Shown here one piece after another: positions 1 through 64,000 of a DNA stretch of 64,000 nt; position 1 is the stretch's first letter; every line of letters starts with the position of its first letter. The position numbers and the translations under genes were made by a program. The DNA lies in the NCBI RefSeq assembly GCF_011758645.1, contig NZ_JAAMOZ010000005.1, positions 62,001 to 126,000 of the forward strand. The letters run 5' to 3'. The notes beneath the pieces were generated by a model. That model saw only the letters and a list, made by a program, of their open reading frames with translations, did no database searches and was not told the DNA's origin. This DNA comes from Brooklawnia cerclae (GTDB lineage: Bacteria; Actinomycetota; Actinomycetes; Propionibacteriales; Propionibacteriaceae).

Positions 1-42
1 CCACACCGCGTGCCGCGGCACGCCAGGCGAGGAGCAGACGCA

Positions 43-330
43 GTGCCGGAATCGAAGGTCCGCAAGGAGGCCGCGGAGAAGAAGGTCGACAAGCGTAAGC
101 GGGAGCGCGGCGAGAAACGTACGAAGTCGCGCGCACGCATGGCGATGAGCACCCGCGACTGGGTTCCGTGGGTGTTCGTCCCCCTCGGCCTGATCGGCGT
201 GCTGTGGCTGATCGTCTTCTACATCGCGGGCAACCGCGTGCCCGTCATGCAGGACCTCAGCAACTGGAACTACCTGATCGGCCTGGGCCTCATCGCCGCG
301 TCGTTCGCGTTCGCCACGCTCTGGAAGTAG
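43..330 (+). CDS. crgA: Cell division protein CrgA
   Basis: CrgA is a small inner-membrane protein that helps assemble the actinobacterial divisome (FtsZ and FtsI partners) at the septum. The 95-residue product has a very basic, Lys/Arg-rich N-terminal tail (about residues 1-35). Two membrane helices follow: one around WVPWVFVPLGLIGVLWLIVF and one around YLIGLGLIAASFAFATLW, with the conserved NWNYLIGLGL motif at the start of the second. This matches the usual length and layout of the family. I chose the GTG at 43 because GAGGAG lies at 29-34 with good spacing; the frame is open further upstream but would add an atypical head. It converges on mrpG with only 7 nt between stop codons. Confidence 0.93.
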   Translation: MPESKVRKEAAEKKVDKRKRERGEKRTKSRARMAMSTRDWVPWVFVPLGLIGVLWLIVFYIAGNRVPVMQDLSNWNYLIGLGLIAASFAFATLWK

Positions 331-337
331 CGCCCGG

Positions 338-724
338 TCAGCCCGCGCCCGGCCGCTCGTCCTCGTCGGCGGTGATCTCGCGGGCCGCCCGCTCGATGTC
401 GTCGGTGTACTCGTCGACGACGAGCGCGCTGGTGTTCACGCGTCCCAGCCGATAGGCCGCACGTCCGAGCATGTGCGCCGAGATCGGCGCCACGATCATC
501 TGCAGGGCCACCACCAGCGCGAGCGTGGCGGCGACCCGGGGCCGCTGCATGACCGCGGCGAGGCCCAGGCACATGAGGGTGAGCCCCAGCACCTGGGGCT
601 TCGTAGCCGCGTGCATCCTCGCGAACATCGAGGCGAGCCGCACCATCCCGACGGCGGTGATGAGCGTCAGGCTCGTGCCGACGGCGATCAACGCCACCCC
701 CACCACCTGCAGCCAGCCGATCAT
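338..724 (-). CDS. mrpG: Mrp Na+/H+ antiporter subunit G
   Basis: Small integral-membrane subunit (MnhG/PhaG family) of the multisubunit monovalent cation/proton antiporter, which exports Na+ in exchange for protons. The 128-residue product has three predicted helices, around residues 4-26, 44-60 and 66-84. It carries the family-typical segment ASMFARMHAATKPQVLG. The C-terminus is acidic and cytoplasmic. The ATG at 724 overlaps the mrpF stop by 4 nt, which fixes the start and implies translational coupling. It is the last gene of the mrp operon and converges on crgA almost without a gap; no terminator hairpin is visible. Confidence 0.92.
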   Translation of the reverse strand: MIGWLQVVGVALIAVGTSLTLITAVGMVRLASMFARMHAATKPQVLGLTLMCLGLAAVMQRPRVAATLALVVALQMIVAPISAHMLGRAAYRLGRVNTSALVVDEYTDDIERAAREITADEDERPGAG

Positions 725-1092
725 GAGGCATCCTCCTCGTCCTCGGCATCGGGATGCACCGGCGGAGCCGCCTCGTCCAGCATCGACTCCGGGATGGCGG
801 CGACCTCCTCGCGGCTGAGCATGCGTCCCTCGCCGATCGCCTCGGCCTGCGAGAAACGGGCGATCACCGTGGAACCCAGGAACCCGACCGCCGCGAACAC
901 GACGAGCAGGGGCAGCAGGTCGACCCGCCCGGTCAGGGCCATGACGACGACCACGATCCCGACCGCGGCCGAGGTCATGACGTCCAGCCCGACAGCCCGG
1001 TCGAGATTGGACGGCCCCCGTTCCAGCCGGACCAGGACGAGGGCCATCGCGACGACCAGGGCCCCCAGGCAGATGTACAGCACCGTGATCAT
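721..1092 (-). CDS. mrpF: Mrp Na+/H+ antiporter subunit F
   Basis: MnhF/PhaF-type subunit of the Mrp antiporter. The 123-residue product has three membrane helices (about residues 3-20, 36-55 and 60-80), including the motif RGPSNLDRAVGLDVMTSAAVG that marks the family. A roughly 40-residue acidic cytoplasmic tail rich in Asp and Glu extends beyond the usual MrpF length of about 90 residues. Start and stop overlap mrpE and mrpG by 4 nt each. In characterised Mrp systems all subunits are needed for activity, so it very likely acts only as part of the complex encoded here. Confidence 0.92.
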   Translation of the reverse strand: MITVLYICLGALVVAMALVLVRLERGPSNLDRAVGLDVMTSAAVGIVVVVMALTGRVDLLPLLVVFAAVGFLGSTVIARFSQAEAIGEGRMLSREEVAAIPESMLDEAAPPVHPDAEDEEDAS

Positions 1093-1655
1093 GAGCCGTC
1101 CTCCCCACCGAGCAGGCCGGCGTCCACGAGTTCGGACCGGGTGGCGAAGGCACGCAGCAGGCGCTCCTCCTGGTCGAGGACACGCTGGTGCGCCTCCTCC
1201 AGCGCCTCGTCACCCTCGGCGACGTCGAACACGTGGATGTAGAGGATCCCGGTGAGCCGGTGCGCGTCGATGACGATGGAACCGGGGACCAGAGCGGTGA
1301 ACCCGGCCGTCGCGGCCAGGAACGCGTCCGAGTGGGCACGCGTCTGGACGCGGATGATCGCCTCGCGCGGCGTCCGGCCCGAGAAGATCACCGCGACGAT
1401 GTGCGCGGAGGCCTCCACGACGTCCCACGCGAACCGGGCCATCAGGCGCGCCGTGGCCACCGGACGCACGGTCAGCCGCCGCCGGGGGCCCCGGGGCATC
1501 GGCACCAGCCACGTGATCAGCAGGGCCAGGACGATGCCGGCGACGAGGTTCCCCCAGCTGAGGTCCCCCCACAGCAGAACCCACATGATCGTCAGGAGGA
1601 CGACGGCCAGCGGCGAGACGGATCGCCTCGTCGGGCGGACGCTGGTGGCGTTCAT
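1089..1655 (-). CDS. mrpE: Mrp Na+/H+ antiporter subunit E
   Basis: MnhE/PhaE-family subunit of the Mrp complex. The 188-residue product has a basic N-terminus, two or three hydrophobic helices (about residues 14-50) including the motif LWGDLSWGNLVAGIVLALL, and a C-terminal soluble part with the conserved stretch LVPGSIVIDAHRLTGILYIHVFD. Length and domain order fit the family. It overlaps both mrpD upstream and mrpF downstream by 4 nt. No separate promoter is visible, so expression should follow the operon promoter in front of mrpA. Confidence 0.92.
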   Translation of the reverse strand: MNATSVRPTRRSVSPLAVVLLTIMWVLLWGDLSWGNLVAGIVLALLITWLVPMPRGPRRRLTVRPVATARLMARFAWDVVEASAHIVAVIFSGRTPREAIIRVQTRAHSDAFLAATAGFTALVPGSIVIDAHRLTGILYIHVFDVAEGDEALEEAHQRVLDQEERLLRAFATRSELVDAGLLGGEDGS

Positions 1656-3265
1656 CGTGGGCCCGCCTCCTGGGTGGGGGTGGGCAGCGGGGCGACGGCC
1701 TCGGGAGTGGGCATCGCCGAAGCACCGTCCTCGGTCTCGGTGTGCGATTCACCGGTGCCCCGCTCGGCATCCGGCAGGACGGCCAGCACGTAGGCGCTCA
1801 GCCCGCTCAACTCGCGCGACGCCTCGTCGGCGTAACGGTAGATGGGGCCCGCGAACACGGTGAGCGCCAGCGACGCGGCCACCAGCGCGGCGGTCGAACC
1901 GGTCATCGTCGCCGGCACCCTCGGCCTGTCGACGTGCTCGGACGACGGCTGCCAGAAGGCCATGTTCCAGGCCCGCAGCAGCGCGTACAGGGTCAGCAGC
2001 GAGGTCACCAGGCCCCCGGCGACCAGGGTCCAGTCGAGGGCCCCGCCGGCCAGCGCCGATGCCCGGATCAGGCCGGTCTTGGCCACGAAGCCCGACAGCG
2101 GCGGCACACCCCCCAGGTTCAGGGCGGGGATGAGATACAGCGCCGCCAGGAGCGGCCAGGTTCTCAGCAGGCCGCCGAGCTTCACGAGCGAGGTACTGCC
2201 CCCTACCCTCTCCATCAGCCCGCTGACGAGGAACAACGCCGTCTGGACGATGATGTGGTGGGCGGTGTAGAAGATGGCCGCCGCCAGGCCGGCGTCCGAC
2301 CCGATGCCGACGCCCCAGAGCATGAACCCGATGTGGGAGACCAGCGTGAACGACAGCAGCCGCTTGATGTCGTTCTGCGCGACGGCCCCCAGGATGCCGA
2401 CGACCATCGTCGCCAGACCGACCAGCAGCAGCGCACCGTTCAGCTCCGAGTCGGGGAACAGCAGGGTCTGCGTCCGGATGATGGCGTAGATGCCCACCTT
2501 CGTGAGCAGCCCCGCGAACACCGCGGTGACAGGGGCGGGGGCCGTGGGGTAGGAGTCGGGCAGCCACGCGGACAACGGGAAGACGGCCGCCTTCACCCCG
2601 AACGCCACCAGCAGCAGCACCTGGATCACGTGGGCCGCCCCGGGGTCGATCTGCGGCAGCCGGATGGCCAGCTGGGCCATGTTCACCGTGCCCGTCGCCG
2701 CGTAGACGGCCGCCAGCGCGACCAGGAACACCACCGAGGAGACCAGGCTCACCACCACGTAGACCGCGCCCGAGCGCATGCGGTCGCGCGTCCCACCGAG
2801 GGTGATGAGCACGAAGCTGGCCACGAGCAGGATCTCGAAGCCCACGTAGAGGTTGAACAGGTCCCCGGTGAGGAACGCGTTGGACACGCCTGCCGACAGC
2901 ACCAGGAAGGTCGGCTGATACACCGCCAGCGGCAGCTTCATGGTCTCGCCGAGATCCTGCGTGGCCGAGTAGACCAGGACGCACAACGTCACGAACACCG
3001 ACACCAGCAGCATGAGCGCGCTGAGCCGGTCGGCCACCAGGGTGATCCCGACCGGGGCCGACCATCCGCCGACGTCCAGGGTCACCGGGCCGTCGAGGCT
3101 GAGCCGGACGATGAGCGCCGCGTCGAGCAACACGATCCCGAGCGCCGCGAACGACACGATCCGCTGCGCGGTGTGGCGTCCCGCGAGCAACAATGTGAGC
3201 GCGGCGCCGACGAACGGTACGAGCACCGGGATGCCGAGCACCCACTCCCAGTCGGCGGCGTTCAT
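1652..3265 (-). CDS. mrpD: Mrp Na+/H+ antiporter subunit D (NuoN/NuoM-like)
   Basis: Large proton-translocating subunit homologous to the antiporter-like subunits of respiratory complex I. The 537-residue protein has about 14 membrane helices. Family signatures include a Glu in the helix containing LFNLYVGFEILL, the Lys-bearing segment AFGVKAAVFPLSAWLPDSYPTAP, and the His-rich helix with SHIGFMLWGVGIG and TAHHIIVQTALFLVSG. A Pro/Thr/Glu-rich tail of about 40 residues at the C-terminus is unusual and probably cytosolic. The start overlaps the mrpC stop by 4 nt and the stop overlaps mrpE by 4 nt. Confidence 0.94.
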   Translation of the reverse strand: MNAADWEWVLGIPVLVPFVGAALTLLLAGRHTAQRIVSFAALGIVLLDAALIVRLSLDGPVTLDVGGWSAPVGITLVADRLSALMLLVSVFVTLCVLVYSATQDLGETMKLPLAVYQPTFLVLSAGVSNAFLTGDLFNLYVGFEILLVASFVLITLGGTRDRMRSGAVYVVVSLVSSVVFLVALAAVYAATGTVNMAQLAIRLPQIDPGAAHVIQVLLLVAFGVKAAVFPLSAWLPDSYPTAPAPVTAVFAGLLTKVGIYAIIRTQTLLFPDSELNGALLLVGLATMVVGILGAVAQNDIKRLLSFTLVSHIGFMLWGVGIGSDAGLAAAIFYTAHHIIVQTALFLVSGLMERVGGSTSLVKLGGLLRTWPLLAALYLIPALNLGGVPPLSGFVAKTGLIRASALAGGALDWTLVAGGLVTSLLTLYALLRAWNMAFWQPSSEHVDRPRVPATMTGSTAALVAASLALTVFAGPIYRYADEASRELSGLSAYVLAVLPDAERGTGESHTETEDGASAMPTPEAVAPLPTPTQEAGPR

Positions 3266-3744
3266 CGGTCGTCCACCTCCGCCCCGGGCATGTCCTCGGT
3301 CTCGTCGTAGACCGTCGCCGCCTGTTCGTCGAGCGTGGCGCCCGAGTCGTCGGTGACGCGGTCGGAGACGACGTCACGGGCGGCGTCGATCGCGATCCGG
3401 CGGTCCTCACGGTCGTCCTGCACCTCGTCGTTGCCGTTGAGCTGCCACGAGCGGTACGACATCGCGAGGATGAACGCGGTGAGGGCCAGGCCGATGACGA
3501 TCGCGGTGAGCACCATGGCCTGCGGCAACGGGTCGGCCATCTCGTCCACCTCGGACTGGCCGATGATCGGGGGCAGGCCCGCTCGTCCGCCGGCGAGCAG
3601 GAACAGCATGTTGACGCCGTAGGTGATGAGCCCGCTGCCGATCACGATGCGACTCAGCGAGCGCTCCAGGACCAGGACCACTCCCGCCCCGACGAGGACG
3701 GCCACCAGGACGAGCAGGGCCAGCGAGGGTGCCATCTCGATCAT
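3262..3744 (-). CDS. mrpC: Mrp Na+/H+ antiporter subunit C (NuoK-like)
   Basis: NuoK-like subunit of the Mrp complex with three membrane helices (about residues 5-25, 30-50 and 75-95). The motif GSGLITYGVNMLFLL and the conserved segment DPLPQAMVLTAIVIGLALTAF identify the family. At 160 residues it is longer than the usual 110-125 because of an acidic, Asp/Glu-rich tail of about 60 residues. Similar acidic tails occur on MrpF and MrpD here, so the complex may have an unusually acidic cytoplasmic face. It overlaps mrpA upstream and mrpD downstream by 4 nt. Confidence 0.93.
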   Translation of the reverse strand: MIEMAPSLALLVLVAVLVGAGVVLVLERSLSRIVIGSGLITYGVNMLFLLAGGRAGLPPIIGQSEVDEMADPLPQAMVLTAIVIGLALTAFILAMSYRSWQLNGNDEVQDDREDRRIAIDAARDVVSDRVTDDSGATLDEQAATVYDETEDMPGAEVDDR

Positions 3745-6700
3745 GGCGTCACCTCCTGGTCGTCGCGCCGTGGGCCTGCCTCACCGCGCCGCATGCCGGC
3801 GACCAGTTCGACCTCCTCGCGTGCGGGCCTGCGGTCGTCGTGGGCCACCTCGGGAACCGACGACCCCGAGGCCTCGGCCCGGCGGTCGAGTTCCGCACCG
3901 AGGCTGGTCAGGATGTCGAGCACGAGGCCCACGACGACGAGGTAGACGCCGATGTCGAAGAACAGCGCGGTCGCCAGGTGGACCTCGTGGAACACCGGGA
4001 GCACGAGGTCGAAGACGGTCGTCTGCAGGATCGTGCCGCCGAACGCGACCGGGACGAGCGCGGCCGTGGTCGCGACGGCCATGCCGAGGCCCAGGAGCAG
4101 GCCGGGACGCACGCGCGCGGCCAACCCGAGCTCGAACCGCCCGCCGGCGAGGTAGCGGATGATCAGCGCGATGCCCGCGAGGATGCCGCCCGCGAAGCCC
4201 CCACCAGGGTTGTTGTGCCCGCTCAGCAGCAGGAACAGCGAGAACAGGAGCAAGGGGTGGAAGATCATCCGGGTGCCGATCTCGAAGATCAGGGAGCGCC
4301 GGACGGGGGCCAGCGTCCCGCTCGCGCTGAGCCAGGTGCGTCCCCGCCCGCCCGGCTCGGAGGCCTCCCCCGGTCGGTGCACCCGTACCGGCTCCCCCAG
4401 GGCACCCGGATGGCTCCGGTCGCCGCCCCACACCGCGTGCTTGAACAGGGCGGCGGCGAAGGCCGACCGGGGATCGGCGATCCGGCCACGTTCACGCAGG
4501 AAGACCAGGGAGGCCACACCGGTCGCGGCGGCGAGCAGCACGGAGATCTCGCCGATCGTGTCCCAGGCACGGGTGTCGACGAGCGTCACGTTGACGATGT
4601 TGCGGCCGTAGCCGAAGGTGAGCACCTCGTCCGGGTAGTGGACGGTGACCGGCTCGTGCACCCTGGCCGAGGCCGCGATCCACCCGATCAGCGCGACCGA
4701 GGTGCCGACGAGCGCGCCGACCAGGACCCGCCCGACCCGGGACGACCGCCAGGGCCGGTTGGAGAAGTACGGCGGGAGCCTTCTCAGGACGAGGACGAAG
4801 ACGACCAGGGTGACGGTCTCCACGAGCACCTGGGTCAGCGCGAGGTCGGGGGCACCCTGGAGGGCGAAGAGCAGGGCTGTGCTGTAGCCGATGAACGCGG
4901 TCAGCATCACGGCCTTCATGCGCCGCCGCGACCGGACGACCAGCACGGCGGCCACGCACGACACGACGACGATGCCCGCCTGCAACGGCGAGTCCCACAG
5001 TCGCAGCCCGACGAGGGTCGGCACCTCACCCGTGACGACGACCAGGGCGACGGCCCCGACCATCGTGAGGAGCATCACCGTGAGGTAGCCGGGCAGTGAG
5101 CCGGTCTGGACACGGGCCGTGACGTCGGCCGACCAGACGTTCAGGCCGCGGGTCATCGCGCGGAACGCGTCGTCCGCACTGGGGACACGGCTCGTGACCC
5201 GGTCACCGGAACGCCCCGGGTGAAGACGATCGCGGAACGCGAAGAGCAGACCACCGAGCACGAGGATGGCGGCCGTGGCCACGACCGGGACGCCCAACCC
5301 GCTCCACAGTGCCAGGTGGCCGGGCTCGCCCGGATAGGTGTCGGCGTGGGGAGCCGTGAACCGCTCGAGGAGCCCGGGGACGAGCCCCGCGGCGAGGCTG
5401 CCGGTGGCGAGCACGGCGACCGGTAGTTGCAGTCTCGGATCGGCATGGGTGTGCGGGCTGGGTGGGACGCCGGGCTTGTCGGCGAAGGCGCCCCACCAGA
5501 ACCGGAGCGAGTAGGCCACCGTCATCACCGAGCCCAGGCACACGACCAGCAGCACCGGCGGATTGCTCTCGAAGGCGGCCAGCGCGGCTTCCTTGCCTAC
5601 GTAACCGAGCATCGGCGGCAGCCCGGCCATCGACGCGACGGCCAGCGTCGCGAATCCCGCCAGCCAGGGCATTCGGCGTCCGACCCCCGACAGCTCGCGC
5701 AGGTCGCGAGTGCCGAGCTCGTGGTCGATGACGCCGACGACCAGGAAGAGCGTCGCCTTGAACATCGCGTGAGCCACCAGCATGGCCAACCCGGCGAGCG
5801 CGGCGGCCCGCTCCCCGATGCCGACGAGGACGACGATGAAGCCGAGCTGCGACACGGTCCCGAAGGCGAGCAGGAGCTTGAGGTCGTGCTGGCTCAATGC
5901 GCGGTAGCCGCCCAGCAGCATCGTCGTCAGGCCGACCACCACCACGACCGGACGCCACCCCGGCACGTCGGCGAAGCCCGGCGCCAATCGGGCGACCAGG
6001 TAGATGCCCGCCTTCACCATGGCCGCCGCGTGGAGGTAGGCGCTGACCGGCGTCGGCGCCGCCATCGCGGCCGGCAGCCAGAAGTGGAACGGCACCTGGG
6101 CCGACTTGGACAGCGCGCCCAGCAGGATGAGGACCGCGGCCACCGGCACGTAGCCGGCCGGGGCGGCGGCGCCGAGGGTGCCCGCCGCGGCCGAGGCCAC
6201 GAGCTCCGACAGACGGAACGACCCGCCGTCGGTGACCCCCACCATGACGATCCCGGCCAGCATCGCGAGCCCGCCGAACGTGGTGACCGTGATCGCCTGC
6301 ATGGCCGCGCGGCGGGACGACTGCCGATCGTGATAATGGCCGATGAGCAGGAAGCTGAACACCGTCGTCAGCTCCCAGAACACGTACATCAGCAACGTAT
6401 TGTCGGCTGTGACAAGGCCGAACATAGCGCCGGCGAAGGCGACGAAGACGCCACCGAACCGACCGATCGCACTGGCACCACGCCCGAAGTACGCCCAGCA
6501 GTAGACGAGGATGACGGCACCGACCACGCCGACGATCAGCGCCATCAGCCAGCCCAGCATGTCCATCCGGAAGTCGAGGTCGAGCCCCAACTGCGGGATC
6601 CACGAGATGTGGCGGGTGGGCAGGTCGCCCGCCAGCACCGCAGGGGCCTGCAGAATCGTCCACACCGCCGTGGTGGCGGGCACGAGGGCCAGGACGCCGA

Positions 6701-6779
6701 ACCCGGCCCGTCCGAGCTTGCGCATCAGTATCGGGGCGACCATCGCTGCCAGCCAATGGAGGCACAGCAACTCGGTCAA
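3741..6779 (-). CDS. mrpA: Mrp Na+/H+ antiporter subunit A fused to subunit B
   Basis: The largest Mrp subunit, about 1012 residues. The N-terminal part (about 1-800) is NuoL-like with many helices and motifs such as YVFWELTTVFSFLLIGHY and KSAQVPFHFWLPAAMAAPTPVSAYLHAAAMVK. The C-terminal part, from about residue 828, is an MrpB domain (RRSLIFEIGTRMIFHP, then SGHNNPGGGFAGGILAG). No separate mrpB exists, so this is the A-B fusion seen in many actinobacteria. I chose the TTG at 6779: it is preceded by GGGGGGA at 6785-6791, lies downstream of a TAAACT -10 box at 6815-6820, and gives the usual N-terminus. The open frame extends upstream into lysS. An ATG at 6743 is a less likely alternative. Confidence 0.88.
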   Translation of the reverse strand: MTELLCLHWLAAMVAPILMRKLGRAGFGVLALVPATTAVWTILQAPAVLAGDLPTRHISWIPQLGLDLDFRMDMLGWLMALIVGVVGAVILVYCWAYFGRGASAIGRFGGVFVAFAGAMFGLVTADNTLLMYVFWELTTVFSFLLIGHYHDRQSSRRAAMQAITVTTFGGLAMLAGIVMVGVTDGGSFRLSELVASAAAGTLGAAAPAGYVPVAAVLILLGALSKSAQVPFHFWLPAAMAAPTPVSAYLHAAAMVKAGIYLVARLAPGFADVPGWRPVVVVVGLTTMLLGGYRALSQHDLKLLLAFGTVSQLGFIVVLVGIGERAAALAGLAMLVAHAMFKATLFLVVGVIDHELGTRDLRELSGVGRRMPWLAGFATLAVASMAGLPPMLGYVGKEAALAAFESNPPVLLVVCLGSVMTVAYSLRFWWGAFADKPGVPPSPHTHADPRLQLPVAVLATGSLAAGLVPGLLERFTAPHADTYPGEPGHLALWSGLGVPVVATAAILVLGGLLFAFRDRLHPGRSGDRVTSRVPSADDAFRAMTRGLNVWSADVTARVQTGSLPGYLTVMLLTMVGAVALVVVTGEVPTLVGLRLWDSPLQAGIVVVSCVAAVLVVRSRRRMKAVMLTAFIGYSTALLFALQGAPDLALTQVLVETVTLVVFVLVLRRLPPYFSNRPWRSSRVGRVLVGALVGTSVALIGWIAASARVHEPVTVHYPDEVLTFGYGRNIVNVTLVDTRAWDTIGEISVLLAAATGVASLVFLRERGRIADPRSAFAAALFKHAVWGGDRSHPGALGEPVRVHRPGEASEPGGRGRTWLSASGTLAPVRRSLIFEIGTRMIFHPLLLFSLFLLLSGHNNPGGGFAGGILAGIALIIRYLAGGRFELGLAARVRPGLLLGLGMAVATTAALVPVAFGGTILQTTVFDLVLPVFHEVHLATALFFDIGVYLVVVGLVLDILTSLGAELDRRAEASGSSVPEVAHDDRRPAREEVELVAGMRRGEAGPRRDDQEVTP

Positions 6780-6814
6780 CGGGGTCCCCCCAGGGTCTCG
6801 TGGTCGGTAGGCAT

Positions 6815-6820
6815 AGTTTA
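6815..6820 (-). promoter_or_regulatory. Candidate -10 box of the mrp operon
   Basis: TAAACT on the minus strand matches the actinobacterial -10 consensus TANNNT. It lies 36 nt before the chosen mrpA TTG start, leaving a leader of roughly 30 nt with a G-rich ribosome-binding site. TTGCGC at 6841-6846 could be a -35 box, but the spacer of 20 nt is long. The placement gives mrp a promoter of its own downstream of lysS. Confidence 0.5.
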
Positions 6821-6864
6821 CCGGACCGGCCCCTAGCGGCGCGCAACGATCGGAAAGGGCGGGA

Positions 6865-8394
6865 CTACTGCGGTCGGAGTAGGGGGAACAGGATCGTCTC
6901 CCGGATACCGGCATCGGTGAGCAGCATCAGCAGGCGATCCACGCCCATGCCCATGCCACCCATCGGCGGGGCACCCTGCTCGAGCGCCGCGAGGAAGTCC
7001 TCGTCCAGTTGCATGGCCTCGGGGTCGCCGGCGGCCGCAGCGAGCGACTGGGCGGTCAGTATCTCGCGCTGCACCACCGGGTCGATCAGCTCGCTGAAGC
7101 CGGTCGCGCGCTCCACCCCGCCGATGACGAGGTCCCACGCCTCGATGAGCCCCGGCTTCGACCGGTGCCTGCGGGCCAGCGGCTGGGCGACCTCCGGGAA
7201 GTCGCAGACGAAGGTCGGCTGCACGAGGTAGGGCTCGACGAGGTGCTCCAGCAGTTCCATGACGAGCTTGCCGTTGCCCCAGGCGGGATCCCACGCGACC
7301 TCGTGGGCGTCCGCGATCGCCCTCAGGTGCTCGACGGGGGTCTCCACCGTGATCTGCTCGCCGACCTTGTCGGACACCGCGTCGTAGACCGGGAGCCAGG
7401 CCCACTCCGCGTCCAGGTCGATCACCTGGCCGTCCGACCGCTCGATACGGTGCCGGTCGACGGCGTCGGCGGCGTCCAGGATTATCCGCTGGGTGAGGGC
7501 GGCGATCGTGAACTGATCACCCCAGCTCTGATAGGCCTCGAGCATGGTGAACTCGGCCGAGTGGGTGGAGTCGATTCCCTCGTTGCGGAAGATGCGCCCG
7601 ATCTCGTACACCCGGTCGGCGCCGCCGACCATCGCACGCTTGAGGAACAGCTCGAGGGCGATGCGCAACGTCATGTCGATGTCGAACGCGTTCAGGTGGG
7701 TCGTGAAGGGACGCGCGGCCGCGCCGCCGTGCACGAGTTGCAGGGTCGGCGTCTCGACCTCGAGGTAACCGTCGCGCTCCAGGGTGGCGCGAATGCTCCG
7801 GGTCACCGTCGACCGCATGCGAACCATGTCACGGGCCTCGGGGCGGACGATGAGGTCGGCATACCGCTCGCGGACGCGCGCCTCCTCCGACAGGTCCTTG
7901 TGCAGGGTGGGCAGCGGGCGAAGCGCCTTGGACGCCAGCCGCCACTGTGCGGCCATCACGGACAGCTCGCCACGGCGGGAGCTGATGACCCGGCCGCCGA
8001 CCCAGACGAAGTCACCGAGATCGACATCGGCCTTCCACGCGTCCAGCGCCTCCTGGCCGACCTCGGCCAGCGAGAGCATGACCTGCAGGCGGGTGCCCGA
8101 GTCGTCCGGGGTGAAGCCGTCCTGCAGGGTGGCGAAGCACAGCTTGCCGGTGTTGCGGACGAAGATGACCCGGCCGCCGACCGCGACGACGTCGCCGGTC
8201 TCCTCACCGGGCTGGAGGTGTGCCCAGCCGTCCCGGACCTGTGCCAGCGTGTGGTCGCGGCGCAGGTCGACGGGATAGGGCTCCACCCCGGCGTCCAGCA
8301 GCCGCTGCCGCTTCTCGCGTCGCACCAGCTGCTGTTCGGTCAGTTGGGGCTCGTCGGCAGGCGCCTGGGACGCCGTGGTCTGCGGTTCACTCAC
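6865..8394 (-). CDS. lysS: Lysyl-tRNA synthetase, class II
   Basis: Charges tRNA-Lys with lysine in the cytosol. The 509-residue protein has an N-terminal OB-fold anticodon-binding domain (about residues 55-185) and a class II catalytic core. Motif 2 is visible as [22 protein letters not shown] and motif 3 as [17 protein letters not shown] near the C-terminus. An extra N-terminal tail of about 20 residues is rich in Ala, Pro and Gln. The GTG at 8394 is supported by a leaderless promoter: TAGTCT ends 6 nt before it. The mrp operon begins 85 nt downstream on the same strand. Confidence 0.96.
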
Positions 8395-8400
8395 CCGAAC

Positions 8401-8406
8401 AGACTA
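8401..8406 (-). promoter_or_regulatory. Leaderless -10 box of lysS
   Basis: TAGTCT on the minus strand is followed by 6 nt and then the GTG start of lysS. This is the classic leaderless arrangement in actinobacteria, where transcription begins at the first base of the start codon. No Shine-Dalgarno sequence precedes the GTG. Confidence 0.65.
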
Positions 8407-8502
8407 GCCGGGCGTGCCAGATCGATGGATCCGTGCGCCCGGCCCGGGCGGCATCGAAGGCGGCTCCCGCGGGCGGGGTGTCATTCACGCGGACGCCCGG
8501 TG

Positions 8503-8532
8503 CTCCCGCGGGCCGTGTGACGCCCGCGGGAG
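8503..8532 (-). terminator. Strong GC hairpin downstream of the DUF4862-like gene
   Basis: Perfect 11-bp inverted repeat: CTCCCGCGGGC at 8503-8513 pairs with GCCCGCGGGAG at 8522-8532 around an 8-nt loop. It lies 53 nt past the stop codon of the minus-strand gene at 8585-9490 and upstream of the lysS promoter, where a terminator is expected. There is no U-tract, as is common for high-GC actinobacteria. Confidence 0.6.
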
Positions 8533-8584
8533 ATCACGGCGCCCGCGCAGGCCGGGCGAGCCGCATACGCCCAGGGATCGCCGA

Positions 8585-9490
8585 CTACCGGGCGGTGGCC
8601 GCCACGACGATCGCCGCGTTCTCGTCCAGGGCGGCCAGCTTCTGCTCGCCCGGCATGTCCTTGGGACGCATGGCGAGTTTGAGGCCGAAGGTGACCTCGC
8701 CCGCCGCGGCGACGGCGGACGCGACGCGAGCGGCGTCCAGCAGCGTGCCCGCGGGCGCGACGCTCGTGCCGGCCAGCGGCAGGTGCTGATCGGCCCAGGG
8801 GCCACCGAAGTCGGTCGCCTCACCCGAGCAGCTCGAGAACCCGACATGGCGCAGCCACCCCGAGGCCTTCGCGGTCTCGATGTGCTGCTGGGCGGTCTGC
8901 GCGCTGCGGCCCTCGATCGCGCTGCGGGCCCAGTTGATCACCAGGCCCCAGCCGGCGTCCGGCGCCTGCGCCGAGACCTTCTCGAGGACGGCGATCTCGT
9001 CGTCCAGCGTCAGATACCCCTTGTTGGGCTCCTGTCCCTCGACGAAGGCGTCGCAGTGCTCGACCCACAGCTTCGCACCGCCCCAGTCGAGGCCCGCGAG
9101 CTCCAGCAGGGAGGCCGCGAACGCGTCCGCGTCGGCCTTGCCGGTCGGGGCCGAATGCACCTGCACGGCCCTGATGTCGTGGCCGTCGGCGACGAGCCCG
9201 GCGACCGCCGCGGCCTCACCCCGCGCCCATTCGAGCGCACGCCGGCGTCCGGCCTCGTCGGGGGACGCGAGGCCGAAGTCGGCGTCCTCGGCGTTGCGGC
9301 CGGTGGTGCCGGGCACGCCCGAGACGATGGCGGGCAGGTCGGCGGGCGCGCCCGCGGGCCAGGCGAGCGAGTCGGCGTAGCCGAGCTCGAACCCACCCAC
9401 CCAATCGCGCTGGGACAGCCCCTGCACGAATGCGAGCCGGTCAGCCCCATCGGCAGGCCAGACGTTGTAGGCGGACGAGAACAGTTTCAT
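8585..9490 (-). CDS. DUF4862-like hypothetical protein, probable TIM barrel
   Basis: A 301-residue soluble protein with no signal peptide. I recognise it only tentatively as the DUF4862 type: it starts MKLFSSAYNVWPADG and alternates strand and helix segments as expected for a TIM barrel. Segments such as DGHDIRAVQVHSAPT, KLWVEHCDAF and WGLVINWARS would sit at the barrel mouth and carry His, Glu, Asp and Asn residues that could bind a sugar or metal. No substrate can be assigned. I chose the ATG at 9490 because AGGGAG precedes it at good spacing; the longer open frame starting at 9592 would read through the tetR promoter. It diverges from tetR, and its 5' end is about 90 nt from the TetR operator, so co-regulation is possible. 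Confidence 0.7.
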   Translation of the reverse strand: MKLFSSAYNVWPADGADRLAFVQGLSQRDWVGGFELGYADSLAWPAGAPADLPAIVSGVPGTTGRNAEDADFGLASPDEAGRRRALEWARGEAAAVAGLVADGHDIRAVQVHSAPTGKADADAFAASLLELAGLDWGGAKLWVEHCDAFVEGQEPNKGYLTLDDEIAVLEKVSAQAPDAGWGLVINWARSAIEGRSAQTAQQHIETAKASGWLRHVGFSSCSGEATDFGGPWADQHLPLAGTSVAPAGTLLDAARVASAVAAAGEVTFGLKLAMRPKDMPGEQKLAALDENAAIVVAATAR

Positions 9491-9578
9491 GATCAGGCTC
9501 CCTTGATGATCGGTGGGCTCCAGTCTGGCATGACGGAGCCGGGCTCGGAGCACACGCCCGTGCCTGTGACCAGCACGT

Positions 9579-9607
9579 TTGTGAGTGAGCACTCACTCAG
9601 GTATCTT
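9579..9607 (+). promoter_or_regulatory. Promoter of the tetR-ABC exporter operon
   Basis: TTGTGA at 9579-9584 and TATCTT at 9602-9607 are separated by exactly 17 nt, a well-spaced sigma-70 type promoter. The -10 box ends 8 nt before the GTG of the TetR gene, so the [12 protein letters not shown] probably leaderless. The TetR operator fills the spacer. Confidence 0.7.
9582..9599 (+). promoter_or_regulatory. Palindromic TetR operator inside the promoter spacer
   Basis: TGAGTGAG-CA-CTCACTCA is a perfect 8+8 palindrome with a 2-nt centre. It lies between the -35 and -10 boxes, so a bound repressor would block RNA polymerase. Position directly in front of a TetR-family gene is typical of autoregulation that also controls the downstream exporter genes. 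Confidence 0.8.
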
Positions 9608-9615
9608 TTCCCACC

Positions 9616-10218
9616 GTGCGCGCAACACCTTTACCACCGGACGAACGACGCCGGGCGATCATCGCAGCGGCTCGGCCGCTGCTGGTGAGCGACGGCCAGT
9701 TCACGACGAAACAGGTGGCCGAAGCGGCAGGCATCGCCGAGGGGACGATCTTCCGCGTCTTCGACTCGAAGAAGGACCTGCTGGCCGCCGTGATCGAGGA
9801 CACCCTCGACCCCACCGACCTGTGCGAGGCCATCCGCTCGCTCCCCACACAGCCGACCCTGCACGAGCACGTCACCCGGCTGCTGGAGCTGCTCCGCGAC
9901 AACGTGGGCTCGGTGATGGCCGTGATGGCGGCGCTCCATTCTCGCTCCCGCCCGGAGTTCGACAGACCTCCCCACAGACACGGCCCCCCGGGGCCCGACT
10001 CCCGCAACACCCAGGTCACAGACGCTCTCGCCGATTCACTCGCGCCGTGGGCCGGCGACCTGATCCTGACGCCGCAGGCAGCGGCGTCCCTCCTGAGGGC
10101 ACTCGCCCTGACCGCATCCCACCCCTTCCTGCCGGATCCCGGGCTCAACGACCCGGCGGGACTGGCGAACATCATCATTCACGGCATCGAGAAACGCCCC
10201 GAGGAAGACGCATGCTGA
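9616..10218 (+). CDS. TetR/AcrR-family transcriptional repressor
   Basis: The 200-residue protein has an N-terminal TetR helix-turn-helix (about residues 29-62: FTTKQVAEAAGIAEGTIFRVFDS followed by KKDLLAAVIED) and a divergent, mostly helical ligand-binding domain. The GTG at 9616 is supported by the leaderless promoter directly upstream. The gene overlaps the first ABC exporter gene by 7 nt, so repressor and exporter are co-transcribed. The simplest reading is autorepression through the palindrome at 9582-9599, relieved by a substrate of the exporter. The inducer cannot be read from sequence. Confidence 0.92.
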   Translation: MRATPLPPDERRRAIIAAARPLLVSDGQFTTKQVAEAAGIAEGTIFRVFDSKKDLLAAVIEDTLDPTDLCEAIRSLPTQPTLHEHVTRLLELLRDNVGSVMAVMAALHSRSRPEFDRPPHRHGPPGPDSRNTQVTDALADSLAPWAGDLILTPQAAASLLRALALTASHPFLPDPGLNDPAGLANIIIHGIEKRPEEDAC

Positions 10219-11948
10219 TCAAACTCATCAACCGCTACATCAGGCCGTATTCGGGCCTGCTCATCGGCGTGCTGGTCGCGCAGCTGGTGGCGACAGCGTC
10301 ATCGCTGTACCTGCCCAGCCTCAACGCCAGCATCATCGACGACGGCGTCGCCAACGGCGACACCGGCTACATCTGGAGCCACGGCGGCATCATGCTCGCC
10401 GTGTCCCTCACCCAGGCGCTGTGTCAGATCGCCGCCGCCTACTTCGGCGCGAAGGCCGCCATGCTGTTCGGACGCGACGTGCGATCCGCCGTGTTCAACC
10501 GGACGCTGTCGTTCAGCACCCGCGAGATCAACCAGTTCGGCGCCCCGAGCCTGATCACCAGGACGACCAACGACGTCCAGCAGGTGCAGATGCTCGTCCT
10601 GATGACCTGCGTCATGATGATCTCCGCCCCGATCACGATGATCGGCGGTGTGTTCATGGCGCTGCGCGAGGACCGCGTCCTGAGCTGGCTGATCCTCGTC
10701 GCGGTCATCGTGCTGGGTGGGGTGATCGGCATCCTGGTCACACGGATGACCCCGCTGTTCCAGTCGCAGCAGACGAAGATCGACACCCTCAACCGTGTCG
10801 TGCGCGAGCAGATCACCGGCATCCGTGTGATCCGTGCGTTCGGACGTGAGCCACTCGAACGCGAGCGGTTCCGCGGCGCGAACTACGACCTCATGCGGCT
10901 CGGCTTCTCGATCGGCACCCTGTTCGCGGTGCTCTTCCCGTTCGTCATGCTCGTCATGAACCTCGGCAGCGTCGGGGTGATGTGGTTCGGCGGCATGCGC
11001 ATCGACGCCGGCGACATGCAGGTGGGCCAGCTGACCGCCTTCATCACCTATCTCATGCAGATCCTCATGAGCGTGATGATGGCCACGATGATGGTGATGA
11101 TGGCCCCGCGTGCGGCCGTCTGTGCCACCCGCATCATGGAGGTGCTCGACACCTCCTCCAGCGTCGTCCCGTCGTCCGAGCCCGTCACCGAGCTGTCCGA
11201 ACACGGCACCGTGCGGTTCGAGGACGTCGGCTTCGCCTACCCCGGCGCGGAAGCGCCGGTGCTGACCGGCATCACCTTCGACATGCGTCCCGGCCAGACC
11301 ACCGCGATCGTCGGCTCCACCGGGTCGGGGAAGACCACCCTGGTCAACCTCATCCCGCGCCTGTTCGACGTCACCACCGGCCGGGTGCTCGTCGACGGGG
11401 TGGACGTCCGCGACATCGCCCCTGAGGCACTGTGGGCACGCATCGGGCTCGTCCCGCAGAAGGCCTACCTGTTCAGCGGCACCATCGCCTCGAACCTGCG
11501 GCACGGCGACCCCGCGGCCACCGACGAATCCATGTGGCAGGCCCTGGACGTCGCCCAGGCATCCGACTTCGTCTCCGAACTGGACGGCGGCCTCGAGGCA
11601 CCCGTCGCCCAGGGAGGCACCAACGTCTCCGGCGGTCAGCGCCAACGGCTGTCGATCGCCCGGGCCCTGGTCAAGTCGCCCGAGATCTACGTCTTCGACG
11701 ACGCCTTCAGCGCGCTGGACGTCGCGACCGACGCCCGCCTCCGCGCGGCGCTGTCGTCCCTCACCAGCGAGGCCGCCGTGCTGATCGTGGCCCAGCGGGT
11801 CTCCACCATCCGGCAGGCCGACCAGATCATCGTCCTGGAGGACGGGCACATAGTGGGCATCGGCAATCACGACGATCTGATGGACTCCTGCCCCACCTAT
11901 CGCGAGATCGTCGAATCCCAACTGAACGCGACGGAGGCCGCAGCATGA
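10212..11948 (+). CDS. ABC exporter half-transporter, subunit 1 (degenerate ATP site)
   Basis: The 578-residue half-transporter has six N-terminal helices (ABC_membrane type IV exporter fold, about residues 15-300) and an ATPase domain with Walker A GSTGSGKTT, signature VSGGQRQRLSIARAL and Walker B IYVFDDAFSALD. The residue after Walker B is Asp instead of the catalytic Glu. That is the hallmark of the degenerate partner in heterodimeric exporters such as TM287/288, so it should pair with the next gene. The ATG at 10212 overlaps tetR by 7 nt; the stop overlaps the next start by 4 nt. Likely substrates are drugs, lipids or peptides, but the sequence does not say which. Confidence 0.92.
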   Translation: MLIKLINRYIRPYSGLLIGVLVAQLVATASSLYLPSLNASIIDDGVANGDTGYIWSHGGIMLAVSLTQALCQIAAAYFGAKAAMLFGRDVRSAVFNRTLSFSTREINQFGAPSLITRTTNDVQQVQMLVLMTCVMMISAPITMIGGVFMALREDRVLSWLILVAVIVLGGVIGILVTRMTPLFQSQQTKIDTLNRVVREQITGIRVIRAFGREPLERERFRGANYDLMRLGFSIGTLFAVLFPFVMLVMNLGSVGVMWFGGMRIDAGDMQVGQLTAFITYLMQILMSVMMATMMVMMAPRAAVCATRIMEVLDTSSSVVPSSEPVTELSEHGTVRFEDVGFAYPGAEAPVLTGITFDMRPGQTTAIVGSTGSGKTTLVNLIPRLFDVTTGRVLVDGVDVRDIAPEALWARIGLVPQKAYLFSGTIASNLRHGDPAATDESMWQALDVAQASDFVSELDGGLEAPVAQGGTNVSGGQRQRLSIARALVKSPEIYVFDDAFSALDVATDARLRAALSSLTSEAAVLIVAQRVSTIRQADQIIVLEDGHIVGIGNHDDLMDSCPTYREIVESQLNATEAAA

Positions 11949-13939
11949 GCACAGAGACGTCGCGCGAGGAACATCGCGTCACCCGGGCCAACGCCCGGCC
12001 CAAGATCGGCCCCGCCCGGCGCACGGGCGGTCCCGGCCCCATGGGCGGCCAGGGCGTCGCCGAGAAGGCCGTCTCGTTCGGGCCGTCGCTCCGGCGGCTG
12101 CTCGGCATGATGCGGCCCGAGCGGCTGGTGTTCGCCGTGGTCATCGTCATGGGCATCGCCTCGGTGGTGGGCAACGTCGTGGGGCCGAAGATCCTCGGCA
12201 AGGCGACCGACGTCATCTTCACCGGCGTCGTCGGCAAGAACCTGCCCGCCGGGGTGACCAAGGAACAGGTCATCGAGATGCTCCGCCAGGCCGGCAACAG
12301 CCAGCTCGCCGACATGGTCAGCGGCATGAACGTCATCCCCGGGCAGGGCATCGACTTCACCGCGCTGGGCCACTGGCTGCTGCTCGCGCTGGCACTGTAC
12401 GCCGCGGCGGCGGTGCTCGGGTTCATCCAGCAGTTCCTGCTGATCAGGGGCGTGCAGCGCACGGTCTACCGCATGCGCAACCTCGTCAACGAGAAGATGG
12501 ACCGGCTGCCGCTGGCCTACTTCGACCGCCAGCCGCGTGGCGAGCTGCTCAGCCGCATCACCAACGACATGGACAACGTGCAACAGACCCTGCAGCAGAC
12601 GCTGGGGCAACTGCTGAACTCCATCCTCACGGTGATCGGCGTCGCGGTCATGATGTTCACCGTCAGCCCCATGCTGGCGTGGCTGACACTGGCGATCATC
12701 CCGGTGGCCGGGGTGGCCTCCGTCCTGATCGGCAAGCAGGCTCAGAAGCAGTTCACCAGCATGTGGGCCAGGACCGGCGAGCTGAACGGCGAGGTCGAGG
12801 AGGCATACACCGGACACGCGCTGGTCAAGGTCTTCGGACGCCAGCACGAGGTGGCCGCGGTGTTCGACGACACCAACGAGAAGCTGTTCGCGTCCTCGTT
12901 CCGGGCACAGCTAATCTCCGCGATCATCATGCCGGTCAACTTCTTCATCGGGAACCTCAACTACGTGGCCATCGCCGTCGTCGGAGGCCTGCAGGTGGCG
13001 AACGGACGTATGCCGCTCGGCAACGTCCAGGCGTTCATCCAGTACTCGCGGATGTTCACCCAGCCCATGACCCAGATCGCGTCGATGGCCAACCTGCTCC
13101 AGTCGGGTGTTGCCTCGGCCGAGCGGGTCTTCGAGGTGCTCGACGCCGACGAGCAGGCCCCCGACACCGAGGGTGCTCTGCCCGAGACGGTGGAGGGCCA
13201 CGTGGAGTTCCGCGACGTCGACTTCAGCTACAGCGCCGACCGGCCGCTCATCCAGCGCCTGTCGCTGGAGGCGCGCCCCGGCCAGACCATCGCCATCGTC
13301 GGGCCCACCGGGGCCGGCAAGACCACGCTGGTCAACCTGCTGGAGCGGTTCTACGAGATCCAGGGCGGGCAGATCCTGCTCGACGGGGTCGACATCACGT
13401 CGGTGCCCCGCGCCGATCTGCGCGGCAAGCTCGGAATGGTGTTGCAGGACACCTGGCTGTTCGGGGGGACGATCCGCGACAACATCGCCTACGGCCGCCC
13501 GGGAGCGACCACCGACGAGGTGATCGACGCGGCGAAAGCCGCGCACGTCGACCGTTTCGTCCACCAGCTCCCCCACGGCTACGACACCGTGATCAACGAC
13601 GAGGGGACCAACATCTCCGCCGGCGAGAAACAGCTGATCACCATCGCGCGAGCGTTCATCGCCGACCCCGAGGTGCTCATCCTGGACGAGGCGACCTCCA
13701 GCGTCGACACCCGCACCGAGGTGCTCGTCCAGCAGGCGATGACGCGGCTTCGCTCGGGGCGCACGAGCTTCGTGATCGCCCACCGGCTGAGCACGATCCG
13801 TGACGCCGACCTCATCCTCGTGATGGAGCACGGCGCGATCGTCGAACAGGGAACCCACGACGAACTGCTGGAGACCAAGGGCGCCTACCACGACCTCTAC
13901 CAGTCGCAGTTCGCCGCCGCGATCGAGGACGCCGCCTGA
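11945..13939 (+). CDS. ABC exporter half-transporter, subunit 2 (consensus ATP site)
   Basis: The 664-residue partner of the preceding half-transporter. After a Gly/Pro-rich N-terminal extension of about 50 residues come six helices. The loop between the first two carries an insertion of about 60 residues (KNLPAGVTKEQVIEMLRQ onward). The ATPase domain has Walker A GPTGAGKTT, Walker B VLILDEATSSVD with the catalytic Glu present, and a signature reading ISAGEKQLITIARA instead of LSGGQ. With the Asp in subunit 1, one composite site looks catalytic and the other degenerate, as in known heterodimers. The ATG overlaps the previous stop by 4 nt. A strong hairpin 20 nt after the stop probably ends the operon. 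Confidence 0.92.
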   Translation: MSTETSREEHRVTRANARPKIGPARRTGGPGPMGGQGVAEKAVSFGPSLRRLLGMMRPERLVFAVVIVMGIASVVGNVVGPKILGKATDVIFTGVVGKNLPAGVTKEQVIEMLRQAGNSQLADMVSGMNVIPGQGIDFTALGHWLLLALALYAAAAVLGFIQQFLLIRGVQRTVYRMRNLVNEKMDRLPLAYFDRQPRGELLSRITNDMDNVQQTLQQTLGQLLNSILTVIGVAVMMFTVSPMLAWLTLAIIPVAGVASVLIGKQAQKQFTSMWARTGELNGEVEEAYTGHALVKVFGRQHEVAAVFDDTNEKLFASSFRAQLISAIIMPVNFFIGNLNYVAIAVVGGLQVANGRMPLGNVQAFIQYSRMFTQPMTQIASMANLLQSGVASAERVFEVLDADEQAPDTEGALPETVEGHVEFRDVDFSYSADRPLIQRLSLEARPGQTIAIVGPTGAGKTTLVNLLERFYEIQGGQILLDGVDITSVPRADLRGKLGMVLQDTWLFGGTIRDNIAYGRPGATTDEVIDAAKAAHVDRFVHQLPHGYDTVINDEGTNISAGEKQLITIARAFIADPEVLILDEATSSVDTRTEVLVQQAMTRLRSGRTSFVIAHRLSTIRDADLILVMEHGAIVEQGTHDELLETKGAYHDLYQSQFAAAIEDAA

Positions 13940-14235
13940 CGTCGAGGCGTTCGTCGAGCCTCGGGAGTGCTCGTTGAGCCTGTCGAAACGAGCACTCCCG
14001 AGGGAGTCCCTTCGACAGGCTCAGGGACCGGTGTCGAAGAACGCCTCAGGCAGATCCGCGTCCCGCGTCCCTTCGACAGGCTCAGGGACCGGTGACTGAC
14101 AACAGGCTCAGGGACCTGTGGGCTGACGACAGGCTCAGGGACCAGCGGCTCACGACAGGCTCAGGGACCAGCGGCTCACGACAGGCTCAAGGACCGGTCC
14201 CTGAGCCTGTCGAAGGGAGCATCCCTGACCTCACG
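13940..14235 (+). repeat. Hairpin-repeat cluster A
   Basis: Intergenic stretch between the exporter operon and pckG (convergent) filled with about eight copies or part-copies of the CTTCGACAGGCTCAGGGACC type. The right part is a degenerate tandem array with a 26-nt period (CGACAGGCTCAGGGACC plus AGCGGCTCA). The left part holds the terminator-like hairpin. The last copy is inverted (GGTCCCTGAGCCTGTCGAAG). No credible protein is encoded here. Confidence 0.85.
13959..14003 (+). terminator. 17-bp hairpin ending the exporter operon, built on the repeat loop
   Basis: CCTCGGGAGTGCTCGTT at 13959-13975 pairs perfectly with AACGAGCACTCCCGAGG at 13987-14003 around the 11-nt loop GAGCCTGTCGA. It lies 20 nt after the stop of the exporter operon. 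The loop is the conserved core of the hairpin repeats elsewhere in the window, so this looks like a repeat unit with an extended stem used as terminator. Confidence 0.65.
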
Positions 14236-16176
14236 TCACCGGGGCCTCGGCTCCCGTTCGCAGGCCTTCAGCACCCCTGACCGCAACCGGGCGTACTCCT
14301 CGTCCAGTTCGGTCGGGAGCTTGTCACCCAGGAAGTCGAACCACTGCCCAATGCGCGGGAGCTCGTCCACCCACTCGTGGGGGACGAACCGCGTCACCAT
14401 CCGGACCGTCGCCGGATCGATGTCGAGGCCGTTCACGTCGATGTCCTCCGGCTTCGGCAACAGGCCGATCGGCGTCTGGATCGCGTCGACCCGGCCCTCC
14501 AGCCGGTCGATCATCCACTTGAGGACGCGGCTGTTGTCGCCGAATCCCGGCCACAGGAACCGGCCCTGGGCGTCCTTCAGGAACCAGTTCACGTAGAAGA
14601 TGCGCGGCAGTCGGCTGCGGTCGTGCGTACGGCCGATCTTGAGCCAGTGCTCCAGGTAGTCGCCCACGTGATAGCCGATGAACGGGCGCATGGCCATCGG
14701 GTCGCGCCGGACCACGCCGACCATGCCCACCGCGGCGGCAGTCGTCTCCGAACTGCACGTCGCACCGAGGAACACCCCGTGCTGCCAGTCGTGGGCCTCG
14801 TTGACCAGGGGAATCGTGTTCTCGCGGCGTCCGCCGAAGATCATGATGTCGATCGGCACCCCACGCGGCGAGTCGAACTCCTCGGCCAGGGTCGGGCATT
14901 GCTTGGTCGGCGTGGTGAAGCGGCTGTTCGGGTGCGCGGCCTTGTCCGTGTGCCTGCCGCCCTCCGGGCCGTACTCGCGCGTCCACGAACGCCCTCGCCA
15001 GTCCATGAGGTGCTCGGGCACCTGCTCGGTCATCCCCTCCCACCAGACGCCGCCGTCGTCGGTCAGCGCGACATTGGTGAAGATCGAGTTGCCCTCGCGG
15101 ATCGTGGCCATCGCGTTCGGGTTGGTGGCGTCGCCCGTTCCCGGGGCGACCCCGAAGAAGCCGGTCTCGGGGTTGACCGCGTACAGGCGCCCGTCGGGCC
15201 CGAAGCGCATCCACGCGATGTCGTCCCCGATCGTCTCGGCCTTCCAACCCGGGATGGTGGGCCGGATCATGGCGAGATTGGTCTTGCCGCAGGCGCTCGG
15301 GAAGGCCGCACAGATGTGATACGTCTTGCCCTGCGGGCTGGTGAGCTTGAGGATCAGCATGTGCTCGGCGAGCCAGCCCTCGTCCCGGGCCATGACCGAG
15401 GCGATGCGCAGGGCGTAGCACTTCTTCCCGAGCAGGGAGTTTCCCCCGTAGCCCGAGCCGTACGACCACACGGTCCGTTCCTCGGGGAAGTGCGAGATGT
15501 AGACGTGCTGGCTGTCGCACGGCCAGGTCACGTCCTTGGTTCCCGGGGGCAGGGGGAGCCCGACCGAATGCAGACAGGGGACGAAGGCCGCGTCCCGCTG
15601 GACCATCTCGTCCAGGGCGGGCCGGCCCATGCGGGTCATGATGCGCATGCTGCACACCACGTAGGGCGAGTCCGTGACCTCGACGCCGAACTTCGGATCG
15701 ACCGCGTCCAGTGGACCCATGCAGAAGGGGATGACGTACATCGTCCGGCCCTCCATGCAGCCCTCGTAGAGGCCGCGCATGATGCGCTTCATGGCGCGAG
15801 GGTTCATCCAGTTGTTCAGCGGCCCCGCGTCCTCCTCACGCACCGAGCAGATGAAGGTCTGGTCCTCGACACGGGCCACATCGTCGGGATCGGTACGCAC
15901 GTAGATGGAGTTCGGGAACCTGTCCTCGGCGAGCCTGGTCGCACAGCCCTTGTCGACGAGCAGGTCGACGAGCTCGTGCCACTCGGTCTCAGAGCCGTCG
16001 CAGTAGCGGATGGCCGCAGGGCGGGTGAGCTCGGCCACCCGGGCCACCCACTCGACGAGCCGGGCGAGACGGGGCACCTCACCGATGGTCGGAATGCCCT
16101 GGGTGAGGGAGGCTTCGCCTCCTTCGGGGGCGCCCTTCGTGGTTTCCTGTCTGGTTTCGGTGGTTTCAACGGTCAT
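14236..16176 (-). CDS. pckG: Phosphoenolpyruvate carboxykinase (GTP)
   Basis: Interconverts oxaloacetate + GTP with PEP + CO2 + GDP, linking the TCA cycle to gluconeogenesis or anaplerosis in the cytosol. The 646-residue protein carries the GTP-class kinase loop [12 protein letters not shown] (about 292-303) and the downstream [14 protein letters not shown] segment. Motifs [11 protein letters not shown] and [14 protein letters not shown] are also typical. A polar N-terminal tail of about 25 residues rich in Thr and Glu makes it slightly longer than usual. AGGAG precedes the ATG by 8 nt. It stands alone, transcribed toward repeat cluster A. Confidence 0.97.
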
Positions 16177-16346
16177 TTCCGTCGCTCCTGCACGTCCTTG
16201 TACGCGGATTGGTCGGCGAGACCCTCAGCAGCTCTCGCCGCTTCAAAGCCATTGTCACACCAAAGATCGTGCTTTCATAGCCCCTAACCACCATAAAAAC
16301 TCCAGTGGAACGCGCCGAGTGAACAAGGCATCCCATCCCGGCGCCG

Positions 16347-16832
16347 ATGCCCGACGATGGTGACATGATCTCTGCAGCGCCGCGCAGGCTCATGAGCGTT
16401 GCGGCAATCGCGCCCATAGCCACCCTCACGGTTCCGGTGTGCGCATATGAGAACGCCGATTTCGCCGCTCACAACCAGACCCTGCTGACCGGTCCCCCCG
16501 CGACCCTGCTGGCACCCACGCTCGTGATCTACATCGCGCTGGCCATCACCGGCTGGGCACGGACGCCCGGCCGGCTGTGGTCGGCCGCCGGGTTCGTCGC
16601 ATCCCTCGCCGCCTGCCTGGTGCTCACGGAGCTTCTGCGCCAGCCCGGCATCTTCTGGGACGGCGTGGACGCCGAGGGAAACTCGACGGGCGGCTACGAG
16701 CTGCCCGAGCCGTCCTTCGGCTTCGCCATCTGGGTGGTCTCGGTCGTCCTGGCGACAGCGGCGGCGGGACTCCACATCCTCCGGGGCACGCCCACCGCTC
16801 ACCGGGTCGTGGGTGCCACGCGACCACGGTGA
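16347..16832 (+). CDS. Hypothetical three-helix membrane protein
   Basis: I do not recognise this 161-residue protein. It has three or four hydrophobic segments, around residues 15-33, 52-70, 78-98 and 128-146. A short polar loop (EGNSTGGYELPEPS) precedes the last one. The gene diverges from pckG and converges on the FtsX-type permease. No clear ribosome-binding site is seen; an ATG six codons downstream (16365) is an alternative start. Codon use with G/C in third positions and the hydrophobic pattern favour a real gene, but function is unknown. Confidence 0.55.
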   Translation: MPDDGDMISAAPRRLMSVAAIAPIATLTVPVCAYENADFAAHNQTLLTGPPATLLAPTLVIYIALAITGWARTPGRLWSAAGFVASLAACLVLTELLRQPGIFWDGVDAEGNSTGGYELPEPSFGFAIWVVSVVLATAAAGLHILRGTPTAHRVVGATRPR

Positions 16833-16885
16833 CCGTTGGCCCCGGCCCGTGCGTCCCGGCCCCGGCCCCGTACGGCCTCGCCGAG

Positions 16886-16936
16886 GCTCCCGCGACCGAT
16901 TTCGCGTCCCGCGCGCGAAATCTCGATCGCGGGAGC
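16886..16936 (+). terminator. Long two-part hairpin between convergent genes
   Basis: Outer stem GCTCCCGCGA (16886-16895) with TCGCGGGAGC (16927-16936). Inner stem GATTTCGCG (16898-16906) with CGCGAAATC (16914-16922). Together they form a 51-nt hairpin with small internal loops. It lies between the converging gene at 16347-16832 and the permease at 16969, and can serve as a terminator in either direction. Confidence 0.65.
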
Positions 16937-16968
16937 CGATTTCGGTAGCGGGAGCCACGAACCGTCGG

Positions 16969-19422
16969 CTACTCCGCGACCATCGCCGCTGTCGGCGTGA
17001 TGGACGCGGCCCTGCGGGCCGGCACGATCGAGGCGACCCAACCCGCGACGACGGCCACCGCGAACACGAGCAGCAGCCGCGGCCAGGGCAGGTCCACCGC
17101 CACGTCGGTGAGGTCGGAGAGCAGCGCCCCCACACCGGCGATGCCGTACCCGATCCCCAGGCCGATGCCCAGCAGGCCCGACACCAGGGCCAGCAGCACC
17201 GCCTCGAGGCTGAACATCGACCGCACCTGCGCGCGGGTTCCGCCGATCGCGCGCAGCAGACCGATCTCCTGAGTCCGCTCGATCACCGACAGGCCCAGGG
17301 TGTTGCCCACCCCGACCAGGGCGATCACGACCGAGATCGCCAACAGCCCGGTGAGGACGACCAGGACGGCGTCGATGACCTGCTGGATCTGTTCCCGCAT
17401 GATGGCCGGCCCGTCGGCGACGCCACCGGGAATCTGACCCACGACCCCGTTCAGATCGTCGATGACCGTAGCCGGGTCGGAGCCGTCGTCGAAGCGGACG
17501 AACGCACCCACCGTCGCCTGCGGATCGAGCCGCGTGAGGTCGTCGAGCGTCACTACCGGGCTTGCGCCGTGGTCCGGGCTCACGTCGGCGACCAGCGTGA
17601 TCGACCCGTTCGCCGAGGTCGCCGTGAGCCGCTCCCCGTCGGAGACACCGAGGCTCTCGTCCAGCAGGACGACGCCGTCGTCCAACCCGTCGATGTAGCC
17701 GGGGAAGCGCAGCACCTGCGCGATCTGCGGCCCGACGCCCATGACGGCGGCATCGGAGACCGGCTGCCCGTCTGGATGCTCCAGCGTGACGGCCCGGGAG
17801 GCCGCCACCCGCTCCACGGCGGCCACGCCCTCGGTCTGCCCGATGCGGGCGATCATGGCGTCGTCCAGCGACTCGTCGGCCGAGACCTGGACGTCGGTGG
17901 GGAACTCCTCGTCGATCGCGCGGTTGACGGTCGCCTGCCCCGTGGCGGCCCCGACGACCAGCGTGGTGATCAGCGTCACGCCGACCAGCAGCGCGCTGGC
18001 CGTGCTCGCCGCACGCCCGGGGTTGCGCCGCACGTTGCCCACCGCGAGTTCGGCGGGAGCCCCGGCGAGCCGGCGCAGCGGCGCCCCGACCAGCCTGACC
18101 AGGGCGGGGACGACCAAGCCCGCGACCATGAGAACGCCGACGAAGCTCACCAGTCCGCCGAGGATCCCGGATGCCAGCGACATCTCGCGGTAGCCCACGA
18201 CCAGTGCCGCTGCCCCACCGACCACCAGCACGGTCCCGACGGCGATACGCGCTATCCCGGCGCGCGAACGCGCCGGTGCCGGCGACAGCGGGCGCAGCGC
18301 GGCCACCGGGAGCACCCTGGTGGCCCGTCGCGCCGGCGCGAGGGCCGCGACGACCGTCACGGCGGTTCCGACGAGGACGGGCACCACGAGCGTGGGCCAG
18401 GTGATCGCCACGCTGGTGACGGGGATGTTCGTGCTCCCGCCCAGCACGGTGAGCAGGACCGCGCCGAGGCCGACGCCCAACCCCACGCCCGCGGCTGATG
18501 CCACCACCGCGACGACGAGGGCCTCGCGCACGACCATGCCGAAGACCTGCCCGCGTGTGGCCCCCACGCACCGCAGTAGGGCGAGCTGCTGGGTGCGCTG
18601 CGTCACCATGATGGCGAAGCTGTTGGCGATGACCAGGGCCGACACGAACAGCGAGATGGACACGATGGCCAACAGGAACGCCGTCAGCTCGTCGCCGCCC
18701 TGGCTGTACCGGTCGACCAGGTGCTCGACCTGGTCGGCGCCTGTGCGCACGACGGCCGAGGTGCCGGCGATGCCCGTGACCGCCAGGGCCGCGTCCCGGA
18801 CCGCCTGGGGGTCACCGGAGCCGTAGAGGTAGACGGTGCTGTAGCCGTCGAGCCCGCCCCACGCCATCACATCGGCACTGGACGCGTAGACGTACGCCTG
18901 AGAGGGTTGCGGGGTGGCGTCCAGCCCGGGCTCCACGATGCCGACGATGTGGGCGGTCACCGGCTCGCCGCCGAAGGGCTCCAGGAACAGGTCGTCACCG
19001 ACCGACAGATCGGCCGCGTCGGCCAAGGCCGCGTTGATGGCGACCTCCCCCTGTCGTTCGGGCAGACCCCCGGCGGTCAGAGTGGTCTCGGAACTCAGCG
19101 GCGGAGTCGTCTCGGCGGTCACGACGCGCTGACGGCCGCCCGAGGTCTGGACCATGGACGCCTGGGCGACGGGGCGGACCTGGTCCACCCCGTCGATGCC
19201 GGCCAGCGCGTCGACGGCGGTCTGCGGAATGCCCGGAGCGTCGTAGTCCGAGCCCGGTTCGACGACGGCGACGGCATCGCCGACCACACCGGCCGCGGCA
19301 CGCTCGATGGCCTTGGTGAGGGTTGCGGTGGTGAGGAGCGTCGCGGCGAGGAAGGCGACACCGAGGGCGATGGCGACCGCGGTCGACACCAGCCTGCGAG
19401 GTTGGGTGCGCACCGGGTTCAC
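16969..19422 (-). CDS. FtsX/MacB-type ABC transporter permease
   Basis: The 817-residue permease has the duplicated actinobacterial layout: an N-terminal helix (about 15-38), a periplasmic MacB core domain, three helices with an FtsX domain (about 255-400), a further helix pair, a second extracellular domain and a final FtsX domain with three helices (about 680-810). Such permeases use ATP to move an extracellular domain, for example to extrude lipids, peptides or lipoproteins, rather than forming a channel. The GTG at 19422 overlaps the ATPase stop by 4 nt, so both form a two-gene operon. No substrate is indicated by the neighbourhood. Confidence 0.92.
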   Translation of the reverse strand: MNPVRTQPRRLVSTAVAIALGVAFLAATLLTTATLTKAIERAAAGVVGDAVAVVEPGSDYDAPGIPQTAVDALAGIDGVDQVRPVAQASMVQTSGGRQRVVTAETTPPLSSETTLTAGGLPERQGEVAINAALADAADLSVGDDLFLEPFGGEPVTAHIVGIVEPGLDATPQPSQAYVYASSADVMAWGGLDGYSTVYLYGSGDPQAVRDAALAVTGIAGTSAVVRTGADQVEHLVDRYSQGGDELTAFLLAIVSISLFVSALVIANSFAIMVTQRTQQLALLRCVGATRGQVFGMVVREALVVAVVASAAGVGLGVGLGAVLLTVLGGSTNIPVTSVAITWPTLVVPVLVGTAVTVVAALAPARRATRVLPVAALRPLSPAPARSRAGIARIAVGTVLVVGGAAALVVGYREMSLASGILGGLVSFVGVLMVAGLVVPALVRLVGAPLRRLAGAPAELAVGNVRRNPGRAASTASALLVGVTLITTLVVGAATGQATVNRAIDEEFPTDVQVSADESLDDAMIARIGQTEGVAAVERVAASRAVTLEHPDGQPVSDAAVMGVGPQIAQVLRFPGYIDGLDDGVVLLDESLGVSDGERLTATSANGSITLVADVSPDHGASPVVTLDDLTRLDPQATVGAFVRFDDGSDPATVIDDLNGVVGQIPGGVADGPAIMREQIQQVIDAVLVVLTGLLAISVVIALVGVGNTLGLSVIERTQEIGLLRAIGGTRAQVRSMFSLEAVLLALVSGLLGIGLGIGYGIAGVGALLSDLTDVAVDLPWPRLLLVFAVAVVAGWVASIVPARRAASITPTAAMVAE

Positions 19423-20180
19423 CGCCCCTGTTCCGTGTGCCCCGGACCTGCGGGATCGACGATCCGGTCACCGGAGATCTGGCCGTCGGTGAGGGTGATG
19501 ACGCGGTCGGCGTACCCCGCCGCCCGGGGGTCGTGGGTGACCATGATGATCGTCTGCCCCAGTTCGCGGACGCTGCGGCGCAGGAAGTCGAGCAAGTCGG
19601 CCCCCGAGGCCGAGTCGAGCGCGCCCGTCGGCTCGTCCGCGAAGATCACGTCGGGACGCGTGATCAGTGCCCGCGCCACGGCGACGCGCTGCTGCTGGCC
19701 GCCCGACATCTCACCGGGGCGATGGGACAGCCGGTCCTGAATGCCGAGGACGCGGACGATGTGGTCGAACCACTCGCGGTCGGGTTTGCGCCCTGCGAGC
19801 CGCAGCGGCAGGACGATGTTCTCCTCGGCGGTGCCCGTCGGGAGCAGGTTGAACGCCTGGAAGACGAAGCCAACGCGCTCCCGGCGGACGAGGGTGAGCT
19901 CGCGGTCACCCAGGGAGGTGATCTCGGTGTTCCCGATCCAGGCCCGGCCGCTCGTGACGGAATCGAGCCCTGCCGCGCAGTGCATGAGGGTCGACTTGCC
20001 GGAGCCGGACGGGCCCATGATCGCGGTGAACATGCCCCGGTCGAACTCGACGCTGACGTGGTCGAGTGCCCGGATCACGGTCTCGCCGGTTCCGTAGACC
20101 TTGGTGAGGTCCTGGGTTCGCAGTGCCGGGCCGGACGTCGGGGCGGACGGAGGTGCTGGGGAGAAGGTCGGTGAACTCAT
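19419..20180 (-). CDS. MacB/LolD-type ABC transporter ATP-binding protein
   Basis: The 253-residue ATPase energises the FtsX-type permease encoded next. Walker A GPSGSGKST, Q-loop in FVFQAFNLLP, signature MSGGQQQRVAVARAL and Walker B DVIFADEPTGALDS are all present; the EPTGALD form is typical of the LolD/MacB/FtsE subfamily. I chose the ATG at 20178-20180 (MSSPTFSP), which leaves a short Ser/Pro-rich tail before the first strand. The upstream frame extension reaches into the intergenic region and has no family similarity. Confidence 0.93.
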   Translation of the reverse strand: MSSPTFSPAPPSAPTSGPALRTQDLTKVYGTGETVIRALDHVSVEFDRGMFTAIMGPSGSGKSTLMHCAAGLDSVTSGRAWIGNTEITSLGDRELTLVRRERVGFVFQAFNLLPTGTAEENIVLPLRLAGRKPDREWFDHIVRVLGIQDRLSHRPGEMSGGQQQRVAVARALITRPDVIFADEPTGALDSASGADLLDFLRRSVRELGQTIIMVTHDPRAAGYADRVITLTDGQISGDRIVDPAGPGHTEQGR

Positions 20181-20505
20181 GACCCCGACGCTACGGACGA
20201 CACCCCTGGGCGCACATCGGGCGGCGGATTGGTCCCGGGCCTCCCCCCGGGGGCTGATCCGCCGACCCACGTCACCCCGGGGTAGGAGGGGCCCTCAGGG
20301 GTTCCCCGTGGGGGTCGTCCTGCGGGAACGACGGCGACCGGGCTCTCCCTCGACAGGCTCAAAGACCCGGAACCCGCTCATTTCGACGGGCTCAACGAGC
20401 CACATCGGTCCTTGAGCCCGTCGAAAGGACCGCCTCGACCCCGTTCGACGAACGCTCGCGTCCCTCACCCGGATATTCTGAGCGCGACCGTTGAGGAGGC
20501 AGCCG
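20181..20505. other. Divergent intergenic region with hairpin-repeat cluster B
   Basis: 325 nt between the divergent ABC ATPase and nrtR genes. The left half (20181-20345) is very G/C-rich with C- and G-runs and no gene. 20345-20431 holds three hairpin-repeat copies, the best being GGTCCTT (20407-20413), loop GAGCCCGTCGA and AAGGACC (20425-20431). A TATTCT -10 box for nrtR follows at 20474-20479. Promoters for both genes must lie here; the one for the ATPase is not obvious. Confidence 0.7.
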
Positions 20506-21411
20506 GTGGACGGACAGGCGGTGTCGGCCGAACTACTCGCCGTCGTGGTGGCGATGGTGGAGGGCGAGCCCTGCGTCCTCACCCTGGGAGCCCCCCCGAG
20601 GCTGCCCGCCGGGCCGCTCATGCCCGGCCATCGTTCCCTGCAGACCGCCACCCGGGCCTGGGTCGAGGAGCAGACCGGCCGGACGCTCGGCTACCTCGAG
20701 CAGCTGTACACCTTCGCCGGGGTCGACCGCGCCGAGGCCCCGGGACGCCGCATCTCGATCTCCTATCTCGGTCTGACCACGCCGGACGACAGCACCGGCA
20801 TCGGCCGTTGGCATCCGTGGTACGACCTGCTGCCGTGGGAGGACCTGCGGTCGGGGGCCGGGCTGCCCGCAACCGTGGTGCCCAGCCTCACCGCCTGGAC
20901 CCAGAGCGATCCGGCCTTCGCGGGGAATCGGCGGCAGCGGTGCGCCATCACGTTCGGGTTGGACGGGCAGCCCTGGCAGCCCGACCTCGTCCTGCAGCGT
21001 TACGAGCTCCTGTACGAGGTGGGGCTGCTGCCCGAGTCGCCCGCGGAGTGGCGGCTTCCGGACACGGACCTGGTTCCCGGAGAGCGCATGGTGGGTGACC
21101 ATCGCAGGGTGCTCGCCACCGGGCTGGCCCGGCTACGCGCGAAGATCCAGTACCGGCCGGTGGTGTTCGAGCTGATGGCACCCGATTTCACCCTGCGCCA
21201 GCTGCAGGACTGCGTGGAGGCGCTCGCCGGGACCGTCATCCACACGCAGAACTTCCGGCGGCTGGTCGAGCAGCAGGAACTCGTCGAGGAGACCGGGGGT
21301 GTGGACGCGTCCACCGGCGGCCGACCGGCGAGGCTCTACCGGTTCCGCCGCCAGGTGCTCCAGCAACGCAGTGTCGCGGGCACCAAGCTACCCGCCGCAC
21401 GCGTGCGCTGA
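20506..21411 (+). CDS. nrtR: NrtR-type Nudix transcriptional regulator of NAD synthesis
   Basis: NrtR proteins pair a catalytically dead or weak Nudix domain, which senses ADP-ribose or related NAD breakdown products, with a C-terminal winged helix that represses NAD genes. The 301-residue product shows both parts. The Nudix-like fold (about residues 5-150) includes ATRAWVEEQTGRTLGYLEQLYTF in place of a full Nudix box. The winged helix (about 195-290) includes FTLRQLQDCVEALAGTVIHTQNFRRLV and ends in the family-typical RPARLYRFR. I chose GTG 20506 because GAGGAGG sits at 20493-20499. The adjacent nadABC operon with palindromic operators supports the role. Confidence 0.85.
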   Translation: MDGQAVSAELLAVVVAMVEGEPCVLTLGAPPRLPAGPLMPGHRSLQTATRAWVEEQTGRTLGYLEQLYTFAGVDRAEAPGRRISISYLGLTTPDDSTGIGRWHPWYDLLPWEDLRSGAGLPATVVPSLTAWTQSDPAFAGNRRQRCAITFGLDGQPWQPDLVLQRYELLYEVGLLPESPAEWRLPDTDLVPGERMVGDHRRVLATGLARLRAKIQYRPVVFELMAPDFTLRQLQDCVEALAGTVIHTQNFRRLVEQQELVEETGGVDASTGGRPARLYRFRRQVLQQRSVAGTKLPAARVR

Positions 21412-21532
21412 CCGGCCCGGCCGCAGCGTGAGGTCGTAGCCCTGCGGGCGATCATCCCGGCGCGCGCTGACCGTCTCCGGGTGGCCGCGACCGTTCGGAA
21501 CCGAGGTCAGGCGGGGTTCTCCGGACGAGGTC

Positions 21533-21640
21533 GTGACACAGTTCCTTGAATTTGCACTGCGCTCCGCCCCTGACGAGCATCTTCCCTTGTCACGTGCAAG
21601 CATCATGCGGGCCCGGCACAAATTGAAGGAACTGTGTCAC
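21533..21640. repeat. 108-bp terminal-inverted-repeat element, copy 1
   Basis: Bounded by a 22-bp inverted repeat with one mismatch (21533-21554 and 21619-21640), outermost bases GTGACACAGTTCCTT and its complement. The inner 64 nt are not conserved overall, but contain CATG at a fixed position: the ATG is 20 nt before the GAAGGAAC of the right arm, as in the two other copies. It sits between nrtR and the nad operators. The flanking 21412-21532 shows no gene or clear signal. Confidence 0.85.
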
Positions 21641-21702
21641 GGCCTTCGGCGCTGCCGGCCCCTCGGCGGGCCGCATCATCATGCGATCCCCCTGGTCATC
21701 TC

Positions 21703-21723
21703 TTTTGCTCAGGAGTAGCATAA
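21703..21723 (+). promoter_or_regulatory. Candidate NrtR operator 1 upstream of nadA
   Basis: Imperfect palindrome TTTTGCT-N7-AGCATAA. It is followed after one base by a second site of the same 7-7-7 layout. A possible promoter (TTGCTC at 21705-21710, TACTCA at 21728-21733, 17-nt spacer) overlaps both. Assignment to NrtR rests on position and symmetry. Confidence 0.65.
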
Positions 21724-21724
21724 C

Positions 21725-21745
21725 TTTTACTCAAAGCTAGCAAAA
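21725..21745 (+). promoter_or_regulatory. Candidate NrtR operator 2 upstream of nadA
   Basis: Palindrome TTTTACT-N7-AGCAAAA, centre-to-centre 22 bp from operator 1, so two dimers would bind on the same face of the helix. The site ends 18 nt before the nadA ATG, with the ribosome-binding site GAGGGAGG in between. Confidence 0.65.
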
Positions 21746-21763
21746 GCGTCGAGGGAGGACGCC

Positions 21764-22747
21764 ATGACAACAACCCTGATGACCGCCGCGGAGCTCTACC
21801 CGAGAGTGCGGCACGTCGTGCCCGCCGTCGAGTGGGCGACGATGGCCGACGACGTCGACGCGATCGGCCGACTCAAGCGCGAGCGCAACGCCGTGATCCT
21901 CGCCCACAACTACATGACCCCGGAGATCTTCCACGGGGTGTCCGACATCGTCGGAGACTCCCTCGCCCTGGCCCGGGAGGCGACGTCCGTCGAAGCCGAC
22001 GTGATCGTGCTCGCCGGGGTCCACTTCATGGCCGAGACGGCCAAGCTGCTCAACCCCACCAGGACGGTGCTGCTGCCCGACCTCCGCTCGGGCTGCTCGC
22101 TGGCCGAGTCGATCACCCCGGCCGACGTCCGCGAACTGCGGCGCCTGCACCCGGGCGTGCCGGTGGTGACCTACGTGAACACCTCGGCGGCGGTGAAGGC
22201 GGAGTCCGACATCTGCTGCACGTCGGGCAACGCCGTGGCAGTCATCGAGAGCCTCGGCGTGCCCGAGGTGATCATGATCCCCGACCAGTTCCTCGCCGCC
22301 AACGTAGCTCGTCAGACGGGAGTCCGGGTGATCACCCACCCCGGCGCCTGCGAGGTGCACGAGCGCTTCACCCCCGCCGACATCCGGCAGATCCGCGACG
22401 ATCACCCCGGGGTCACCGTGCTCGCCCACCCCGAATGCCCACCGGCGGTGCTGGACGAGGCCGACTACGCCGGATCCACTGCCCAGATGGTCGCCTTCGT
22501 CGCAGCCCGGCAGCCGGAACGCGTGGCCCTGATCACCGAGTGCTCGATGAGCGACAACGTCGCCCAGCAGTTCCCCGACATCGACTTCGTCCGCCCGTGC
22601 AACCTGTGCCCCCACATGAAGCGCAACACCCTGGGGACGATCCGGCACGCCCTGGAGACCATGACGCACCAGGTCACCGTCCAACCGGACGTCGCCGAGC
22701 GCGCACGCCTGGCCGTCGACCGCATGCTCGCGGTGGGGAACAAGTGA
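21764..22747 (+). CDS. nadA: Quinolinate synthase A
   Basis: Condenses iminoaspartate with dihydroxyacetone phosphate to quinolinate, using a [4Fe-4S] cluster. The 327-residue protein contains the expected cysteines in LRSGCSLAES, ICCTSGNAV and RPCNLCPHMK, plus the substrate segment LAHNYMTPEIF near the N-terminus. The ATG follows GAGGGAGG. Its stop overlaps the nadB start by one base. First gene of the nadABC operon behind the two palindromic operators, so repression by NrtR would control the whole de novo NAD pathway up to nicotinate mononucleotide. Confidence 0.97.
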   Translation: MTTTLMTAAELYPRVRHVVPAVEWATMADDVDAIGRLKRERNAVILAHNYMTPEIFHGVSDIVGDSLALAREATSVEADVIVLAGVHFMAETAKLLNPTRTVLLPDLRSGCSLAESITPADVRELRRLHPGVPVVTYVNTSAAVKAESDICCTSGNAVAVIESLGVPEVIMIPDQFLAANVARQTGVRVITHPGACEVHERFTPADIRQIRDDHPGVTVLAHPECPPAVLDEADYAGSTAQMVAFVAARQPERVALITECSMSDNVAQQFPDIDFVRPCNLCPHMKRNTLGTIRHALETMTHQVTVQPDVAERARLAVDRMLAVGNK

Positions 22748-24306
22748 TGGCGCGCCGCATCGAGGCCGGGTGCCCGGTGATCATCGGGGCCGGGCTGGCC
22801 GGGCTGAGCGCGGCCATCGAGCTGTCCCCCGTACCGTGTGTCGTCGTGAGCGGGGGCGAGATCGGCGTGGGCACCTCCACGGGCTGGGCCCAGGGTGGGA
22901 TCGCGGCGGCCGTCGGGCCCGACGACGATCCCACCCTGCACGTCGCCGACACCCTGGCTGCCGGCGCGGGGCTGTGCGACCCCGAGGCGGTCACCCGGAT
23001 CGTCTCCGAGGGCCCCGCCGCCATCGCCTGGCTGACCGAGCAGGGAGCCCGGTTCGACCGGTCGGACGACACCGCCGGCACCGGGGCGGGCCGCCTGCTG
23101 CTCGGCCTGGAGGGCGCCCACAGCCGTCGCCGCATCGTCCACGCCGGAGACTTCACGGGCGCCGAACTGCTGCGTGCGGTGGCGAGCCGGGCTCGCGAGC
23201 TGGATTCGGTGTCGCTGTGGGACCACACCCTCGCCACCGCCGTGCTGGTCGACGGCGGGCGCGTCGTCGGGGTGCGGGTGTCCACACCCACCGGCCCGCT
23301 CGACCTGATGACCGGCGTCGCGGTGCTGGCCACCGGCGGCGTCGGCGGGCTGTTCGCCCACACCACCAATCCGCTCGGATCGCGCGGCCAGGGTCTCGCC
23401 CTGGCCTTCCGGGCGGGTGCCGTGTTGCGCGACCTCGAGATGGTGCAGTTCCACCCCACCGCCCTGGCGCTCGACTCGGACCCGATGCCACTGGTCAGCG
23501 AGGCCGTGCGTGGGGAGGGCGCCGTCCTGGTGAACGAACTCGGCGAACGAGTGCTGGACAACCCGCTGGCGGCGCGCGACGTCGTCTCCCGTGCGGAATG
23601 GGCGCAGCTCCAGGCCGGGCACCAGGTGTTCCTGGACGCCCGCGCAGCCCTGGGCGAGCGGTTCGCCGAACGGTTCCCCTCGATCAACGCCACGGCGACC
23701 GCCGCCGGCATGGATCCCTCCCGTGACCCGCTTCCCGTGCGTCCCGCCGCCCATTACCACATGGGCGGAGTGCTGGTGGACGACGACGGGGCTACCACCG
23801 TACCCGGGCTGTACGCCGTCGGCGAGGTGGCCTCGACCGGCCTCCACGGGGCGAATCGGCTGGCCAGCAACTCCCTGCTGGAGGCGGTGGTCTGCGGACG
23901 CCGGGCGGCTCGGCACCTGGCGGCGTCCGGAGGGCTCGCGAGCGGCCTCCCACCCGCCCTGCCGGGGATCACGCGGTCCGGCACGTGCCCGGACGGGGAG
24001 GCTCCCGACGGTCTCGCGCGACCCGATCCGGCACAGCCCGATCCCGTGGTCCAGCGCGTCCGCCGCATCACCTCCCGGGCCGCCGGCGTCCTGCGCACCG
24101 GCGACGGACTGCGTGCCGCGCTCGGCGAACTCGCCGCATACCGGGACTCCGACGCCGGGCTCGTGGCCTGGCTGCTGGTGCACTCGGCGCTCACCCGCGA
24201 GGAGTCACGCGGAGCCCACACCCGGCTCGATCATCCGGGCACCACCGAGATCGGCGGCCACACCCTCGTGGACGCCACCGTTCTGGCGAACAGGAACGCA
24301 GCATGA
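22747..24306 (+). CDS. nadB: L-aspartate oxidase
   Basis: FAD enzyme that oxidises L-aspartate to iminoaspartate for quinolinate synthase. The 519-residue product has the dinucleotide motif VIIGAGLAGLSAAIEL near the N-terminus, the family motif STGWAQGGIAAAVG, and VGGLFAHTTNPLGSRGQGLALAFRAGA with the following QFHPTAL. The C-terminal helical domain carries HSALTREESRGAH. A short Gly/Pro-rich insertion lies around residue 410. The start overlaps nadA by 1 nt and the stop overlaps nadC by 4 nt, so the three enzymes are translationally coupled. Confidence 0.96.
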   Translation: MARRIEAGCPVIIGAGLAGLSAAIELSPVPCVVVSGGEIGVGTSTGWAQGGIAAAVGPDDDPTLHVADTLAAGAGLCDPEAVTRIVSEGPAAIAWLTEQGARFDRSDDTAGTGAGRLLLGLEGAHSRRRIVHAGDFTGAELLRAVASRARELDSVSLWDHTLATAVLVDGGRVVGVRVSTPTGPLDLMTGVAVLATGGVGGLFAHTTNPLGSRGQGLALAFRAGAVLRDLEMVQFHPTALALDSDPMPLVSEAVRGEGAVLVNELGERVLDNPLAARDVVSRAEWAQLQAGHQVFLDARAALGERFAERFPSINATATAAGMDPSRDPLPVRPAAHYHMGGVLVDDDGATTVPGLYAVGEVASTGLHGANRLASNSLLEAVVCGRRAARHLAASGGLASGLPPALPGITRSGTCPDGEAPDGLARPDPAQPDPVVQRVRRITSRAAGVLRTGDGLRAALGELAAYRDSDAGLVAWLLVHSALTREESRGAHTRLDHPGTTEIGGHTLVDATVLANRNAA

Positions 24307-25148
24307 GGCAACTACCGCGAATCGTCATCGAGCCCCTCGTGCGAGCCGCCCTCCTGGAGGATCTCGGCCGGGCCGGTGACATCACCACCGACGCCGTCGT
24401 GGACCCCGCCGATCACTCCGAGGCGGCGATCGTCGCCCGCGAGCCGGGTGTCGTCGCGGGTCTGGCCTGCGCCGAACTCGCGTGGACGCTGGTCGACCCA
24501 CGAGTTGCCGTGCAGGTGCTCGTCCCGGACGGTTCGCACGTCGAGCCCGGCGCGGCGATCGCGCGGGTGAGCGGGCCGTCACGGGCGGTGCTCACCGCCG
24601 AGCGGGTCGCGCTGAACTTCCTGGGGCACCTGTCGGGCGTCGCCACCGGCACCGCGACGATCGCCGACGCGATCGCGCACACCCGCGCCCAGGTGTGTGA
24701 CACCCGCAAGACCATCCCCGGCCTGCGGGCGCTGCAGAAGTACGCGGTGGTCGCCGGCGGCGGCTCGAACCACCGCTTCGGGCTGGACGACGCCGTCCTC
24801 ATCAAGGACAACCACATCGCCGTCGCGGGCGGCATCACCGCCGCCGTCGGACGCGTGCGGGCATCGGTGGGTCACATGGTCAAGGTCGAGGTCGAGGTCG
24901 ACACCCTCGACCAGCTCCGCGAGCTGATCGCCACGGGCGCCGACGCCGTGCTGCTCGACAACATGGGCCCGAGCCTGCTCGCGGAGGCCGTGACGCTGGT
25001 GGACGGCCGCATGGTCACCGAGGCATCGGGACGCATCACCCCGGCGACCGCCACCGGTCTGGCCGAAGCGGGCGTCGACCTGATCTCGGTCGGCTGGCTC
25101 ACACATTCGGCGCGCGTCCTCGACGTCGGGCTCGATCACCTCAGCTGA
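24303..25148 (+). CDS. nadC: Quinolinate phosphoribosyltransferase (decarboxylating)
   Basis: Converts quinolinate and PRPP to nicotinate mononucleotide, CO2 and PPi. The 281-residue protein has an N-terminal alpha/beta sandwich and a C-terminal open barrel with the family motifs TRKTIPGLRALQKYAV, GGGSNHRFGLDDAVLIKDNH and the Glu-rich strand VKVEVEVDTLDQL. The ATG at 24303 overlaps nadB by 4 nt. It ends the operon; a strong hairpin follows within 11 nt. Confidence 0.97.
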   Translation: MRQLPRIVIEPLVRAALLEDLGRAGDITTDAVVDPADHSEAAIVAREPGVVAGLACAELAWTLVDPRVAVQVLVPDGSHVEPGAAIARVSGPSRAVLTAERVALNFLGHLSGVATGTATIADAIAHTRAQVCDTRKTIPGLRALQKYAVVAGGGSNHRFGLDDAVLIKDNHIAVAGGITAAVGRVRASVGHMVKVEVEVDTLDQLRELIATGADAVLLDNMGPSLLAEAVTLVDGRMVTEASGRITPATATGLAEAGVDLISVGWLTHSARVLDVGLDHLS

Positions 25149-25158
25149 CGAGATTATT

Positions 25159-25198
25159 GGGGTGGATCGTGGGTCGAGTTCGACCGACGATCCACCCC
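25159..25198. terminator. Bidirectional terminator between nadC and the lacI-type gene
   Basis: Outer stem GGGGTGGATCGT (25159-25170) with ACGATCCACCCC (25187-25198), inner stem GGTCGA (25172-25177) with TCGACC (25180-25185), 2-nt loop and one internal mismatch. A/T-rich sequence on both sides (ATTATT before, ATAACTTT after) makes it usable in both directions between the two convergent genes. Confidence 0.85.
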
Positions 25199-25212
25199 GA
25201 TAACTTTGCGGG

Positions 25213-26319
25213 CTATTCCGCCGGGGCCGGAACCGGGCCGGTCGAAGCCCTGACGACGAGCTCGGGGGGAAAGCGTTCGTGACGATGCCCGCCCGATCGG
25301 TCGAAGAGCAGCTCGACCGCGTGCCAACCCAGCTCGTCCATGGGCTGCCGTATGGTCGTGAGCGGCACCGACAGCTGACCCGCGAGCGCCACGTCGTCGA
25401 AGCCGATCACGGAGACGTCTCCGGGCACCGACAGCCCGACCTCGTTCAGGGCGCTGATCGCCCCAAAGGCGATCAGGTCGTTGGCGCAGAATATTCCGGT
25501 CGGACGTTCCTCCTCGCGTGCGAGCAGTCTCCGAAGGCCGTCATGCCCGGCCGGAGCCGTGTACGCGGGAAGGCTCACGAGCATCAGGGTCACCCGTCCG
25601 CGCGACAGGTCACTCACGGCCTCCTGCACGCCGGCCAACCGGTCGCGCGACTGGCGCATCGCGGACGGACCGTTCAGGAAGGCGATGCGACGATGCCCGA
25701 GGTCCAGCAGATGCTCCACCGCCAGCCGCGCACCCAGGCGGTCGTCGACGGAGATGCTCGAGATCCCCTGCGGACGCGCGGCTGAGTCGAACAGGACGAC
25801 GGGCATTCCGCGAGCGGCCAGTTCCCGTGCGGCCGCCACATCGGAGCCCGCGGGCGTCAGCAGCACACCCCGGACTCCCTGCGCCTCGAAGAGGCGGAGG
25901 ATGGCGTTCTCCTCGCGCACGTCAGCGTGGGTGGATGACAGGATCATGACCATCCCGTCCTCCCTGAGCCGCCGTTCCATGCCCACCGCGGCCTCGGTGA
26001 AGAACGGGTTTCCTATGTCGAGCACGGCGACGCCGACGAAGGGTGCCAACCCGCTTCGCAGTGCCTGGGCGGCGCCGTTGCGCACGTAGTCGAGTTGCTC
26101 GATGGCCCCCTCGACCCTGAGGCGCACCTCCGAGGAGACCCGCTCGGGCCTGTTGAGGACGTTGGACACGGTGCCCACCGACACTCCGGCCAGCCGCGCC
26201 ACGTCCTTGACGGACGGCCGGGCGGCCTGGGCGTCGTTCCCGTCGTCGTGTGACGCCGAACCCGCGAGCGGTCCCGCGGTCGGCTGCCCGGGGGGTTCCG
26301 CGGATGGACGGGACTGCAC
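25213..26319 (-). CDS. LacI-family regulator of the rhamnose operon
   Basis: The 368-residue protein has a Ser/Pro/Gly-rich N-terminal tail of about 34 residues, then a LacI helix-turn-helix (SVKDVARLAGVSVGTVSNVLNRPERVS) with hinge helix, and a periplasmic-binding-protein-like sensor domain (FVGVAVLDIGNPFFTEAAVGME onward, with TGIFCANDLIAFGAI). It is divergent from the rhamnose genes with 197 nt between starts. That gap contains two LacI-type palindromes. It most likely represses the operon until rhamnose or a derivative binds. An internal start closer to SVKDVARL is possible. Confidence 0.9.
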   Translation of the reverse strand: MQSRPSAEPPGQPTAGPLAGSASHDDGNDAQAARPSVKDVARLAGVSVGTVSNVLNRPERVSSEVRLRVEGAIEQLDYVRNGAAQALRSGLAPFVGVAVLDIGNPFFTEAAVGMERRLREDGMVMILSSTHADVREENAILRLFEAQGVRGVLLTPAGSDVAAARELAARGMPVVLFDSAARPQGISSISVDDRLGARLAVEHLLDLGHRRIAFLNGPSAMRQSRDRLAGVQEAVSDLSRGRVTLMLVSLPAYTAPAGHDGLRRLLAREEERPTGIFCANDLIAFGAISALNEVGLSVPGDVSVIGFDDVALAGQLSVPLTTIRQPMDELGWHAVELLFDRSGGHRHERFPPELVVRASTGPVPAPAE

Positions 26320-26442
26320 CTGTCATCCCTTCGGCTAGGTGATCGTGTGGCACCAGTGTGCCTCACCGGGCAATCCGGCGGTCGGCGTGGCCCGGACGTG
26401 TCGCCGTCCCGGAAGCCGTCACCAGAACCCGGGCATTGCGCT

Positions 26443-26456
26443 TTGAATCGGTTCAA
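26443..26456 (+). promoter_or_regulatory. LacI-type operator O1 of the rhamnose operon
   Basis: TTGAATCGGTTCAA, a near-palindrome with a central CG as in many LacI-family operators. It falls between a possible -35 TTGCGC (26437-26442) and -10 TAGTGT (26459-26464). Confidence 0.75.
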
Positions 26457-26476
26457 GCTAGTGTCGTCCTCACTGA

Positions 26477-26490
26477 ATGAACCGATTCAA
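26477..26490 (+). promoter_or_regulatory. LacI-type operator O2 of the rhamnose operon
   Basis: ATGAACCGATTCAA is the inverted version of O1, centred 34 bp downstream. It lies 27 nt before the GTG of the mutarotase gene. Two sites allow cooperative binding or a roadblock after the start of transcription. Confidence 0.75.
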
Positions 26491-26516
26491 CACGCCGAGC
26501 GCCAACGGAGACGATC

Positions 26517-26891
26517 GTGGACGACGCAGTCCCGGGAACACCACTGACTTCCCTTCTCACCGATACCGACCAGCAATCACCGACCCGCCGATGTTTCCTG
26601 CTGCGCGTCCGGCCGGACAGGCTCGCCGAATACGTCGAGGCTCACCAGCACGTGTGGCCCGAGATGCGGCAGGCGCTCACGGACGCGGGCTGGCGCAACT
26701 ACTCGCTCTTCCTCGATCCCCCCACCGGCACGGTCGTCGGCTATTTCGAGGCCGACGACACCGACGCGGCCGAGGCCGCCATGGCACGCACCGGGACGAA
26801 CACGCGATGGCAACAGGCCATGGCGCAGTTCTTCGTCCAACCCGACGGCGGCAGCAACCAGACCCTGCCGCAGTACTTCTACCTCGCCTGA
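26517..26891 (+). CDS. rhaM: L-rhamnose mutarotase
   Basis: Interconverts the alpha and beta anomers of L-rhamnose so that the isomerase gets its preferred form. The 124-residue protein has the RhaM core (about residues 23-124): CFLLRVRPDRLAEYVEAHQHVWPEM with the catalytic-site His, SLFLDPPTGTVVGYFE, and the C-terminal LPQYFYL. An N-terminal tail of about 20 residues is extra. GGAG at 26507-26510 supports the GTG start. First gene of the operon, directly behind the LacI operators. Confidence 0.93.
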   Translation: MDDAVPGTPLTSLLTDTDQQSPTRRCFLLRVRPDRLAEYVEAHQHVWPEMRQALTDAGWRNYSLFLDPPTGTVVGYFEADDTDAAEAAMARTGTNTRWQQAMAQFFVQPDGGSNQTLPQYFYLA

Positions 26892-26907
26892 GTCGAAGGA
26901 GACTCCC

Positions 26908-28227
26908 GTGACACAGACACGACACCACCTGACAGGCTGGAAAGCCACAGCCGCCGTATCGATGTCGAACTACATCGACTCCGGCTCGATCATCGCCATC
27001 GCCACGTCCCTCGGCTTCTGGGGGTCCGCGTACTTCCCGGGTGACGACGGCACCATCGCCGGCCTGCTCGCCGCCTTCAGCTCCAACGCGTTCGGCGCGG
27101 CGATCGGCGCCCTCATCGGCGGCCCCCTGTGCGACAAGTACGGCCGGAAGTTCATCTACACCTACGACCTTCTCGTCTACGCGCTCGGAGGGCTCATCGT
27201 CACCTTCGCGATGAACCTCGCGATGCTCTTCATCGGATTCGTCATCATCGGTCTCGCCGTGGGCGCCTCGGTGCCCGCCGGATGGACCTACATCGCGGAG
27301 TTCGCACCGCCCAACCGGCGCGGACGCCATGTGGCCGCCACCCAGCTGGCCTGGTCGTTCGGGCCGTTCATCGGATTCGGCCTGGCCGCCGCGCTCGCCC
27401 CGCTGGGGTTGATCGGGTCTCGCATCGTCTTCGCCCACCTCGTCGTCATCGCCCTGATCACGTGGTACGTCCGGCAGGGGCTCGACGAGTCCCAGGCATG
27501 GGCCGACGCCAAGGGCGGAGCGGACGCGAAGCCGCCCTCGATGTGGGCCTCGTTCCGTGCCCTGTTCAGCCGCAAGGCGAACATCACCGCACTGCTCTTC
27601 CTCGCCGCCATCTACACGTTCTGGAACCAGGCGGCCAGCCAGAACGGGATCTTCCTGCCGACGATCCTCACGTCCATGGGCTACGAGACGCTCGAGGCGG
27701 ACCTGTTCTCGATGCTGTCGTGGGGCGTGGTCATCCTCAGCACGCTGGCCTTCATGTTCCTCGTCGACAGGGTCTCCTACCGGTGGCATTTCGCGCTCGG
27801 CGCGGCGCTGGCGATCGTCGCCTGGATCGTCCTGGTCTTCGGGTCCCCGACGGCGGGCGCCACCGCCTTCGGATACGCGATCCTGTGGGGCCTGTCGGCC
27901 GGCCCCTCGGCCCAGGCCTTCTACTCGGTCTGGTCCCCGGAGCTCTTCGCGACCCCCTATCGCGCCGGTGCCCAGGGAATCATCTTCTTCGCGGTGCGCC
28001 TGATGTCCGGCCTCATCTCGCTGATCTTCCCCGTCATCCTCGCCCGTCCCAACGGGCTGGTGATCAACGGGCTGATCCTCATCGGCTTCCTCACGGCGAA
28101 CCTGATCATCGGCACCATCTGGACCCCGCACACCCAGGGCAAGGCTCTGGACGAGATCGAACGCGAACGGTACGGCGAGGTCGTCTCCGCCGGGCCGATC
28201 GACACGGAACAGGTGCCGGCCGGCTGA
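26908..28227 (+). CDS. MFS sugar permease, probable L-rhamnose transporter
   Basis: The 439-residue major facilitator protein has 12 predicted helices. The MFS signature between helices 2 and 3 reads GGPLCDKYGRKFIY, and the helix-4/5 region reads GASVPAGWTYIAEFAPPNRRGRH. It lies 16 nt behind rhaM, has GAAGGAG before its GTG, and precedes the isomerase gene by 55 nt. Placement inside a complete rhamnose catabolic operon is the reason for calling it the rhamnose importer; the sequence alone would only say sugar or organic-acid MFS symporter. Confidence 0.88.
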   Translation: MTQTRHHLTGWKATAAVSMSNYIDSGSIIAIATSLGFWGSAYFPGDDGTIAGLLAAFSSNAFGAAIGALIGGPLCDKYGRKFIYTYDLLVYALGGLIVTFAMNLAMLFIGFVIIGLAVGASVPAGWTYIAEFAPPNRRGRHVAATQLAWSFGPFIGFGLAAALAPLGLIGSRIVFAHLVVIALITWYVRQGLDESQAWADAKGGADAKPPSMWASFRALFSRKANITALLFLAAIYTFWNQAASQNGIFLPTILTSMGYETLEADLFSMLSWGVVILSTLAFMFLVDRVSYRWHFALGAALAIVAWIVLVFGSPTAGATAFGYAILWGLSAGPSAQAFYSVWSPELFATPYRAGAQGIIFFAVRLMSGLISLIFPVILARPNGLVINGLILIGFLTANLIIGTIWTPHTQGKALDEIERERYGEVVSAGPIDTEQVPAG

Positions 28228-28282
28228 CCGGCAACGCTCGCTTCCGCCCACACCCATCACAACCACGAAGGAGCACCATCAC

Positions 28283-29464
28283 ATGGTCTCGCTCAGCAAC
28301 CTCACCCCCGAGGCCCACCGCCTCCTGTCCACCCAGACCATCGAGTTGGCCTCGTGGGCGTTCGGCAACGCCGGCACCCGGTTCAAGGTCTATTCGACCC
28401 CGGGGACACCCCGCGATCCGTACGAGAAGATCGCGGACGCCGCGCAGGTCAACGCCTTCACCGGCATCACCCCGCGGGTCTCGCTCCACATCCCCTGGGA
28501 CGAGGTCGACGACTACGGCAAGCTCGCCCAGTTCGCCCGTGACAACGGCGTCGTCCTCGGGAACATCAACTCGAACGTCTTCCAGGACGACGACTACAAG
28601 TTCGGATCGCTGACCAACTCCGATCCGGCGATCCGCGCCAAGGCGATCGACGCCCACAAGCACTGCATCGACATCATGGGCGCCACGGGCTCCGACACCC
28701 TGAAGATCTGGCTCGGCGACGGGACGAACTACCCCGGCCAGGATTCCATCTCCGGTCGTCAGGATCGGCTCGCGGACTCGCTCGCACAGATCTACGCGTA
28801 CCTCGCCGACGACCAGCAACTCCTGCTCGAGTACAAGTTCTTCGAGCCGGCCTTCTACCACACCGACGTTCCCGACTGGGGCACCGCACTGCTCCAGGTG
28901 CTCAGCCTCGGCGAGCGGGCCACCGTCTGCCTCGACACCGGACACCACGCGCCGGGCACGAACGTCGAGTTCATCGTGGTGCAACTCCTGAGGGCCGGCC
29001 GACTGGGGGCGTTCGACTTCAACTCGCGCTTCTACGCCGACGACGACCTGATGGTCGGCGCGGCCGACCCGTTCCAGCTGTTCAGGATCCTGAACGAGAT
29101 CGTCAGCCTCGACGCGCTCGACACCGAGAAGTCGGGCGTCAACTTCATGCTCGACCAGTGCCACCAGCTCGAGGACAAGATCCCCGGCGAGATCCGCTCG
29201 GCCCTCAACGTCCAGGAGGCGACCGCGAAGGCACTCCTCGTCGACCGGGACGCGCTGGCCCGCGCGCAGGCCGACCACGACGTCCTCGGCGCCAACACCG
29301 TCCTCATGGACGCCTACAGCACCGACGTCCGCCCGCTGCTGCGCGAACTGCGCGAGGAGAAGGGCCTCGACCCCGACCCCTACGGCGCCTTCCTGCGCTC
29401 CGGCTATCTGGAGAAGGTCGCCGCCGAACGCGTCGGCGGCCAGCAGGCCGGCTGGGGAGCATGA
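28283..29464 (+). CDS. rhaI: L-rhamnose isomerase (RhaI type)
   Basis: Isomerises L-rhamnose to L-rhamnulose in a metal-dependent reaction. The 393-residue protein is of the shorter TIM-barrel type (RhaI, like the Pseudomonas stutzeri enzyme), not the E. coli RhaA type. Probable metal and active-site segments are LEYKFFEPAFYHTDVPDWG (Glu, His, Asp), CLDTGHHAPGTN and AFDFNSRFYADDDLMVG, all characteristic of the family. GAAGGAG precedes the ATG. It is followed by the kinase gene after 52 nt. Confidence 0.95.
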   Translation: MVSLSNLTPEAHRLLSTQTIELASWAFGNAGTRFKVYSTPGTPRDPYEKIADAAQVNAFTGITPRVSLHIPWDEVDDYGKLAQFARDNGVVLGNINSNVFQDDDYKFGSLTNSDPAIRAKAIDAHKHCIDIMGATGSDTLKIWLGDGTNYPGQDSISGRQDRLADSLAQIYAYLADDQQLLLEYKFFEPAFYHTDVPDWGTALLQVLSLGERATVCLDTGHHAPGTNVEFIVVQLLRAGRLGAFDFNSRFYADDDLMVGAADPFQLFRILNEIVSLDALDTEKSGVNFMLDQCHQLEDKIPGEIRSALNVQEATAKALLVDRDALARAQADHDVLGANTVLMDAYSTDVRPLLRELREEKGLDPDPYGAFLRSGYLEKVAAERVGGQQAGWGA

Positions 29465-29516
29465 CCCGGCCGCGATCTGCCGAGCAACCGCACTCACACC
29501 GAGGAAGACGCCGAGC

Positions 29517-31082
29517 ATGACATGGACAGTCGCCGCCATCGACCTGGGGGCCTCCAGCGGCCGCGTGCTCATCGGCACGCTGTCGGCCGACGGGGTTCTC
29601 ACGGTCGACGAGTGCTCGCGCTTCCCCAACGCGCCGGTGCGCGTCCCCTTCGACAGCGGTGACGACCTGCAGTGGGACGTCCTGTCGCTGTGGGAGGGGA
29701 TCCGCGCCGGGCTGCGTGAGGCCGCCCGGCGCGGCCCGGTGGACGCCGTCGGGATCGACACGTGGGGGGTGGACTACGGCCTGCTCGACGCCGACGGACG
29801 CCTGCTGGGCAACCCCATGTCCTATCGCTCGGAGCGCACGGCCACCGCCGTCGAGCGCGTCCACTCGGCCCTTCCCCCCGAGGAGCTGTACGCCCTCAAC
29901 GGCATCCAGTTCCAGCCCTTCAACACCATGTTCCAGCTGGTCGCCGACACCTGCCTGGCCCGCGACGCCCTGACCCGCCAGATGCTCCTGATCCCCGACC
30001 TGCTCGGCTACTGGCTCACCGGCCAGAGGATCTGCGAGGTGTCGAACGCCTCGACGACCGGTCTGATCGACCCGGCGACGCGACGCTGGAGCCCCCGGAT
30101 CCTCACGACGCTCCGTGAGGGCCTGCACGCGGATGTGCCCGCGATCCTGCCGCCCCTGGTCGAGCCCGGCACCGTGGTGGGGCCCGTGCATCTCGGCTCC
30201 GTGGACCTGCGGACCCACACGGGTGCCCCGTCACCGCTCATCGCGGTCGCGTCCCACGACACGGCCTCGGCGGTCGTGGCCGTTCCCGCCACGCACGACC
30301 ACAGCGATCCCGGCGCCACGTTCGGGTTCATCTCGTCTGGGACCTGGTCGCTCGTCGGCGTCGAGCTCGACGCCCCGGTGCGGACGCCGGCGTCCAGGCG
30401 CGCCAACTTCACCAACGAGCTGGGGTTGGACGGCACCGTCCGGTATCTGAAGAACATCACCGGCATGTGGGTGCAGCAGGAGTGCCTGCGGCAGTGGCGC
30501 GACGAGGACGCGGGCCGCCAGATGCCGTGGCCGGAGGTGACCGCCGAGACGGAGGCGGCTACACCCATGCGCACCCTGTTCGACGTCAACGACCCGGTCT
30601 TCGCCGCCCCCGGTGTCATGACCACGCGCATCGACGAATGGGCGGAGCGAGCCGGCGAACCCATCCCCCGGCACCGCGGAGAGTATCTTCGCTCGATCAC
30701 CGAGTCACTCGTCGTGGCCTACCGCCGCGCCCTCCGCGAAGCCACCCGGCTGTCGGGTTCGGCCATCGGGGCGGTCCATGTCGTCGGCGGCGGGTCGAAG
30801 AACCGCCTTCTGTGCCAACTCACCGCCGACGCCACCGGCCTGCCGGTCGTCGCCGGCCCCGTGGAGGGCACGGCGGTCGGGAACATGCTCGTGCAACTGC
30901 GAGCCATCGGCGCCCTGCGCGGCGGGCTCGACGCACTGCGCCTCGTCGTGGAGCGATCGGTCGAGACCGACCACTACGCTCCCACCCCGGGGGCGGAAGT
31001 CCTGTGGGACGAGGCTGAGCGCCGCGTCCTCAACCCCCGGCGAACCCCAGCCGCGGCCGTCGTCGACGGACTCGGCTCGTGA
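29517..31082 (+). CDS. rhaB: Rhamnulokinase
   Basis: Phosphorylates L-rhamnulose to rhamnulose 1-phosphate with ATP. The 521-residue FGGY-family sugar kinase shows the N-terminal phosphate motif AAIDLGASSGRVLIG, the sugar-binding GIDTWGVDYGLLDADG, the ATPase motif SSGTWSLVGVE and the adenosine motif HVVGGGSKNRLLCQLTADATG. The length fits the family. It sits between the isomerase and the aldolase, with 38 nt to the aldolase start. Confidence 0.95.
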   Translation: MTWTVAAIDLGASSGRVLIGTLSADGVLTVDECSRFPNAPVRVPFDSGDDLQWDVLSLWEGIRAGLREAARRGPVDAVGIDTWGVDYGLLDADGRLLGNPMSYRSERTATAVERVHSALPPEELYALNGIQFQPFNTMFQLVADTCLARDALTRQMLLIPDLLGYWLTGQRICEVSNASTTGLIDPATRRWSPRILTTLREGLHADVPAILPPLVEPGTVVGPVHLGSVDLRTHTGAPSPLIAVASHDTASAVVAVPATHDHSDPGATFGFISSGTWSLVGVELDAPVRTPASRRANFTNELGLDGTVRYLKNITGMWVQQECLRQWRDEDAGRQMPWPEVTAETEAATPMRTLFDVNDPVFAAPGVMTTRIDEWAERAGEPIPRHRGEYLRSITESLVVAYRRALREATRLSGSAIGAVHVVGGGSKNRLLCQLTADATGLPVVAGPVEGTAVGNMLVQLRAIGALRGGLDALRLVVERSVETDHYAPTPGAEVLWDEAERRVLNPRRTPAAAVVDGLGS

Positions 31083-31120
31083 CCGCACGAGCCGACGGAA
31101 CACACCAACCAGGAGGAACA

Positions 31121-31939
31121 ATGACCCATCCCACCACCGCAGCGGCGATCCTCGACTCCATGGGGAAGGCCGGAGCACGCCTCGACCACATCGGCGCCTG
31201 CGAGGCGGGCGCGGGCAACATCTCGGTGTCGATCAGGCAGACCCCGGCCGACCTCGACGACTTCTTCCCGGAGGTCTCCTCCATCGACCTCCCGGTGCAG
31301 GTCCCGGGCCTTGCCGGATGGACGTTCTTCGTCACCGGCTCGGGGAGCAGGCTCCGCGAGATCGGCGAGGACCCCACCGCCAACGTCTCCGTGATCATCG
31401 TGGACGACGGGGGCACGACAGCCACGTGGCGCACGTCCCCTCGGCGCACCTTCGTCAGGCCGACCTCGGAGTTCAACTCCCACCTGGGCGTCCACGAGGA
31501 CCAGGTGACCCGGCGCGGGCTCGACTTCCAGGCGGTCATCCACGCCCAGCCGCCGTACCTGGTCCAGCTCTCGCACATCCCCGCCCTGCGCAACGACGAG
31601 GCCTTCAACCGGGCCGTGCTGCGCTGGGAGCCCGAGACCATCGTCCAGTTGCCCGGGGGGATCAAGGTGCTCGGCTTCATGGTGCCCGGTAGCGAGGAGC
31701 TGGGACTCAACAACGTGGAGGCGCTACGCGACCACCAGATCGTCCTGTGGAGCAAGCACGGCCTCATGGTGCGCTCGGACGACTCCCCGCTGGCCGCGGT
31801 CGACAAGGTCGAATACGTCGAGACGGGTGCGATGTACGAGTACCGCAACCTCGCGATCGGGGGCACGGGCGAAGGCCTCCTGGCCGAGGAGGGGCACCGC
31901 GTGGTCGAGGCGTTCGGCGTCGACACCGACCTGTTCTAG
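31121..31939 (+). CDS. rhaD: Rhamnulose-1-phosphate aldolase (class II)
   Basis: Cleaves rhamnulose 1-phosphate to dihydroxyacetone phosphate and L-lactaldehyde. The 272-residue protein has class II aldolase landmarks: GACEAGAGNISV near the N-terminus (phosphate binding), SEFNSHLGVH, FQAVIHAQPPYLVQLSHI and the zinc-ligand segment LWSKHGLMV. The usual His-x-His zinc pair reads His-Ala-Gln here, which is worth checking. The ATG at 31121 has a perfect AGGAGG before it. Last gene of the operon; no lactaldehyde dehydrogenase or reductase is encoded nearby. Confidence 0.92.
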   Translation: MTHPTTAAAILDSMGKAGARLDHIGACEAGAGNISVSIRQTPADLDDFFPEVSSIDLPVQVPGLAGWTFFVTGSGSRLREIGEDPTANVSVIIVDDGGTTATWRTSPRRTFVRPTSEFNSHLGVHEDQVTRRGLDFQAVIHAQPPYLVQLSHIPALRNDEAFNRAVLRWEPETIVQLPGGIKVLGFMVPGSEELGLNNVEALRDHQIVLWSKHGLMVRSDDSPLAAVDKVEYVETGAMYEYRNLAIGGTGEGLLAEEGHRVVEAFGVDTDLF

Positions 31940-31950
31940 AGCCTCCCCGG

Positions 31951-31975
31951 CCGGGCCGACGGCTCGGTCGCCCGG
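31951..31975 (+). terminator. Candidate terminator after rhaD
   Basis: CCGGGC-CGA (31951-31959) can pair with TCG (31964-31966) and GCCCGG (31970-31975), with a 3-nt bulge and a 4-nt loop. It starts 12 nt after the rhaD stop and is followed at once by repeat element copy 2. Confidence 0.45.
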
Positions 31976-31981
31976 CTCCGC

Positions 31982-32089
31982 GTGACAGACTTCCTTCAAA
32001 TCTCGCTCACCCGCAACCAGCCCGGGCATTCTTCCTTGCCAGAGCCGGAAGCCATGAAGACGCCCAGCGAATTGAAGGAACTGAGTCAC
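31982..32089. repeat. 108-bp terminal-inverted-repeat element, copy 2
   Basis: Same length and layout as copy 1. Left arm GTGAC-AGAC-TTCCTTCAA (31982-31999); right arm TTGAAGGAA-CTGA-GTCAC (32072-32089). The four bases between GTGAC and TTCCTT do not pair well, so the conserved parts are GTGAC and TTCCTTCAA themselves. The internal CATG has its ATG at 32054, again 20 nt before GAAGGAAC. It lies between the convergent rhaD and response-regulator genes. Confidence 0.85.
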
Positions 32090-32118
32090 GGTGCGGCCAC
32101 CGCACGTGGCGCCGCCGG

Positions 32119-32790
32119 TCACCCCGCCGGGCGCACGAGGGCCGCGTCGTAGGCGAAGACGACCATGTGGACGCGGTCGCGCAGGTCGAGCTTGGTGAGG
32201 ATGTGGCTGACGTGGGTCTTCACGGTCGCCTCGGCGACGAACAGCCGCTCGGCGATCTCCTGGTTGGTCAGACCCCGTGCCACCAGGCCGAGCACCTCCT
32301 GCTCGCGATCGCTCAGCAGGCCGAGACGCTCCCGGGCATCCGTTGCCGGGACCGACTCGTCCGGCATGCTGGGCAGGAAACGTTCCAGCAGCCGACGGGT
32401 GACGCTGGGGGCCACGACCGCGTTGCCGGAATGCACGGCCCGGATCGCCGACAGCAGGTCGGCCGGGCCCGCGTCCTTCAGCAGGAACCCCGAGGCTCCC
32501 GCCTGCAGCGCGGCGAACACGTAGTCGTCCAGGTCGAAGGTCGTGAGGACGAGCACCCGTGCCCGCGCACCGGACGCGACGACACGCCGGGTGGCCTCGA
32601 TGCCGTCCATGTCGGGCATGCGGATGTCCATGAGCACCACGTCCGGGTCGTGCTCCCGCACCGCCGCGAGCGCCTCGTGCCCCGTGCCCGCCTCGCTGAC
32701 CACAGTCATGTCGGACTGGGCGTCCAGCACCATGCGGAACCCGACGCGCACCATCTGCTGGTCATCGGCCAGCACGAGCCTGATCGTCAC
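32119..32790 (-). CDS. NarL/LuxR-family response regulator
   Basis: The 223-residue regulator has a receiver domain with acidic pair LADD (residues 7-10), phospho-acceptor Asp55 in VVLMDIRMPD, the Thr in LTTFD and the Lys in LLKDAG. A linker is followed by a LuxR-type helix-turn-helix (LSDREQEVLGLVARGLTNQEIAERLFVAEATVKTHVSHI). It overlaps the sensor kinase by 4 nt. Targets are not identifiable; the LuxR output domain normally binds DNA as a phosphorylation-induced dimer. Confidence 0.95.
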   Translation of the reverse strand: MTIRLVLADDQQMVRVGFRMVLDAQSDMTVVSEAGTGHEALAAVREHDPDVVLMDIRMPDMDGIEATRRVVASGARARVLVLTTFDLDDYVFAALQAGASGFLLKDAGPADLLSAIRAVHSGNAVVAPSVTRRLLERFLPSMPDESVPATDARERLGLLSDREQEVLGLVARGLTNQEIAERLFVAEATVKTHVSHILTKLDLRDRVHMVVFAYDAALVRPAG

Positions 32791-34043
32791 CCGTTGTCCT
32801 CCTCGTCGACCGCGATGCCCACCTCGCTCGCAGGCAGGTCGGCGATCACCTCGAACCCGCCCGCCGCGCGCTCCCGGGCCACCAGCGTGCCACGGAACGC
32901 CGCCATGCGCTCGCGCATGCCGATCAACCCGTGTCCCAGGCCGTCGACGGGATCATGGCCCCGTCCGTCGTCGGTGACGTGGATGTGCAGACCCGCGGGG
33001 GTGTGCCGCAACTGCACGGTGGCGTGCGCCCCCGGGCCGGCGTGCTTGATGACGTTCGTCAGAGCCTCCTGGACCACGCGGTATGCGGCGGTCCCGGCAC
33101 CCGCGCCGAGCGGAGCGTGGTCGTCCGGCCGGCCCACGACCTCGAACCCCACCGGCAGCCCCGCGTCCCGTACGTTGCGGACGAGGGCCGCGATGTCGTC
33201 CAGCCCGACCGTCGGGGCGAGTTCCGCGCTCTCGCCGTCGGTGCGCAGCACTCCCACGATGCGGCGTGTCTCGTCCAGCGCGTTGTGCGCGGTCGTCCGG
33301 ATCACCCCGAGGGTTCGGCTCGCGGCCTCCAGCCGCTCCTCGGGGTCACCCGGGCGGTCGATGAGATAGCCGGCCCCGTCCGCCTGGACGACGATCAACG
33401 AGAGCGAGTGGGCGACGATGTCGTGCATGTCGCGCGCGATGCGGGAGCGTTCCTGCTGGATCGCCAGTTCGCGCTGCTGAAGCTGTGCCCGCTCGACGAC
33501 CGCCGCCCGTTCCCCCTCGCTCCGCTCGGCGAGTTGCCGGTGGTGGTCGATGCGCCCGAACACCCAGGCCACGATCACCAGCAGCGCGCAGGCCGCCGCG
33601 TCCACTCCTGCCAGTGTCAGGGCGCTCCTCAGATCGCCCGGATCGCCGCGGAAACCCTGTGGGCCGAACACGACGTCCAGGCCGCCGAGCACGGACGAGA
33701 CCAGACCGGCGGCCAGCCACAGGTTGGGATGCCGCGACGACTTGGCCACCGCGTGGATGATCGGCAGGACGACGAAGTTGCCGATCACGAACTCGTCGAT
33801 GACGACGAGCTGGACGATGTGGGGAACGATCAGGAGCAGCCCGGCGAGGTCGGGGTTGGTCCGGCGCCACAGGAGCGGCACGACGTAGGCGACGCCCCAC
33901 GCGACGTACCACCCCTCGGACTGGGTAGCGTTCGCCAGGGAGGTCTGGAAGCCCACGACGAACGGGAGAAGCAGCAGGACCAGGCCGAGGTCGGCCACCC
34001 AGGGGTGCGCGGCCATGAAGGCACCGATCCTGCTGAACGTCAT
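32787..34043 (-). CDS. Sensor histidine kinase (HisKA_3 type)
   Basis: The 418-residue membrane kinase has five or six N-terminal helices (about residues 15-165), a coiled-coil (about 170-200), the HisKA_3 dimerisation/phospho-acceptor segment RSRIARDMHDIVAHSLS with His207, and a HATPase_c domain with VVQEALTNVIKHA (N box) and VTDDGRG (G1 box). It has no large extracellular domain, so the signal is probably sensed in or at the membrane, as in DesK/LiaS-like kinases. The start follows a leaderless-type TAGGCT box. It forms a two-gene operon with the response regulator. Confidence 0.93.
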   Translation of the reverse strand: MTFSRIGAFMAAHPWVADLGLVLLLLPFVVGFQTSLANATQSEGWYVAWGVAYVVPLLWRRTNPDLAGLLLIVPHIVQLVVIDEFVIGNFVVLPIIHAVAKSSRHPNLWLAAGLVSSVLGGLDVVFGPQGFRGDPGDLRSALTLAGVDAAACALLVIVAWVFGRIDHHRQLAERSEGERAAVVERAQLQQRELAIQQERSRIARDMHDIVAHSLSLIVVQADGAGYLIDRPGDPEERLEAASRTLGVIRTTAHNALDETRRIVGVLRTDGESAELAPTVGLDDIAALVRNVRDAGLPVGFEVVGRPDDHAPLGAGAGTAAYRVVQEALTNVIKHAGPGAHATVQLRHTPAGLHIHVTDDGRGHDPVDGLGHGLIGMRERMAAFRGTLVARERAAGGFEVIADLPASEVGIAVDEEDNG

Positions 34044-34049
34044 GGACGC

Positions 34050-34055
34050 AGCCTA
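34050..34055 (-). promoter_or_regulatory. Leaderless -10 box of the histidine kinase gene
   Basis: TAGGCT on the minus strand, 6 nt before the ATG at 34043, with no ribosome-binding site between. Confidence 0.6.
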
Positions 34056-34176
34056 GGCAGGTCTCCGGCCGGGCGTCGTCCCTCGTCGGATGGGTTCCCG
34101 GTCATCCGGCGGGATGAGCGAGGAGCCGGCCGACGCCACGTTGCGCGGCTGGGCGCGCAACGGTTGTCCTGTCGGC

Positions 34177-34182
34177 TAGCGT
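34177..34182 (+). promoter_or_regulatory. Leaderless -10 box of the flavin-reductase-like gene
   Basis: TAGCGT, 7 nt before the GTG at 34190, with no Shine-Dalgarno sequence. Confidence 0.55.
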
Positions 34183-34189
34183 CGGAATC

Positions 34190-34690
34190 GTGAGCATCCA
34201 CAGCGAGCACCCCTTCCAGGAGGCGATGCGCGATCCGGGCCGCCGGTTCCGCGGCCGGCTGGGTGGGCGCGTCGCCCTGTGGGCCACGGGCACCGCCGCC
34301 AGCGGCGCGGGGCTGACGGTGTCGTCCCAGCTCCTGGTCGCGGGCGACCCCTGGCGCGCGGTCGCCGCCGTCAATCCCGACTCGGATTTCGCCGATGCCG
34401 TGGGGACGACGGGCCTGTGCACCACGACGTTGCTCGAATCGCATCACCTCGCGCTGGCGGAGGCGTTCGCCGGTGGCCCGGCACCCGGCGGGCCCTTCCG
34501 CCTGACCCGTTGGGCCGACACCGAGTGGGGCCCGGTACCCGACGACGCCGGCACCTGGGCGGGCATGGAGGTGGAGTCGATCGCCCCGCTCGGCTGGCTG
34601 CTGCTCGTCACCTGCCGCGTACGGACGATCGTGATCGGGGACGACGACCACCCGCTCGCGCACCGGCGCGGACGCTACGAACTGGGCTGA
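34190..34690 (+). CDS. Flavin reductase-like, FMN-binding split-barrel protein
   Basis: The 166-residue protein resembles the Flavin_Reduct domain family, which binds FMN or FAD in a split beta-barrel and often reduces flavin for a partner monooxygenase. Visible parts are TVSSQLLVAGDPWRAVAAVNPDSDFADAV (flavin-loop region), an HHLALAEAFAGG segment matching the family's H-x-x-x-A-x-x-F region, and ESIAPLGWLLLVTCRVRTIVIG with the final strands and a C-terminal RRGRYELG typical of the family. No monooxygenase gene is nearby. Its 3' end overlaps the convergent MFS gene by 16 nt. Confidence 0.75.
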   Translation: MSIHSEHPFQEAMRDPGRRFRGRLGGRVALWATGTAASGAGLTVSSQLLVAGDPWRAVAAVNPDSDFADAVGTTGLCTTTLLESHHLALAEAFAGGPAPGGPFRLTRWADTEWGPVPDDAGTWAGMEVESIAPLGWLLLVTCRVRTIVIGDDDHPLAHRRGRYELG

Positions 34691-35937
34691 CCGGCCGCTC
34701 GGCGACGCAGGGTTGCTGCCAGCAGTAGTCCTGCCGCAACCTGGAACACCCCTATGATCACGACGAGTATCGGCAGTGCGTTTTGGTACAGCGCCCCCGA
34801 AAGCACCCCGCCGAGCACGGCGGCACTCCCCTGAACGGCCGCGAACACCCCGAAAGCCGTCGCCCGGCGTTCGGGCGCGACAAGGTCGGCGATGAGCGCT
34901 TTGACAGTCGAGTCCTGCAGACCACCGGCCGCGCCCCACACGATCACGCCCGCGACCACCGCGCCGAGCGACTCGCCGAAGGCCAGCACCGGCACGACGG
35001 CGACCAGCACCGGCACCGCATAGAGCACCCGTGCCCCCACGCGGTCATACGCGGCACCCGCAGCGACCGCTGCCACGGCGGCGGTCGCCTGACCTGCCGC
35101 GAACACCAAGGGCACCGCCCACAGCGGAACCAACGCGGCGTCCGCCATGTGATAGGAGATCACGGTGAAACTCACCAGACCCGCCGTGGTCAGCGCCGAC
35201 GAAGCCGCGAACCAGAGGAAACCGCCACCGAGACCGTCGCCTAGCCCTGCCACCCACCAGCCACGGCCCACCTCGTCTGGTTTGTCCTCCCGAACGGCGC
35301 TCGGATCGGGGCCGGACGACGCCACGGTCTCGACCGAGCCCACAGCGTGGACCCGTAGCCACGCGAGGACGGCAAGGCTGATGAGCCCCGGGACGATCAG
35401 CACCGCCAGCGCAGCCCACATGTGCCCGGTGAGGGCGATCACACCGGCCACGATCAGGGGGCCCAGCAGCGCACCCATCTCGTCCAGCGCCTTGTGAACA
35501 CCGAACCCCTTACCGTGCCCGACGATCCCGGTGACTCTTGCGAGCAGCACGGACTTCGACGGACTGCGGATGGCTTTGCCGAGGCGCTCAGCGACCACGA
35601 GGGACGATGCCACCACCAGGCCGACCGAGCCGAGGAACGGGGTGAGCGCCAGCAGCGGGACGAAGACCGCGGTCATCGCATACCCGACCATGGTGAGGCG
35701 CCAGTAGCTGCCCTTGCGATCGGCCACCGGCCCGAACACCAGGCGCAACACCAGGCTGGTCGCCTCGGCAAGGCCGCCCACGAGACCCGTGACGAAGGCC
35801 GTGGCGCCCAGCGATTGCAGAAAGGGGCCGACGATCGACTTCGACCCGTCGGCCACGACGTCCGACAACAGGCTCACCAGCCCGAATCCGACGACGGCAC
35901 GCCAGGCGCCTCTGCGGACAACTGCGTCGACTCCCAC
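34675..35937 (-). CDS. MFS transporter, probable exporter
   Basis: The 420-residue protein has 12 predicted helices. The MFS motif after helix 2 reads FGPVADRKGSYWRLTMVGY, and a helix-5 region reads LDEMGALLGPLIVAGVIAL. The central loop (about residues 195-220) is hydrophilic with VASSGPDPSAVREDKPDEVG. It is most similar in layout to drug/metabolite proton antiporters, but no substrate can be named. The start is GTG; a weak -10-like CAGACT lies 6 nt before it. Its end overlaps the convergent gene at 34190-34690. Confidence 0.87.
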   Translation of the reverse strand: MGVDAVVRRGAWRAVVGFGLVSLLSDVVADGSKSIVGPFLQSLGATAFVTGLVGGLAEATSLVLRLVFGPVADRKGSYWRLTMVGYAMTAVFVPLLALTPFLGSVGLVVASSLVVAERLGKAIRSPSKSVLLARVTGIVGHGKGFGVHKALDEMGALLGPLIVAGVIALTGHMWAALAVLIVPGLISLAVLAWLRVHAVGSVETVASSGPDPSAVREDKPDEVGRGWWVAGLGDGLGGGFLWFAASSALTTAGLVSFTVISYHMADAALVPLWAVPLVFAAGQATAAVAAVAAGAAYDRVGARVLYAVPVLVAVVPVLAFGESLGAVVAGVIVWGAAGGLQDSTVKALIADLVAPERRATAFGVFAAVQGSAAVLGGVLSGALYQNALPILVVIIGVFQVAAGLLLAATLRRRAAGQPSS

Positions 35938-36046
35938 CTGCCCAGTCTGACCCTGAGCGCCAGGAAACGCGAACGACTTCCACTGGCTGATGCGACGCAG
36001 GGTCGATCACCGGCATGCGCCTCGCCCCAGCCCACGCCGCACCCAG

Positions 36047-36052
36047 TACGCT
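36047..36052 (+). promoter_or_regulatory. Leaderless -10 box of the first tandem membrane-protein gene
   Basis: TACGCT, 7 nt before the ATG at 36060. Confidence 0.5.
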
Positions 36053-36059
36053 TCACCTC

Positions 36060-36683
36060 ATGGCTACCCCAGCGCCGGACGCCGAGATCCTCGCAGCCGC
36101 CCGCGACAACGTGGTGAGACGCTGGCTGCGCGAGTACCTGATCACGTTCGGCATCGTGGCCGTGGTCATGGTGGCCCTGTCGGTCGCCGGCCTGGGCCCG
36201 TTGGGGAACGGCCATCTCGTCCCACGGGTGGGCTGGACGATCACCCTGGTCGCCGGGGTGGCTCTGGCCGCGGTCGGGGTGCAGCTGGGCACCGAGGTGG
36301 TGGCCCGGCGCCTCCATGCGTCGCGGCCCGGGCAGGACGCGGGCCCCCTGATGTCCGGTCTGCCGCCCCGTGGCCAGACGCGCACCACGCTCCGCCCGGC
36401 GCAGGTGTGGCCGGTCATCGCGCCGCTGCTCGATGTTCCGGAATCGATCCGACCCCCGGCCGGGGCCACGACCCTCGGCGTACGGACCGGCCCACGCTGG
36501 CAGCTCGCCCCCCACCTGTGCCTCGTGGACGTCCGGCCGTCGTCCGACCAACCGGGCACGACAGTGGTCACCGTGTGCTCGCAGCCGCAACGTCCCTTTG
36601 ACCTGGCCGACTACGGCCTGTCGTTCCGCCGCGGCAACGAGGTACTCGGCACGGTCGCGCGTCTGGACGCCCAGGGCGGCTGA
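36060..36683 (+). CDS. Hypothetical two-helix membrane protein, tandem paralog 1
   Basis: I do not recognise a named family. The 207-residue protein has a short cytoplasmic N-terminus, two helices (about residues 25-43 and 57-78), then a soluble domain of about 120 residues. The soluble part ends with CLVDVRPSSDQPGTTVVTVCSQPQRPFDLADYGLSFRRGNEVLGTV. The next gene has the same layout and a matching C-terminal segment, so the two arose by duplication. The start is supported by TACGCT 7 nt upstream. It lies two genes ahead of a Ser/Thr kinase and could be a substrate or partner, but that is only proximity. Confidence 0.7.
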   Translation: MATPAPDAEILAAARDNVVRRWLREYLITFGIVAVVMVALSVAGLGPLGNGHLVPRVGWTITLVAGVALAAVGVQLGTEVVARRLHASRPGQDAGPLMSGLPPRGQTRTTLRPAQVWPVIAPLLDVPESIRPPAGATTLGVRTGPRWQLAPHLCLVDVRPSSDQPGTTVVTVCSQPQRPFDLADYGLSFRRGNEVLGTVARLDAQGG

Positions 36684-36708
36684 TTCCGAGGTCCTGGCGC
36701 GCGGATTG

Positions 36709-36714
36709 TAGGGT
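36709..36714 (+). promoter_or_regulatory. Leaderless -10 box of the second tandem membrane-protein gene
   Basis: TAGGGT, 9 nt before the ATG at 36724, suggesting separate transcription from paralog 1. Confidence 0.5.
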
Positions 36715-36723
36715 GGGTGCACC

Positions 36724-37311
36724 ATGGACAGCGAGATCCTGGCCTCGGAACAGAGGCATCATCGGCGTTTCCGGCGAATCTACCGCTCGGCGCTCTTCGT
36801 CATCCTCGCGGCGGCGGTCTTCGGGCTGGTCGTCGCGGGGTTCAAGATCGGTGCACGCACCGGGTGGATCGTCACCGTCGGGTTGGTCGTCATCGCGCTG
36901 GTGCTCGTCGGCATGCACTTCTGGCTCGGCAGGCGCGACGAGGACGCCCTTGCCTCGTCGGGGCCGTGGTCGTTCGGGCAGGTCTACTCCGGCCACCAGC
37001 AGCGTGCCATCTGGAACGCCATGGGTCAGGTGCTCACCGGCCAGCGCATGAGCGTCACCCGCGTCACCTCCACCACGGCCCTGTGCGAACGGCCGGGCAG
37101 CTTCCTGTACCGCAAGGGCGTGCACCTGGTGGACGTGCGCGAGTCCGCCGATCATCCCGGCTGGTTCGTCGTCACGGTCTTCGCGTCCCCCGATCTGCCC
37201 ACCACGATCACCGATTTCGGACGCGGTGCCGGCATCAACCACGCCCTGCTCGCGGCCGTTCCCGGTCACCGGAAGCCCGGGGACCCCGAGCTCGCCGACG
37301 TCGCGAGCTGA
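36724..37311 (+). CDS. Hypothetical two-helix membrane protein, tandem paralog 2
   Basis: The 195-residue paralog of the preceding gene. Two helices (about residues 20-40 and 47-66) precede a soluble domain with HLVDVRESADHPGWFVVTVFASPDLPTTITDFGRGAGINHALLAAV, which aligns with the C-terminal part of paralog 1 (LVDVR-s-D-PG--VVTV). A conserved His/Gln-rich stretch SGHQQRAIWNAMGQVL follows the helices. Function unknown. The kinase gene starts 60 nt downstream. Confidence 0.72.
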   Translation: MDSEILASEQRHHRRFRRIYRSALFVILAAAVFGLVVAGFKIGARTGWIVTVGLVVIALVLVGMHFWLGRRDEDALASSGPWSFGQVYSGHQQRAIWNAMGQVLTGQRMSVTRVTSTTALCERPGSFLYRKGVHLVDVRESADHPGWFVVTVFASPDLPTTITDFGRGAGINHALLAAVPGHRKPGDPELADVAS

Positions 37312-37371
37312 CCACCAGACACAGATCGGCCCACGGTGCGAGAGGCGCCCGGGTTGCGGCAGGATGGAGAC

Positions 37372-38766
37372 ATGGATCCCGAGGCAATCGCCGGCCGCTA
37401 CACGCTGGTCCGCACCATCGGGAAGGGAGCCACCGGCAACGTATGGGAAGCCGTCGACACCCTGCTCCATCGCGCCGTCGCGATCAAGATCGTCGACCTC
37501 GCGGGCGCGCGTGATCCCGCCACCGCCGAGCGCTTCCGCCGCGAGGGCGTGGCGATCGCCGGGGTCAACCACCCGGCCATCGTCCAGGTCTACGACACCG
37601 GCGCCGACGACGCCCGCGGCTGGCTGGTCATGGAGCTTCTCACCGGCCCGAACCTGAACACGCTGGTGAAGCAGCGCGGTCCCGTGTCGTTCGCCGTCGG
37701 CATGCCGTTGCTCGCCGAGGTCGCCTCCGGCCTGCAGGCCGCACACGACGCCGGCATCACCCACCGCGACGTCAAGCCCGCGAACATCGTCCTCCACGCC
37801 CAGCCCGACGCCGACGGGACGCTGCCCGACCTGCTGGAGCGCCCCGAACTCGGGCACCCGGTGCTCGTCGACTTCGGCATCGCGCGGCTCGTGGACGAGT
37901 CGGGCACGCAGCTGACGCGTCCGGCCACGGCCATCGGCACCGCCGCCTACATGTCACCCGAGCAGGCGCGCGGCCAGATCGTGGGCCCGGCCTCCGACGT
38001 GTACTCGCTGGGCTGCGTCCTGTACTACCTGTTCCTCGGGCACCCGCCCTTCATGGCCGACAACTCGGTCGCGATCGCCCATTCGCAGGCCTTCGACCCG
38101 CCCGTCCCCTTGGGAGAGCTGAGCCCCGACGTCCCGCCCGCGCTCGACACGCTGGTGGCCCGCATGCTCGCCAAGGACCCGAGCATCCGGCCGACCGCCA
38201 GCGAGGTGTCCCGGGAGCTGCTCGCCATCACCGCCGACCCGCGCATGGCCCCGACGGTGACCCTGCCCTCCGGGGTCGGTGCAGCCGCCGATCTGCCCGT
38301 CGTGGACCAGGACCCCCTCGTCTCGTCCGACGCCAAGCAGGCCACGGCCGAGACCGAGGCCGTGACCAGGGTGGGTGGCTCCGCGTGGCGTCGTCCCGGA
38401 CGATGGCTGATGGGGCTGCTCGTCGTCGGGCTCCTGGCGGCCCTCGTCTACTCGTGGGTGGCCCCCGGCAGGCCTCAGCCCAGCCCCACCGTGACGTTGA
38501 CGAACACCGTCACCCGAACCAGTTCGCCCATGCAGACGGCCAGCCGGACGCCGTCGTCCTCGGTCACCCCCACCGACGACACCACCTACGTACCCGAGAC
38601 GACCTTCTGGCCGACGACCGAGGCCCCGACCCAGGCGCCGACGACGACGGTGACCTACCAGCCGCCGCCCGTCACCATCACCACCACTCACACACCGACC
38701 GAAGAGCCCACCCCGCCCGAATCGATAGACACCTCGCAGCCGGCTACGACCGAGCCCGCCGGTTGA
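37372..38766 (+). CDS. Serine/threonine protein kinase (PknB-like), membrane-anchored
   Basis: The 464-residue Hanks-type kinase has a Gly-rich loop IGKGATGNVW, Lys39 in VAIK, catalytic loop HRDVKPAN (His131-Asp133), DFG at 167-169 and APE-equivalent MSPEQ. One transmembrane helix lies at about 345-363. The outer segment of about 100 residues is Thr/Pro/Ser-rich and has no PASTA domain, so it is more like a wall-spanning stalk than a muropeptide sensor. AGGATGGAGA precedes the ATG. Autophosphorylation and regulation of envelope or division proteins are typical of the family; substrates here are unknown. Confidence 0.93.
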   Translation: MDPEAIAGRYTLVRTIGKGATGNVWEAVDTLLHRAVAIKIVDLAGARDPATAERFRREGVAIAGVNHPAIVQVYDTGADDARGWLVMELLTGPNLNTLVKQRGPVSFAVGMPLLAEVASGLQAAHDAGITHRDVKPANIVLHAQPDADGTLPDLLERPELGHPVLVDFGIARLVDESGTQLTRPATAIGTAAYMSPEQARGQIVGPASDVYSLGCVLYYLFLGHPPFMADNSVAIAHSQAFDPPVPLGELSPDVPPALDTLVARMLAKDPSIRPTASEVSRELLAITADPRMAPTVTLPSGVGAAADLPVVDQDPLVSSDAKQATAETEAVTRVGGSAWRRPGRWLMGLLVVGLLAALVYSWVAPGRPQPSPTVTLTNTVTRTSSPMQTASRTPSSSVTPTDDTTYVPETTFWPTTEAPTQAPTTTVTYQPPPVTITTTHTPTEEPTPPESIDTSQPATTEPAG

Positions 38767-38874
38767 AGAGACCTGCCCGTCGGCGGCGCGGCCTCTCCCG
38801 TGATCGCCGTCGGCCACACCTGACGACGCCGCCCACCGCGCGTCCCCAGACCTGGCGTCGCGCGCGCGGCGTGC

Positions 38875-38880
38875 GACAAT
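38875..38880 (+). promoter_or_regulatory. Leaderless -10 box of hemC
   Basis: GACAAT, 6 nt before the GTG of hemC at 38887. First base differs from the TANNNT consensus but the spacing matches the other leaderless genes. Confidence 0.5.
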
Positions 38881-38886
38881 GATCTG

Positions 38887-39807
38887 GTGTCGTTTCTCGT
38901 AGGTACCCGGTCGAGCGACCTGGCCATGACCCAGGCGCGACAGGTGAGAGACGCCCTCGCGCGCCACGGATTGGACGCCGAGCTCAAGCCCATCACCACC
39001 CGGGGAGACGTCGACCAGACCCCGTTGAGCAGGCTCGGGGGAATCGGCGTGTTCGCCGATGCGGTACGCACCGCACTGCTGTCGGGCGAGATCGACCTGG
39101 CGGTCCACTCGCTCAAGGACCTGCCCACCGGGTCTGCTGCCGGGCTGCGGATCGCGTGCGTCCCGACGCGGGAGGACCCGCACGACGCGCTCGTCTCCAG
39201 GGACGGCATCGGGCTCGACGATCTTCCGGACGGTGCGCGGGTCGGCACCGGGTCGCCGCGCCGTGCGGCCCAGGTGCGCGCACGCCGTCCCGGCCTCGTG
39301 GTCGTCGATCTGCGTGGCAACGTGCCCACACGAGTGGCCAGGGTCCTCGGCCAGGACGCCGACCTCGACGCCGTCGTCCTGGCCAATGCCGGGTTGCGCC
39401 GTCTGGGCCTGGCCGACGTCGTCAGTGAGGTGCTCGACTTCGCCTGGGCGCCGGGCCAGGGATGCCTCGCGGTGGAGTCGAAGGTCGACACGGACCCCGG
39501 GCTCGCCACCGTCCTCGCCCTCCTCGAGGATCCGGAGGCCCGCCGGGCCGCGGCCGCGGAACGCTCGGTGCTCGAGGGCCTCGGCAGCGGTTGCGCCGCC
39601 CCGGTCGGGGTGACCACCGACCTGTCTCGCGGCGTGCTCACAGCCGTCGTGATGAGCCTCGACGGCACCGAACGCGTCGTCCTCGAAACCCAGTTGCCGG
39701 CCTCCCCGGAAGGATGCCGCAAGGCCGGGTTGGGGCTCGCCGCCGATCTGCTCGCCGCCGGGGCGGGGGCCATCTGCGACCTGTCGTCCCCGGGGTCGCG
39801 CCAGTGA
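38887..39807 (+). CDS. hemC: Hydroxymethylbilane synthase (porphobilinogen deaminase)
   Basis: Joins four porphobilinogens into hydroxymethylbilane. The 306-residue enzyme shows the N-terminal [17 protein letters not shown], the substrate loop [29 protein letters not shown] and the dipyrromethane-cofactor Cys in [11 protein letters not shown]. Length fits the family. It begins the hemCDBL operon, in which each gene overlaps the next by 4 nt, and is preceded by a short promoter region after the kinase gene. Confidence 0.97.
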
Positions 39808-40499
39808 CCCGACGCGTGCTGTACACCGGGCGTCCGGGACGGGTGAGCGAGGCCATCGCCGCCGCCGGGTTCGGGGTCGACTGCATGCGGGTCGTCGCGA
39901 ACCGGCCCGTCCCCGGAGCCGTGGACGCGGTCGCGTCCTGGCTCTCGCGGGCACCCGCCGGAGCCTGGCTGGCCATCACCTCGGCCACGGCCGTCGAGTT
40001 GCTCACCGGCGTGGACGTCCGCGTCCCGGTGGCTGCGGGTGGCCCCGCGACCGCCGCTGCGGCCTCACGGGCCGGCTGGCGTGTCGGCCTGGTCGCCGCG
40101 CAACCCGGAGGCGCGGCTGCGCTCGCCCGAGCGCTGGCCGACCTGCCGCCGGCGCGGGTGCTGGTGGCGGTCTCCGCGCTCGCCGACGACACCCTGGGCT
40201 CCGCACTCACCGCGTCCGGGTACGGCGTCGACCGCATCGACCTCTACACGACCGTCCCCGATCCGGGAGCGGTGAGGGACGTGGCACGGGCATGGCCGCA
40301 GTGGGACGCCCGTGTGCTCTCGTCCGCCTCGACCGTCGAGGCCCTCGCCCCGGCAGTCGACCTCCCCCGCACACCGGGGATCGTCGCCCTCGGCGAGGCC
40401 ACCTCGGCCGCCCTGACCCGCCTGGGCGTCCCCCACACCGTTTCGACCGGCACGACCGGGCAAGCGGTCTCGTCCACCATCCAAGGAGTGTTGGCATGA
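39804..40499 (+). CDS. hemD: Uroporphyrinogen-III synthase
   Basis: Cyclises hydroxymethylbilane with inversion of ring D to uroporphyrinogen III, the branch point to haem, sirohaem and cobalamin. The 231-residue protein is poorly conserved, as usual for HemD, but shows the expected two-domain pattern: an N-terminal segment with [13 protein letters not shown], a hinge, and the C-terminal [26 protein letters not shown] and [16 protein letters not shown]. The GTG at 39804 overlaps hemC by 4 nt; the stop overlaps hemB by 4 nt. Position in the operon supports the call. Confidence 0.92.
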
Positions 40500-41476
40500 A
40501 CATCCGCCCACGCCGCCTGCGCACGTCAGCGGCCATGAGGAACCTCGTCCGCGAGACCCGCGTCGACGCATCCAGCCTGGTGCTGCCGGTGTTCGTCGTC
40601 GACGGGCTCGACGAGCCCCGGCCGATCGCCTCGATGCCCGGCGTCGTCCAGCACAGCCTGGACTCGCTGCGAGCCGAGGCCACCCGTTGCGCCGAGCTCG
40701 GCGTCGGCGGCATCGACATCTTCGGGGTGCCCGCCCTGCGCGACGCGGTCGGCTCGGCGGCGTGGGCACCCGACGGCATCCTCAACCGCGCCACGGCGGC
40801 CGTGCACGCCGAGGTCGGGGACGCGGTCGTGGTCATCGCCGACACCTGTCTGGACGAGTTCACCGACCACGGCCACTGCGGTGTGGTGACCGCCGACGGC
40901 CGGGTCGACAACGACGCGACACTCCCGCTGTACGAGCAGATGGCGGTCGCCCAGGCCGAGGCGGGTGCCCACATGGTCTCCCCGTCCGGCATGATGGACG
41001 GCCAGGTGGCCGCGATCCGCCGGGCGCTGGACGAGGCCGGCCACATCGACGTCGGCATTCTCGCCTATTCGGCCAAGTACGCTTCCGCACTCTTCGGCCC
41101 CTTCCGTGAAGCGGTCGACAGCCAGCTGAAGGGCGACCGACGTACCTACCAGATGGATCCGGGCAACGCCCGGGAGGGGCTCAAGGAGGCCCTGCTCGAC
41201 ATCGCCGAGGGCGCGGACGTCGTCATGGTCAAGCCCGCGACCTTCTACCTCGACGTGCTGTCGGACGTGCGGGCCGCCGTGCAGGTGCCGGTGGCCGCCT
41301 ATCAGGTGTCGGGTGAGTACGCGATGCTGGAGGCCGCGGCCGCCAACGGCTGGATCGACCGCGAGCGTGCGATCGGCGAGTCCCTGGTGTCGATCCGGCG
41401 GGCGGGTGCCGACACCGTGCTGACGTACTGGGCCGCCGAGGTGGCCGGCTGGCTGAGGGAGGGGCGGACGCTGTGA
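40496..41476 (+). CDS. hemB: Delta-aminolevulinic acid dehydratase (porphobilinogen synthase)
   Basis: Condenses two 5-aminolevulinates to porphobilinogen. The 326-residue protein has the metal region [17 protein letters not shown]: two Cys remain and the middle ligand is Asp, a mixed form. The active-site lysines are in [17 protein letters not shown] and [24 protein letters not shown] and YQVSGEYAM are also typical. The ATG at 40496 overlaps hemD by 4 nt and the stop overlaps hemL by 4 nt. Confidence 0.97.
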
Positions 41477-42795
41477 CCGCGGAACACGACACCGAGTTGT
41501 TCGAGCGGGCATGCCGGGTGATCCCCGGTGGGGTCAGCTCCCCCGTGCGGGCCTGGGGTCCGGTCGGCGGCACTCCGCGCTTCCTGCGCAGCGCCTCGGG
41601 CGCCTGGGTGACCGACGAGTCGGGGCGCCGTCTGGTCGACCTGATCGGCTCGTGGGGTCCGGCGATCCTCGGCCACACCCACCCCGAGGTGGTGGCGGCG
41701 GTCCGCGAAGCAGCCGGACGCGCCCTGAGCTTCGGCGCACCAACGGCCGCCGAGGTCGACCTCGCCGAACTGATCTGCGCACGGGTGGCCCCGGTCGAGC
41801 AGGTGCGGTTCGTCTCGACCGGCACCGAGGCGACGATGACCGCCATACGCCTGGCGCGGGCCGCCACGGGACGCGACCTGCTCGTCAAGTTCGCCGGTTG
41901 CTACCACGGGCACAGTGATTCGCTGCTCGTCGCGGCCGGATCCGGCCTGGCGACGGCGGGACGGCCCAGCTCGGCCGGTGTGCCCGACGCGATCGCCGCG
42001 CTGACGCTGGTCGTCCCCTACAACGATGTCGACGCACTGGAGGCGCTGTTCGCCGAGCGCGGTGACCAGATCGCCGCGGTGATCACCGAGCCCGCGCCGG
42101 CCAACATGGGCGTGATCGTGCCGGACGCCGGATTCAACGCCGCCATCCGCCGGATCACCGCCGCACACGGCGCCCTGATGATCGCCGACGAGGTGCTCAC
42201 CGGGTTCCGGTGTTCCTTCACCGGCGAGTGGGGACGCGAGCAACAAGCCGGCGAGAGCTGGGTGCCCGACCTGTTCACCTTCGGGAAGGTCGTGGGCGGT
42301 GGGATGCCGCTGGCGGCCCTCGGCGGGCCCCGTGACCTGATGGAGCTCCTGGCCCCCGTCGGCCCCGTCTACCAGGCGGGCACACTGTCGGGCAACCCGT
42401 TGGCGACCGCGGCGGGCATCGCGACCCTGTCACGCGTGGACGAGGCGCTGATGACCACCATCGACCGCGTCGCCGACTCGGTCACCGACTCGGCTCACCG
42501 GGCCCTGGACGCGGCCGGCGTCCCCCACCGGGTGCAGCGGGTCGGCAGCCTGTTCTCGATCTTCTTCGGCGAGTCGGCCGGCGAGCGGCCTGTGCGCGAC
42601 TTCACGGATGCCCAGGCCCAAGACCTGGCCGCCCACAAGGCGTTCTTCCATGCCGTGGACGATGCCGGGGTGCTGCTGCCGCCCTCCGCGTTCGAGGCCT
42701 GGTTCGTCTCGGCAGCGCACGACGACCAGGCCCTGGAGGTCATCGATCGGGCCATGCGGGCCGGGGCCGAGGCCGCTGCGCGCGTCGTCGGCTGA
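41473..42795 (+). CDS. hemL: Glutamate-1-semialdehyde 2,1-aminomutase
   Basis: PLP enzyme that makes 5-aminolevulinate from glutamate-1-semialdehyde, the product of HemA encoded at 46872. The 440-residue class III aminotransferase carries [10 protein letters not shown] near the N-terminus, the [19 protein letters not shown] segment, ADEVLTGFR and the PLP-binding Lys in [21 protein letters not shown] start overlapping hemB by 4 nt. A GC hairpin follows 19 nt after the stop. Confidence 0.97.
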
Positions 42796-42814
42796 CCTCC
42801 TCCGACGGGCGTCA

Positions 42815-42849
42815 GCCGCCCCGTGGGCCCCGGGTGACCGGGGGGCGGC
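42815..42849 (+). terminator. Terminator-like hairpin after hemL
   Basis: GCCGCCCC (42815-42822) pairs with GGGGCGGC (42842-42849); the loop is itself G/C-rich and can fold further. It ends the hemCDBL operon and directly abuts repeat element copy 3. Confidence 0.6.
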
Positions 42850-42956
42850 GTGACCACGTTCCTTCATATTCCGTCCCCTCGGCCAAGCGCTGTTCCTGAC
42901 CAGGGGAAACACTGTCGCGCATGAGAGTCGCGTCAATTTTGAAGGAACTTGGTCAC
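42850..42956. repeat. 107-bp terminal-inverted-repeat element, copy 3
   Basis: Left arm GTGAC-CAC-GTTCCTTCA (42850-42866); right arm TGAAGGAACTTGGTCAC, ending at 42956. Internal CATG with ATG at 42921, exactly 20 nt before GAAGGAAC as in copies 1 and 2. The right end overlaps the last 4 nt of the minus-strand cbiO gene, so the element supplies its stop codon. It lies between convergent hemL and cbiO. Confidence 0.85.
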
Positions 42957-43768
42957 GGCGCCTGCAGGAGACCGACCACCTCGTCCAGGCCTCGCGGGTG
43001 TCCCGGCAGCCCGAGGCGCTGGGCGAGCGCCAGCGGCCACGGCTGATCGAGGCGCGCCCGGGCCACGAGGCCGGCGTCCGACAGCACCTCACCGACCCCA
43101 CCGCTGACCACCTGGTGATCGACGACGACAGCCGCCCGATCGCCACGGGCCAGAGCCAGGTCGACATCGTGCGTGGCGAGCACCACCGTCGTGCCCTGGT
43201 CACGAAGCCGCGCGAGGATCGCGACCGTCTCGCGCACCCCCGCCGGGTCGAGTCCCGCGGTCGGCTCGTCCAGAAGCAGCACGTCGGGACGCATCGCAAC
43301 CGCGCCGGCGATCGCGACTCGCTTGCGTTCGCCGTAGCTGAGCTGATGACAGGGCCGATCGGCCAGATGGGTGACGGAGAGCAGGTCGAGGGCCTCGTCC
43401 ACCCGGGCGAGCACCTCGTCGCGGGGCAGGCCCATGTTCGTCGGGCCGAACGACACGTCCTGACGGACGTCGGCCGAGAAGAGCTGATCGTCGGGATCCT
43501 GCATGACGAGCTGGACGCGCCGCCGATGCGCACGAAGTGAGCGGCGGTCGTGCCCCAGGGGCTCGCCCTCGACGAGAATCGATCCGCTCGCCGGCACATG
43601 GCTGCCGCACAAGCAGCGCAGAAGTGTGGTCTTGCCCGAGCCGTTGGCTCCGAGCAGCACCAGCCGGCTGCCACGCTCGACGGTGAGCGACACCCGGTCG
43701 AGCACCGGCGGCCCCCCGGGATAGCCCGCCGAGACGTCGCGCACCTCGATGACCGGAGTGCTCACCAT
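42953..43768 (-). CDS. cbiO: Cobalt ECF transporter ATPase CbiO
   Basis: ATP-hydrolysing subunit of the energy-coupling-factor cobalt importer. The 271-residue protein has Walker [10 protein letters not shown] (about 40-48), Q-loop [15 protein letters not shown], signature [14 protein letters not shown] and Walker [14 protein letters not shown], all typical of CbiO/EcfA. The ATG at 43768 overlaps the cbiQ stop by 7 nt; an in-frame GTG one codon later is equally possible. Last gene of cbiMNQO; its stop codon lies within the right arm of repeat element copy 3. Confidence 0.94.
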
Positions 43769-44565
43769 GCCGCCTCCCGGACGAGCACCCAGGCCAGGCA
43801 CACAGTCCAGATCGCGGCGACGAGACCGGCGAAACCGGCCGCCAGACGCCGGTCACGCGGGCGGTCCGGGCTGGTCGTGGCCAAGGAATCCTCCGCACCC
43901 CGGGCGGCCAGCCCGGACTCGAGCCTGCGGGCACGGTCCCACGAGCGCACCAGGATCGTCCCGACGGCACCCGCCGTGGCTTGCCAGCGCAGTCTCGCGG
44001 TCTCGCGCGACCGGATCGGCGGATCGCCCAGCCGCCGCAGCTGGGTGTCGTGCAGCGCGACCGCGGTCGACCAGACGATGAACAGCAGCCGGTAGGTGAG
44101 CGAAGCCACCTCGACCAGCGGCCCGGGCACACGGTGGGCGGCCATCCAGTCGAGCAGGTCCGACATGGGGGTCGTGAGGGCCAGGACCATGACCGCCAGC
44201 GTCCCGGCCAGCGCGTGCAGGACGAGGCGGCCCGCCATGGCGACCGACGTCGGCGTGACCGACAGAAAACCCCACTGCCAGTAGGGATCGATCGGGGACG
44301 CGCCCACGGACAACAGGACGGAGATCGCCCCCAGGGCGATGAACACGATGGGTGCGCTCATCGCACCCATCAGCATCGACCAGCGGATGTGTGCCGGCCC
44401 GAGGATCAGGGCGGCGCTGGCCACCCCGACGAGCACGGTGCCCGGCACGACCGGCGCCACCAGGGCCGTCATGATCAGGGCGAGGCTGAGGAGGAGTTTG
44501 TCCCCCACGCGCTGGCGCCGCCAGGGGCTCGCCCAGGCGGCGTCATCGACGGCGAGCGCGGCCAT
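43762..44565 (-). CDS. cbiQ: Cobalt ECF transporter transmembrane protein CbiQ
   Basis: Transmembrane coupling (T) component that links the ATPase to the CbiM substrate module. The 267-residue protein has five or six helices. The cytoplasmic coupling motifs expected for EcfT/CbiQ appear as [18 protein letters not shown] and [17 protein letters not shown] (the Ala-Arg-Gly type motif). Only 3 nt separate it from cbiN. Together with CbiM, CbiN and CbiO it forms a complete group I Co2+ importer. Confidence 0.93.
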
Positions 44566-44568
44566 GGA

Positions 44569-44967
44569 TCAGCTGGCCGCGGGCTCGGGTTCCACGGCCG
44601 GATCACCGTCCGGGCCGCCTTCGGCCCGCTCACGCTCGACCCGGTTTCGCTCCGCCTGGCGTCCCCTCAGGTTGCCGAAGGCGAAGCCGACGACGCCCGC
44701 GCCGAGTGCCGCCTGCAGCGCGAACAGGCCCGACTCGATCTCGCCCGATCCCGGCTCGAACAGCGGGTGGAACCACGGCTGGGCACCCTGCTCGTCCATG
44801 ATCTCGACCACGGCGGAGTCGGTGCCCCCGAATCCCTCCTCGCCGTCCGATGCCTTGCCCGACCCGAGGACGAACGACACGACGAACAGCGCGACCAGCA
44901 GGACGACCAGGATCACGCTTCCCCAGCCGAAGCCGGAGCCCTTCTTGACCGCAGCCCGCTCAGACAT
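44569..44967 (-). CDS. cbiN: Cobalt transport protein CbiN
   Basis: Small auxiliary subunit with two membrane helices (about residues 16-35 and 83-100) and an extracellular loop containing [34 protein letters not shown], the family-defining region that inserts into CbiM during cobalt loading. The N- and C-terminal tails are longer than usual (132 residues in all), with a Glu/Pro-rich C-terminus. The start overlaps the cbiM stop by 8 nt. Confidence 0.93.
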
Positions 44968-45658
44968 GTGCCGCCTCCTTGGCCTCGTCGTCGCTCGCTC
45001 CCCTGGTCACGCCGAGGCGCAGCAGATCGGCGGGCGCCACCCTGGCGAGGAACTTGAGGATGAGGATGCCGAGGATGCCCTCCATCAGCGCCAGGGGAAT
45101 CTGGGTGATCGCGAAGATCGACAGGAACTTGGCTGCCGCTCCGGCGATTCCGCTGGTCGGGTCGGGGTAGGCCAAGGCCAGCTGGAACGACGTCACGCAG
45201 TAGGTGGACAGGTCGGCCAGGCTCATCGCGAGGAAGATGCCCAGCTCCTGACGCCCGCCCAGCTTCCGGACGAGCCACCATGCGCCGTAGCCGACCCACG
45301 GGCCGGCGATGGCCATCGAGAAGGCGTTCGCACCGAGCGTCGTGATGCCACCGTGGGCGAGCAGGAGCGCCTGGAAGAGCAGGACGACCGTCCCGAGGAA
45401 TGCCATGACGGGTGGCTTGAAGAGCACCGCCCCCAGACCGGTGCCGGTGGGGTGTGACGAACTGCCGGTCACGGACGGGAGCTTGATGGCGGACAGGACG
45501 AAGGTGAAGGCCCCGGCAGCCGCCAGCAGCAGCTTGTTCTCGGGATTCTTGCGGGTCTCCTTCACCACCTGCACCGCACCATGAACGATGAACGGGGTGG
45601 CAACCACGTACCAGCCGACCGCGTGAGCGACGGGGAGATAACCCTCTGCAATGTGCAT
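44960..45658 (-). CDS. cbiM: Cobalt ECF transporter substrate-binding protein CbiM
   Basis: Cobalt-binding S component. The mature-type N-terminus MHIAEGYLP is required for metal coordination in CbiM/NikM proteins, through the amino group, His2 and downstream His residues; here the following [15 protein letters not shown] supplies another conserved His. The 232-residue protein has about seven helices and the typical SHPTGTG and [12 protein letters not shown] motifs. First gene of the operon, 45 nt downstream of a cobalamin riboswitch, which explains its regulation: high cobalamin should shut off cobalt import. Confidence 0.96.
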
Positions 45659-45703
45659 GATGCACAGAACCTCTCTCGGGATTACGCGTCCCGGATACCG
45701 GTG

Positions 45704-45828
45704 GACCTGCAGGCGAGTTCCTGGCTCCCGATTCCCGGCGGGCCGAACGCGATGCGATCGGCGGCGATGGGCTCGGACACAGTGGCGCGACCGTGCCGGC
45801 TCGTCCGGCTTCCTCGCGCATGCAGGTC
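45704..45828 (-). ncRNA. Cobalamin riboswitch controlling cbiMNQO
   Basis: On the minus strand the leader contains the conserved core in order: P1 left arm GACCTGCA (45821-45828), GGAAGCCGG (45805-45813), CGCCACTGTGTCC (45775-45787), GGGAATCGGGA, the B12 box GAGCCAGGAACTCGCC (45712-45727), and the P1 right arm TGCAGGTC (45704-45711). The order and spacing match AdoCbl-type riboswitches. The expression platform is probably 45659-45703, where GGGA and TCCC can pair close to the GAGAGAGG ribosome-binding site of cbiM. This stretch could sequester the site or terminate transcription when cobalamin is bound. Confidence 0.92.
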
Positions 45829-45869
45829 GGGATGTGATGTTGTGGGCATCATGCTAGCGGGCTCGCCAC

Positions 45870-46318
45870 CTCGTCGGTGCGCCGGGGTCCCCGTCCGGGT
45901 CTGTCGAGGCCGTTGTCCTTTCGACAAGCTCAAGGACCAACCGCCCGCAGCCCTTCAGCAGGCCCGTTGAGCCTGTCGAAACGCCCGTCACCCTCCGACT
46001 CGTCGCCAGGCTCGTTGAGCTTGTCGAAACGAGTTACCCTTCGACAAGCTCAGGGACCAAACGCTTGCACTCATCAACAGGCTCGTTGAGCTTGTCGAAA
46101 CGAGTTACCCTTCGACAAGCTCAGGGACCGCACGCTTGAACTCATCAACAGGCTCGTTGAGCTTGTCGAAACGAGTTACCCTTCGACAGGCTCAGGGACC
46201 GCACGCCCACCGCCCTCCGACGGGCTCGGGGACCGCACGCTTCGACTCGCCAGCAGGCCCGTTGAGCCTGTCGAAACGTCCGTCGCCCTCCGACAGGCGC
46301 AAGGACCGCTCCCAGACC
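45870..46318 (+). repeat. Hairpin-repeat cluster C with 71-bp tandem units
   Basis: Fills the space between the riboswitch region and the CysG_N gene. The core is a tandem array of 71-nt units starting at 46007, 46078 and 46149. Each unit holds CTCGTTGAGCTTGTCGAAACGAG-type and CCCTTCGACAAGCTCAGGG-type hairpins plus a spacer ending CTCATCAA. More divergent copies flank the array at 45916-46000 and 46210-46310. No credible gene lies within it. Confidence 0.85.
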
Positions 46319-46804
46319 TCACTCCTCGCCCAGCACCCGGAGCAGCGCGTCGCGCACGCGTACCGATCGGTGGGGGTCACGGTTTCCGACGACCGCCACG
46401 GTGAGCCCTCCCGCCGACGCCGTCGCGGGCGTCGACGCGGACCCACCGGGGGCCCAGTCGGCCCGCACGCAGAAGGTGTGATTCCGCTCGGCCGTCGCAG
46501 CCACCATCGCGTTGACCTGTGGATCGTCGCTGGCCGCCAGCACGTACCAGGCGCCGTCGACGTCGCCGGGACGCACAGGGCGCGACTCGTGCGCCACCTG
46601 TCCGCCGTCGACCAGACGCCGCACCTCGTCACTCACCTGTGGGGCCACGACACGTACCCTCGCCCCGGCCGCGAGCAACGCCGGGATCCTGCGGCCCGCC
46701 ACCACGCCGCCACCCACGACGAGCACGTCGCGGCCGGCGAGGTACAGGCTCACCAGGTACCCCGGGGCGCCCTCGGAACGGTCCGCGACCGGGCCGGTGC
46801 TCAT
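46319..46804 (-). CDS. Precorrin-2 dehydrogenase, CysG_N/SirC-like
   Basis: NAD-dependent oxidation of precorrin-2 to sirohydrochlorin, the first step after CobA toward sirohaem or anaerobic cobalamin. The 161-residue protein starts with a Rossmann fold (LYLAGRDVLVVGGGVVAGRRIPALLAAGARVRVVAP), followed by WYVLAASDDPQVNAMV with the catalytic-region Asp and CVRADWAPGGSASTPA. It ends where Met8p/CysG continue with a helical dimerisation and chelatase domain, so it may be dehydrogenase-only. ATG 46804 is chosen; a GGAGGAGG lies somewhat far upstream. It diverges from hemA with 67 nt between starts. Confidence 0.85.
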   Translation of the reverse strand: MSTGPVADRSEGAPGYLVSLYLAGRDVLVVGGGVVAGRRIPALLAAGARVRVVAPQVSDEVRRLVDGGQVAHESRPVRPGDVDGAWYVLAASDDPQVNAMVAATAERNHTFCVRADWAPGGSASTPATASAGGLTVAVVGNRDPHRSVRVRDALLRVLGEE

Positions 46805-46871
46805 GGTGCTGATGTCGTCCTCCTCCCACCCTGTGACGGGCAGCCTAATGCCCGTGTGCCACCATGAACGG

Positions 46872-48089
46872 GTGTCCGTCATAGCCCGAACCGCCGATCA
46901 TGCGACGCACGGCCTGGCCGTCGTCGAGCGACTCACCCCCGCGGCGGCGGGACTGGCGACCGATCTCGCGGCGTTGGACGGTGTCGTCGGCAGCGTGGTC
47001 GTGGCCACCTGCAACCGGGTGGAGGTGCTGGCCGAACTCGGCGTCCCGGACGCCGGGAAGGCCGTGGACGACTTCTTGTCGCAACGGCTCGGCCCGGACG
47101 CCGCCGACCTGACACGCCGCTCGGATGCCGCACTCACCGTGCACCTCTTCCGCCTCGCCTGCGGACTCGAATCGCAGGTCGTCGGCGAACGCGAGATCAA
47201 CGGCCAGCTGCGACGCGCACTGTCGCGCGCCCGGAGAGCGGGCACCGCGAGCTTCGGGCTCGCCCACACCATCGAGGCCGCCTCCCGCGCGTCCCGGCGA
47301 GTCGAGAACGAGACCGGCCTGGCCGGGCGCGGACGGTCGATCGTGGCGGTCGGGCTCGACCTGGTAGGGCGGTTCGTCGAGTTGCCGGGCTGCACGGTCG
47401 TCCTCGTCGGCACAGGGAACTACGCCGGCGCGGTCACCGCGGCGCTGCACGATCGCGGGGTCGCGCGGGCGTTCGTCTCGTCGGCCTCGGGCCGTGCCGA
47501 GCAGTTCGCCGACCGGCACGGGCTCACGGCCATCGCGGACGACGACCTGGCCCACCACCTCACCGAAGCGGACCTGCTGGTGACCTGCCGGGGCTTCGGA
47601 GGCCCTGCCGTGCCGTTGGACGCTGTCGAGGCCGCACTGGCCCAGCGCGCGGCGGAGCGCCCGCTGGCTGTGCTCGATCTCGCCGTGACCCACGACGTGG
47701 ATGCGAGAGTGGCGGATCTCCCCGGGGTCCACGTGATCGATCTGGCCGCGATCCATGCGTCGGTTCCCCCGGCGGACACCGAACAGGTGCGCCTGGCCGA
47801 ACAGATCCTGGACGAGGAACTCGCGGCGTTCGAGGCCGACATGGCCATCCGCGGGATCGGCCCCGACATCGCCGCGTTGCAGGCGTGGTCGCGCGGCATC
47901 GTGGACGCCGAGATCGCCCGGCTGGGCGACAACCCCGACGCGGAGGCCTCGGCGATCGCGTTGAGACGGGTGGGGGCCTCGCTCGTCCATCTGCCGACCG
48001 TCCTGTTGCGGCAGGCTGCGGCCGAGGATCGCGCGTCCGGCCTGCTGCACGACCTTCGCGATCTGCTCGCGAACGGACAGGAGGCATGA
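46872..48089 (+). CDS. hemA: Glutamyl-tRNA reductase
   Basis: Reduces glutamyl-tRNA to glutamate-1-semialdehyde with NADPH, the first committed step of C5 tetrapyrrole synthesis. The 405-residue protein has the catalytic Cys in VVVATCNRVEVLAEL, the recognition segment GLESQVVGEREINGQLRRAL, a Rossmann motif VVLVGTGNYAGAVTAAL and the C-terminal dimerisation helix. The N-terminal strand is divergent (VIARTADHATHGLAVVERL instead of GLNHRTAP). GTG 46872 gives the best family fit; an in-frame ATG at 46848 is an alternative. The stop overlaps the cobA start by 4 nt. Confidence 0.93.
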   Translation: MSVIARTADHATHGLAVVERLTPAAAGLATDLAALDGVVGSVVVATCNRVEVLAELGVPDAGKAVDDFLSQRLGPDAADLTRRSDAALTVHLFRLACGLESQVVGEREINGQLRRALSRARRAGTASFGLAHTIEAASRASRRVENETGLAGRGRSIVAVGLDLVGRFVELPGCTVVLVGTGNYAGAVTAALHDRGVARAFVSSASGRAEQFADRHGLTAIADDDLAHHLTEADLLVTCRGFGGPAVPLDAVEAALAQRAAERPLAVLDLAVTHDVDARVADLPGVHVIDLAAIHASVPPADTEQVRLAEQILDEELAAFEADMAIRGIGPDIAALQAWSRGIVDAEIARLGDNPDAEASAIALRRVGASLVHLPTVLLRQAAAEDRASGLLHDLRDLLANGQEA

Positions 48090-48829
48090 TGCGGTTCCTT
48101 CCCGGTTCGGTCACCCTCGTCGGCGGCGGCCCCGGCGATCCCGACCTGGTGACGGTCGGGGCGCTTCGTGCTCTGCGCGCCGCCGATGTCGTCCTCTACG
48201 ACCGGCTCGCTCCGCTGGAGTGCCTCGCCGAATGCCGGGACGACTGCGAACGCGTCGATGTCGGCAAGGTTCCCCGTGGCGCGTTCACCCCGCAGGAGCG
48301 CATCAACCAGATGCTCATCGAGCACGCGAGGGCGGGCAGGGTGGTCGTCCGGTTCAAGGGCGGCGACCCGTTCGTCTTCGGACGGGGAGGCGAGGAATGG
48401 CAGGCATGCGCCGAGGCAGGGGTGCCGGTGCAGGTGCTCCCCGGGGTGTCGTCGTCCATCTCGGTGCCGGCGCTCGCGGCGATCCCGGTGACCCACCGCG
48501 GCCTGACCCAGGGTTTCTCGGTCGTCTCCGGCCACGTCCCGCCGGGCGATCCACGCTCGTCGCTCGACTGGGCGGCCCTCGCACGCACCCACGCCACCCT
48601 AGTCGTCCTCATGGGCGTCAAGAACCTGCCCGCGATCTCGGCGGCGCTCCTGGAAGGTGGGCTGGACGCCGGTACTCCGGCGACCGTGATCGCCGACGCG
48701 GGCACCCCACGCATGCGCATCGTCCATGCCACGCTGGCTACGGTGGCGGAGGCCGCCACCCGCGAGGGCATCCGGCCCCCGGCCATCACGGTCATCGGGT
48801 CGGTGGCCGCTCCCGGCCTGTTGGGCTGA
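48086..48829 (+). CDS. cobA: Uroporphyrinogen-III C-methyltransferase (SUMT)
   Basis: Methylates uroporphyrinogen III twice with S-adenosylmethionine to precorrin-2, committing it to sirohaem or cobalamin. The 247-residue enzyme shows the tetrapyrrole-methylase motifs VTLVGGGPGDPDLVTVGALRAL, VLYDRLAP, VVVRFKGGDPFVFGRGGEE, LPGVSSSISVPALAAIPVTHRG and VVLMGVKNLP. A double ATG (48086 or 48089) after GGAGGC makes the start uncertain by one codon. Coupled to hemA, so precursor supply and this branch are co-expressed. Confidence 0.96.
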   Translation: MMRFLPGSVTLVGGGPGDPDLVTVGALRALRAADVVLYDRLAPLECLAECRDDCERVDVGKVPRGAFTPQERINQMLIEHARAGRVVVRFKGGDPFVFGRGGEEWQACAEAGVPVQVLPGVSSSISVPALAAIPVTHRGLTQGFSVVSGHVPPGDPRSSLDWAALARTHATLVVLMGVKNLPAISAALLEGGLDAGTPATVIADAGTPRMRIVHATLATVAEAATREGIRPPAITVIGSVAAPGLLG

Positions 48830-48849
48830 CGGGACGATCGCGAGGGCGT

Positions 48850-49185
48850 CGTCCCTGGGTTTGTCGAGGGGTCCCTGAGCCTGTCGAAGGGACCCTGAGC
48901 CTGTCGAAGGGACCCTGAGCCTGTCGAAGGGACCCTGAGCCTGTCGAAGGGCTGCTCGTTTCGACAAGCTCAACGAGCGTTCCGACAAACGATCCCTGAG
49001 CCCGTCGAAGGGACCCTGAGCCCGTCGAAGGGACCCTGAGCCCGTCGAAGGGCAACTCGCTTCGACAAGCTCAACGAGCGTCCCGGCAAACGGCCCCTGA
49101 GCCCGTCGAAGGGCTGCTCGTTTCGACAAGCTCAACGGGCGTTTCGGCAAACGGACCCTGAGCCCGTCGAAGGGACGCCGAAGAC
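48850..49185 (+). repeat. Hairpin-repeat cluster D, 20-bp tandem arrays
   Basis: 359-nt gene gap between cobA and the small membrane protein gene, occupied by hairpin repeats. The first block has four tandem 20-nt units CCCTGAGCCTGTCGAAGGGA (about 48872-48951). A CTCGTTTCGACAAGCTCAACGAG-type unit follows, then three tandem units of the variant CCCTGAGCCCGTCGAAGGGA (about 48991-49050), and two further mixed pairs to 49175. Variants are uniform within a block. No gene is credible here. Confidence 0.88.
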
Positions 49186-49188
49186 GCC

Positions 49189-49635
49189 CTATCGCGTCGA
49201 GTACTGCTGATCGAACTCGCGACGCATGCGCGCGATGAGCGCGGCCGCACCGGTGCAGCACACCGCGGCACCCACGTAGGCGACCACGTTCCAGACGTGC
49301 TGCGGCAGACCCGGCCGCTGGACGACGAGCACGACGCCGAAGATCGCCATCAGCCACATCATGATGCTAAGGAACCACAGGCCGATGCCGATCATCCCCC
49401 AGGGCTGGCGGCTGGGCACCCGGGCGATGCCGGTGCGAGCCAGCCGGTTCTCGGTGCCCCTCACCACGCCGAGGATGACGGCGACGAACGCCAGCGCGAG
49501 CACCCCGGTGAAGACGACCTGACCGGGTGTGGCTCCCCCGGCGGCCTGGCCGGCGACCATCCCCACCGCCCCCACCACACACCCGGCACGCATGGCGAGC
49601 AGCGGAGCCCGCTCACGCCAGTCCCGTCGCGGCAT
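49189..49635 (-). CDS. Hypothetical four-helix membrane protein
   Basis: I do not recognise a named family. The 148-residue protein has four hydrophobic helices (about residues 12-31, 38-57, 80-105 and 116-135), with a basic N-terminus MPRRDWRERA and basic C-terminus RMRREFDQQ. It follows the DUF853 ATPase gene by 31 nt on the same strand, so probably the same transcript. A good ribosome-binding site is lacking before the ATG at 49635, which suggests translational coupling or another start. Confidence 0.65.
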   Translation of the reverse strand: MPRRDWRERAPLLAMRAGCVVGAVGMVAGQAAGGATPGQVVFTGVLALAFVAVILGVVRGTENRLARTGIARVPSRQPWGMIGIGLWFLSIMMWLMAIFGVVLVVQRPGLPQHVWNVVAYVGAAVCCTGAAALIARMRREFDQQYSTR

Positions 49636-49666
49636 CAGCGGACCCGTGAGCGTCCCGAGTCCCCCG

Positions 49667-51316
49667 TCACCGCTTGCGCCCCGTCCCGAACAGCGAGCGG
49701 ACGATCTCGCGTCCCGCCGACCGGGCGAGCTGCTTGAAGACACTCGAGTTGGCGACCTTCTCGACGACCGACTTCTCACGTCTACCGGACGAGCGGGACG
49801 ACGTGGACCTCTGCGGCTGGGCGGCCTGTTGCTTCGCCTCCGCCTCGGCACGGGCGGCCGCGGCTCCCTCTTCCAGCTTGCGGGCGAGCATCTCGTGCGC
49901 GGAGTCCCGGTCGATCTCGGTGCCGTACGTGCCCAGCAGCGGGCTCGCCCGCACGATCTCGTCCATGCGCTCGGGTGCGGTCGGCCCCATCTGCGAGCAC
50001 GGGGCGAACACGCGCGTCCAGGCGACCGGGGTCGGTGCCCCGTCCGGGTCCATGACGGTGACGATCGCCTGGCCGATGCCGAGTTGGGTGAGCAGTTCCG
50101 CCAGGTCGTAGTCCGACTTCGGGAAGGTGTTGACCGTCGCCCGCAGCGCCTTCTCGTCCTCGGGGGTATGGGCACGCAGCTGGTGCTGGATGCGGCTGCC
50201 GAGTTGGGCGAGCACCGCCGACGGCACGTCCTTGGGAGTCTGGGTCACGAAGAAGACGCCCACACCCTTCGACCGGATGAGCCGCACGGTCTGGGTGATC
50301 TGGTCGACGAACGCCTTGGACGCGTCCGCGAACAGCAGGTGGGCCTCGTCGAAGAAGAACACCAGCTTGGGACGATCGGCGTCGCCCACCTCGGGCAGGT
50401 CGTGGTAGAGATCGGCGAGCAACCACATGAGGAAGGTCGAGAACAGCGCGGGCCGATCCTGCACGTTGGGCAGTTCGAGGACGCTGACGACGCCCTGGCC
50501 GTCCGGTGCGGTGCGCAGCAGGTCGCGGGTGTCGAACTCCGGCTCGCCGAAGAAGACGTCGGCGCCCTGCTCCGACAGGTTGACGATGTTGCGCAGGATG
50601 ACGCCCGCGGTCTGGGACGACAGTCCGCCGATCTGCTTGAGTTCCGGCTTGCCCTCGTCCGAGGTCAGGTACCTGAGCACGGCCACGAGGTCGTCCAGGT
50701 CGAGCAGCGGCAGCCCCTGGCCGTCGGCGAAATGGAAGACGAGCCCGAGGGACGACTCCTGCGTCTCGTTGAGGCCCAGCACCTTCGCCAGCAGGATCGG
50801 GCCGAAGCTCGCCACCGTGGCCCGCAACGGAATACCCCGGCCCTGGCCGCCCAGTGCGTAGAACTCGACCGGCGGGGCGCTCGGCTGCCAGTCCTGCCCG
50901 TTCTTCGCCGTCCGCGCCGCCAGTTTGTCGCTCGGCTGGCCGGGGGTGGCCACGCCCGACAGGTCACCCTTGATGTCGGCGGCGAACACGGGGACGCCGG
51001 CTCGCGCTATCTGCTCGGCCAGCACCTGCAGCGTGATCGTCTTGCCGGTGCCGGTGGCCCCGGCGACCAGCCCGTGCCGGTTGAGCATGGCCAGCGGGAT
51101 GCGGATGCGGGCGTCGACGACCGGCTCGCCGTCGTGCGACAGGACGCCCAGATCGATGGCCGGCTCGGTGAAGGTGTAACCGGATCGGATGGCATCGATC
51201 GCGGCGCGGTCGGCGTCGGTGAGCTGTGGTGATGCGGGGACCGCTGCGGGCTCGGGTTGAGCGGGTGGAGGTGTGGGGTCGGACGCCGGCTGAGGCGCGA
51301 CACTGTCGGTCGACAT
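49667..51316 (-). CDS. HerA-like ATPase, DUF853 family
   Basis: The 549-residue protein belongs to the DUF853 (YjgR-like) group of HerA/FtsK-type P-loop ATPases. Walker A is GATGTGKT (about residues 86-93), Walker B KLVFFFDEAHLLFAD, and the sensor region GVGVFFVTQTPKDVPSAVLAQLGSRIQHQLRA is present. The N-terminal 45 residues are Pro/Ala-rich. The C-terminal 90 residues are basic and coiled, with Arg/Ser-rich stretches. HerA relatives pump DNA or remodel nucleoprotein, but the role of DUF853 proteins is not established. ATG 51316 is chosen because the longer frame lacks family similarity. Confidence 0.88.
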   Translation of the reverse strand: MSTDSVAPQPASDPTPPPAQPEPAAVPASPQLTDADRAAIDAIRSGYTFTEPAIDLGVLSHDGEPVVDARIRIPLAMLNRHGLVAGATGTGKTITLQVLAEQIARAGVPVFAADIKGDLSGVATPGQPSDKLAARTAKNGQDWQPSAPPVEFYALGGQGRGIPLRATVASFGPILLAKVLGLNETQESSLGLVFHFADGQGLPLLDLDDLVAVLRYLTSDEGKPELKQIGGLSSQTAGVILRNIVNLSEQGADVFFGEPEFDTRDLLRTAPDGQGVVSVLELPNVQDRPALFSTFLMWLLADLYHDLPEVGDADRPKLVFFFDEAHLLFADASKAFVDQITQTVRLIRSKGVGVFFVTQTPKDVPSAVLAQLGSRIQHQLRAHTPEDEKALRATVNTFPKSDYDLAELLTQLGIGQAIVTVMDPDGAPTPVAWTRVFAPCSQMGPTAPERMDEIVRASPLLGTYGTEIDRDSAHEMLARKLEEGAAAARAEAEAKQQAAQPQRSTSSRSSGRREKSVVEKVANSSVFKQLARSAGREIVRSLFGTGRKR

Positions 51317-51393
51317 GCCCCCAGCATGCCACGGCAACCCTGGTCCCACCCCTGTTGTCGCAGGTCCTCCGGCTCTCTTGCGACCCCGCCCGT

Positions 51394-51399
51394 TAGGAT
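51394..51399 (+). promoter_or_regulatory. Leaderless -10 box of the small gene at 51406
   Basis: TAGGAT followed by 6 nt and GTG, the typical actinobacterial leaderless layout. No ribosome-binding site is present. Confidence 0.65.
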
Positions 51400-51405
51400 G
51401 CTCGG

Positions 51406-51699
51406 GTGATCTTCAAACGCGTCGGAGATGGAAGGCCCTACCCCGACCACGGGTACACCCAGCGGCAGTGGGCCGACATCGCCCCGCAGCAGGTGCGGCT
51501 CGACGAACTGGTCACCATCAAGCACACGCTCGACCTCGACACCCTGCTGGAGGAGGACTCCACGTACTACGGCGATCTGTTCGCCCACGTGGTGTCGTGG
51601 CAGGGCGACCTCTACCTGGAGGAGGGGCTCCACCGGGCCCTTCGGGCGGCGCTGCAGCAGCGGCTCACCGTCCACGCCCGAGTGCTGGAGTTGAAGTAG
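51406..51699 (+). CDS. Small conserved actinobacterial protein (often labelled VapB-like)
   Basis: The 97-residue soluble protein begins MIFKRVGDGRPYPDHGYTQRQW and ends GLHRALRAALQQRLTVHARVLEL. From memory, this family is widespread in actinobacteria and often auto-annotated as a VapB-type antitoxin. I see no ribbon-helix-helix or AbrB DNA-binding motif and no PIN-domain toxin next to it, so the antitoxin label is doubtful. It is followed by a LytR_C-domain protein gene 54 nt downstream, a pairing I recall from other actinobacteria that may hint at an envelope role. Start set by the leaderless promoter. Confidence 0.8.
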   Translation: MIFKRVGDGRPYPDHGYTQRQWADIAPQQVRLDELVTIKHTLDLDTLLEEDSTYYGDLFAHVVSWQGDLYLEEGLHRALRAALQQRLTVHARVLELK

Positions 51700-51753
51700 G
51701 CTGTCGTCAACCGCGAGCCGTGGTTGGCTAGCGCAGGAACCTAGGAGCAACGC

Positions 51754-52269
51754 GTGAGGAGTACGTGGCGCCGGATCGCGACCCCCATGACGCTGCTGTT
51801 GCTGCTCGGGTTGCTGGCGTTCGGCCTGTGGTGGGGGTGGCGGGAATTGACCGCACCACCGAAGTCGACGCCGGCCGAGCCGTGCGTCACCCAGTCGGCG
51901 TCGGTGCTCACCACGGCGCAGGTGACCGTGAAGGTCTACAACGGTGGCACCGCGGCCGGGCGAGCGAGCCAGGTCAGCGAGCAGCTCGCGGGCAAGGGCT
52001 TCGTCGTGGACGACCCGGCCAACACCAGCGAGCAGGTGGCGACGACCATCATCGTCGGCAGTACTGCCGAGGACCCGGCGGTGCTCCTGGTGTCGGGGTT
52101 CTTCACCGATTCCCAGATCCGGGCCGACTCACGCACCGACGGCACGGTCGATGTGCTGGTGGGCGACAACTTCCCCGGTTTCCGGGACGACGCCCCCGTC
52201 CAGGTGGAGGTGCCGGGCGGCACGGTGTGCGTCCCGGCGTCCAGCAGCACGCCCGAGGCAGCCGCCTGA
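51754..52269 (+). CDS. LytR C-terminal domain protein, membrane-anchored
   Basis: The 171-residue protein has one N-terminal helix (about residues 12-30) and an extracellular LytR_C domain (VTVKVYNGGTAAGRASQVSEQLAGKGFVV, then TIIVGSTAEDPAVLLVSGFF and VDVLVGDNFPGF). LytR_C domains occur at the end of LytR-CpsA-Psr wall-glycopolymer ligases and alone in small proteins like this one, where they probably bind wall or glycolipid components. Two Cys (about residues 44 and 161) could form a disulfide. Start is GTG at 51754; CTAGGAGC upstream gives a ribosome-binding site. Confidence 0.85.
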   Translation: MRSTWRRIATPMTLLLLLGLLAFGLWWGWRELTAPPKSTPAEPCVTQSASVLTTAQVTVKVYNGGTAAGRASQVSEQLAGKGFVVDDPANTSEQVATTIIVGSTAEDPAVLLVSGFFTDSQIRADSRTDGTVDVLVGDNFPGFRDDAPVQVEVPGGTVCVPASSSTPEAAA

Positions 52270-52285
52270 CCGAGCCGCATCGGCC

Positions 52286-53824
52286 TCACTCGTCGGACTG
52301 TTCGACTCCGAGATCGGGTGCCGCCTCGCCCACCCGGATCCCACGCCAGTGGGCCAGCCGCCCGCCCCGCCCGATCTGGGTGAGCCGGTCCTCGACCGCC
52401 GCGCGGTGCTGGGCCGGGGTGACGATCAGCAGCGCGTCCCGTGCCTGCAGGGCGGTGTGACCGTCCGGCGAGAACGACCCACCGTCCCGGATGATGAGGG
52501 CAACCACCGCGTTCGGCGGAAGCCGTAGCTCGCGGATGGTGACTCCCGCCAGCCGGGAGTGCGGCGGCACGGTGATGCGCAGGAGGTCCGCGTCCTCGTG
52601 CTCCAATGGCGCCACCTCGACGTCGGCGTCGGTCGCCGCCAGCGGATCGACGAGACCCAGGCGTCTGGCCACCCAGCCCAGCGTCGGCGCCTGAAGGGCC
52701 GTGAAGACCACGACGAACACGACGACCAGGTCGAACAGCAGCCCCGATTGGGGGATGCTGGCAACCAGGGGGACGGTGGCGAGGATGATCGGGACCGCCC
52801 CTCGCAGGCCCGCCCACGACAAGAAGGCCTGTTGCCGCCACGGCATCCGGAACCACACCGCGCACGCGACGACGGCGATCGGACGGACGACGAAGGTGAG
52901 GAACACGCCCACCAGGACGCCGTCGCGGACAGCCACGGAGTCGATCCGCTCGGGTGTGGCCAGCATCCCGAGCATGATGAACAACCCGATCTGGGCGACC
53001 CAGCCGAGCCCCTCGGCGAAGGATCGCGTCGGATGTCTGTGCGGCAATCGTGCGTTGCCCAGCACCATCGCGCAGACGTAGACGGCCGCGAACGCCGAGA
53101 CATGGCCGACCACGCTCAGGCCGTACGCCGTCAGCGTCCAGGCCATCACCGCGAGCGGGTAGAGCCCGGCTGCCGGGAGTGCCACACGCCGAAGGAACTG
53201 GACGCCCACCCAGCCCACGAACAGCCCGACGAGGATGCCGCCCACGAGCTCGACGACGACGAGCCCGACGAGCCCGGGTATCCCGCCGCGTGGGCTGATG
53301 CCCAACGCGAACTCGGTGCCGGCGGCGACCAGCAGCACGGTGGGCGCGTCGTTGAGGCCGGATTCGCCCTCCAGCACCGCGCGCAGCCTGTGCGGCAACG
53401 GCACTGATCGCAGCACCGAGAAGACTGCGGCCGAGTCGGTGGGAGCGGTGACCGCCCCCACCAGGAAGGCGACCGAGCGAGGCAGGCCGAGGACGAAGTA
53501 GCCGAACAGCCCCACCAGCCCGATGCTGAGCACGACGCCGACAGTGGCGAGGAGCCCGGCGAGGCCGAGCACAGGCTTGATGTCGTCCCATTTCGTGGTG
53601 AGGCCGCCTTCGGCCAGGATCACCGCGAGCGCGATGAATCCCAGGTCATGAGCAAGTTCGGCATTCTGAAACCCGTAGCCGGGAAGCGTTTGACCGAGCG
53701 CCATGCCGAGGACGAGGAACAGGAGCAACGCGGGCATCCCGAGCCGCGAGCCCAGTCTGGCCGCACCGATGGCGAGCAGGATGACGACTGCGCCCAGCAG
53801 AACGGCAATGTCAAGGCTGGGCAT
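52286..53824 (-). CDS. K+/H+ antiporter, NhaP2/CvrA type
   Basis: CPA1-family cation/proton antiporter of 512 residues. About 12-13 helices carry VGAVTAPTDSAAVFSVL and GESGLNDAPTVLLV, with the acidic residues expected for cation translocation. The cytoplasmic C-terminal part (about 400-505) contains a TrkA_C-like domain (LAGVTIRELRLPPNAVVALIIRDGG followed by DALLIVTPAQH), typical of NhaP2-type K+ exporters. I chose ATG 53824 (MPSLDIAVLL), which has GGAG just before it. It converges on the LytR_C gene with 16 nt between stops. Confidence 0.9.
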   Translation of the reverse strand: MPSLDIAVLLGAVVILLAIGAARLGSRLGMPALLLFLVLGMALGQTLPGYGFQNAELAHDLGFIALAVILAEGGLTTKWDDIKPVLGLAGLLATVGVVLSIGLVGLFGYFVLGLPRSVAFLVGAVTAPTDSAAVFSVLRSVPLPHRLRAVLEGESGLNDAPTVLLVAAGTEFALGISPRGGIPGLVGLVVVELVGGILVGLFVGWVGVQFLRRVALPAAGLYPLAVMAWTLTAYGLSVVGHVSAFAAVYVCAMVLGNARLPHRHPTRSFAEGLGWVAQIGLFIMLGMLATPERIDSVAVRDGVLVGVFLTFVVRPIAVVACAVWFRMPWRQQAFLSWAGLRGAVPIILATVPLVASIPQSGLLFDLVVVFVVVFTALQAPTLGWVARRLGLVDPLAATDADVEVAPLEHEDADLLRITVPPHSRLAGVTIRELRLPPNAVVALIIRDGGSFSPDGHTALQARDALLIVTPAQHRAAVEDRLTQIGRGGRLAHWRGIRVGEAAPDLGVEQSDE

Positions 53825-53905
53825 GCTCCATTCTCGCAGAACCACCGGCGTCCGGGTCGAGCCCGGGCGTGTCGTGGACAGCCGCCGTCGAGGCGGCCGT
53901 ACCTG

Positions 53906-55180
53906 CTACGGGGCGGCGTCCGGTGGTCGTTCCCCGGCGACCCCCGACGGATCCTCGTCGTCGGACACCGCGGGCAACTGCTCGGTCCCCCACAGCACGG
54001 ACGCCTGTTCGGTGGTCGCCGCGCCGTGCTCGGACGCCGGGTCGAATGCGCCGGTGTCGGCCAGCACCGCACGCGCCTGGGCCATCGACAGGCCGGTGAG
54101 CTGCAGCAGATCGACGACCACGGCGCGGAGCAGGGACGTCAGCGTGTGCATCCGCCAGTCCTGGTGGGTGGCGATCTCCAGCGGGGCGAGGCTGGCCGCG
54201 AGCGCTGCCGCGGCGTCCCGCGCCCTGGTCGGCCGCTTCCAGGCGGAGACCCCCTGGGACACCTGCTCGAGCAGGTCGGCGACCTGCCACACCGGCCCCG
54301 CGAGCCCCGGCATCGGCCCGGTCTCGGCGACCATGCCGCGTGCCTGCCTCTGCATCATCGACACGGTGATGTGCAACCTCTCGACCAGGCCGAGCATGCG
54401 GTCGAGTTCGGCGAGCACGTCCCGCGAACCGCGAGCGCCGGGATTGATGGTGGCGGTCTCCTGCGCGGACGTCAGCGCACGCCGCCCGTCGTTGACCACC
54501 TCGCGGAGCACCGCCAGCCTGCCACGCAGCTGGGCGATGGCCTGGGCGTCGCCGTCGAGCAGGCCCTTGCTCAGCCTGTGGAGGATCGCGGAGGTCTCGG
54601 AGATGGCGAAAGCCGTGAACCGTTTCGGGCGCGTGACCACGTTCACGGGCAGGAACGCCGTCGCGATCAGCGCGACCGCGGCCCCCACGAGTGCGCTGAT
54701 CCAGCGGTCGAACGGGCCCGGCACACCGCTGCCGCCGGCCGTCGGCATCGACACCATGGACGCGACGACGAGCGCGTTGATGCCCGTCTGGAACGTCACG
54801 AGGTCGCTGCGGTCGATCATGCGCCCGATCAGCGGGGTGACCAGCAGGAGCACGAGCACCTGCCACCCCCCGAAGCCGAGCCAGTGCGCGAAAAGGTCGC
54901 CGATGAGCACCCCGGTGCTCGCGCCGATGCCGATCTCGACGACCTTGCGCGGCTCACGGTTGCGGCTGAACCCCAGGCACAGGTACGCGGCGATCGGGGC
55001 GAAGATGGGCGCGGGATCGCGGAGCAGGTAGTAGCAGAGCAACCAGGCCAGCGTCGCGAAGACAGCGCTCTGCACGTTCGGGATCAGAGCACCGCGCACA
55101 CGGAGCCAGCCCGCGCGCAGATTGGCGGTGATGTAGGACTCCCACCTGGTGCGCATCGAGTCGCGGCCCTCGCGTTTCAC
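53906..55180 (-). CDS. FUSC-family membrane protein (aromatic acid exporter-like)
   Basis: The 424-residue protein has five or six N-terminal helices (about residues 30-185) in the FUSC/ArAE pattern, with SRNREPRKVVEIGIGASTGVLIGDLFAHW, and a large C-terminal cytoplasmic helical domain (about 190-400). Family members export aromatic acids or are envelope proteins of unknown role. The open frame begins at 55243, but I place the start at GTG 55180, because TAGGCT lies 8 nt before it, matching other leaderless genes here. ATG 55156 is another option. Confidence 0.82.
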   Translation of the reverse strand: MKREGRDSMRTRWESYITANLRAGWLRVRGALIPNVQSAVFATLAWLLCYYLLRDPAPIFAPIAAYLCLGFSRNREPRKVVEIGIGASTGVLIGDLFAHWLGFGGWQVLVLLLVTPLIGRMIDRSDLVTFQTGINALVVASMVSMPTAGGSGVPGPFDRWISALVGAAVALIATAFLPVNVVTRPKRFTAFAISETSAILHRLSKGLLDGDAQAIAQLRGRLAVLREVVNDGRRALTSAQETATINPGARGSRDVLAELDRMLGLVERLHITVSMMQRQARGMVAETGPMPGLAGPVWQVADLLEQVSQGVSAWKRPTRARDAAAALAASLAPLEIATHQDWRMHTLTSLLRAVVVDLLQLTGLSMAQARAVLADTGAFDPASEHGAATTEQASVLWGTEQLPAVSDDEDPSGVAGERPPDAAP

Positions 55181-55188
55181 GAGCGCTG

Positions 55189-55194
55189 AGCCTA
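55189..55194 (-). promoter_or_regulatory. Leaderless -10 box of the FUSC-family gene
   Basis: TAGGCT on the minus strand, 8 nt before the GTG at 55180. It lies in the 68-nt gap after the muralytic gene, separating the metal ABC operon from the FUSC gene. Confidence 0.55.
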
Positions 55195-55248
55195 CTCGCA
55201 CGTCGGTTCCCCCGGACGGCGATCGGCAGGCTTCGTCCGCCACCGCGC

Positions 55249-56082
55249 CTACGCCAGCTCCGTGTAGGTATCGGCCGCCTCCGCCACCTGGTTGTTGTAC
55301 TCCGTCGACTGGTTGTAGGCGCTGACCGCGGCGATCCAGTTCTCGGCAACCGTGAGATCACCACCGACATCACACAGGTACACAGCGGCGCCCAGGGCGG
55401 CGTCGTCGATCTGGTTGACGTCGGTGGTGCCGTCCCCGTTACCGTCCTGTGCAGCCTTCTGCCACGTGGCGGGGATGAACTGCATCGGACCGACGGCGTG
55501 GTCCCACGTGGTGTCGCCGTCGAGCCTGCCTCGATCGGTGTCGGAAACCGTCGCGACACCGTCGGCGCCGTCGAGGGCGGGGCCGAGGATCGTCGGGGTG
55601 GCGATGCCATCGCCGTCGATGACGGCTCCGTTCAGCGTGCCGTGCCCTGACTCGACCTGTCCGATGGCGGCGAGCGTGTTCCAGCCGAGCCCGCAGCCCG
55701 GGTGGGTCTGACCGACCGCGAGCGAAGCGCCTGCGTAGGCGGCCAGGGCGCGCTCCGATATCCCGACCCTCCTGGCGGTGCTTGCCACCCAGCCCGCATC
55801 GGCGAGCTGGCTGATGGCGGTTCCGTTCGAGGAGCGCACCGTGGGGGACGACCCCGTGGCCGCCGGGCTGACCGAAAGACCGGTCGACGGTGCCGGCGAC
55901 GAGCCCGAGGGCGCCCGGGTCGCGGTCGCACCTGGGCTCGGGGTGACTCCGGATGCGTCGGTACCGCTGTTTCCCGGGACCATCACCGCCGCCAGGGCCA
56001 GGACACTGACGCCGAGCCCGGCCAGCGATCCGGTCACGGCGGGCAGCACCCATCTGCGAGCCGACGGGAAGGGAGTGTTCAT
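55249..56082 (-). CDS. Secreted lytic transglycosylase
   Basis: The 277-residue protein has an N-terminal signal or anchor helix (about residues 12-36), a Ser/Thr/Pro-rich linker (about 38-88) and a lytic-transglycosylase domain of the MltB-like type: LAAIGQVESGHGTLNG with catalytic Glu144, then WDHAVGPMQFIPATWQKAA. A DGNGDGTTDVNQIDDA loop resembles a calcium-binding site, as in other actinobacterial members. It cleaves glycan strands of peptidoglycan. The ATG overlaps the stop of the metal permease by 4 nt and has AGGAGG upstream, so it is the last gene of the anchored-repeat ABC operon. Confidence 0.88.
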   Translation of the reverse strand: MNTPFPSARRWVLPAVTGSLAGLGVSVLALAAVMVPGNSGTDASGVTPSPGATATRAPSGSSPAPSTGLSVSPAATGSSPTVRSSNGTAISQLADAGWVASTARRVGISERALAAYAGASLAVGQTHPGCGLGWNTLAAIGQVESGHGTLNGAVIDGDGIATPTILGPALDGADGVATVSDTDRGRLDGDTTWDHAVGPMQFIPATWQKAAQDGNGDGTTDVNQIDDAALGAAVYLCDVGGDLTVAENWIAAVSAYNQSTEYNNQVAEAADTYTELA

Positions 56083-57032
56083 ACGTGCGCCTCCTGCGAG
56101 ACTCGCTCGGGTGATGAGATGGGCTCGGTGGCCGGGTCGACGGCTTCCACGGCGGGATCGGCCCCCCGCACATGCCCGCGCGCGCGAGCGACCGCCTTGC
56201 TCACCAGCCCCTGCCGGGGCGCGAAGAACCAGGCGGTCAGGAACACGGCGGTGAGGACGAGAACGATCGTCCCGCCCGTGGGAAAGTCCCACGACCACGA
56301 GACGTACAGGCCGACCAGGGCCGCTGATCCGCCGATCAGGGGGGCGAGGGCCATCATGACGCCCAGGCGGTCGGTGAGCAGCCGGGCGGTCGCCGCGGGG
56401 GTGACCAGCAAGGCCAGGACGAGGATGTTGCCGATCGTCTGCACCGAGATCACGACCGCGAGCGTGACCAACACGTAGAGCACCAGGTCGAGCCAGAACA
56501 CCGGCACACCCATCGCCCGCGCCGACTCGCGGTCGAGGCTGATCGTGACGAACTCCTTGTGCAGGCCGAACACCACCAGCAGCACCACCAGCCCGGTGAT
56601 CCCCACCACATAGAGGTCGGAGTCGGGGATACCGGTGATGGAGCCGAACAGGAACTGTTGCAGCGACCCGGCGTACCCGGGAGCCTGGGAGATGATGACC
56701 ACGCCGAGGGCGAAGGCCGCGACGAAGAGCACCCCGATGATCGAGTCCTCCTTGAGCCGGCGGTTCTGGGAGAACACGGCGACCAGCACAGCGGTGCAGA
56801 CACCCGCCAGCGATCCTCCGAGCACGAGGTTCCCGGACACGACGAAGGCGATGGCCAAGCCGGGGAAGACCGCGTGGGCGACCGCGTCGCCGATGAAAGC
56901 CATGCCCCGCAGCACCACATAGCAACCGATCACGCCGCAGACGATGGACGACATCACCGCGACCGCCAGGGCCTTGGGCAGGAACGCGAGGTCGGGGTTG
57001 AGCAGATCCGTGAGGAACTCGATCGGGCTCAT
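56079..57032 (-). CDS. Anchored-repeat-type metal ABC transporter permease (TIGR03770-like)
   Basis: The 317-residue ABC-3 family permease (ZnuB/MntB-like) has about eight or nine helices and the motifs RGMAFIGDAVAHAVFPGLAIAF, FGSITGIPDSDLY and IQTIG-type SVQTIGNILVLALLVTPAATARLL. A charged C-terminal tail of about 45 residues is added. It forms the membrane channel for Zn, Mn or Fe uptake with the ATPase encoded just upstream (1-nt overlap) and the lipoprotein at 58923. Its stop overlaps the transglycosylase gene by 4 nt. Confidence 0.92.
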   Translation of the reverse strand: MSPIEFLTDLLNPDLAFLPKALAVAVMSSIVCGVIGCYVVLRGMAFIGDAVAHAVFPGLAIAFVVSGNLVLGGSLAGVCTAVLVAVFSQNRRLKEDSIIGVLFVAAFALGVVIISQAPGYAGSLQQFLFGSITGIPDSDLYVVGITGLVVLLVVFGLHKEFVTISLDRESARAMGVPVFWLDLVLYVLVTLAVVISVQTIGNILVLALLVTPAATARLLTDRLGVMMALAPLIGGSAALVGLYVSWSWDFPTGGTIVLVLTAVFLTAWFFAPRQGLVSKAVARARGHVRGADPAVEAVDPATEPISSPERVSQEAHV

Positions 57033-57799
57033 CAGGCGGCCGCCCTCAGCATCCGCAGCAGGGCGGAATCCTCGCCCACCCCGAACGTCCGCACCCACAG
57101 GTCGGGGTCGGCCGCCAGCCGGGTCGGCGTCCCCGTCGCGACGACGGTGCGGTTGAGCAGGGCGATCCTGTCGGAGCCGTCGAGGGCGTTGAGCAGGTCG
57201 TGGGTCGTCATGAGCACAGCCCTTCCTTCGTGGGCGAGGTCGGTGAACAGAGCGGAGAGCAGTTCCTGGGTAGGCATGTCGAGGCCGGTGAAGGGCTCGT
57301 CCAGCAGCAGCACGGAGGGACGCAGCGCGAGCGCCCGGGCCACGAGCACGCGCTGCCGCTGGCCGCCGGAGAGCTGGCCGACGGGACGATCGGCCAGGCC
57401 GGTCATCCGCACCCGGTCGAGAGCGTCGGCGACGGCCTCCCACTGTGCGGCGCCCGGGCGACGCGCCAGGCCGAGGCGTCCGGTGAGCCCGGTCATGACG
57501 ACCCCCGCCACGCTGATCGGGAACTCCCAGGCGAACTCATGGCGCTGCGGCACGTAGCCGACAGGAACGCGTCCAGGCCTGGCCGGACGGCCCTCCACAG
57601 TGATGTGGCCGGTCGCGGGCCTGATCAGGCCGAGGACGGTACGCAGCAGCGTGGTCTTCCCGGCACCGTTCGGCCCGATCAGGGCCACCAGCTCGCCCCG
57701 GTCGACGCTCAGACCGACCGAGTGCAGCACCCGGCGTCCGCCCAGGTCTACGGCGACGTCCTCCACCGCCAGGGCGGCGCTCATGGCTTCGGGGATCAT
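57032..57799 (-). CDS. Anchored-repeat-type metal ABC transporter ATPase (TIGR03771-like)
   Basis: The 255-residue ATPase has Walker A LIGPNGAGKTTLL, Q-loop YVPQRHEFAWEFPISV (family-typical of metal ABC ATPases), signature LSGGQRQRVLVARAL, Walker B VLLLDEPFTGLD and the H-loop MTTHD. It powers the permease at 56079-57032. The start overlaps the stop of the surface protein gene by 4 nt. Metal specificity cannot be read from this subunit. Confidence 0.93.
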   Translation of the reverse strand: MIPEAMSAALAVEDVAVDLGGRRVLHSVGLSVDRGELVALIGPNGAGKTTLLRTVLGLIRPATGHITVEGRPARPGRVPVGYVPQRHEFAWEFPISVAGVVMTGLTGRLGLARRPGAAQWEAVADALDRVRMTGLADRPVGQLSGGQRQRVLVARALALRPSVLLLDEPFTGLDMPTQELLSALFTDLAHEGRAVLMTTHDLLNALDGSDRIALLNRTVVATGTPTRLAADPDLWVRTFGVGEDSALLRMLRAAA

Positions 57800-58866
57800 G
57801 CCTCACCGGCCTTCTCGGCCCCGTCCGTGTTCCGGCCGGGTTCGGCCTCACCGGAACCGGCGCGGGCCGCGAGGACGCGACGCCTGGTCCGATTGCCGCG
57901 GACGATCGCGATCGTGAACCCGGCGATCAGACCGCCCGCCACCACGACGATCGCGCCGATGAGCACCGGCACCAGCGGGTCCTTGTCCCCATCCGGCGCA
58001 ACGGCGGTACCACTCGCGTCAGGGGCCCCGCTCGCGCCATCGTCGGAGGACGTAGTGGCAGAGGGCTCGGCATCCCCCTGCCAGGTAGCCGCCAGGGCCT
58101 CGTCCACCGACGTGCTGGTACCCACGGCGAAACGGATCAGCTGCGTGTCGGACACATGCGATCCGTCGACCAGGTCGGCCTCGGCGGTCAGCCGCAGCAG
58201 GTAGACGCCCGGGGCCGTGAACACCCAGTTGGCGTGGGTGTGGGTGTTGACGTCCACCCACACCGGCTGGCTGTCGGTCACGCGCGAGTCCCACAGCAGC
58301 TGCGGGGTGCCGAACGACCCGGACTGCAGATAGGTGGTCACCACGCCCGGCCCCTGCACCCCGGTGAGCGACAGGGTGATGCCCCTGTCGATCGTCGCCA
58401 TGACGTCGGGGTCCTGGGTGTTCCAGCCCAGCCACACCACCTCAGGGTTCTGGGTCTGCGGCACCACCCACACCGTTGCTCCCGGATCGGCGCCGATGAA
58501 CGAATAGGCGGGGTCGTCCGGAACCGTCAGCTCTCCGGCGTCCAGCACCCGTAGCACGGTCTCGTCCGGGTAGCGCCACACGCTGGTCGCGGCGGCGTCG
58601 GCCCGGGCGGCGTCGTCGTGGATGAGGAACCTCCACGTGCCGTCGGCTTCGAACTTCGGGCCCATGTCCACGTGCCCGGTCTCGATCACATGATCACCGT
58701 GGACGATGGCCAGGTCGGACGACAGCGTCTGCTGCAGGTTGGGGTCGGCGGTCTCCGCCCAGGCCGTCCCGGGAGCGGCCAGCAGGCAGGCCGCCACCAG
58801 TCCAGCGCCGAGGGCATGCAGAGCGCGGCGCCTGGTGGGTGGTGTCGAGGTTCTCATCAGGGTCAT
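57796..58866 (-). CDS. Surface-anchored protein with one TIGR03769-type domain
   Basis: The 356-residue exported protein: a signal peptide with twin-arginine-like TRRRALHALGAGLVAACLLAAPGTAWA, one anchored-repeat domain (about residues 55-270), a Ser/Ala/Asp-rich linker, a C-terminal helix (PVLIGAIVVVAGGLIAGFTIAIV) and a basic cytoplasmic tail. The domain shows the order ETGHVDMG, then SFIGADPGATVWVVPQTQ, VVWLGWNTQ, GPGVV and NTHTHANWVFTAPGVYLLRL. GHxD and HTH histidines match the other domain copies in the operon. AAGGA supports ATG 58866. It probably presents or relays metal outside the cell. Confidence 0.88.
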   Translation of the reverse strand: MTLMRTSTPPTRRRALHALGAGLVAACLLAAPGTAWAETADPNLQQTLSSDLAIVHGDHVIETGHVDMGPKFEADGTWRFLIHDDAARADAAATSVWRYPDETVLRVLDAGELTVPDDPAYSFIGADPGATVWVVPQTQNPEVVWLGWNTQDPDVMATIDRGITLSLTGVQGPGVVTTYLQSGSFGTPQLLWDSRVTDSQPVWVDVNTHTHANWVFTAPGVYLLRLTAEADLVDGSHVSDTQLIRFAVGTSTSVDEALAATWQGDAEPSATTSSDDGASGAPDASGTAVAPDGDKDPLVPVLIGAIVVVAGGLIAGFTIAIVRGNRTRRRVLAARAGSGEAEPGRNTDGAEKAGEA

Positions 58867-58922
58867 CTGTGTTCCTTGCTTCATCAGGTCGTCGGATCGT
58901 GGGTCGAAAGCCGGGCCGGTGG

Positions 58923-60536
58923 TCATCCCGACAGGCACGTCCGCAGGGAGTCGGCGTTGAACCGCATCATCTGCACGTAGCTCGTCACGGACGCGTCGAA
59001 GGTGTCGCCGTAGATCGAGCACACCTGTATGCCCTGCTCGGCAGCCACCTGGGTCAGGGTCGACGAGCGGGCCCTGAGGTTGGGCTCGAGGAACACCGCG
59101 GGAACGTGCAGCGTCTTGACCGTCTCGGTGAGCCTCCTGCGGTCGGACAACGACTCCTCGGCCGACGGGTTGGGAGTGACGAACCCGGCCACCTGTATCC
59201 CGTAGGCGTCGGCCAGGTATCCGAACGCGTCATGGGTGGTCACCAGGTACCGGTTCGCCTCCGGGATCGCGGCAATGGTGTCGCGGACGTATGCGTCCGT
59301 GGCCTCCAGTTCGGCCAGGTAGGCGCTCGCGTTCGCCGCATAGTCGCGCGCCCCGGCGGGGTCGGCTGCGATCAGTGTGTCGCGGATCAGTTGCACATAG
59401 GCCATCGCGTTGCGCACGTTCTGCCACAGGTGCGGGTCGATCTCGCCGTGCACATGTTTGCCGAGCACCGCCTGCGCCAGTTGATACACCTGGTCGCCCG
59501 CATGGCCCAGGAACGCGTACTGCGACCCCGCCGGGATCTCCTCCAGCGCCTTGGCGGGCACGTCGATCACCACGTCGTCCGGGTCGAGGGCGTGCTGGGT
59601 GTGCTCACCCCCACCCTCGGGGTCGAAGCGCACCTCGAGCCTTCCTTCATCGAGGTTCGCGGTCAGGTCCGCATGCCCCTCGTCGAGCACCACCGCGTCG
59701 GTCACATCCGCCTCGGCAGGGTTGACGCCGACCGCGAAGGTATAGGTCGCCGACCCGAGATCGATCGGCTTCGAGGTGTCGTCCACTTTGAGCTGGCCTT
59801 TGAGGGTGATCGTGTACACCCCGGGCTCGGTGAAGGCCCACGACAGGTGGGTGTGCGCGTCGGCGGGCAGCGACATGGTGTCGCTCTTGTACCCGTCGCT
59901 CGCGTCGAAGCCGTCGGACGAGTCGAAGTAGACGTCGGTGTCGCCGAAGGTGCCCGTCAGGTAGGCGAACAGGTTTCCCGGGCCGGTCGCGTCCGTGGCC
60001 GACAGCAACACCTCGGAGGTTCGCGACGCCCCGTACTGGTCGCCGAGCCCCTGGGCCCGCAGGCCGAGCCACACCGTGTCGAGGCCCGCGTCCTCCACCA
60101 GCGGGATGACCTCGGCGGCGTACTTGACCGATTCCTCGGCCAACGACACGTTGATCGCGTCGTCCGGCAGGTTCGCGTCCAGGGTCTTGACGACCGACTG
60201 TTCCTCCAGCATCGCGTAGTTGCTGAACGCGACGTCCGCGTACACGACGTTGCGGGCGTCCCGTAGCGAGGGCTCGTAGGTGTGTGGGTCGCCGTTGTCG
60301 GGCACCAACGAGACGACGTCCACCCGATCGCCACCGACGTTGTGCACCAGATCGCGCAGGATGCCGGTGGTCGTGACCACCTGCAGCCGATCGGAGGTCG
60401 CGGCCAGGGTCGGCTTGGCGAGACAGCCGGACAGCAGCGACACGCAAGCGACGAGGGGGACGCACAGCCGGAGCACCCGCCGGAAGCGGCGGTGAGCCGG
60501 ATGCGTCCCGCCCACCCCCGGAGTCACCCCGCTCAC
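58923..60536 (-). CDS. Anchored-repeat ABC transporter metal-binding lipoprotein (TIGR03772-like)
   Basis: Zinc/manganese-type (ZnuA-like) substrate-binding lipoprotein of 537 residues. The lipobox LLSGC gives lipidated Cys38. The ZnuA half 1 (about 50-150) has DNGDPHTYEPSLRDAR with a metal-ligand His; half 2 (about 359-535) has KHVHGEIDPHLW and LVTTHDAFGYLADAYG. Between them, about residues 155-358, an anchored-repeat domain is inserted, in permuted order (VWLGLRAQG to DAHTHLSWAFTEPGVYT, then DEGHADLT to YAFLGHAGDQVYQ). The GTG at 60536 overlaps the upstream gene's stop by 4 nt. Confidence 0.92.
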   Translation of the reverse strand: MSGVTPGVGGTHPAHRRFRRVLRLCVPLVACVSLLSGCLAKPTLAATSDRLQVVTTTGILRDLVHNVGGDRVDVVSLVPDNGDPHTYEPSLRDARNVVYADVAFSNYAMLEEQSVVKTLDANLPDDAINVSLAEESVKYAAEVIPLVEDAGLDTVWLGLRAQGLGDQYGASRTSEVLLSATDATGPGNLFAYLTGTFGDTDVYFDSSDGFDASDGYKSDTMSLPADAHTHLSWAFTEPGVYTITLKGQLKVDDTSKPIDLGSATYTFAVGVNPAEADVTDAVVLDEGHADLTANLDEGRLEVRFDPEGGGEHTQHALDPDDVVIDVPAKALEEIPAGSQYAFLGHAGDQVYQLAQAVLGKHVHGEIDPHLWQNVRNAMAYVQLIRDTLIAADPAGARDYAANASAYLAELEATDAYVRDTIAAIPEANRYLVTTHDAFGYLADAYGIQVAGFVTPNPSAEESLSDRRRLTETVKTLHVPAVFLEPNLRARSSTLTQVAAEQGIQVCSIYGDTFDASVTSYVQMMRFNADSLRTCLSG

Positions 60537-63500
60537 GATGCGGCAGACGCCCGCGACGCGGCGTCCTCCCATCTGCTTCGCCGCCACCACAACAGGCCTG
60601 ATCCCGCGGCCCCGGCCAGCAGCAGCCCGCCCAGTACGGCGAGCAGCAGCCGCACCGGATCACCGGCGAGCGCCTGCAGCGGGTTCGCGGCGCCCGTACC
60701 GGCGTCCTGGCCCGGGACGACACCCGCAGCGGCCTCCGCCGCCTCAGCGCGCAACTGGTCGGACGCGGCGCGTGCCTCGTCGAGGCCGGCGTCGCCGTTC
60801 AGGACGCCGTTGGAGACCACGCCGCACCCGGTGGTGTCGGTGGTGACCGACGAGGGATCGACGTCGCCGACCGCGATGGTCAGCGTCTCGGTGTCGGACG
60901 ACCGGGTACCGTCGGCCAGCGTCACGCTCTGCGTGAAGCTCATCCGGTAGACGCCCTGGGCGCTGAACGCCCAGTTCGCGTGTGCGTGCACCCCCAGGTT
61001 GATCTGGTAGGTTCCCGGGCCGTCGAGGACGAGGTCTTGCACCCCGCCGAAGGAGCCGACGGTGTAGACCTTCACGGTGCCCGGACCGTCGACGCTGTTC
61101 AGCGTCCAGGTCACCGTGCCGGACGCGTTCCCGGCGTTCAGTAGTTCGGTCGACCAGCCCAGCCAGATCAGGTTCTGGTCCTGCGTCTGGGGCACCTGCC
61201 ACACCGATGTTCCGGCCGCCCCGATCTGGGAGACGCCGGAAGGCAGCGTCACCTTCGAGGAGGGTTTCAGCCACAGCACGGTCGACCCCGGGTCCCGGTA
61301 TATGCGGGTGCCGGTGGAGTCGTCCCCGATCAGCGATTCGAGCTTGCCGCCCACGATCTGGGAGTTCCAGTCGAGGTGACCGGCCGAGATGACCGTCGCC
61401 TGCATGGGCGTGCACTCGACCGCCGCTGCGGCTTTCTGTACGGCCTGCAGCGCGGAGTCACCCCCGCCGGGCGACGCACTCACGTTCGCCCCACCACCGC
61501 CGGGGACGTGGTTCACACAGTCGGCACCGCCCGCGACCGCCGTCGCCGGGTCGACGTCGCCGACCACGATCGTCAGTGTCTCGCTGTCGGACGAGGTCTG
61601 CCCGCCAGCCAGCGTCGCCGTCTGGGTCATGCGCAGCCGGTAGATGCCCTGCTCGGTGAACGTCCAGTTCGCGTGCGCGTGCACCCCCAGGTTGATCTGG
61701 TAGCTGCCGCCGTTGTCGAACACCACCTGCTGGATGCCGCCGAACTCCCCCTGCAGGAAGACCGACATCCGGCCGGGTCCCTCGACCTGGTCGATGGTCC
61801 AGGTGACGGGGCTCGCCAGCGTGGACGTGTTCACGAGTTCGGTCGACCAGCCCAGCCAGATCAGATCCTGGTTCTGGGTCTGCGGGCCGAGATACACGCT
61901 CGACCCGGCGGGCGCGACCTGCTCGTAGCCCGCACCCAGCGTCACTTTGCTCGACGGCTTGAGCCACAGCACGGTCTGGGACGGCTCCCGGAACACCTTG
62001 GTGCCGGACGAATCGTCCCCGATCAGCGACTCCAGCTTCCCGTTCACCACCTGCGTCGAGTAGTCCAGGTGGCCGTGGTCGATGATCGTCGCGGTCACCT
62101 CGCAGCCGGGTAGCGTCCCGGGGTCCTCACCCGGATCGTCGTCGTCCCCGGGCGGCGGGTTGTCGTCACCGCCGTCGGGCGGGGCGACCAGCGCGAGCGC
62201 GTCCCAGCCGATCAGGCCGCCGTCGCGGGCCTCGGCGACCAGCTTGTGGGAGCCGAGTGCCGCGTCCGAGGGCAGGCGCACCTGCGCGGCGCCGGACGAG
62301 CCGACCTGCGCCCAGCCGAGCCACGAGTCGTCGTCCAGCCACACAGACACCCAGTCGCCGGCGCGCTCGGCGCCCACCTGCACCGTGACCAACTGGCCCG
62401 GGTAGATCGCCTGGTCGGAGCCGAGCACCTGCACGCCGCCCGCGTTGTCGTCGGTCAGCTGGGACGCCGGGGTCGGGGTCAGGTCCTGCTCGGTCGGCTC
62501 GCCGGAGTCTGCGAAGCAGGCCGAGGGGTCGATCTTCTTCACGTCCACCTCGCCGACGGCCACAGCGAGGGTGAAGTCGTCGGACGCGCCCGTCCCGTCC
62601 GCCAGCGTGGTCGAGCGCGTGAACGCCAGGCAGTAGGTGCCCTCGGCGCTGAATGCCCACGACCCGTGGGCGTGCACACCCTGGCCGATGGTGAACGAGT
62701 CTGCGCCGGTGATGCCGTCGCGGGTGTTGAACAGGACGCTCGGACCGCTCAGCGGGGTCTGGTAGAGGGCGAACTCACCGGGACCTTCGATGCCGTCCAG
62801 CGTCCACGTCACGCCGGTTCGGGTGGCGTCGTGAGCGATCAACTCGGTCGACCAGCCGGGCCACAGCAGGCCCTCCTGTTGGGTCTCCGACACCTGCCAG
62901 AACGTGGCGCCCTCCTGGCCGAGGAACGCGTAGGCATCGGCGGCCGGCACCTTCGTCTGCGAGGACGGCAGCAATTGCAGCACCGTGTCCTCGGGGTCGT
63001 GCCAGGAGACGCCCTCGTCCCCCCCGTTCTCGATGCCCTCGTAGGTGGTGTCCTTGATCAACGTGCCGAGTGTGTCGCCAGTCACCACGGACGCGACGTC
63101 GATGTGCCCATCGTTGAGGATCGTGGCCCCCGAGTCCGTGGTGGACCCGTTCGGCACGTCCCATCCCGGCTCGTTCTGCACAGGTGGTGTGGGCTCGTCG
63201 TCCCCGCCGGTCGTCGGCTGCTGGCCACGAGAGCAGGTTGTCAGCGCACTCTTGTCGACGTAGTCGGCGCTGGACGGGTCGTCACTCCCGGCGACGAGCG
63301 TCATCGTGTAGCTCGTCCGGATCGGTTCGGAAGCTCCGGCCGGGGTCACCTCCACGGTGATCGGCACACAATAGATTCCCGGCTCACTGACCACCCAGTA
63401 CTGGCCGCCTGTATGAGTGGTCGAGTTCACGGCGAACTCGACCACATCCGTCCCGTCGGCGGAGTTCACGTAGGGATAGTTGCCGTACACGCGTCGGTAT

Positions 63501-64000
63501 TCGACGGTCCCTGGGCCTTCAACTGTTCCCATCCGAATGGTCAATCCGCCATCAATCGTCCCGGGCACGATCGAGTCCGTGTCGAAGTGCGCGTACGGTG
63601 CCGCCAAGGATCCGCCGGTGAATGTCCAGCCGCCTGCCGCCTTCGATCTGGCGGTCGTGGTGACGACGACATCGTCTGCCGGAACAGTGGCCATGGCGGT
63701 GTTCGACGGGCTCTCGGCCAGCCGGGTCGCGACCGACAGTTCCCCGTCGCTGGTCAGATACGGGGTGTAGGCCGCCAACCGGTAGCCGGTGATGATCGCC
63801 TCATCCACCGTGCTCACCGTCACCGGGCTAGCAGTCTCCACCACCGGCTCGGTGTCCCGGTCGCAGGGCACCACCGAGGCCGCCTCGGACGCATCGCCCA
63901 CCCAGACCGTGATCTGTCCGGTGTCCGACACCCACGCCCCGTCGGCGAGCTGCGTCTTCACCGACATCGCCAGGCAGTACCGTCCTTGCGCTGTGAACCC
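60533..64000 (-). CDS. Wall-anchored multi-repeat protein of the metal ABC system (TIGR03773-like), partial
   Basis: Continues past the right edge, so the N-terminus is missing; about 1155 residues are visible. Contents from the visible N-terminal side: the tail of one repeat (GFTAQGRYCLAM), a degenerate repeat that has lost the HxH motif (TTHTGGQYW), a full repeat (about 62545-63125, HAHGSW), an extracellular linker domain of about 80 residues, two nearly identical repeats (61550-62095 and 60855-61405, both LGVHAHANW), a coiled linker, and a C-terminal helix with RR-rich tail (LLLAVLGGLLLAGAAGSGLLWWRR). It should stand on the cell surface and bind or pass metal or haem to the lipoprotein. 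Confidence 0.88.
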   Translation of the reverse strand, partial: GFTAQGRYCLAMSVKTQLADGAWVSDTGQITVWVGDASEAASVVPCDRDTEPVVETASPVTVSTVDEAIITGYRLAAYTPYLTSDGELSVATRLAESPSNTAMATVPADDVVVTTTARSKAAGGWTFTGGSLAAPYAHFDTDSIVPGTIDGGLTIRMGTVEGPGTVEYRRVYGNYPYVNSADGTDVVEFAVNSTTHTGGQYWVVSEPGIYCVPITVEVTPAGASEPIRTSYTMTLVAGSDDPSSADYVDKSALTTCSRGQQPTTGGDDEPTPPVQNEPGWDVPNGSTTDSGATILNDGHIDVASVVTGDTLGTLIKDTTYEGIENGGDEGVSWHDPEDTVLQLLPSSQTKVPAADAYAFLGQEGATFWQVSETQQEGLLWPGWSTELIAHDATRTGVTWTLDGIEGPGEFALYQTPLSGPSVLFNTRDGITGADSFTIGQGVHAHGSWAFSAEGTYCLAFTRSTTLADGTGASDDFTLAVAVGEVDVKKIDPSACFADSGEPTEQDLTPTPASQLTDDNAGGVQVLGSDQAIYPGQLVTVQVGAERAGDWVSVWLDDDSWLGWAQVGSSGAAQVRLPSDAALGSHKLVAEARDGGLIGWDALALVAPPDGGDDNPPPGDDDDPGEDPGTLPGCEVTATIIDHGHLDYSTQVVNGKLESLIGDDSSGTKVFREPSQTVLWLKPSSKVTLGAGYEQVAPAGSSVYLGPQTQNQDLIWLGWSTELVNTSTLASPVTWTIDQVEGPGRMSVFLQGEFGGIQQVVFDNGGSYQINLGVHAHANWTFTEQGIYRLRMTQTATLAGGQTSSDSETLTIVVGDVDPATAVAGGADCVNHVPGGGGANVSASPGGGDSALQAVQKAAAAVECTPMQATVISAGHLDWNSQIVGGKLESLIGDDSTGTRIYRDPGSTVLWLKPSSKVTLPSGVSQIGAAGTSVWQVPQTQDQNLIWLGWSTELLNAGNASGTVTWTLNSVDGPGTVKVYTVGSFGGVQDLVLDGPGTYQINLGVHAHANWAFSAQGVYRMSFTQSVTLADGTRSSDTETLTIAVGDVDPSSVTTDTTGCGVVSNGVLNGDAGLDEARAASDQLRAEAAEAAAGVVPGQDAGTGAANPLQALAGDPVRLLLAVLGGLLLAGAAGSGLLWWRRSRWEDAASRASAAS

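Follow-up and report, generated by a model that had tools for sequence, protein, structure and literature searches.

What is to be made of short stretches of DNA that agree in their mirrored ends and in very little between them? The question arises from 64 kb of the Brooklawnia cerclae genome (hereafter the window, meaning this whole stretch), in which a preliminary description had singled out three elements and taken them for copies of one another. Their places and lengths proved correct, and the conserved outer sequence, GTGAC-N4-TTCCTT, is confirmed in all three. The features concerned are as follows, in window positions.

21533 to 21640, plus strand: element copy 1, 108 bp, core type I (from the sequence and the core analysis)
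21533 to 21553, plus strand: left end of copy 1 (GTGACACAGTTCCTTGAATTT)
21577 to 21592, plus strand: core motif of copy 1, GCATCTTCCCTTGTCA, which begins at position 45 as counted from the left end, with 0 mismatches to GCRTNNNNCSTWGYCR
21620 to 21640, minus strand: right end of copy 1, inverted
31982 to 32089, plus strand: element copy 2, 108 bp, core type I
32026 to 32041, plus strand: core motif of copy 2, GCATTCTTCCTTGCCA, 0 mismatches
42850 to 42956, minus strand: element copy 3, 107 bp, core type I
42897 to 42912, minus strand: core motif of copy 3, GTGTTTCCCCTGGTCA, which begins at position 45 as counted from the right-hand end, 2 mismatches

Copy 1 sits between a NUDIX/NrtR-like gene and a nadA-like gene (window 20491-22747), both named from their translations. 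Within the window, GAAGGAACNNNGTCAC at up to two mismatches is matched 12 times where 1.54 matches are expected, a number that none of 100 shuffles reaches. Across the six contigs of the B. cerclae genome (3,787,554 bases, 3.79 Mb), TTNAAGGAACNNNGTCAC at up to one mismatch finds 62 sites, and its reversed-pattern control finds 0. Fifty-eight of these ends fall into 29 pairs, three more pair with an end at two mismatches, and the last is an additional left end; the suspicion that the three copies belong to a larger family is thus borne out by 32 complete inverted pairs. The extra left end, 19 bp long, abuts a complete copy (L057:3871-3997; G000:C3:15870), and apart from its 127-bp pairing no pair longer than 118 bp occurs among the 62 ends. 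According to a crude gene caller, 23 of the 29 copies are intergenic, often right behind a stop codon, and 6 are flagged as overlapping a predicted frame.

The detailed anatomy of the family was read from the 29 copies with both ends found at no more than one mismatch. Each element carries two inverted ends of about 20 bp, which in the 58 ends take roughly the form GTGAC-NNA-GTTCCTTCAAAT; GTGAC and TTCCT are invariant, the search pattern itself having demanded GTGAC and TTCC. The base just outside is C on the left in 27 of 29 copies and G on the right in 28 of 29, so that the true conserved end is CGTGAC. Two features noticed in the window do not travel beyond it. The GG said to follow each element is not general, the second base after the right end being C in 16 copies and G in 11, and a CATG with its ATG 20 nt before GAAGGAAC is indeed present in all three window elements and at no other end (3 of the 58 ends of the 29 copies), which makes it a coincidence of the window rather than a family feature. 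Nor does the uniform length suggested by three copies survive a larger sample: the 29 copies measure 87 (1), 97 (9), 98 (1), 107 (8), 108 (9) and 118 bp (1), and the three further copies with a two-mismatch partner 97, 107 and 108 bp. The resulting four discrete classes (87, 97/98, 107/108 and 118 bp) step by about one turn of DNA, with a best-fitting period of 10.45 bp.

Inside the elements, 22 of 29 copies have the first base of the core GCRTNNNNCSTWGYCR precisely at position 45, counted from one end, where shuffled interiors average 0.28 such copies and never give more than 2; since the motif was derived from the same copies, the result is its fixed position and not the match itself. The core orients the element, one half being fixed while the other lengthens by whole turns, so that 37, 47/48 or 58 bp separate the core from the far end. 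The variability of the interiors, already remarked upon in the window, holds for the family, whose interiors are nearly unrelated (mean pairwise score 0.014 vs -0.030 for shuffles); the most similar pairs score up to 0.22, where shuffled interiors do not exceed 0.12, and owe this in part to the common core. The CTWG of this core resembles the CTWGG site of Vsr, which is no more than a possible lead. A second core type, GCTGAGCGTGG, is present in L009 (B. cerclae, 98 bp) and, by eye, in L300 and L301 (genome G052, 101 bp), elements with different ends in two species; a two-mismatch form occurs in L053 of the congener G054, the MAG Brooklawnia sp. AS27yjCOA_64.

Terminal inverted repeats, non-coding sequence and dispersed copies are traits of MITEs, and it had been proposed that these are MITEs mobilised in trans. 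One part of that proposal stands, in that this is a repeat family which is probably mobilised or maintained in trans. The classical MITE is not supported: target duplications were looked for at 2-12 bp and none was found, the flanks of 29 B. cerclae and 13 G054 copies showing no excess of matches at any k in that range. Among the ends at up to one mismatch there is likewise no autonomous parent with a transposase and the same ends, and the larger, transposase-bearing copy that was to be looked for is absent from the 62; what exists instead is a DUF559 nuclease gene flanked by two complete elements. Between genomes G051 and G052, 14 of 16 element positions are common, with 400-bp element flanks 96-100% identical, which argues against recent movement. 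The same comparison yielded no clean empty site, its differences being rearranged loci, a 3.8-kb indel that carries one 101-bp element and an 88-bp deletion that cuts one element. An empty site for copy 2 was sought in congeners, in which synteny is broken at that place.

The gene between elements emerged from a comparison of the gene neighbourhoods of 29 B. cerclae copies with those of 14 G054 copies, which gave one match, at locus L003. There, elements of 107 and 118 bp flank a gene for a protein of 287 aa in B. cerclae (L003:573-1436, minus strand), and at the corresponding locus of G054 the same two neighbours (66% and 69% identical) enclose just one element. G054 also encodes a 295-aa homologue, 55% identical and likewise between two elements, at a different place. 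The C-terminus of the 287-aa protein corresponds to DUF559 (PF04480), a modest assignment at 23.7 bits for a cut-off of 20.6; the two PF04480 scores, 23.7 and 24.1 bits, both lie above this curated cut-off. A profile search of the PDB places 3hrl, an endonuclease-like protein, nearest to the nuclease domain (E 0.0011), with a weak match to the mobile-intron nuclease 3r3p (E 0.56). Further weak Pfam matches are to MTES_1575 and AbiEi_4, the latter (E 0.026) in the G054 homologue only, and the PADLOC AbiEi model matches that homologue (E 5.7e-05) and not the B. cerclae protein; an AbiEi-like N-terminus of winged-helix type is thus a weakly supported prediction. AlphaFold, given a single sequence, produced a model too poor for use (pLDDT 39). 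The acidic positions E186, D217, E228 and D230 are conserved in 31, 32, 31 and 29 of 34 bracketed proteins and equally so in unbracketed relatives (34, 34, 34 and 31 of 39); shared by most of the 73 aligned proteins, the four are candidate catalytic residues. B. cerclae also holds a second element family, of 83 bp, of which two copies bracket a DUF559 paralogue (L133) and two are solitary:

G000:C1:336383-336465: 83-bp family copy
G000:C1:337420-337502: 83-bp family copy
G000:C1:2517103-2517185: 83-bp family copy
G000:C5:15391-15473: 83-bp family copy

How far do such elements reach? With their own ends, not far. At 0 mismatches the B. cerclae end pattern occurs in 2 of 198 genomes of the family, namely B. 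cerclae and, as a single site, another genus, and a relaxed paired pattern occurs in 3 of 391 genomes of the order: B. cerclae (28), G054 (19) and G129 (1 site). The G129 site, which has both ends near GTGAC and no further family feature, was set aside. A scan of 84,980 species genomes returned three loci in G054 and one match in Holosporales (L052), which, as a single A+T-rich locus in a different context, looks like chance. The 14 G054 copies read are 99 (9), 100 (4) and 119 bp (1) long, and their ends diverge after TTCCTT; G054 contig C31 (L078:19-545) holds three element copies in a 214-bp tandem array at the contig end. Neither the element nor a homologue of the DUF559 protein was found in viral contigs; phage records gave no match, and plasmids a single one of 28%, in Tsukamurella.

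The bracketed arrangement reaches much further than any one end sequence. Within the genus, four orthologues are likewise bracketed, in some cases by other ends: those of G051, G052 and G056 (52-57% identity) each lie between two 89-bp elements, with ends of the CGTGACTGATCTTCTTCA type in G051 and G052 and of the CGTGCGAAACCTTCC type in G056. In G055 the sole representative is a divergent paralogue (29%, bracketed); G057 has one as well (30%, unbracketed) and G053 has none. A five-row profile finds relatives in 132 of 197 Propionibacteriaceae genomes and 25 of 29 genera. Bracketing was scored by a two-sided test for inverted-ended elements with the same ends on both flanks. At a score threshold chosen after a first look, 32 of 80 family genes have such matched elements (12/29 + 20/47 + 0/4) and 48 fail, the 80 not being independent (several are more than 60% identical), with the negatives L126-L129 and L138 (paralogues) and L280, L285, L287 and L289 included and L122 of G052, near-identical to L121, left out. 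In 30 of the 32 the two elements of a pair differ in length by no more than 1 bp, an agreement that the score did not reward in the tests giving 12/29 and 20/47; the unequal pairs, those of the B. cerclae gene (107/118) and L198 (68/79), each differ by 11 bp, one turn.

Controls for this test were of several kinds. No Markov-resampled flanks pass (0/116), and of 341 arbitrary placements in B. cerclae, G051 and G052 DNA the one that passes is a real pair of 101-bp elements. Mismatched flanks score at or below 14 in 10 of 812 and 37 of 2162 cases, pairs that probably join related families. A low-scoring control locus, L098, owes its score to flanks that overlap within a short contig and is superseded by the 341 placements. 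Seven of 27 control loci (L130-L132 and L134-L137) are weak DUF559 matches, none of which passed, and they are counted neither way because their flanks were measured from a partial match. Outside Propionibacteriaceae, 2 of 15 genes pass, both in G536 (67/67 and 67/68 bp), and 13 fail. Similarity of the proteins goes with similarity of their bracket ends (Mantel r 0.31, P 0.0002, n = 32), a signal that shared descent alone could also yield. In G051 (L316:6972-8605), a gene judged from its sequence to be aldo/keto-reductase-like lies between two 101-bp elements, from which it follows that non-nuclease genes can be bracketed. At L171, L121, L198 and L272 the bases just left of both elements are alike (at L121, GCTCCCGG twice), so some units may extend past their ends.

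Dispersed copies accompany these other ends as well. Counting the gene's own brackets, CTTCTTCA-type ends delimit 16 complete elements at the loci examined in G052 and 19 at those in G051; the G052 elements comprise 3 of 101 bp and 13 of 89 bp, the latter with a core of the TTGGATCGATC type some 28 bp in from one end. Genome G097 has TGTCACAAATCTGCAA ends 44 times (control 0), and of its 18 fully read elements, 78-80 bp long, 14 hold a AATCGATTGC-like core (at up to two mismatches) at position 40-42. The plan of paired ends and an offset core therefore recurs, with different sequences, in G052, G097 and B. cerclae. Both bracketing elements of G097 are among the four copies there that have no core, and the B. 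cerclae bracket at L003:474 has no core match at 3 mismatches, which counts against a strict need for the core. By eye, the B. cerclae core recurs with 0 mismatches in one bracket element of G166 (L143), between quite different ends. At two further places in G097 (L239 and L260; C1:849910-851287 and 2234772-2236150), a transposase frame, assigned by eye from its sequence to the IS30 type, stands in mid-element, giving composites of about 1379 bp.

The association of gene and element is well supported. We consider it probable that a nuclease-associated repeat system exists here in two forms, a short one, to which the window elements belong, and a long one, a gene of about 290 aa with a complete element on each side. 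The protein of this gene would join an AbiEi-like winged-helix-type N-terminus to a C-terminal nuclease of the DUF559/PD-(D/E)XK kind, bind both inverted ends and unite them in one nucleoprotein complex. Such pairing would require the ends to lie on a fixed face of the helix, and lengths in steps of about 10.5 bp would follow from that need; the asymmetric core, at its fixed distance from one end, might orient the complex or serve as a site of nicking or crossover. The nuclease would then cut at the ends, the core or the target, and copying or movement in trans, of the elements or of the gene together with its elements, would follow. That the DUF559 protein binds, loops, cuts and transposes such DNA is our inference. 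To the larger claim we give roughly even credence: that this is a new class of transposable element, in which a wHTH/PD-(D/E)XK (DUF559) gene is bracketed by, and mobilises in trans, helically phased paired-end elements with an orienting core, in many families with coevolved end specificities in Propionibacteriaceae and reaching at least one other actinobacterial family.

Four other explanations can be set against this proposal, and the two that leave the nuclease in play are the more serious. The elements may serve the host, a resident (domesticated) wHTH-nuclease using them for looping, repair, termination or self-marking, and the sites beside its own gene for autoregulation. Conserved ends and core with unconserved interiors are what binding sites kept in place should look like, 14 of 16 positions are common to two close genomes, and 23 of 29 copies are intergenic by the crude gene caller, 6 overlapping a predicted frame. 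Yet the ends vary among related species and genes, the copy sets of congeners differ (of 29 B. cerclae and 14 G054 copies only the L003 neighbourhood matched), and autoregulation poorly explains two-sided elements of equal length in 30 of 80 cases, all of which leaves host service unlikely, though with a real claim to attention. We are a shade more doubtful of a selfish gene of the homing type, the nuclease of which would cut an unoccupied target, with gene and brackets copied in by repair and solitary elements left as remnants of recombination between brackets. The nearest solved relatives by profile (3hrl at E 0.0011 and, weakly, the mobile-intron nuclease 3r3p at E 0.56), the contrast of element-gene-element in B. 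cerclae with one element at the same locus in G054, and the lack of target duplication all suit it; gene loss alone would hardly yield some 30 solitary copies whose interiors are nearly unrelated, and the bracketed gene occupies different places in B. cerclae and G054.

The remaining two fare worse. Ordinary MITEs might be moved by an unrelated DDE-type IS with ends matching GTGACNNNGTTCCTTCAA, the DUF559 gene being cargo of a composite transposon. Small size, terminal inverted repeats and dispersal fit such an origin, as do the IS30-type transposase frame in two G097 copies of about 1379 bp and the other G051 gene bracketed by two 101-bp elements. Against it, target duplications are missing and none of the 62 B. 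cerclae ends belongs to a long copy; the G097 frame is enclosed on either side by sequence of the element, and the short copies do without it; and one gene family is bracketed by many different end sequences, so that we regard this origin as very improbable. A structured RNA, a possibility also raised in the preliminary description, or a hairpin terminator is scarcely credible: all six strands folded are more stable than the shuffle mean (z -3.1 to -6.4), but this signal comes from the paired arms, which co-vary weakly at positions 6-8 (P 0.04) and nowhere else, the interiors are unconserved, lengths shift by whole turns of DNA, and no Rfam family reaches its gathering score in the 64-kb window. 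Phased lengths, a fixed core, unrelated interiors and weak co-variation of the arms fit a protein-DNA complex better than an RNA hairpin, and the protein-binding site proposed alongside the RNA is the idea favoured, the elements being probably protein-bound.

Should the nuclease-associated reading hold, its interest extends beyond one genus. DUF559 is listed in Pfam as a family of unknown function, and one of its branches is now tied to a gene-flanking repeat; each such protein gains a predicted DNA site, and a simple test of binding and cutting becomes possible. Among enzymes that disperse short repeats, the system would introduce a nuclease outside both the HUH and the DDE classes and, with its phased lengths and free interiors, would let DNA looping within a nucleoprotein complex be studied as a natural experiment. 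Among the open-access papers listed, judged by their titles and the opening of their abstracts, none describes elements of this sort.

Among known systems, the closest in layout is that of REP sequences and their RAYT proteins. REPINs consist of two inverted ends with a spacer, and the layout found here would, on the best reading, be REP/RAYT-like with a different, nuclease-type enzyme. REPtrons are described as a gene flanked by the repeat together with many dispersed short copies (PMC3733652; PMC8266576), and the layout here agrees with this: a DUF559 gene is bracketed by copies of a repeat that is also dispersed without the gene. The differences lie in the gene, which is AbiEi-like/DUF559 and not an IS200/IS605-type HUH transposase; in the tag, there being no GTAG and the ends reading CGTGAC..., or other sequences in other families; and in the lengths, which are helically phased, with a core at a fixed offset. 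CGTC-tagged palindromes are also dispersed, and their authors were unable to connect them with a transposase gene (PMC3733652); they are single hairpins of 20-40 bp, in contrast to elements of 66-129 bp with paired ends. The Haloquadratum SMR and PATEs, both archaeal, are transposase-free mobile repeats, and the mobilisation of SMR is called enigmatic (PMC3119063). PATEs share the lack of target duplication, but they resemble the ends of IS605-type elements and carry no terminal inverted repeats; SMR of one type are almost identical from copy to copy, unlike the nearly unrelated interiors here; and for neither does the description consulted mention a bracketed nuclease gene (PMC3119063).

With MITEs the elements share size, terminal inverted repeats, non-coding character and dispersal, and they depart from them in having no target duplication, no parental IS found, divergent interiors and quantised lengths. 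The Vsr-like homing endonucleases, to which the mobile-intron protein 3r3p presumably belongs, offer a weak similarity in the C-terminal nuclease domain, whereas here there is no intron, the N-terminal domain would be AbiEi-like and the gene has bracketing elements. Integron attC sites have RYYYAAC/GTTRRRY ends and an integrase; the end consensus GTGACNNAGTTCCTTCAAAT, compared by eye and for the ends alone, does not fit these ends, which speaks against that identity. MITEs, REP/RAYT and integrons each fail on at least one tested feature, and in its workings the system would seem to behave much as a REPtron does.
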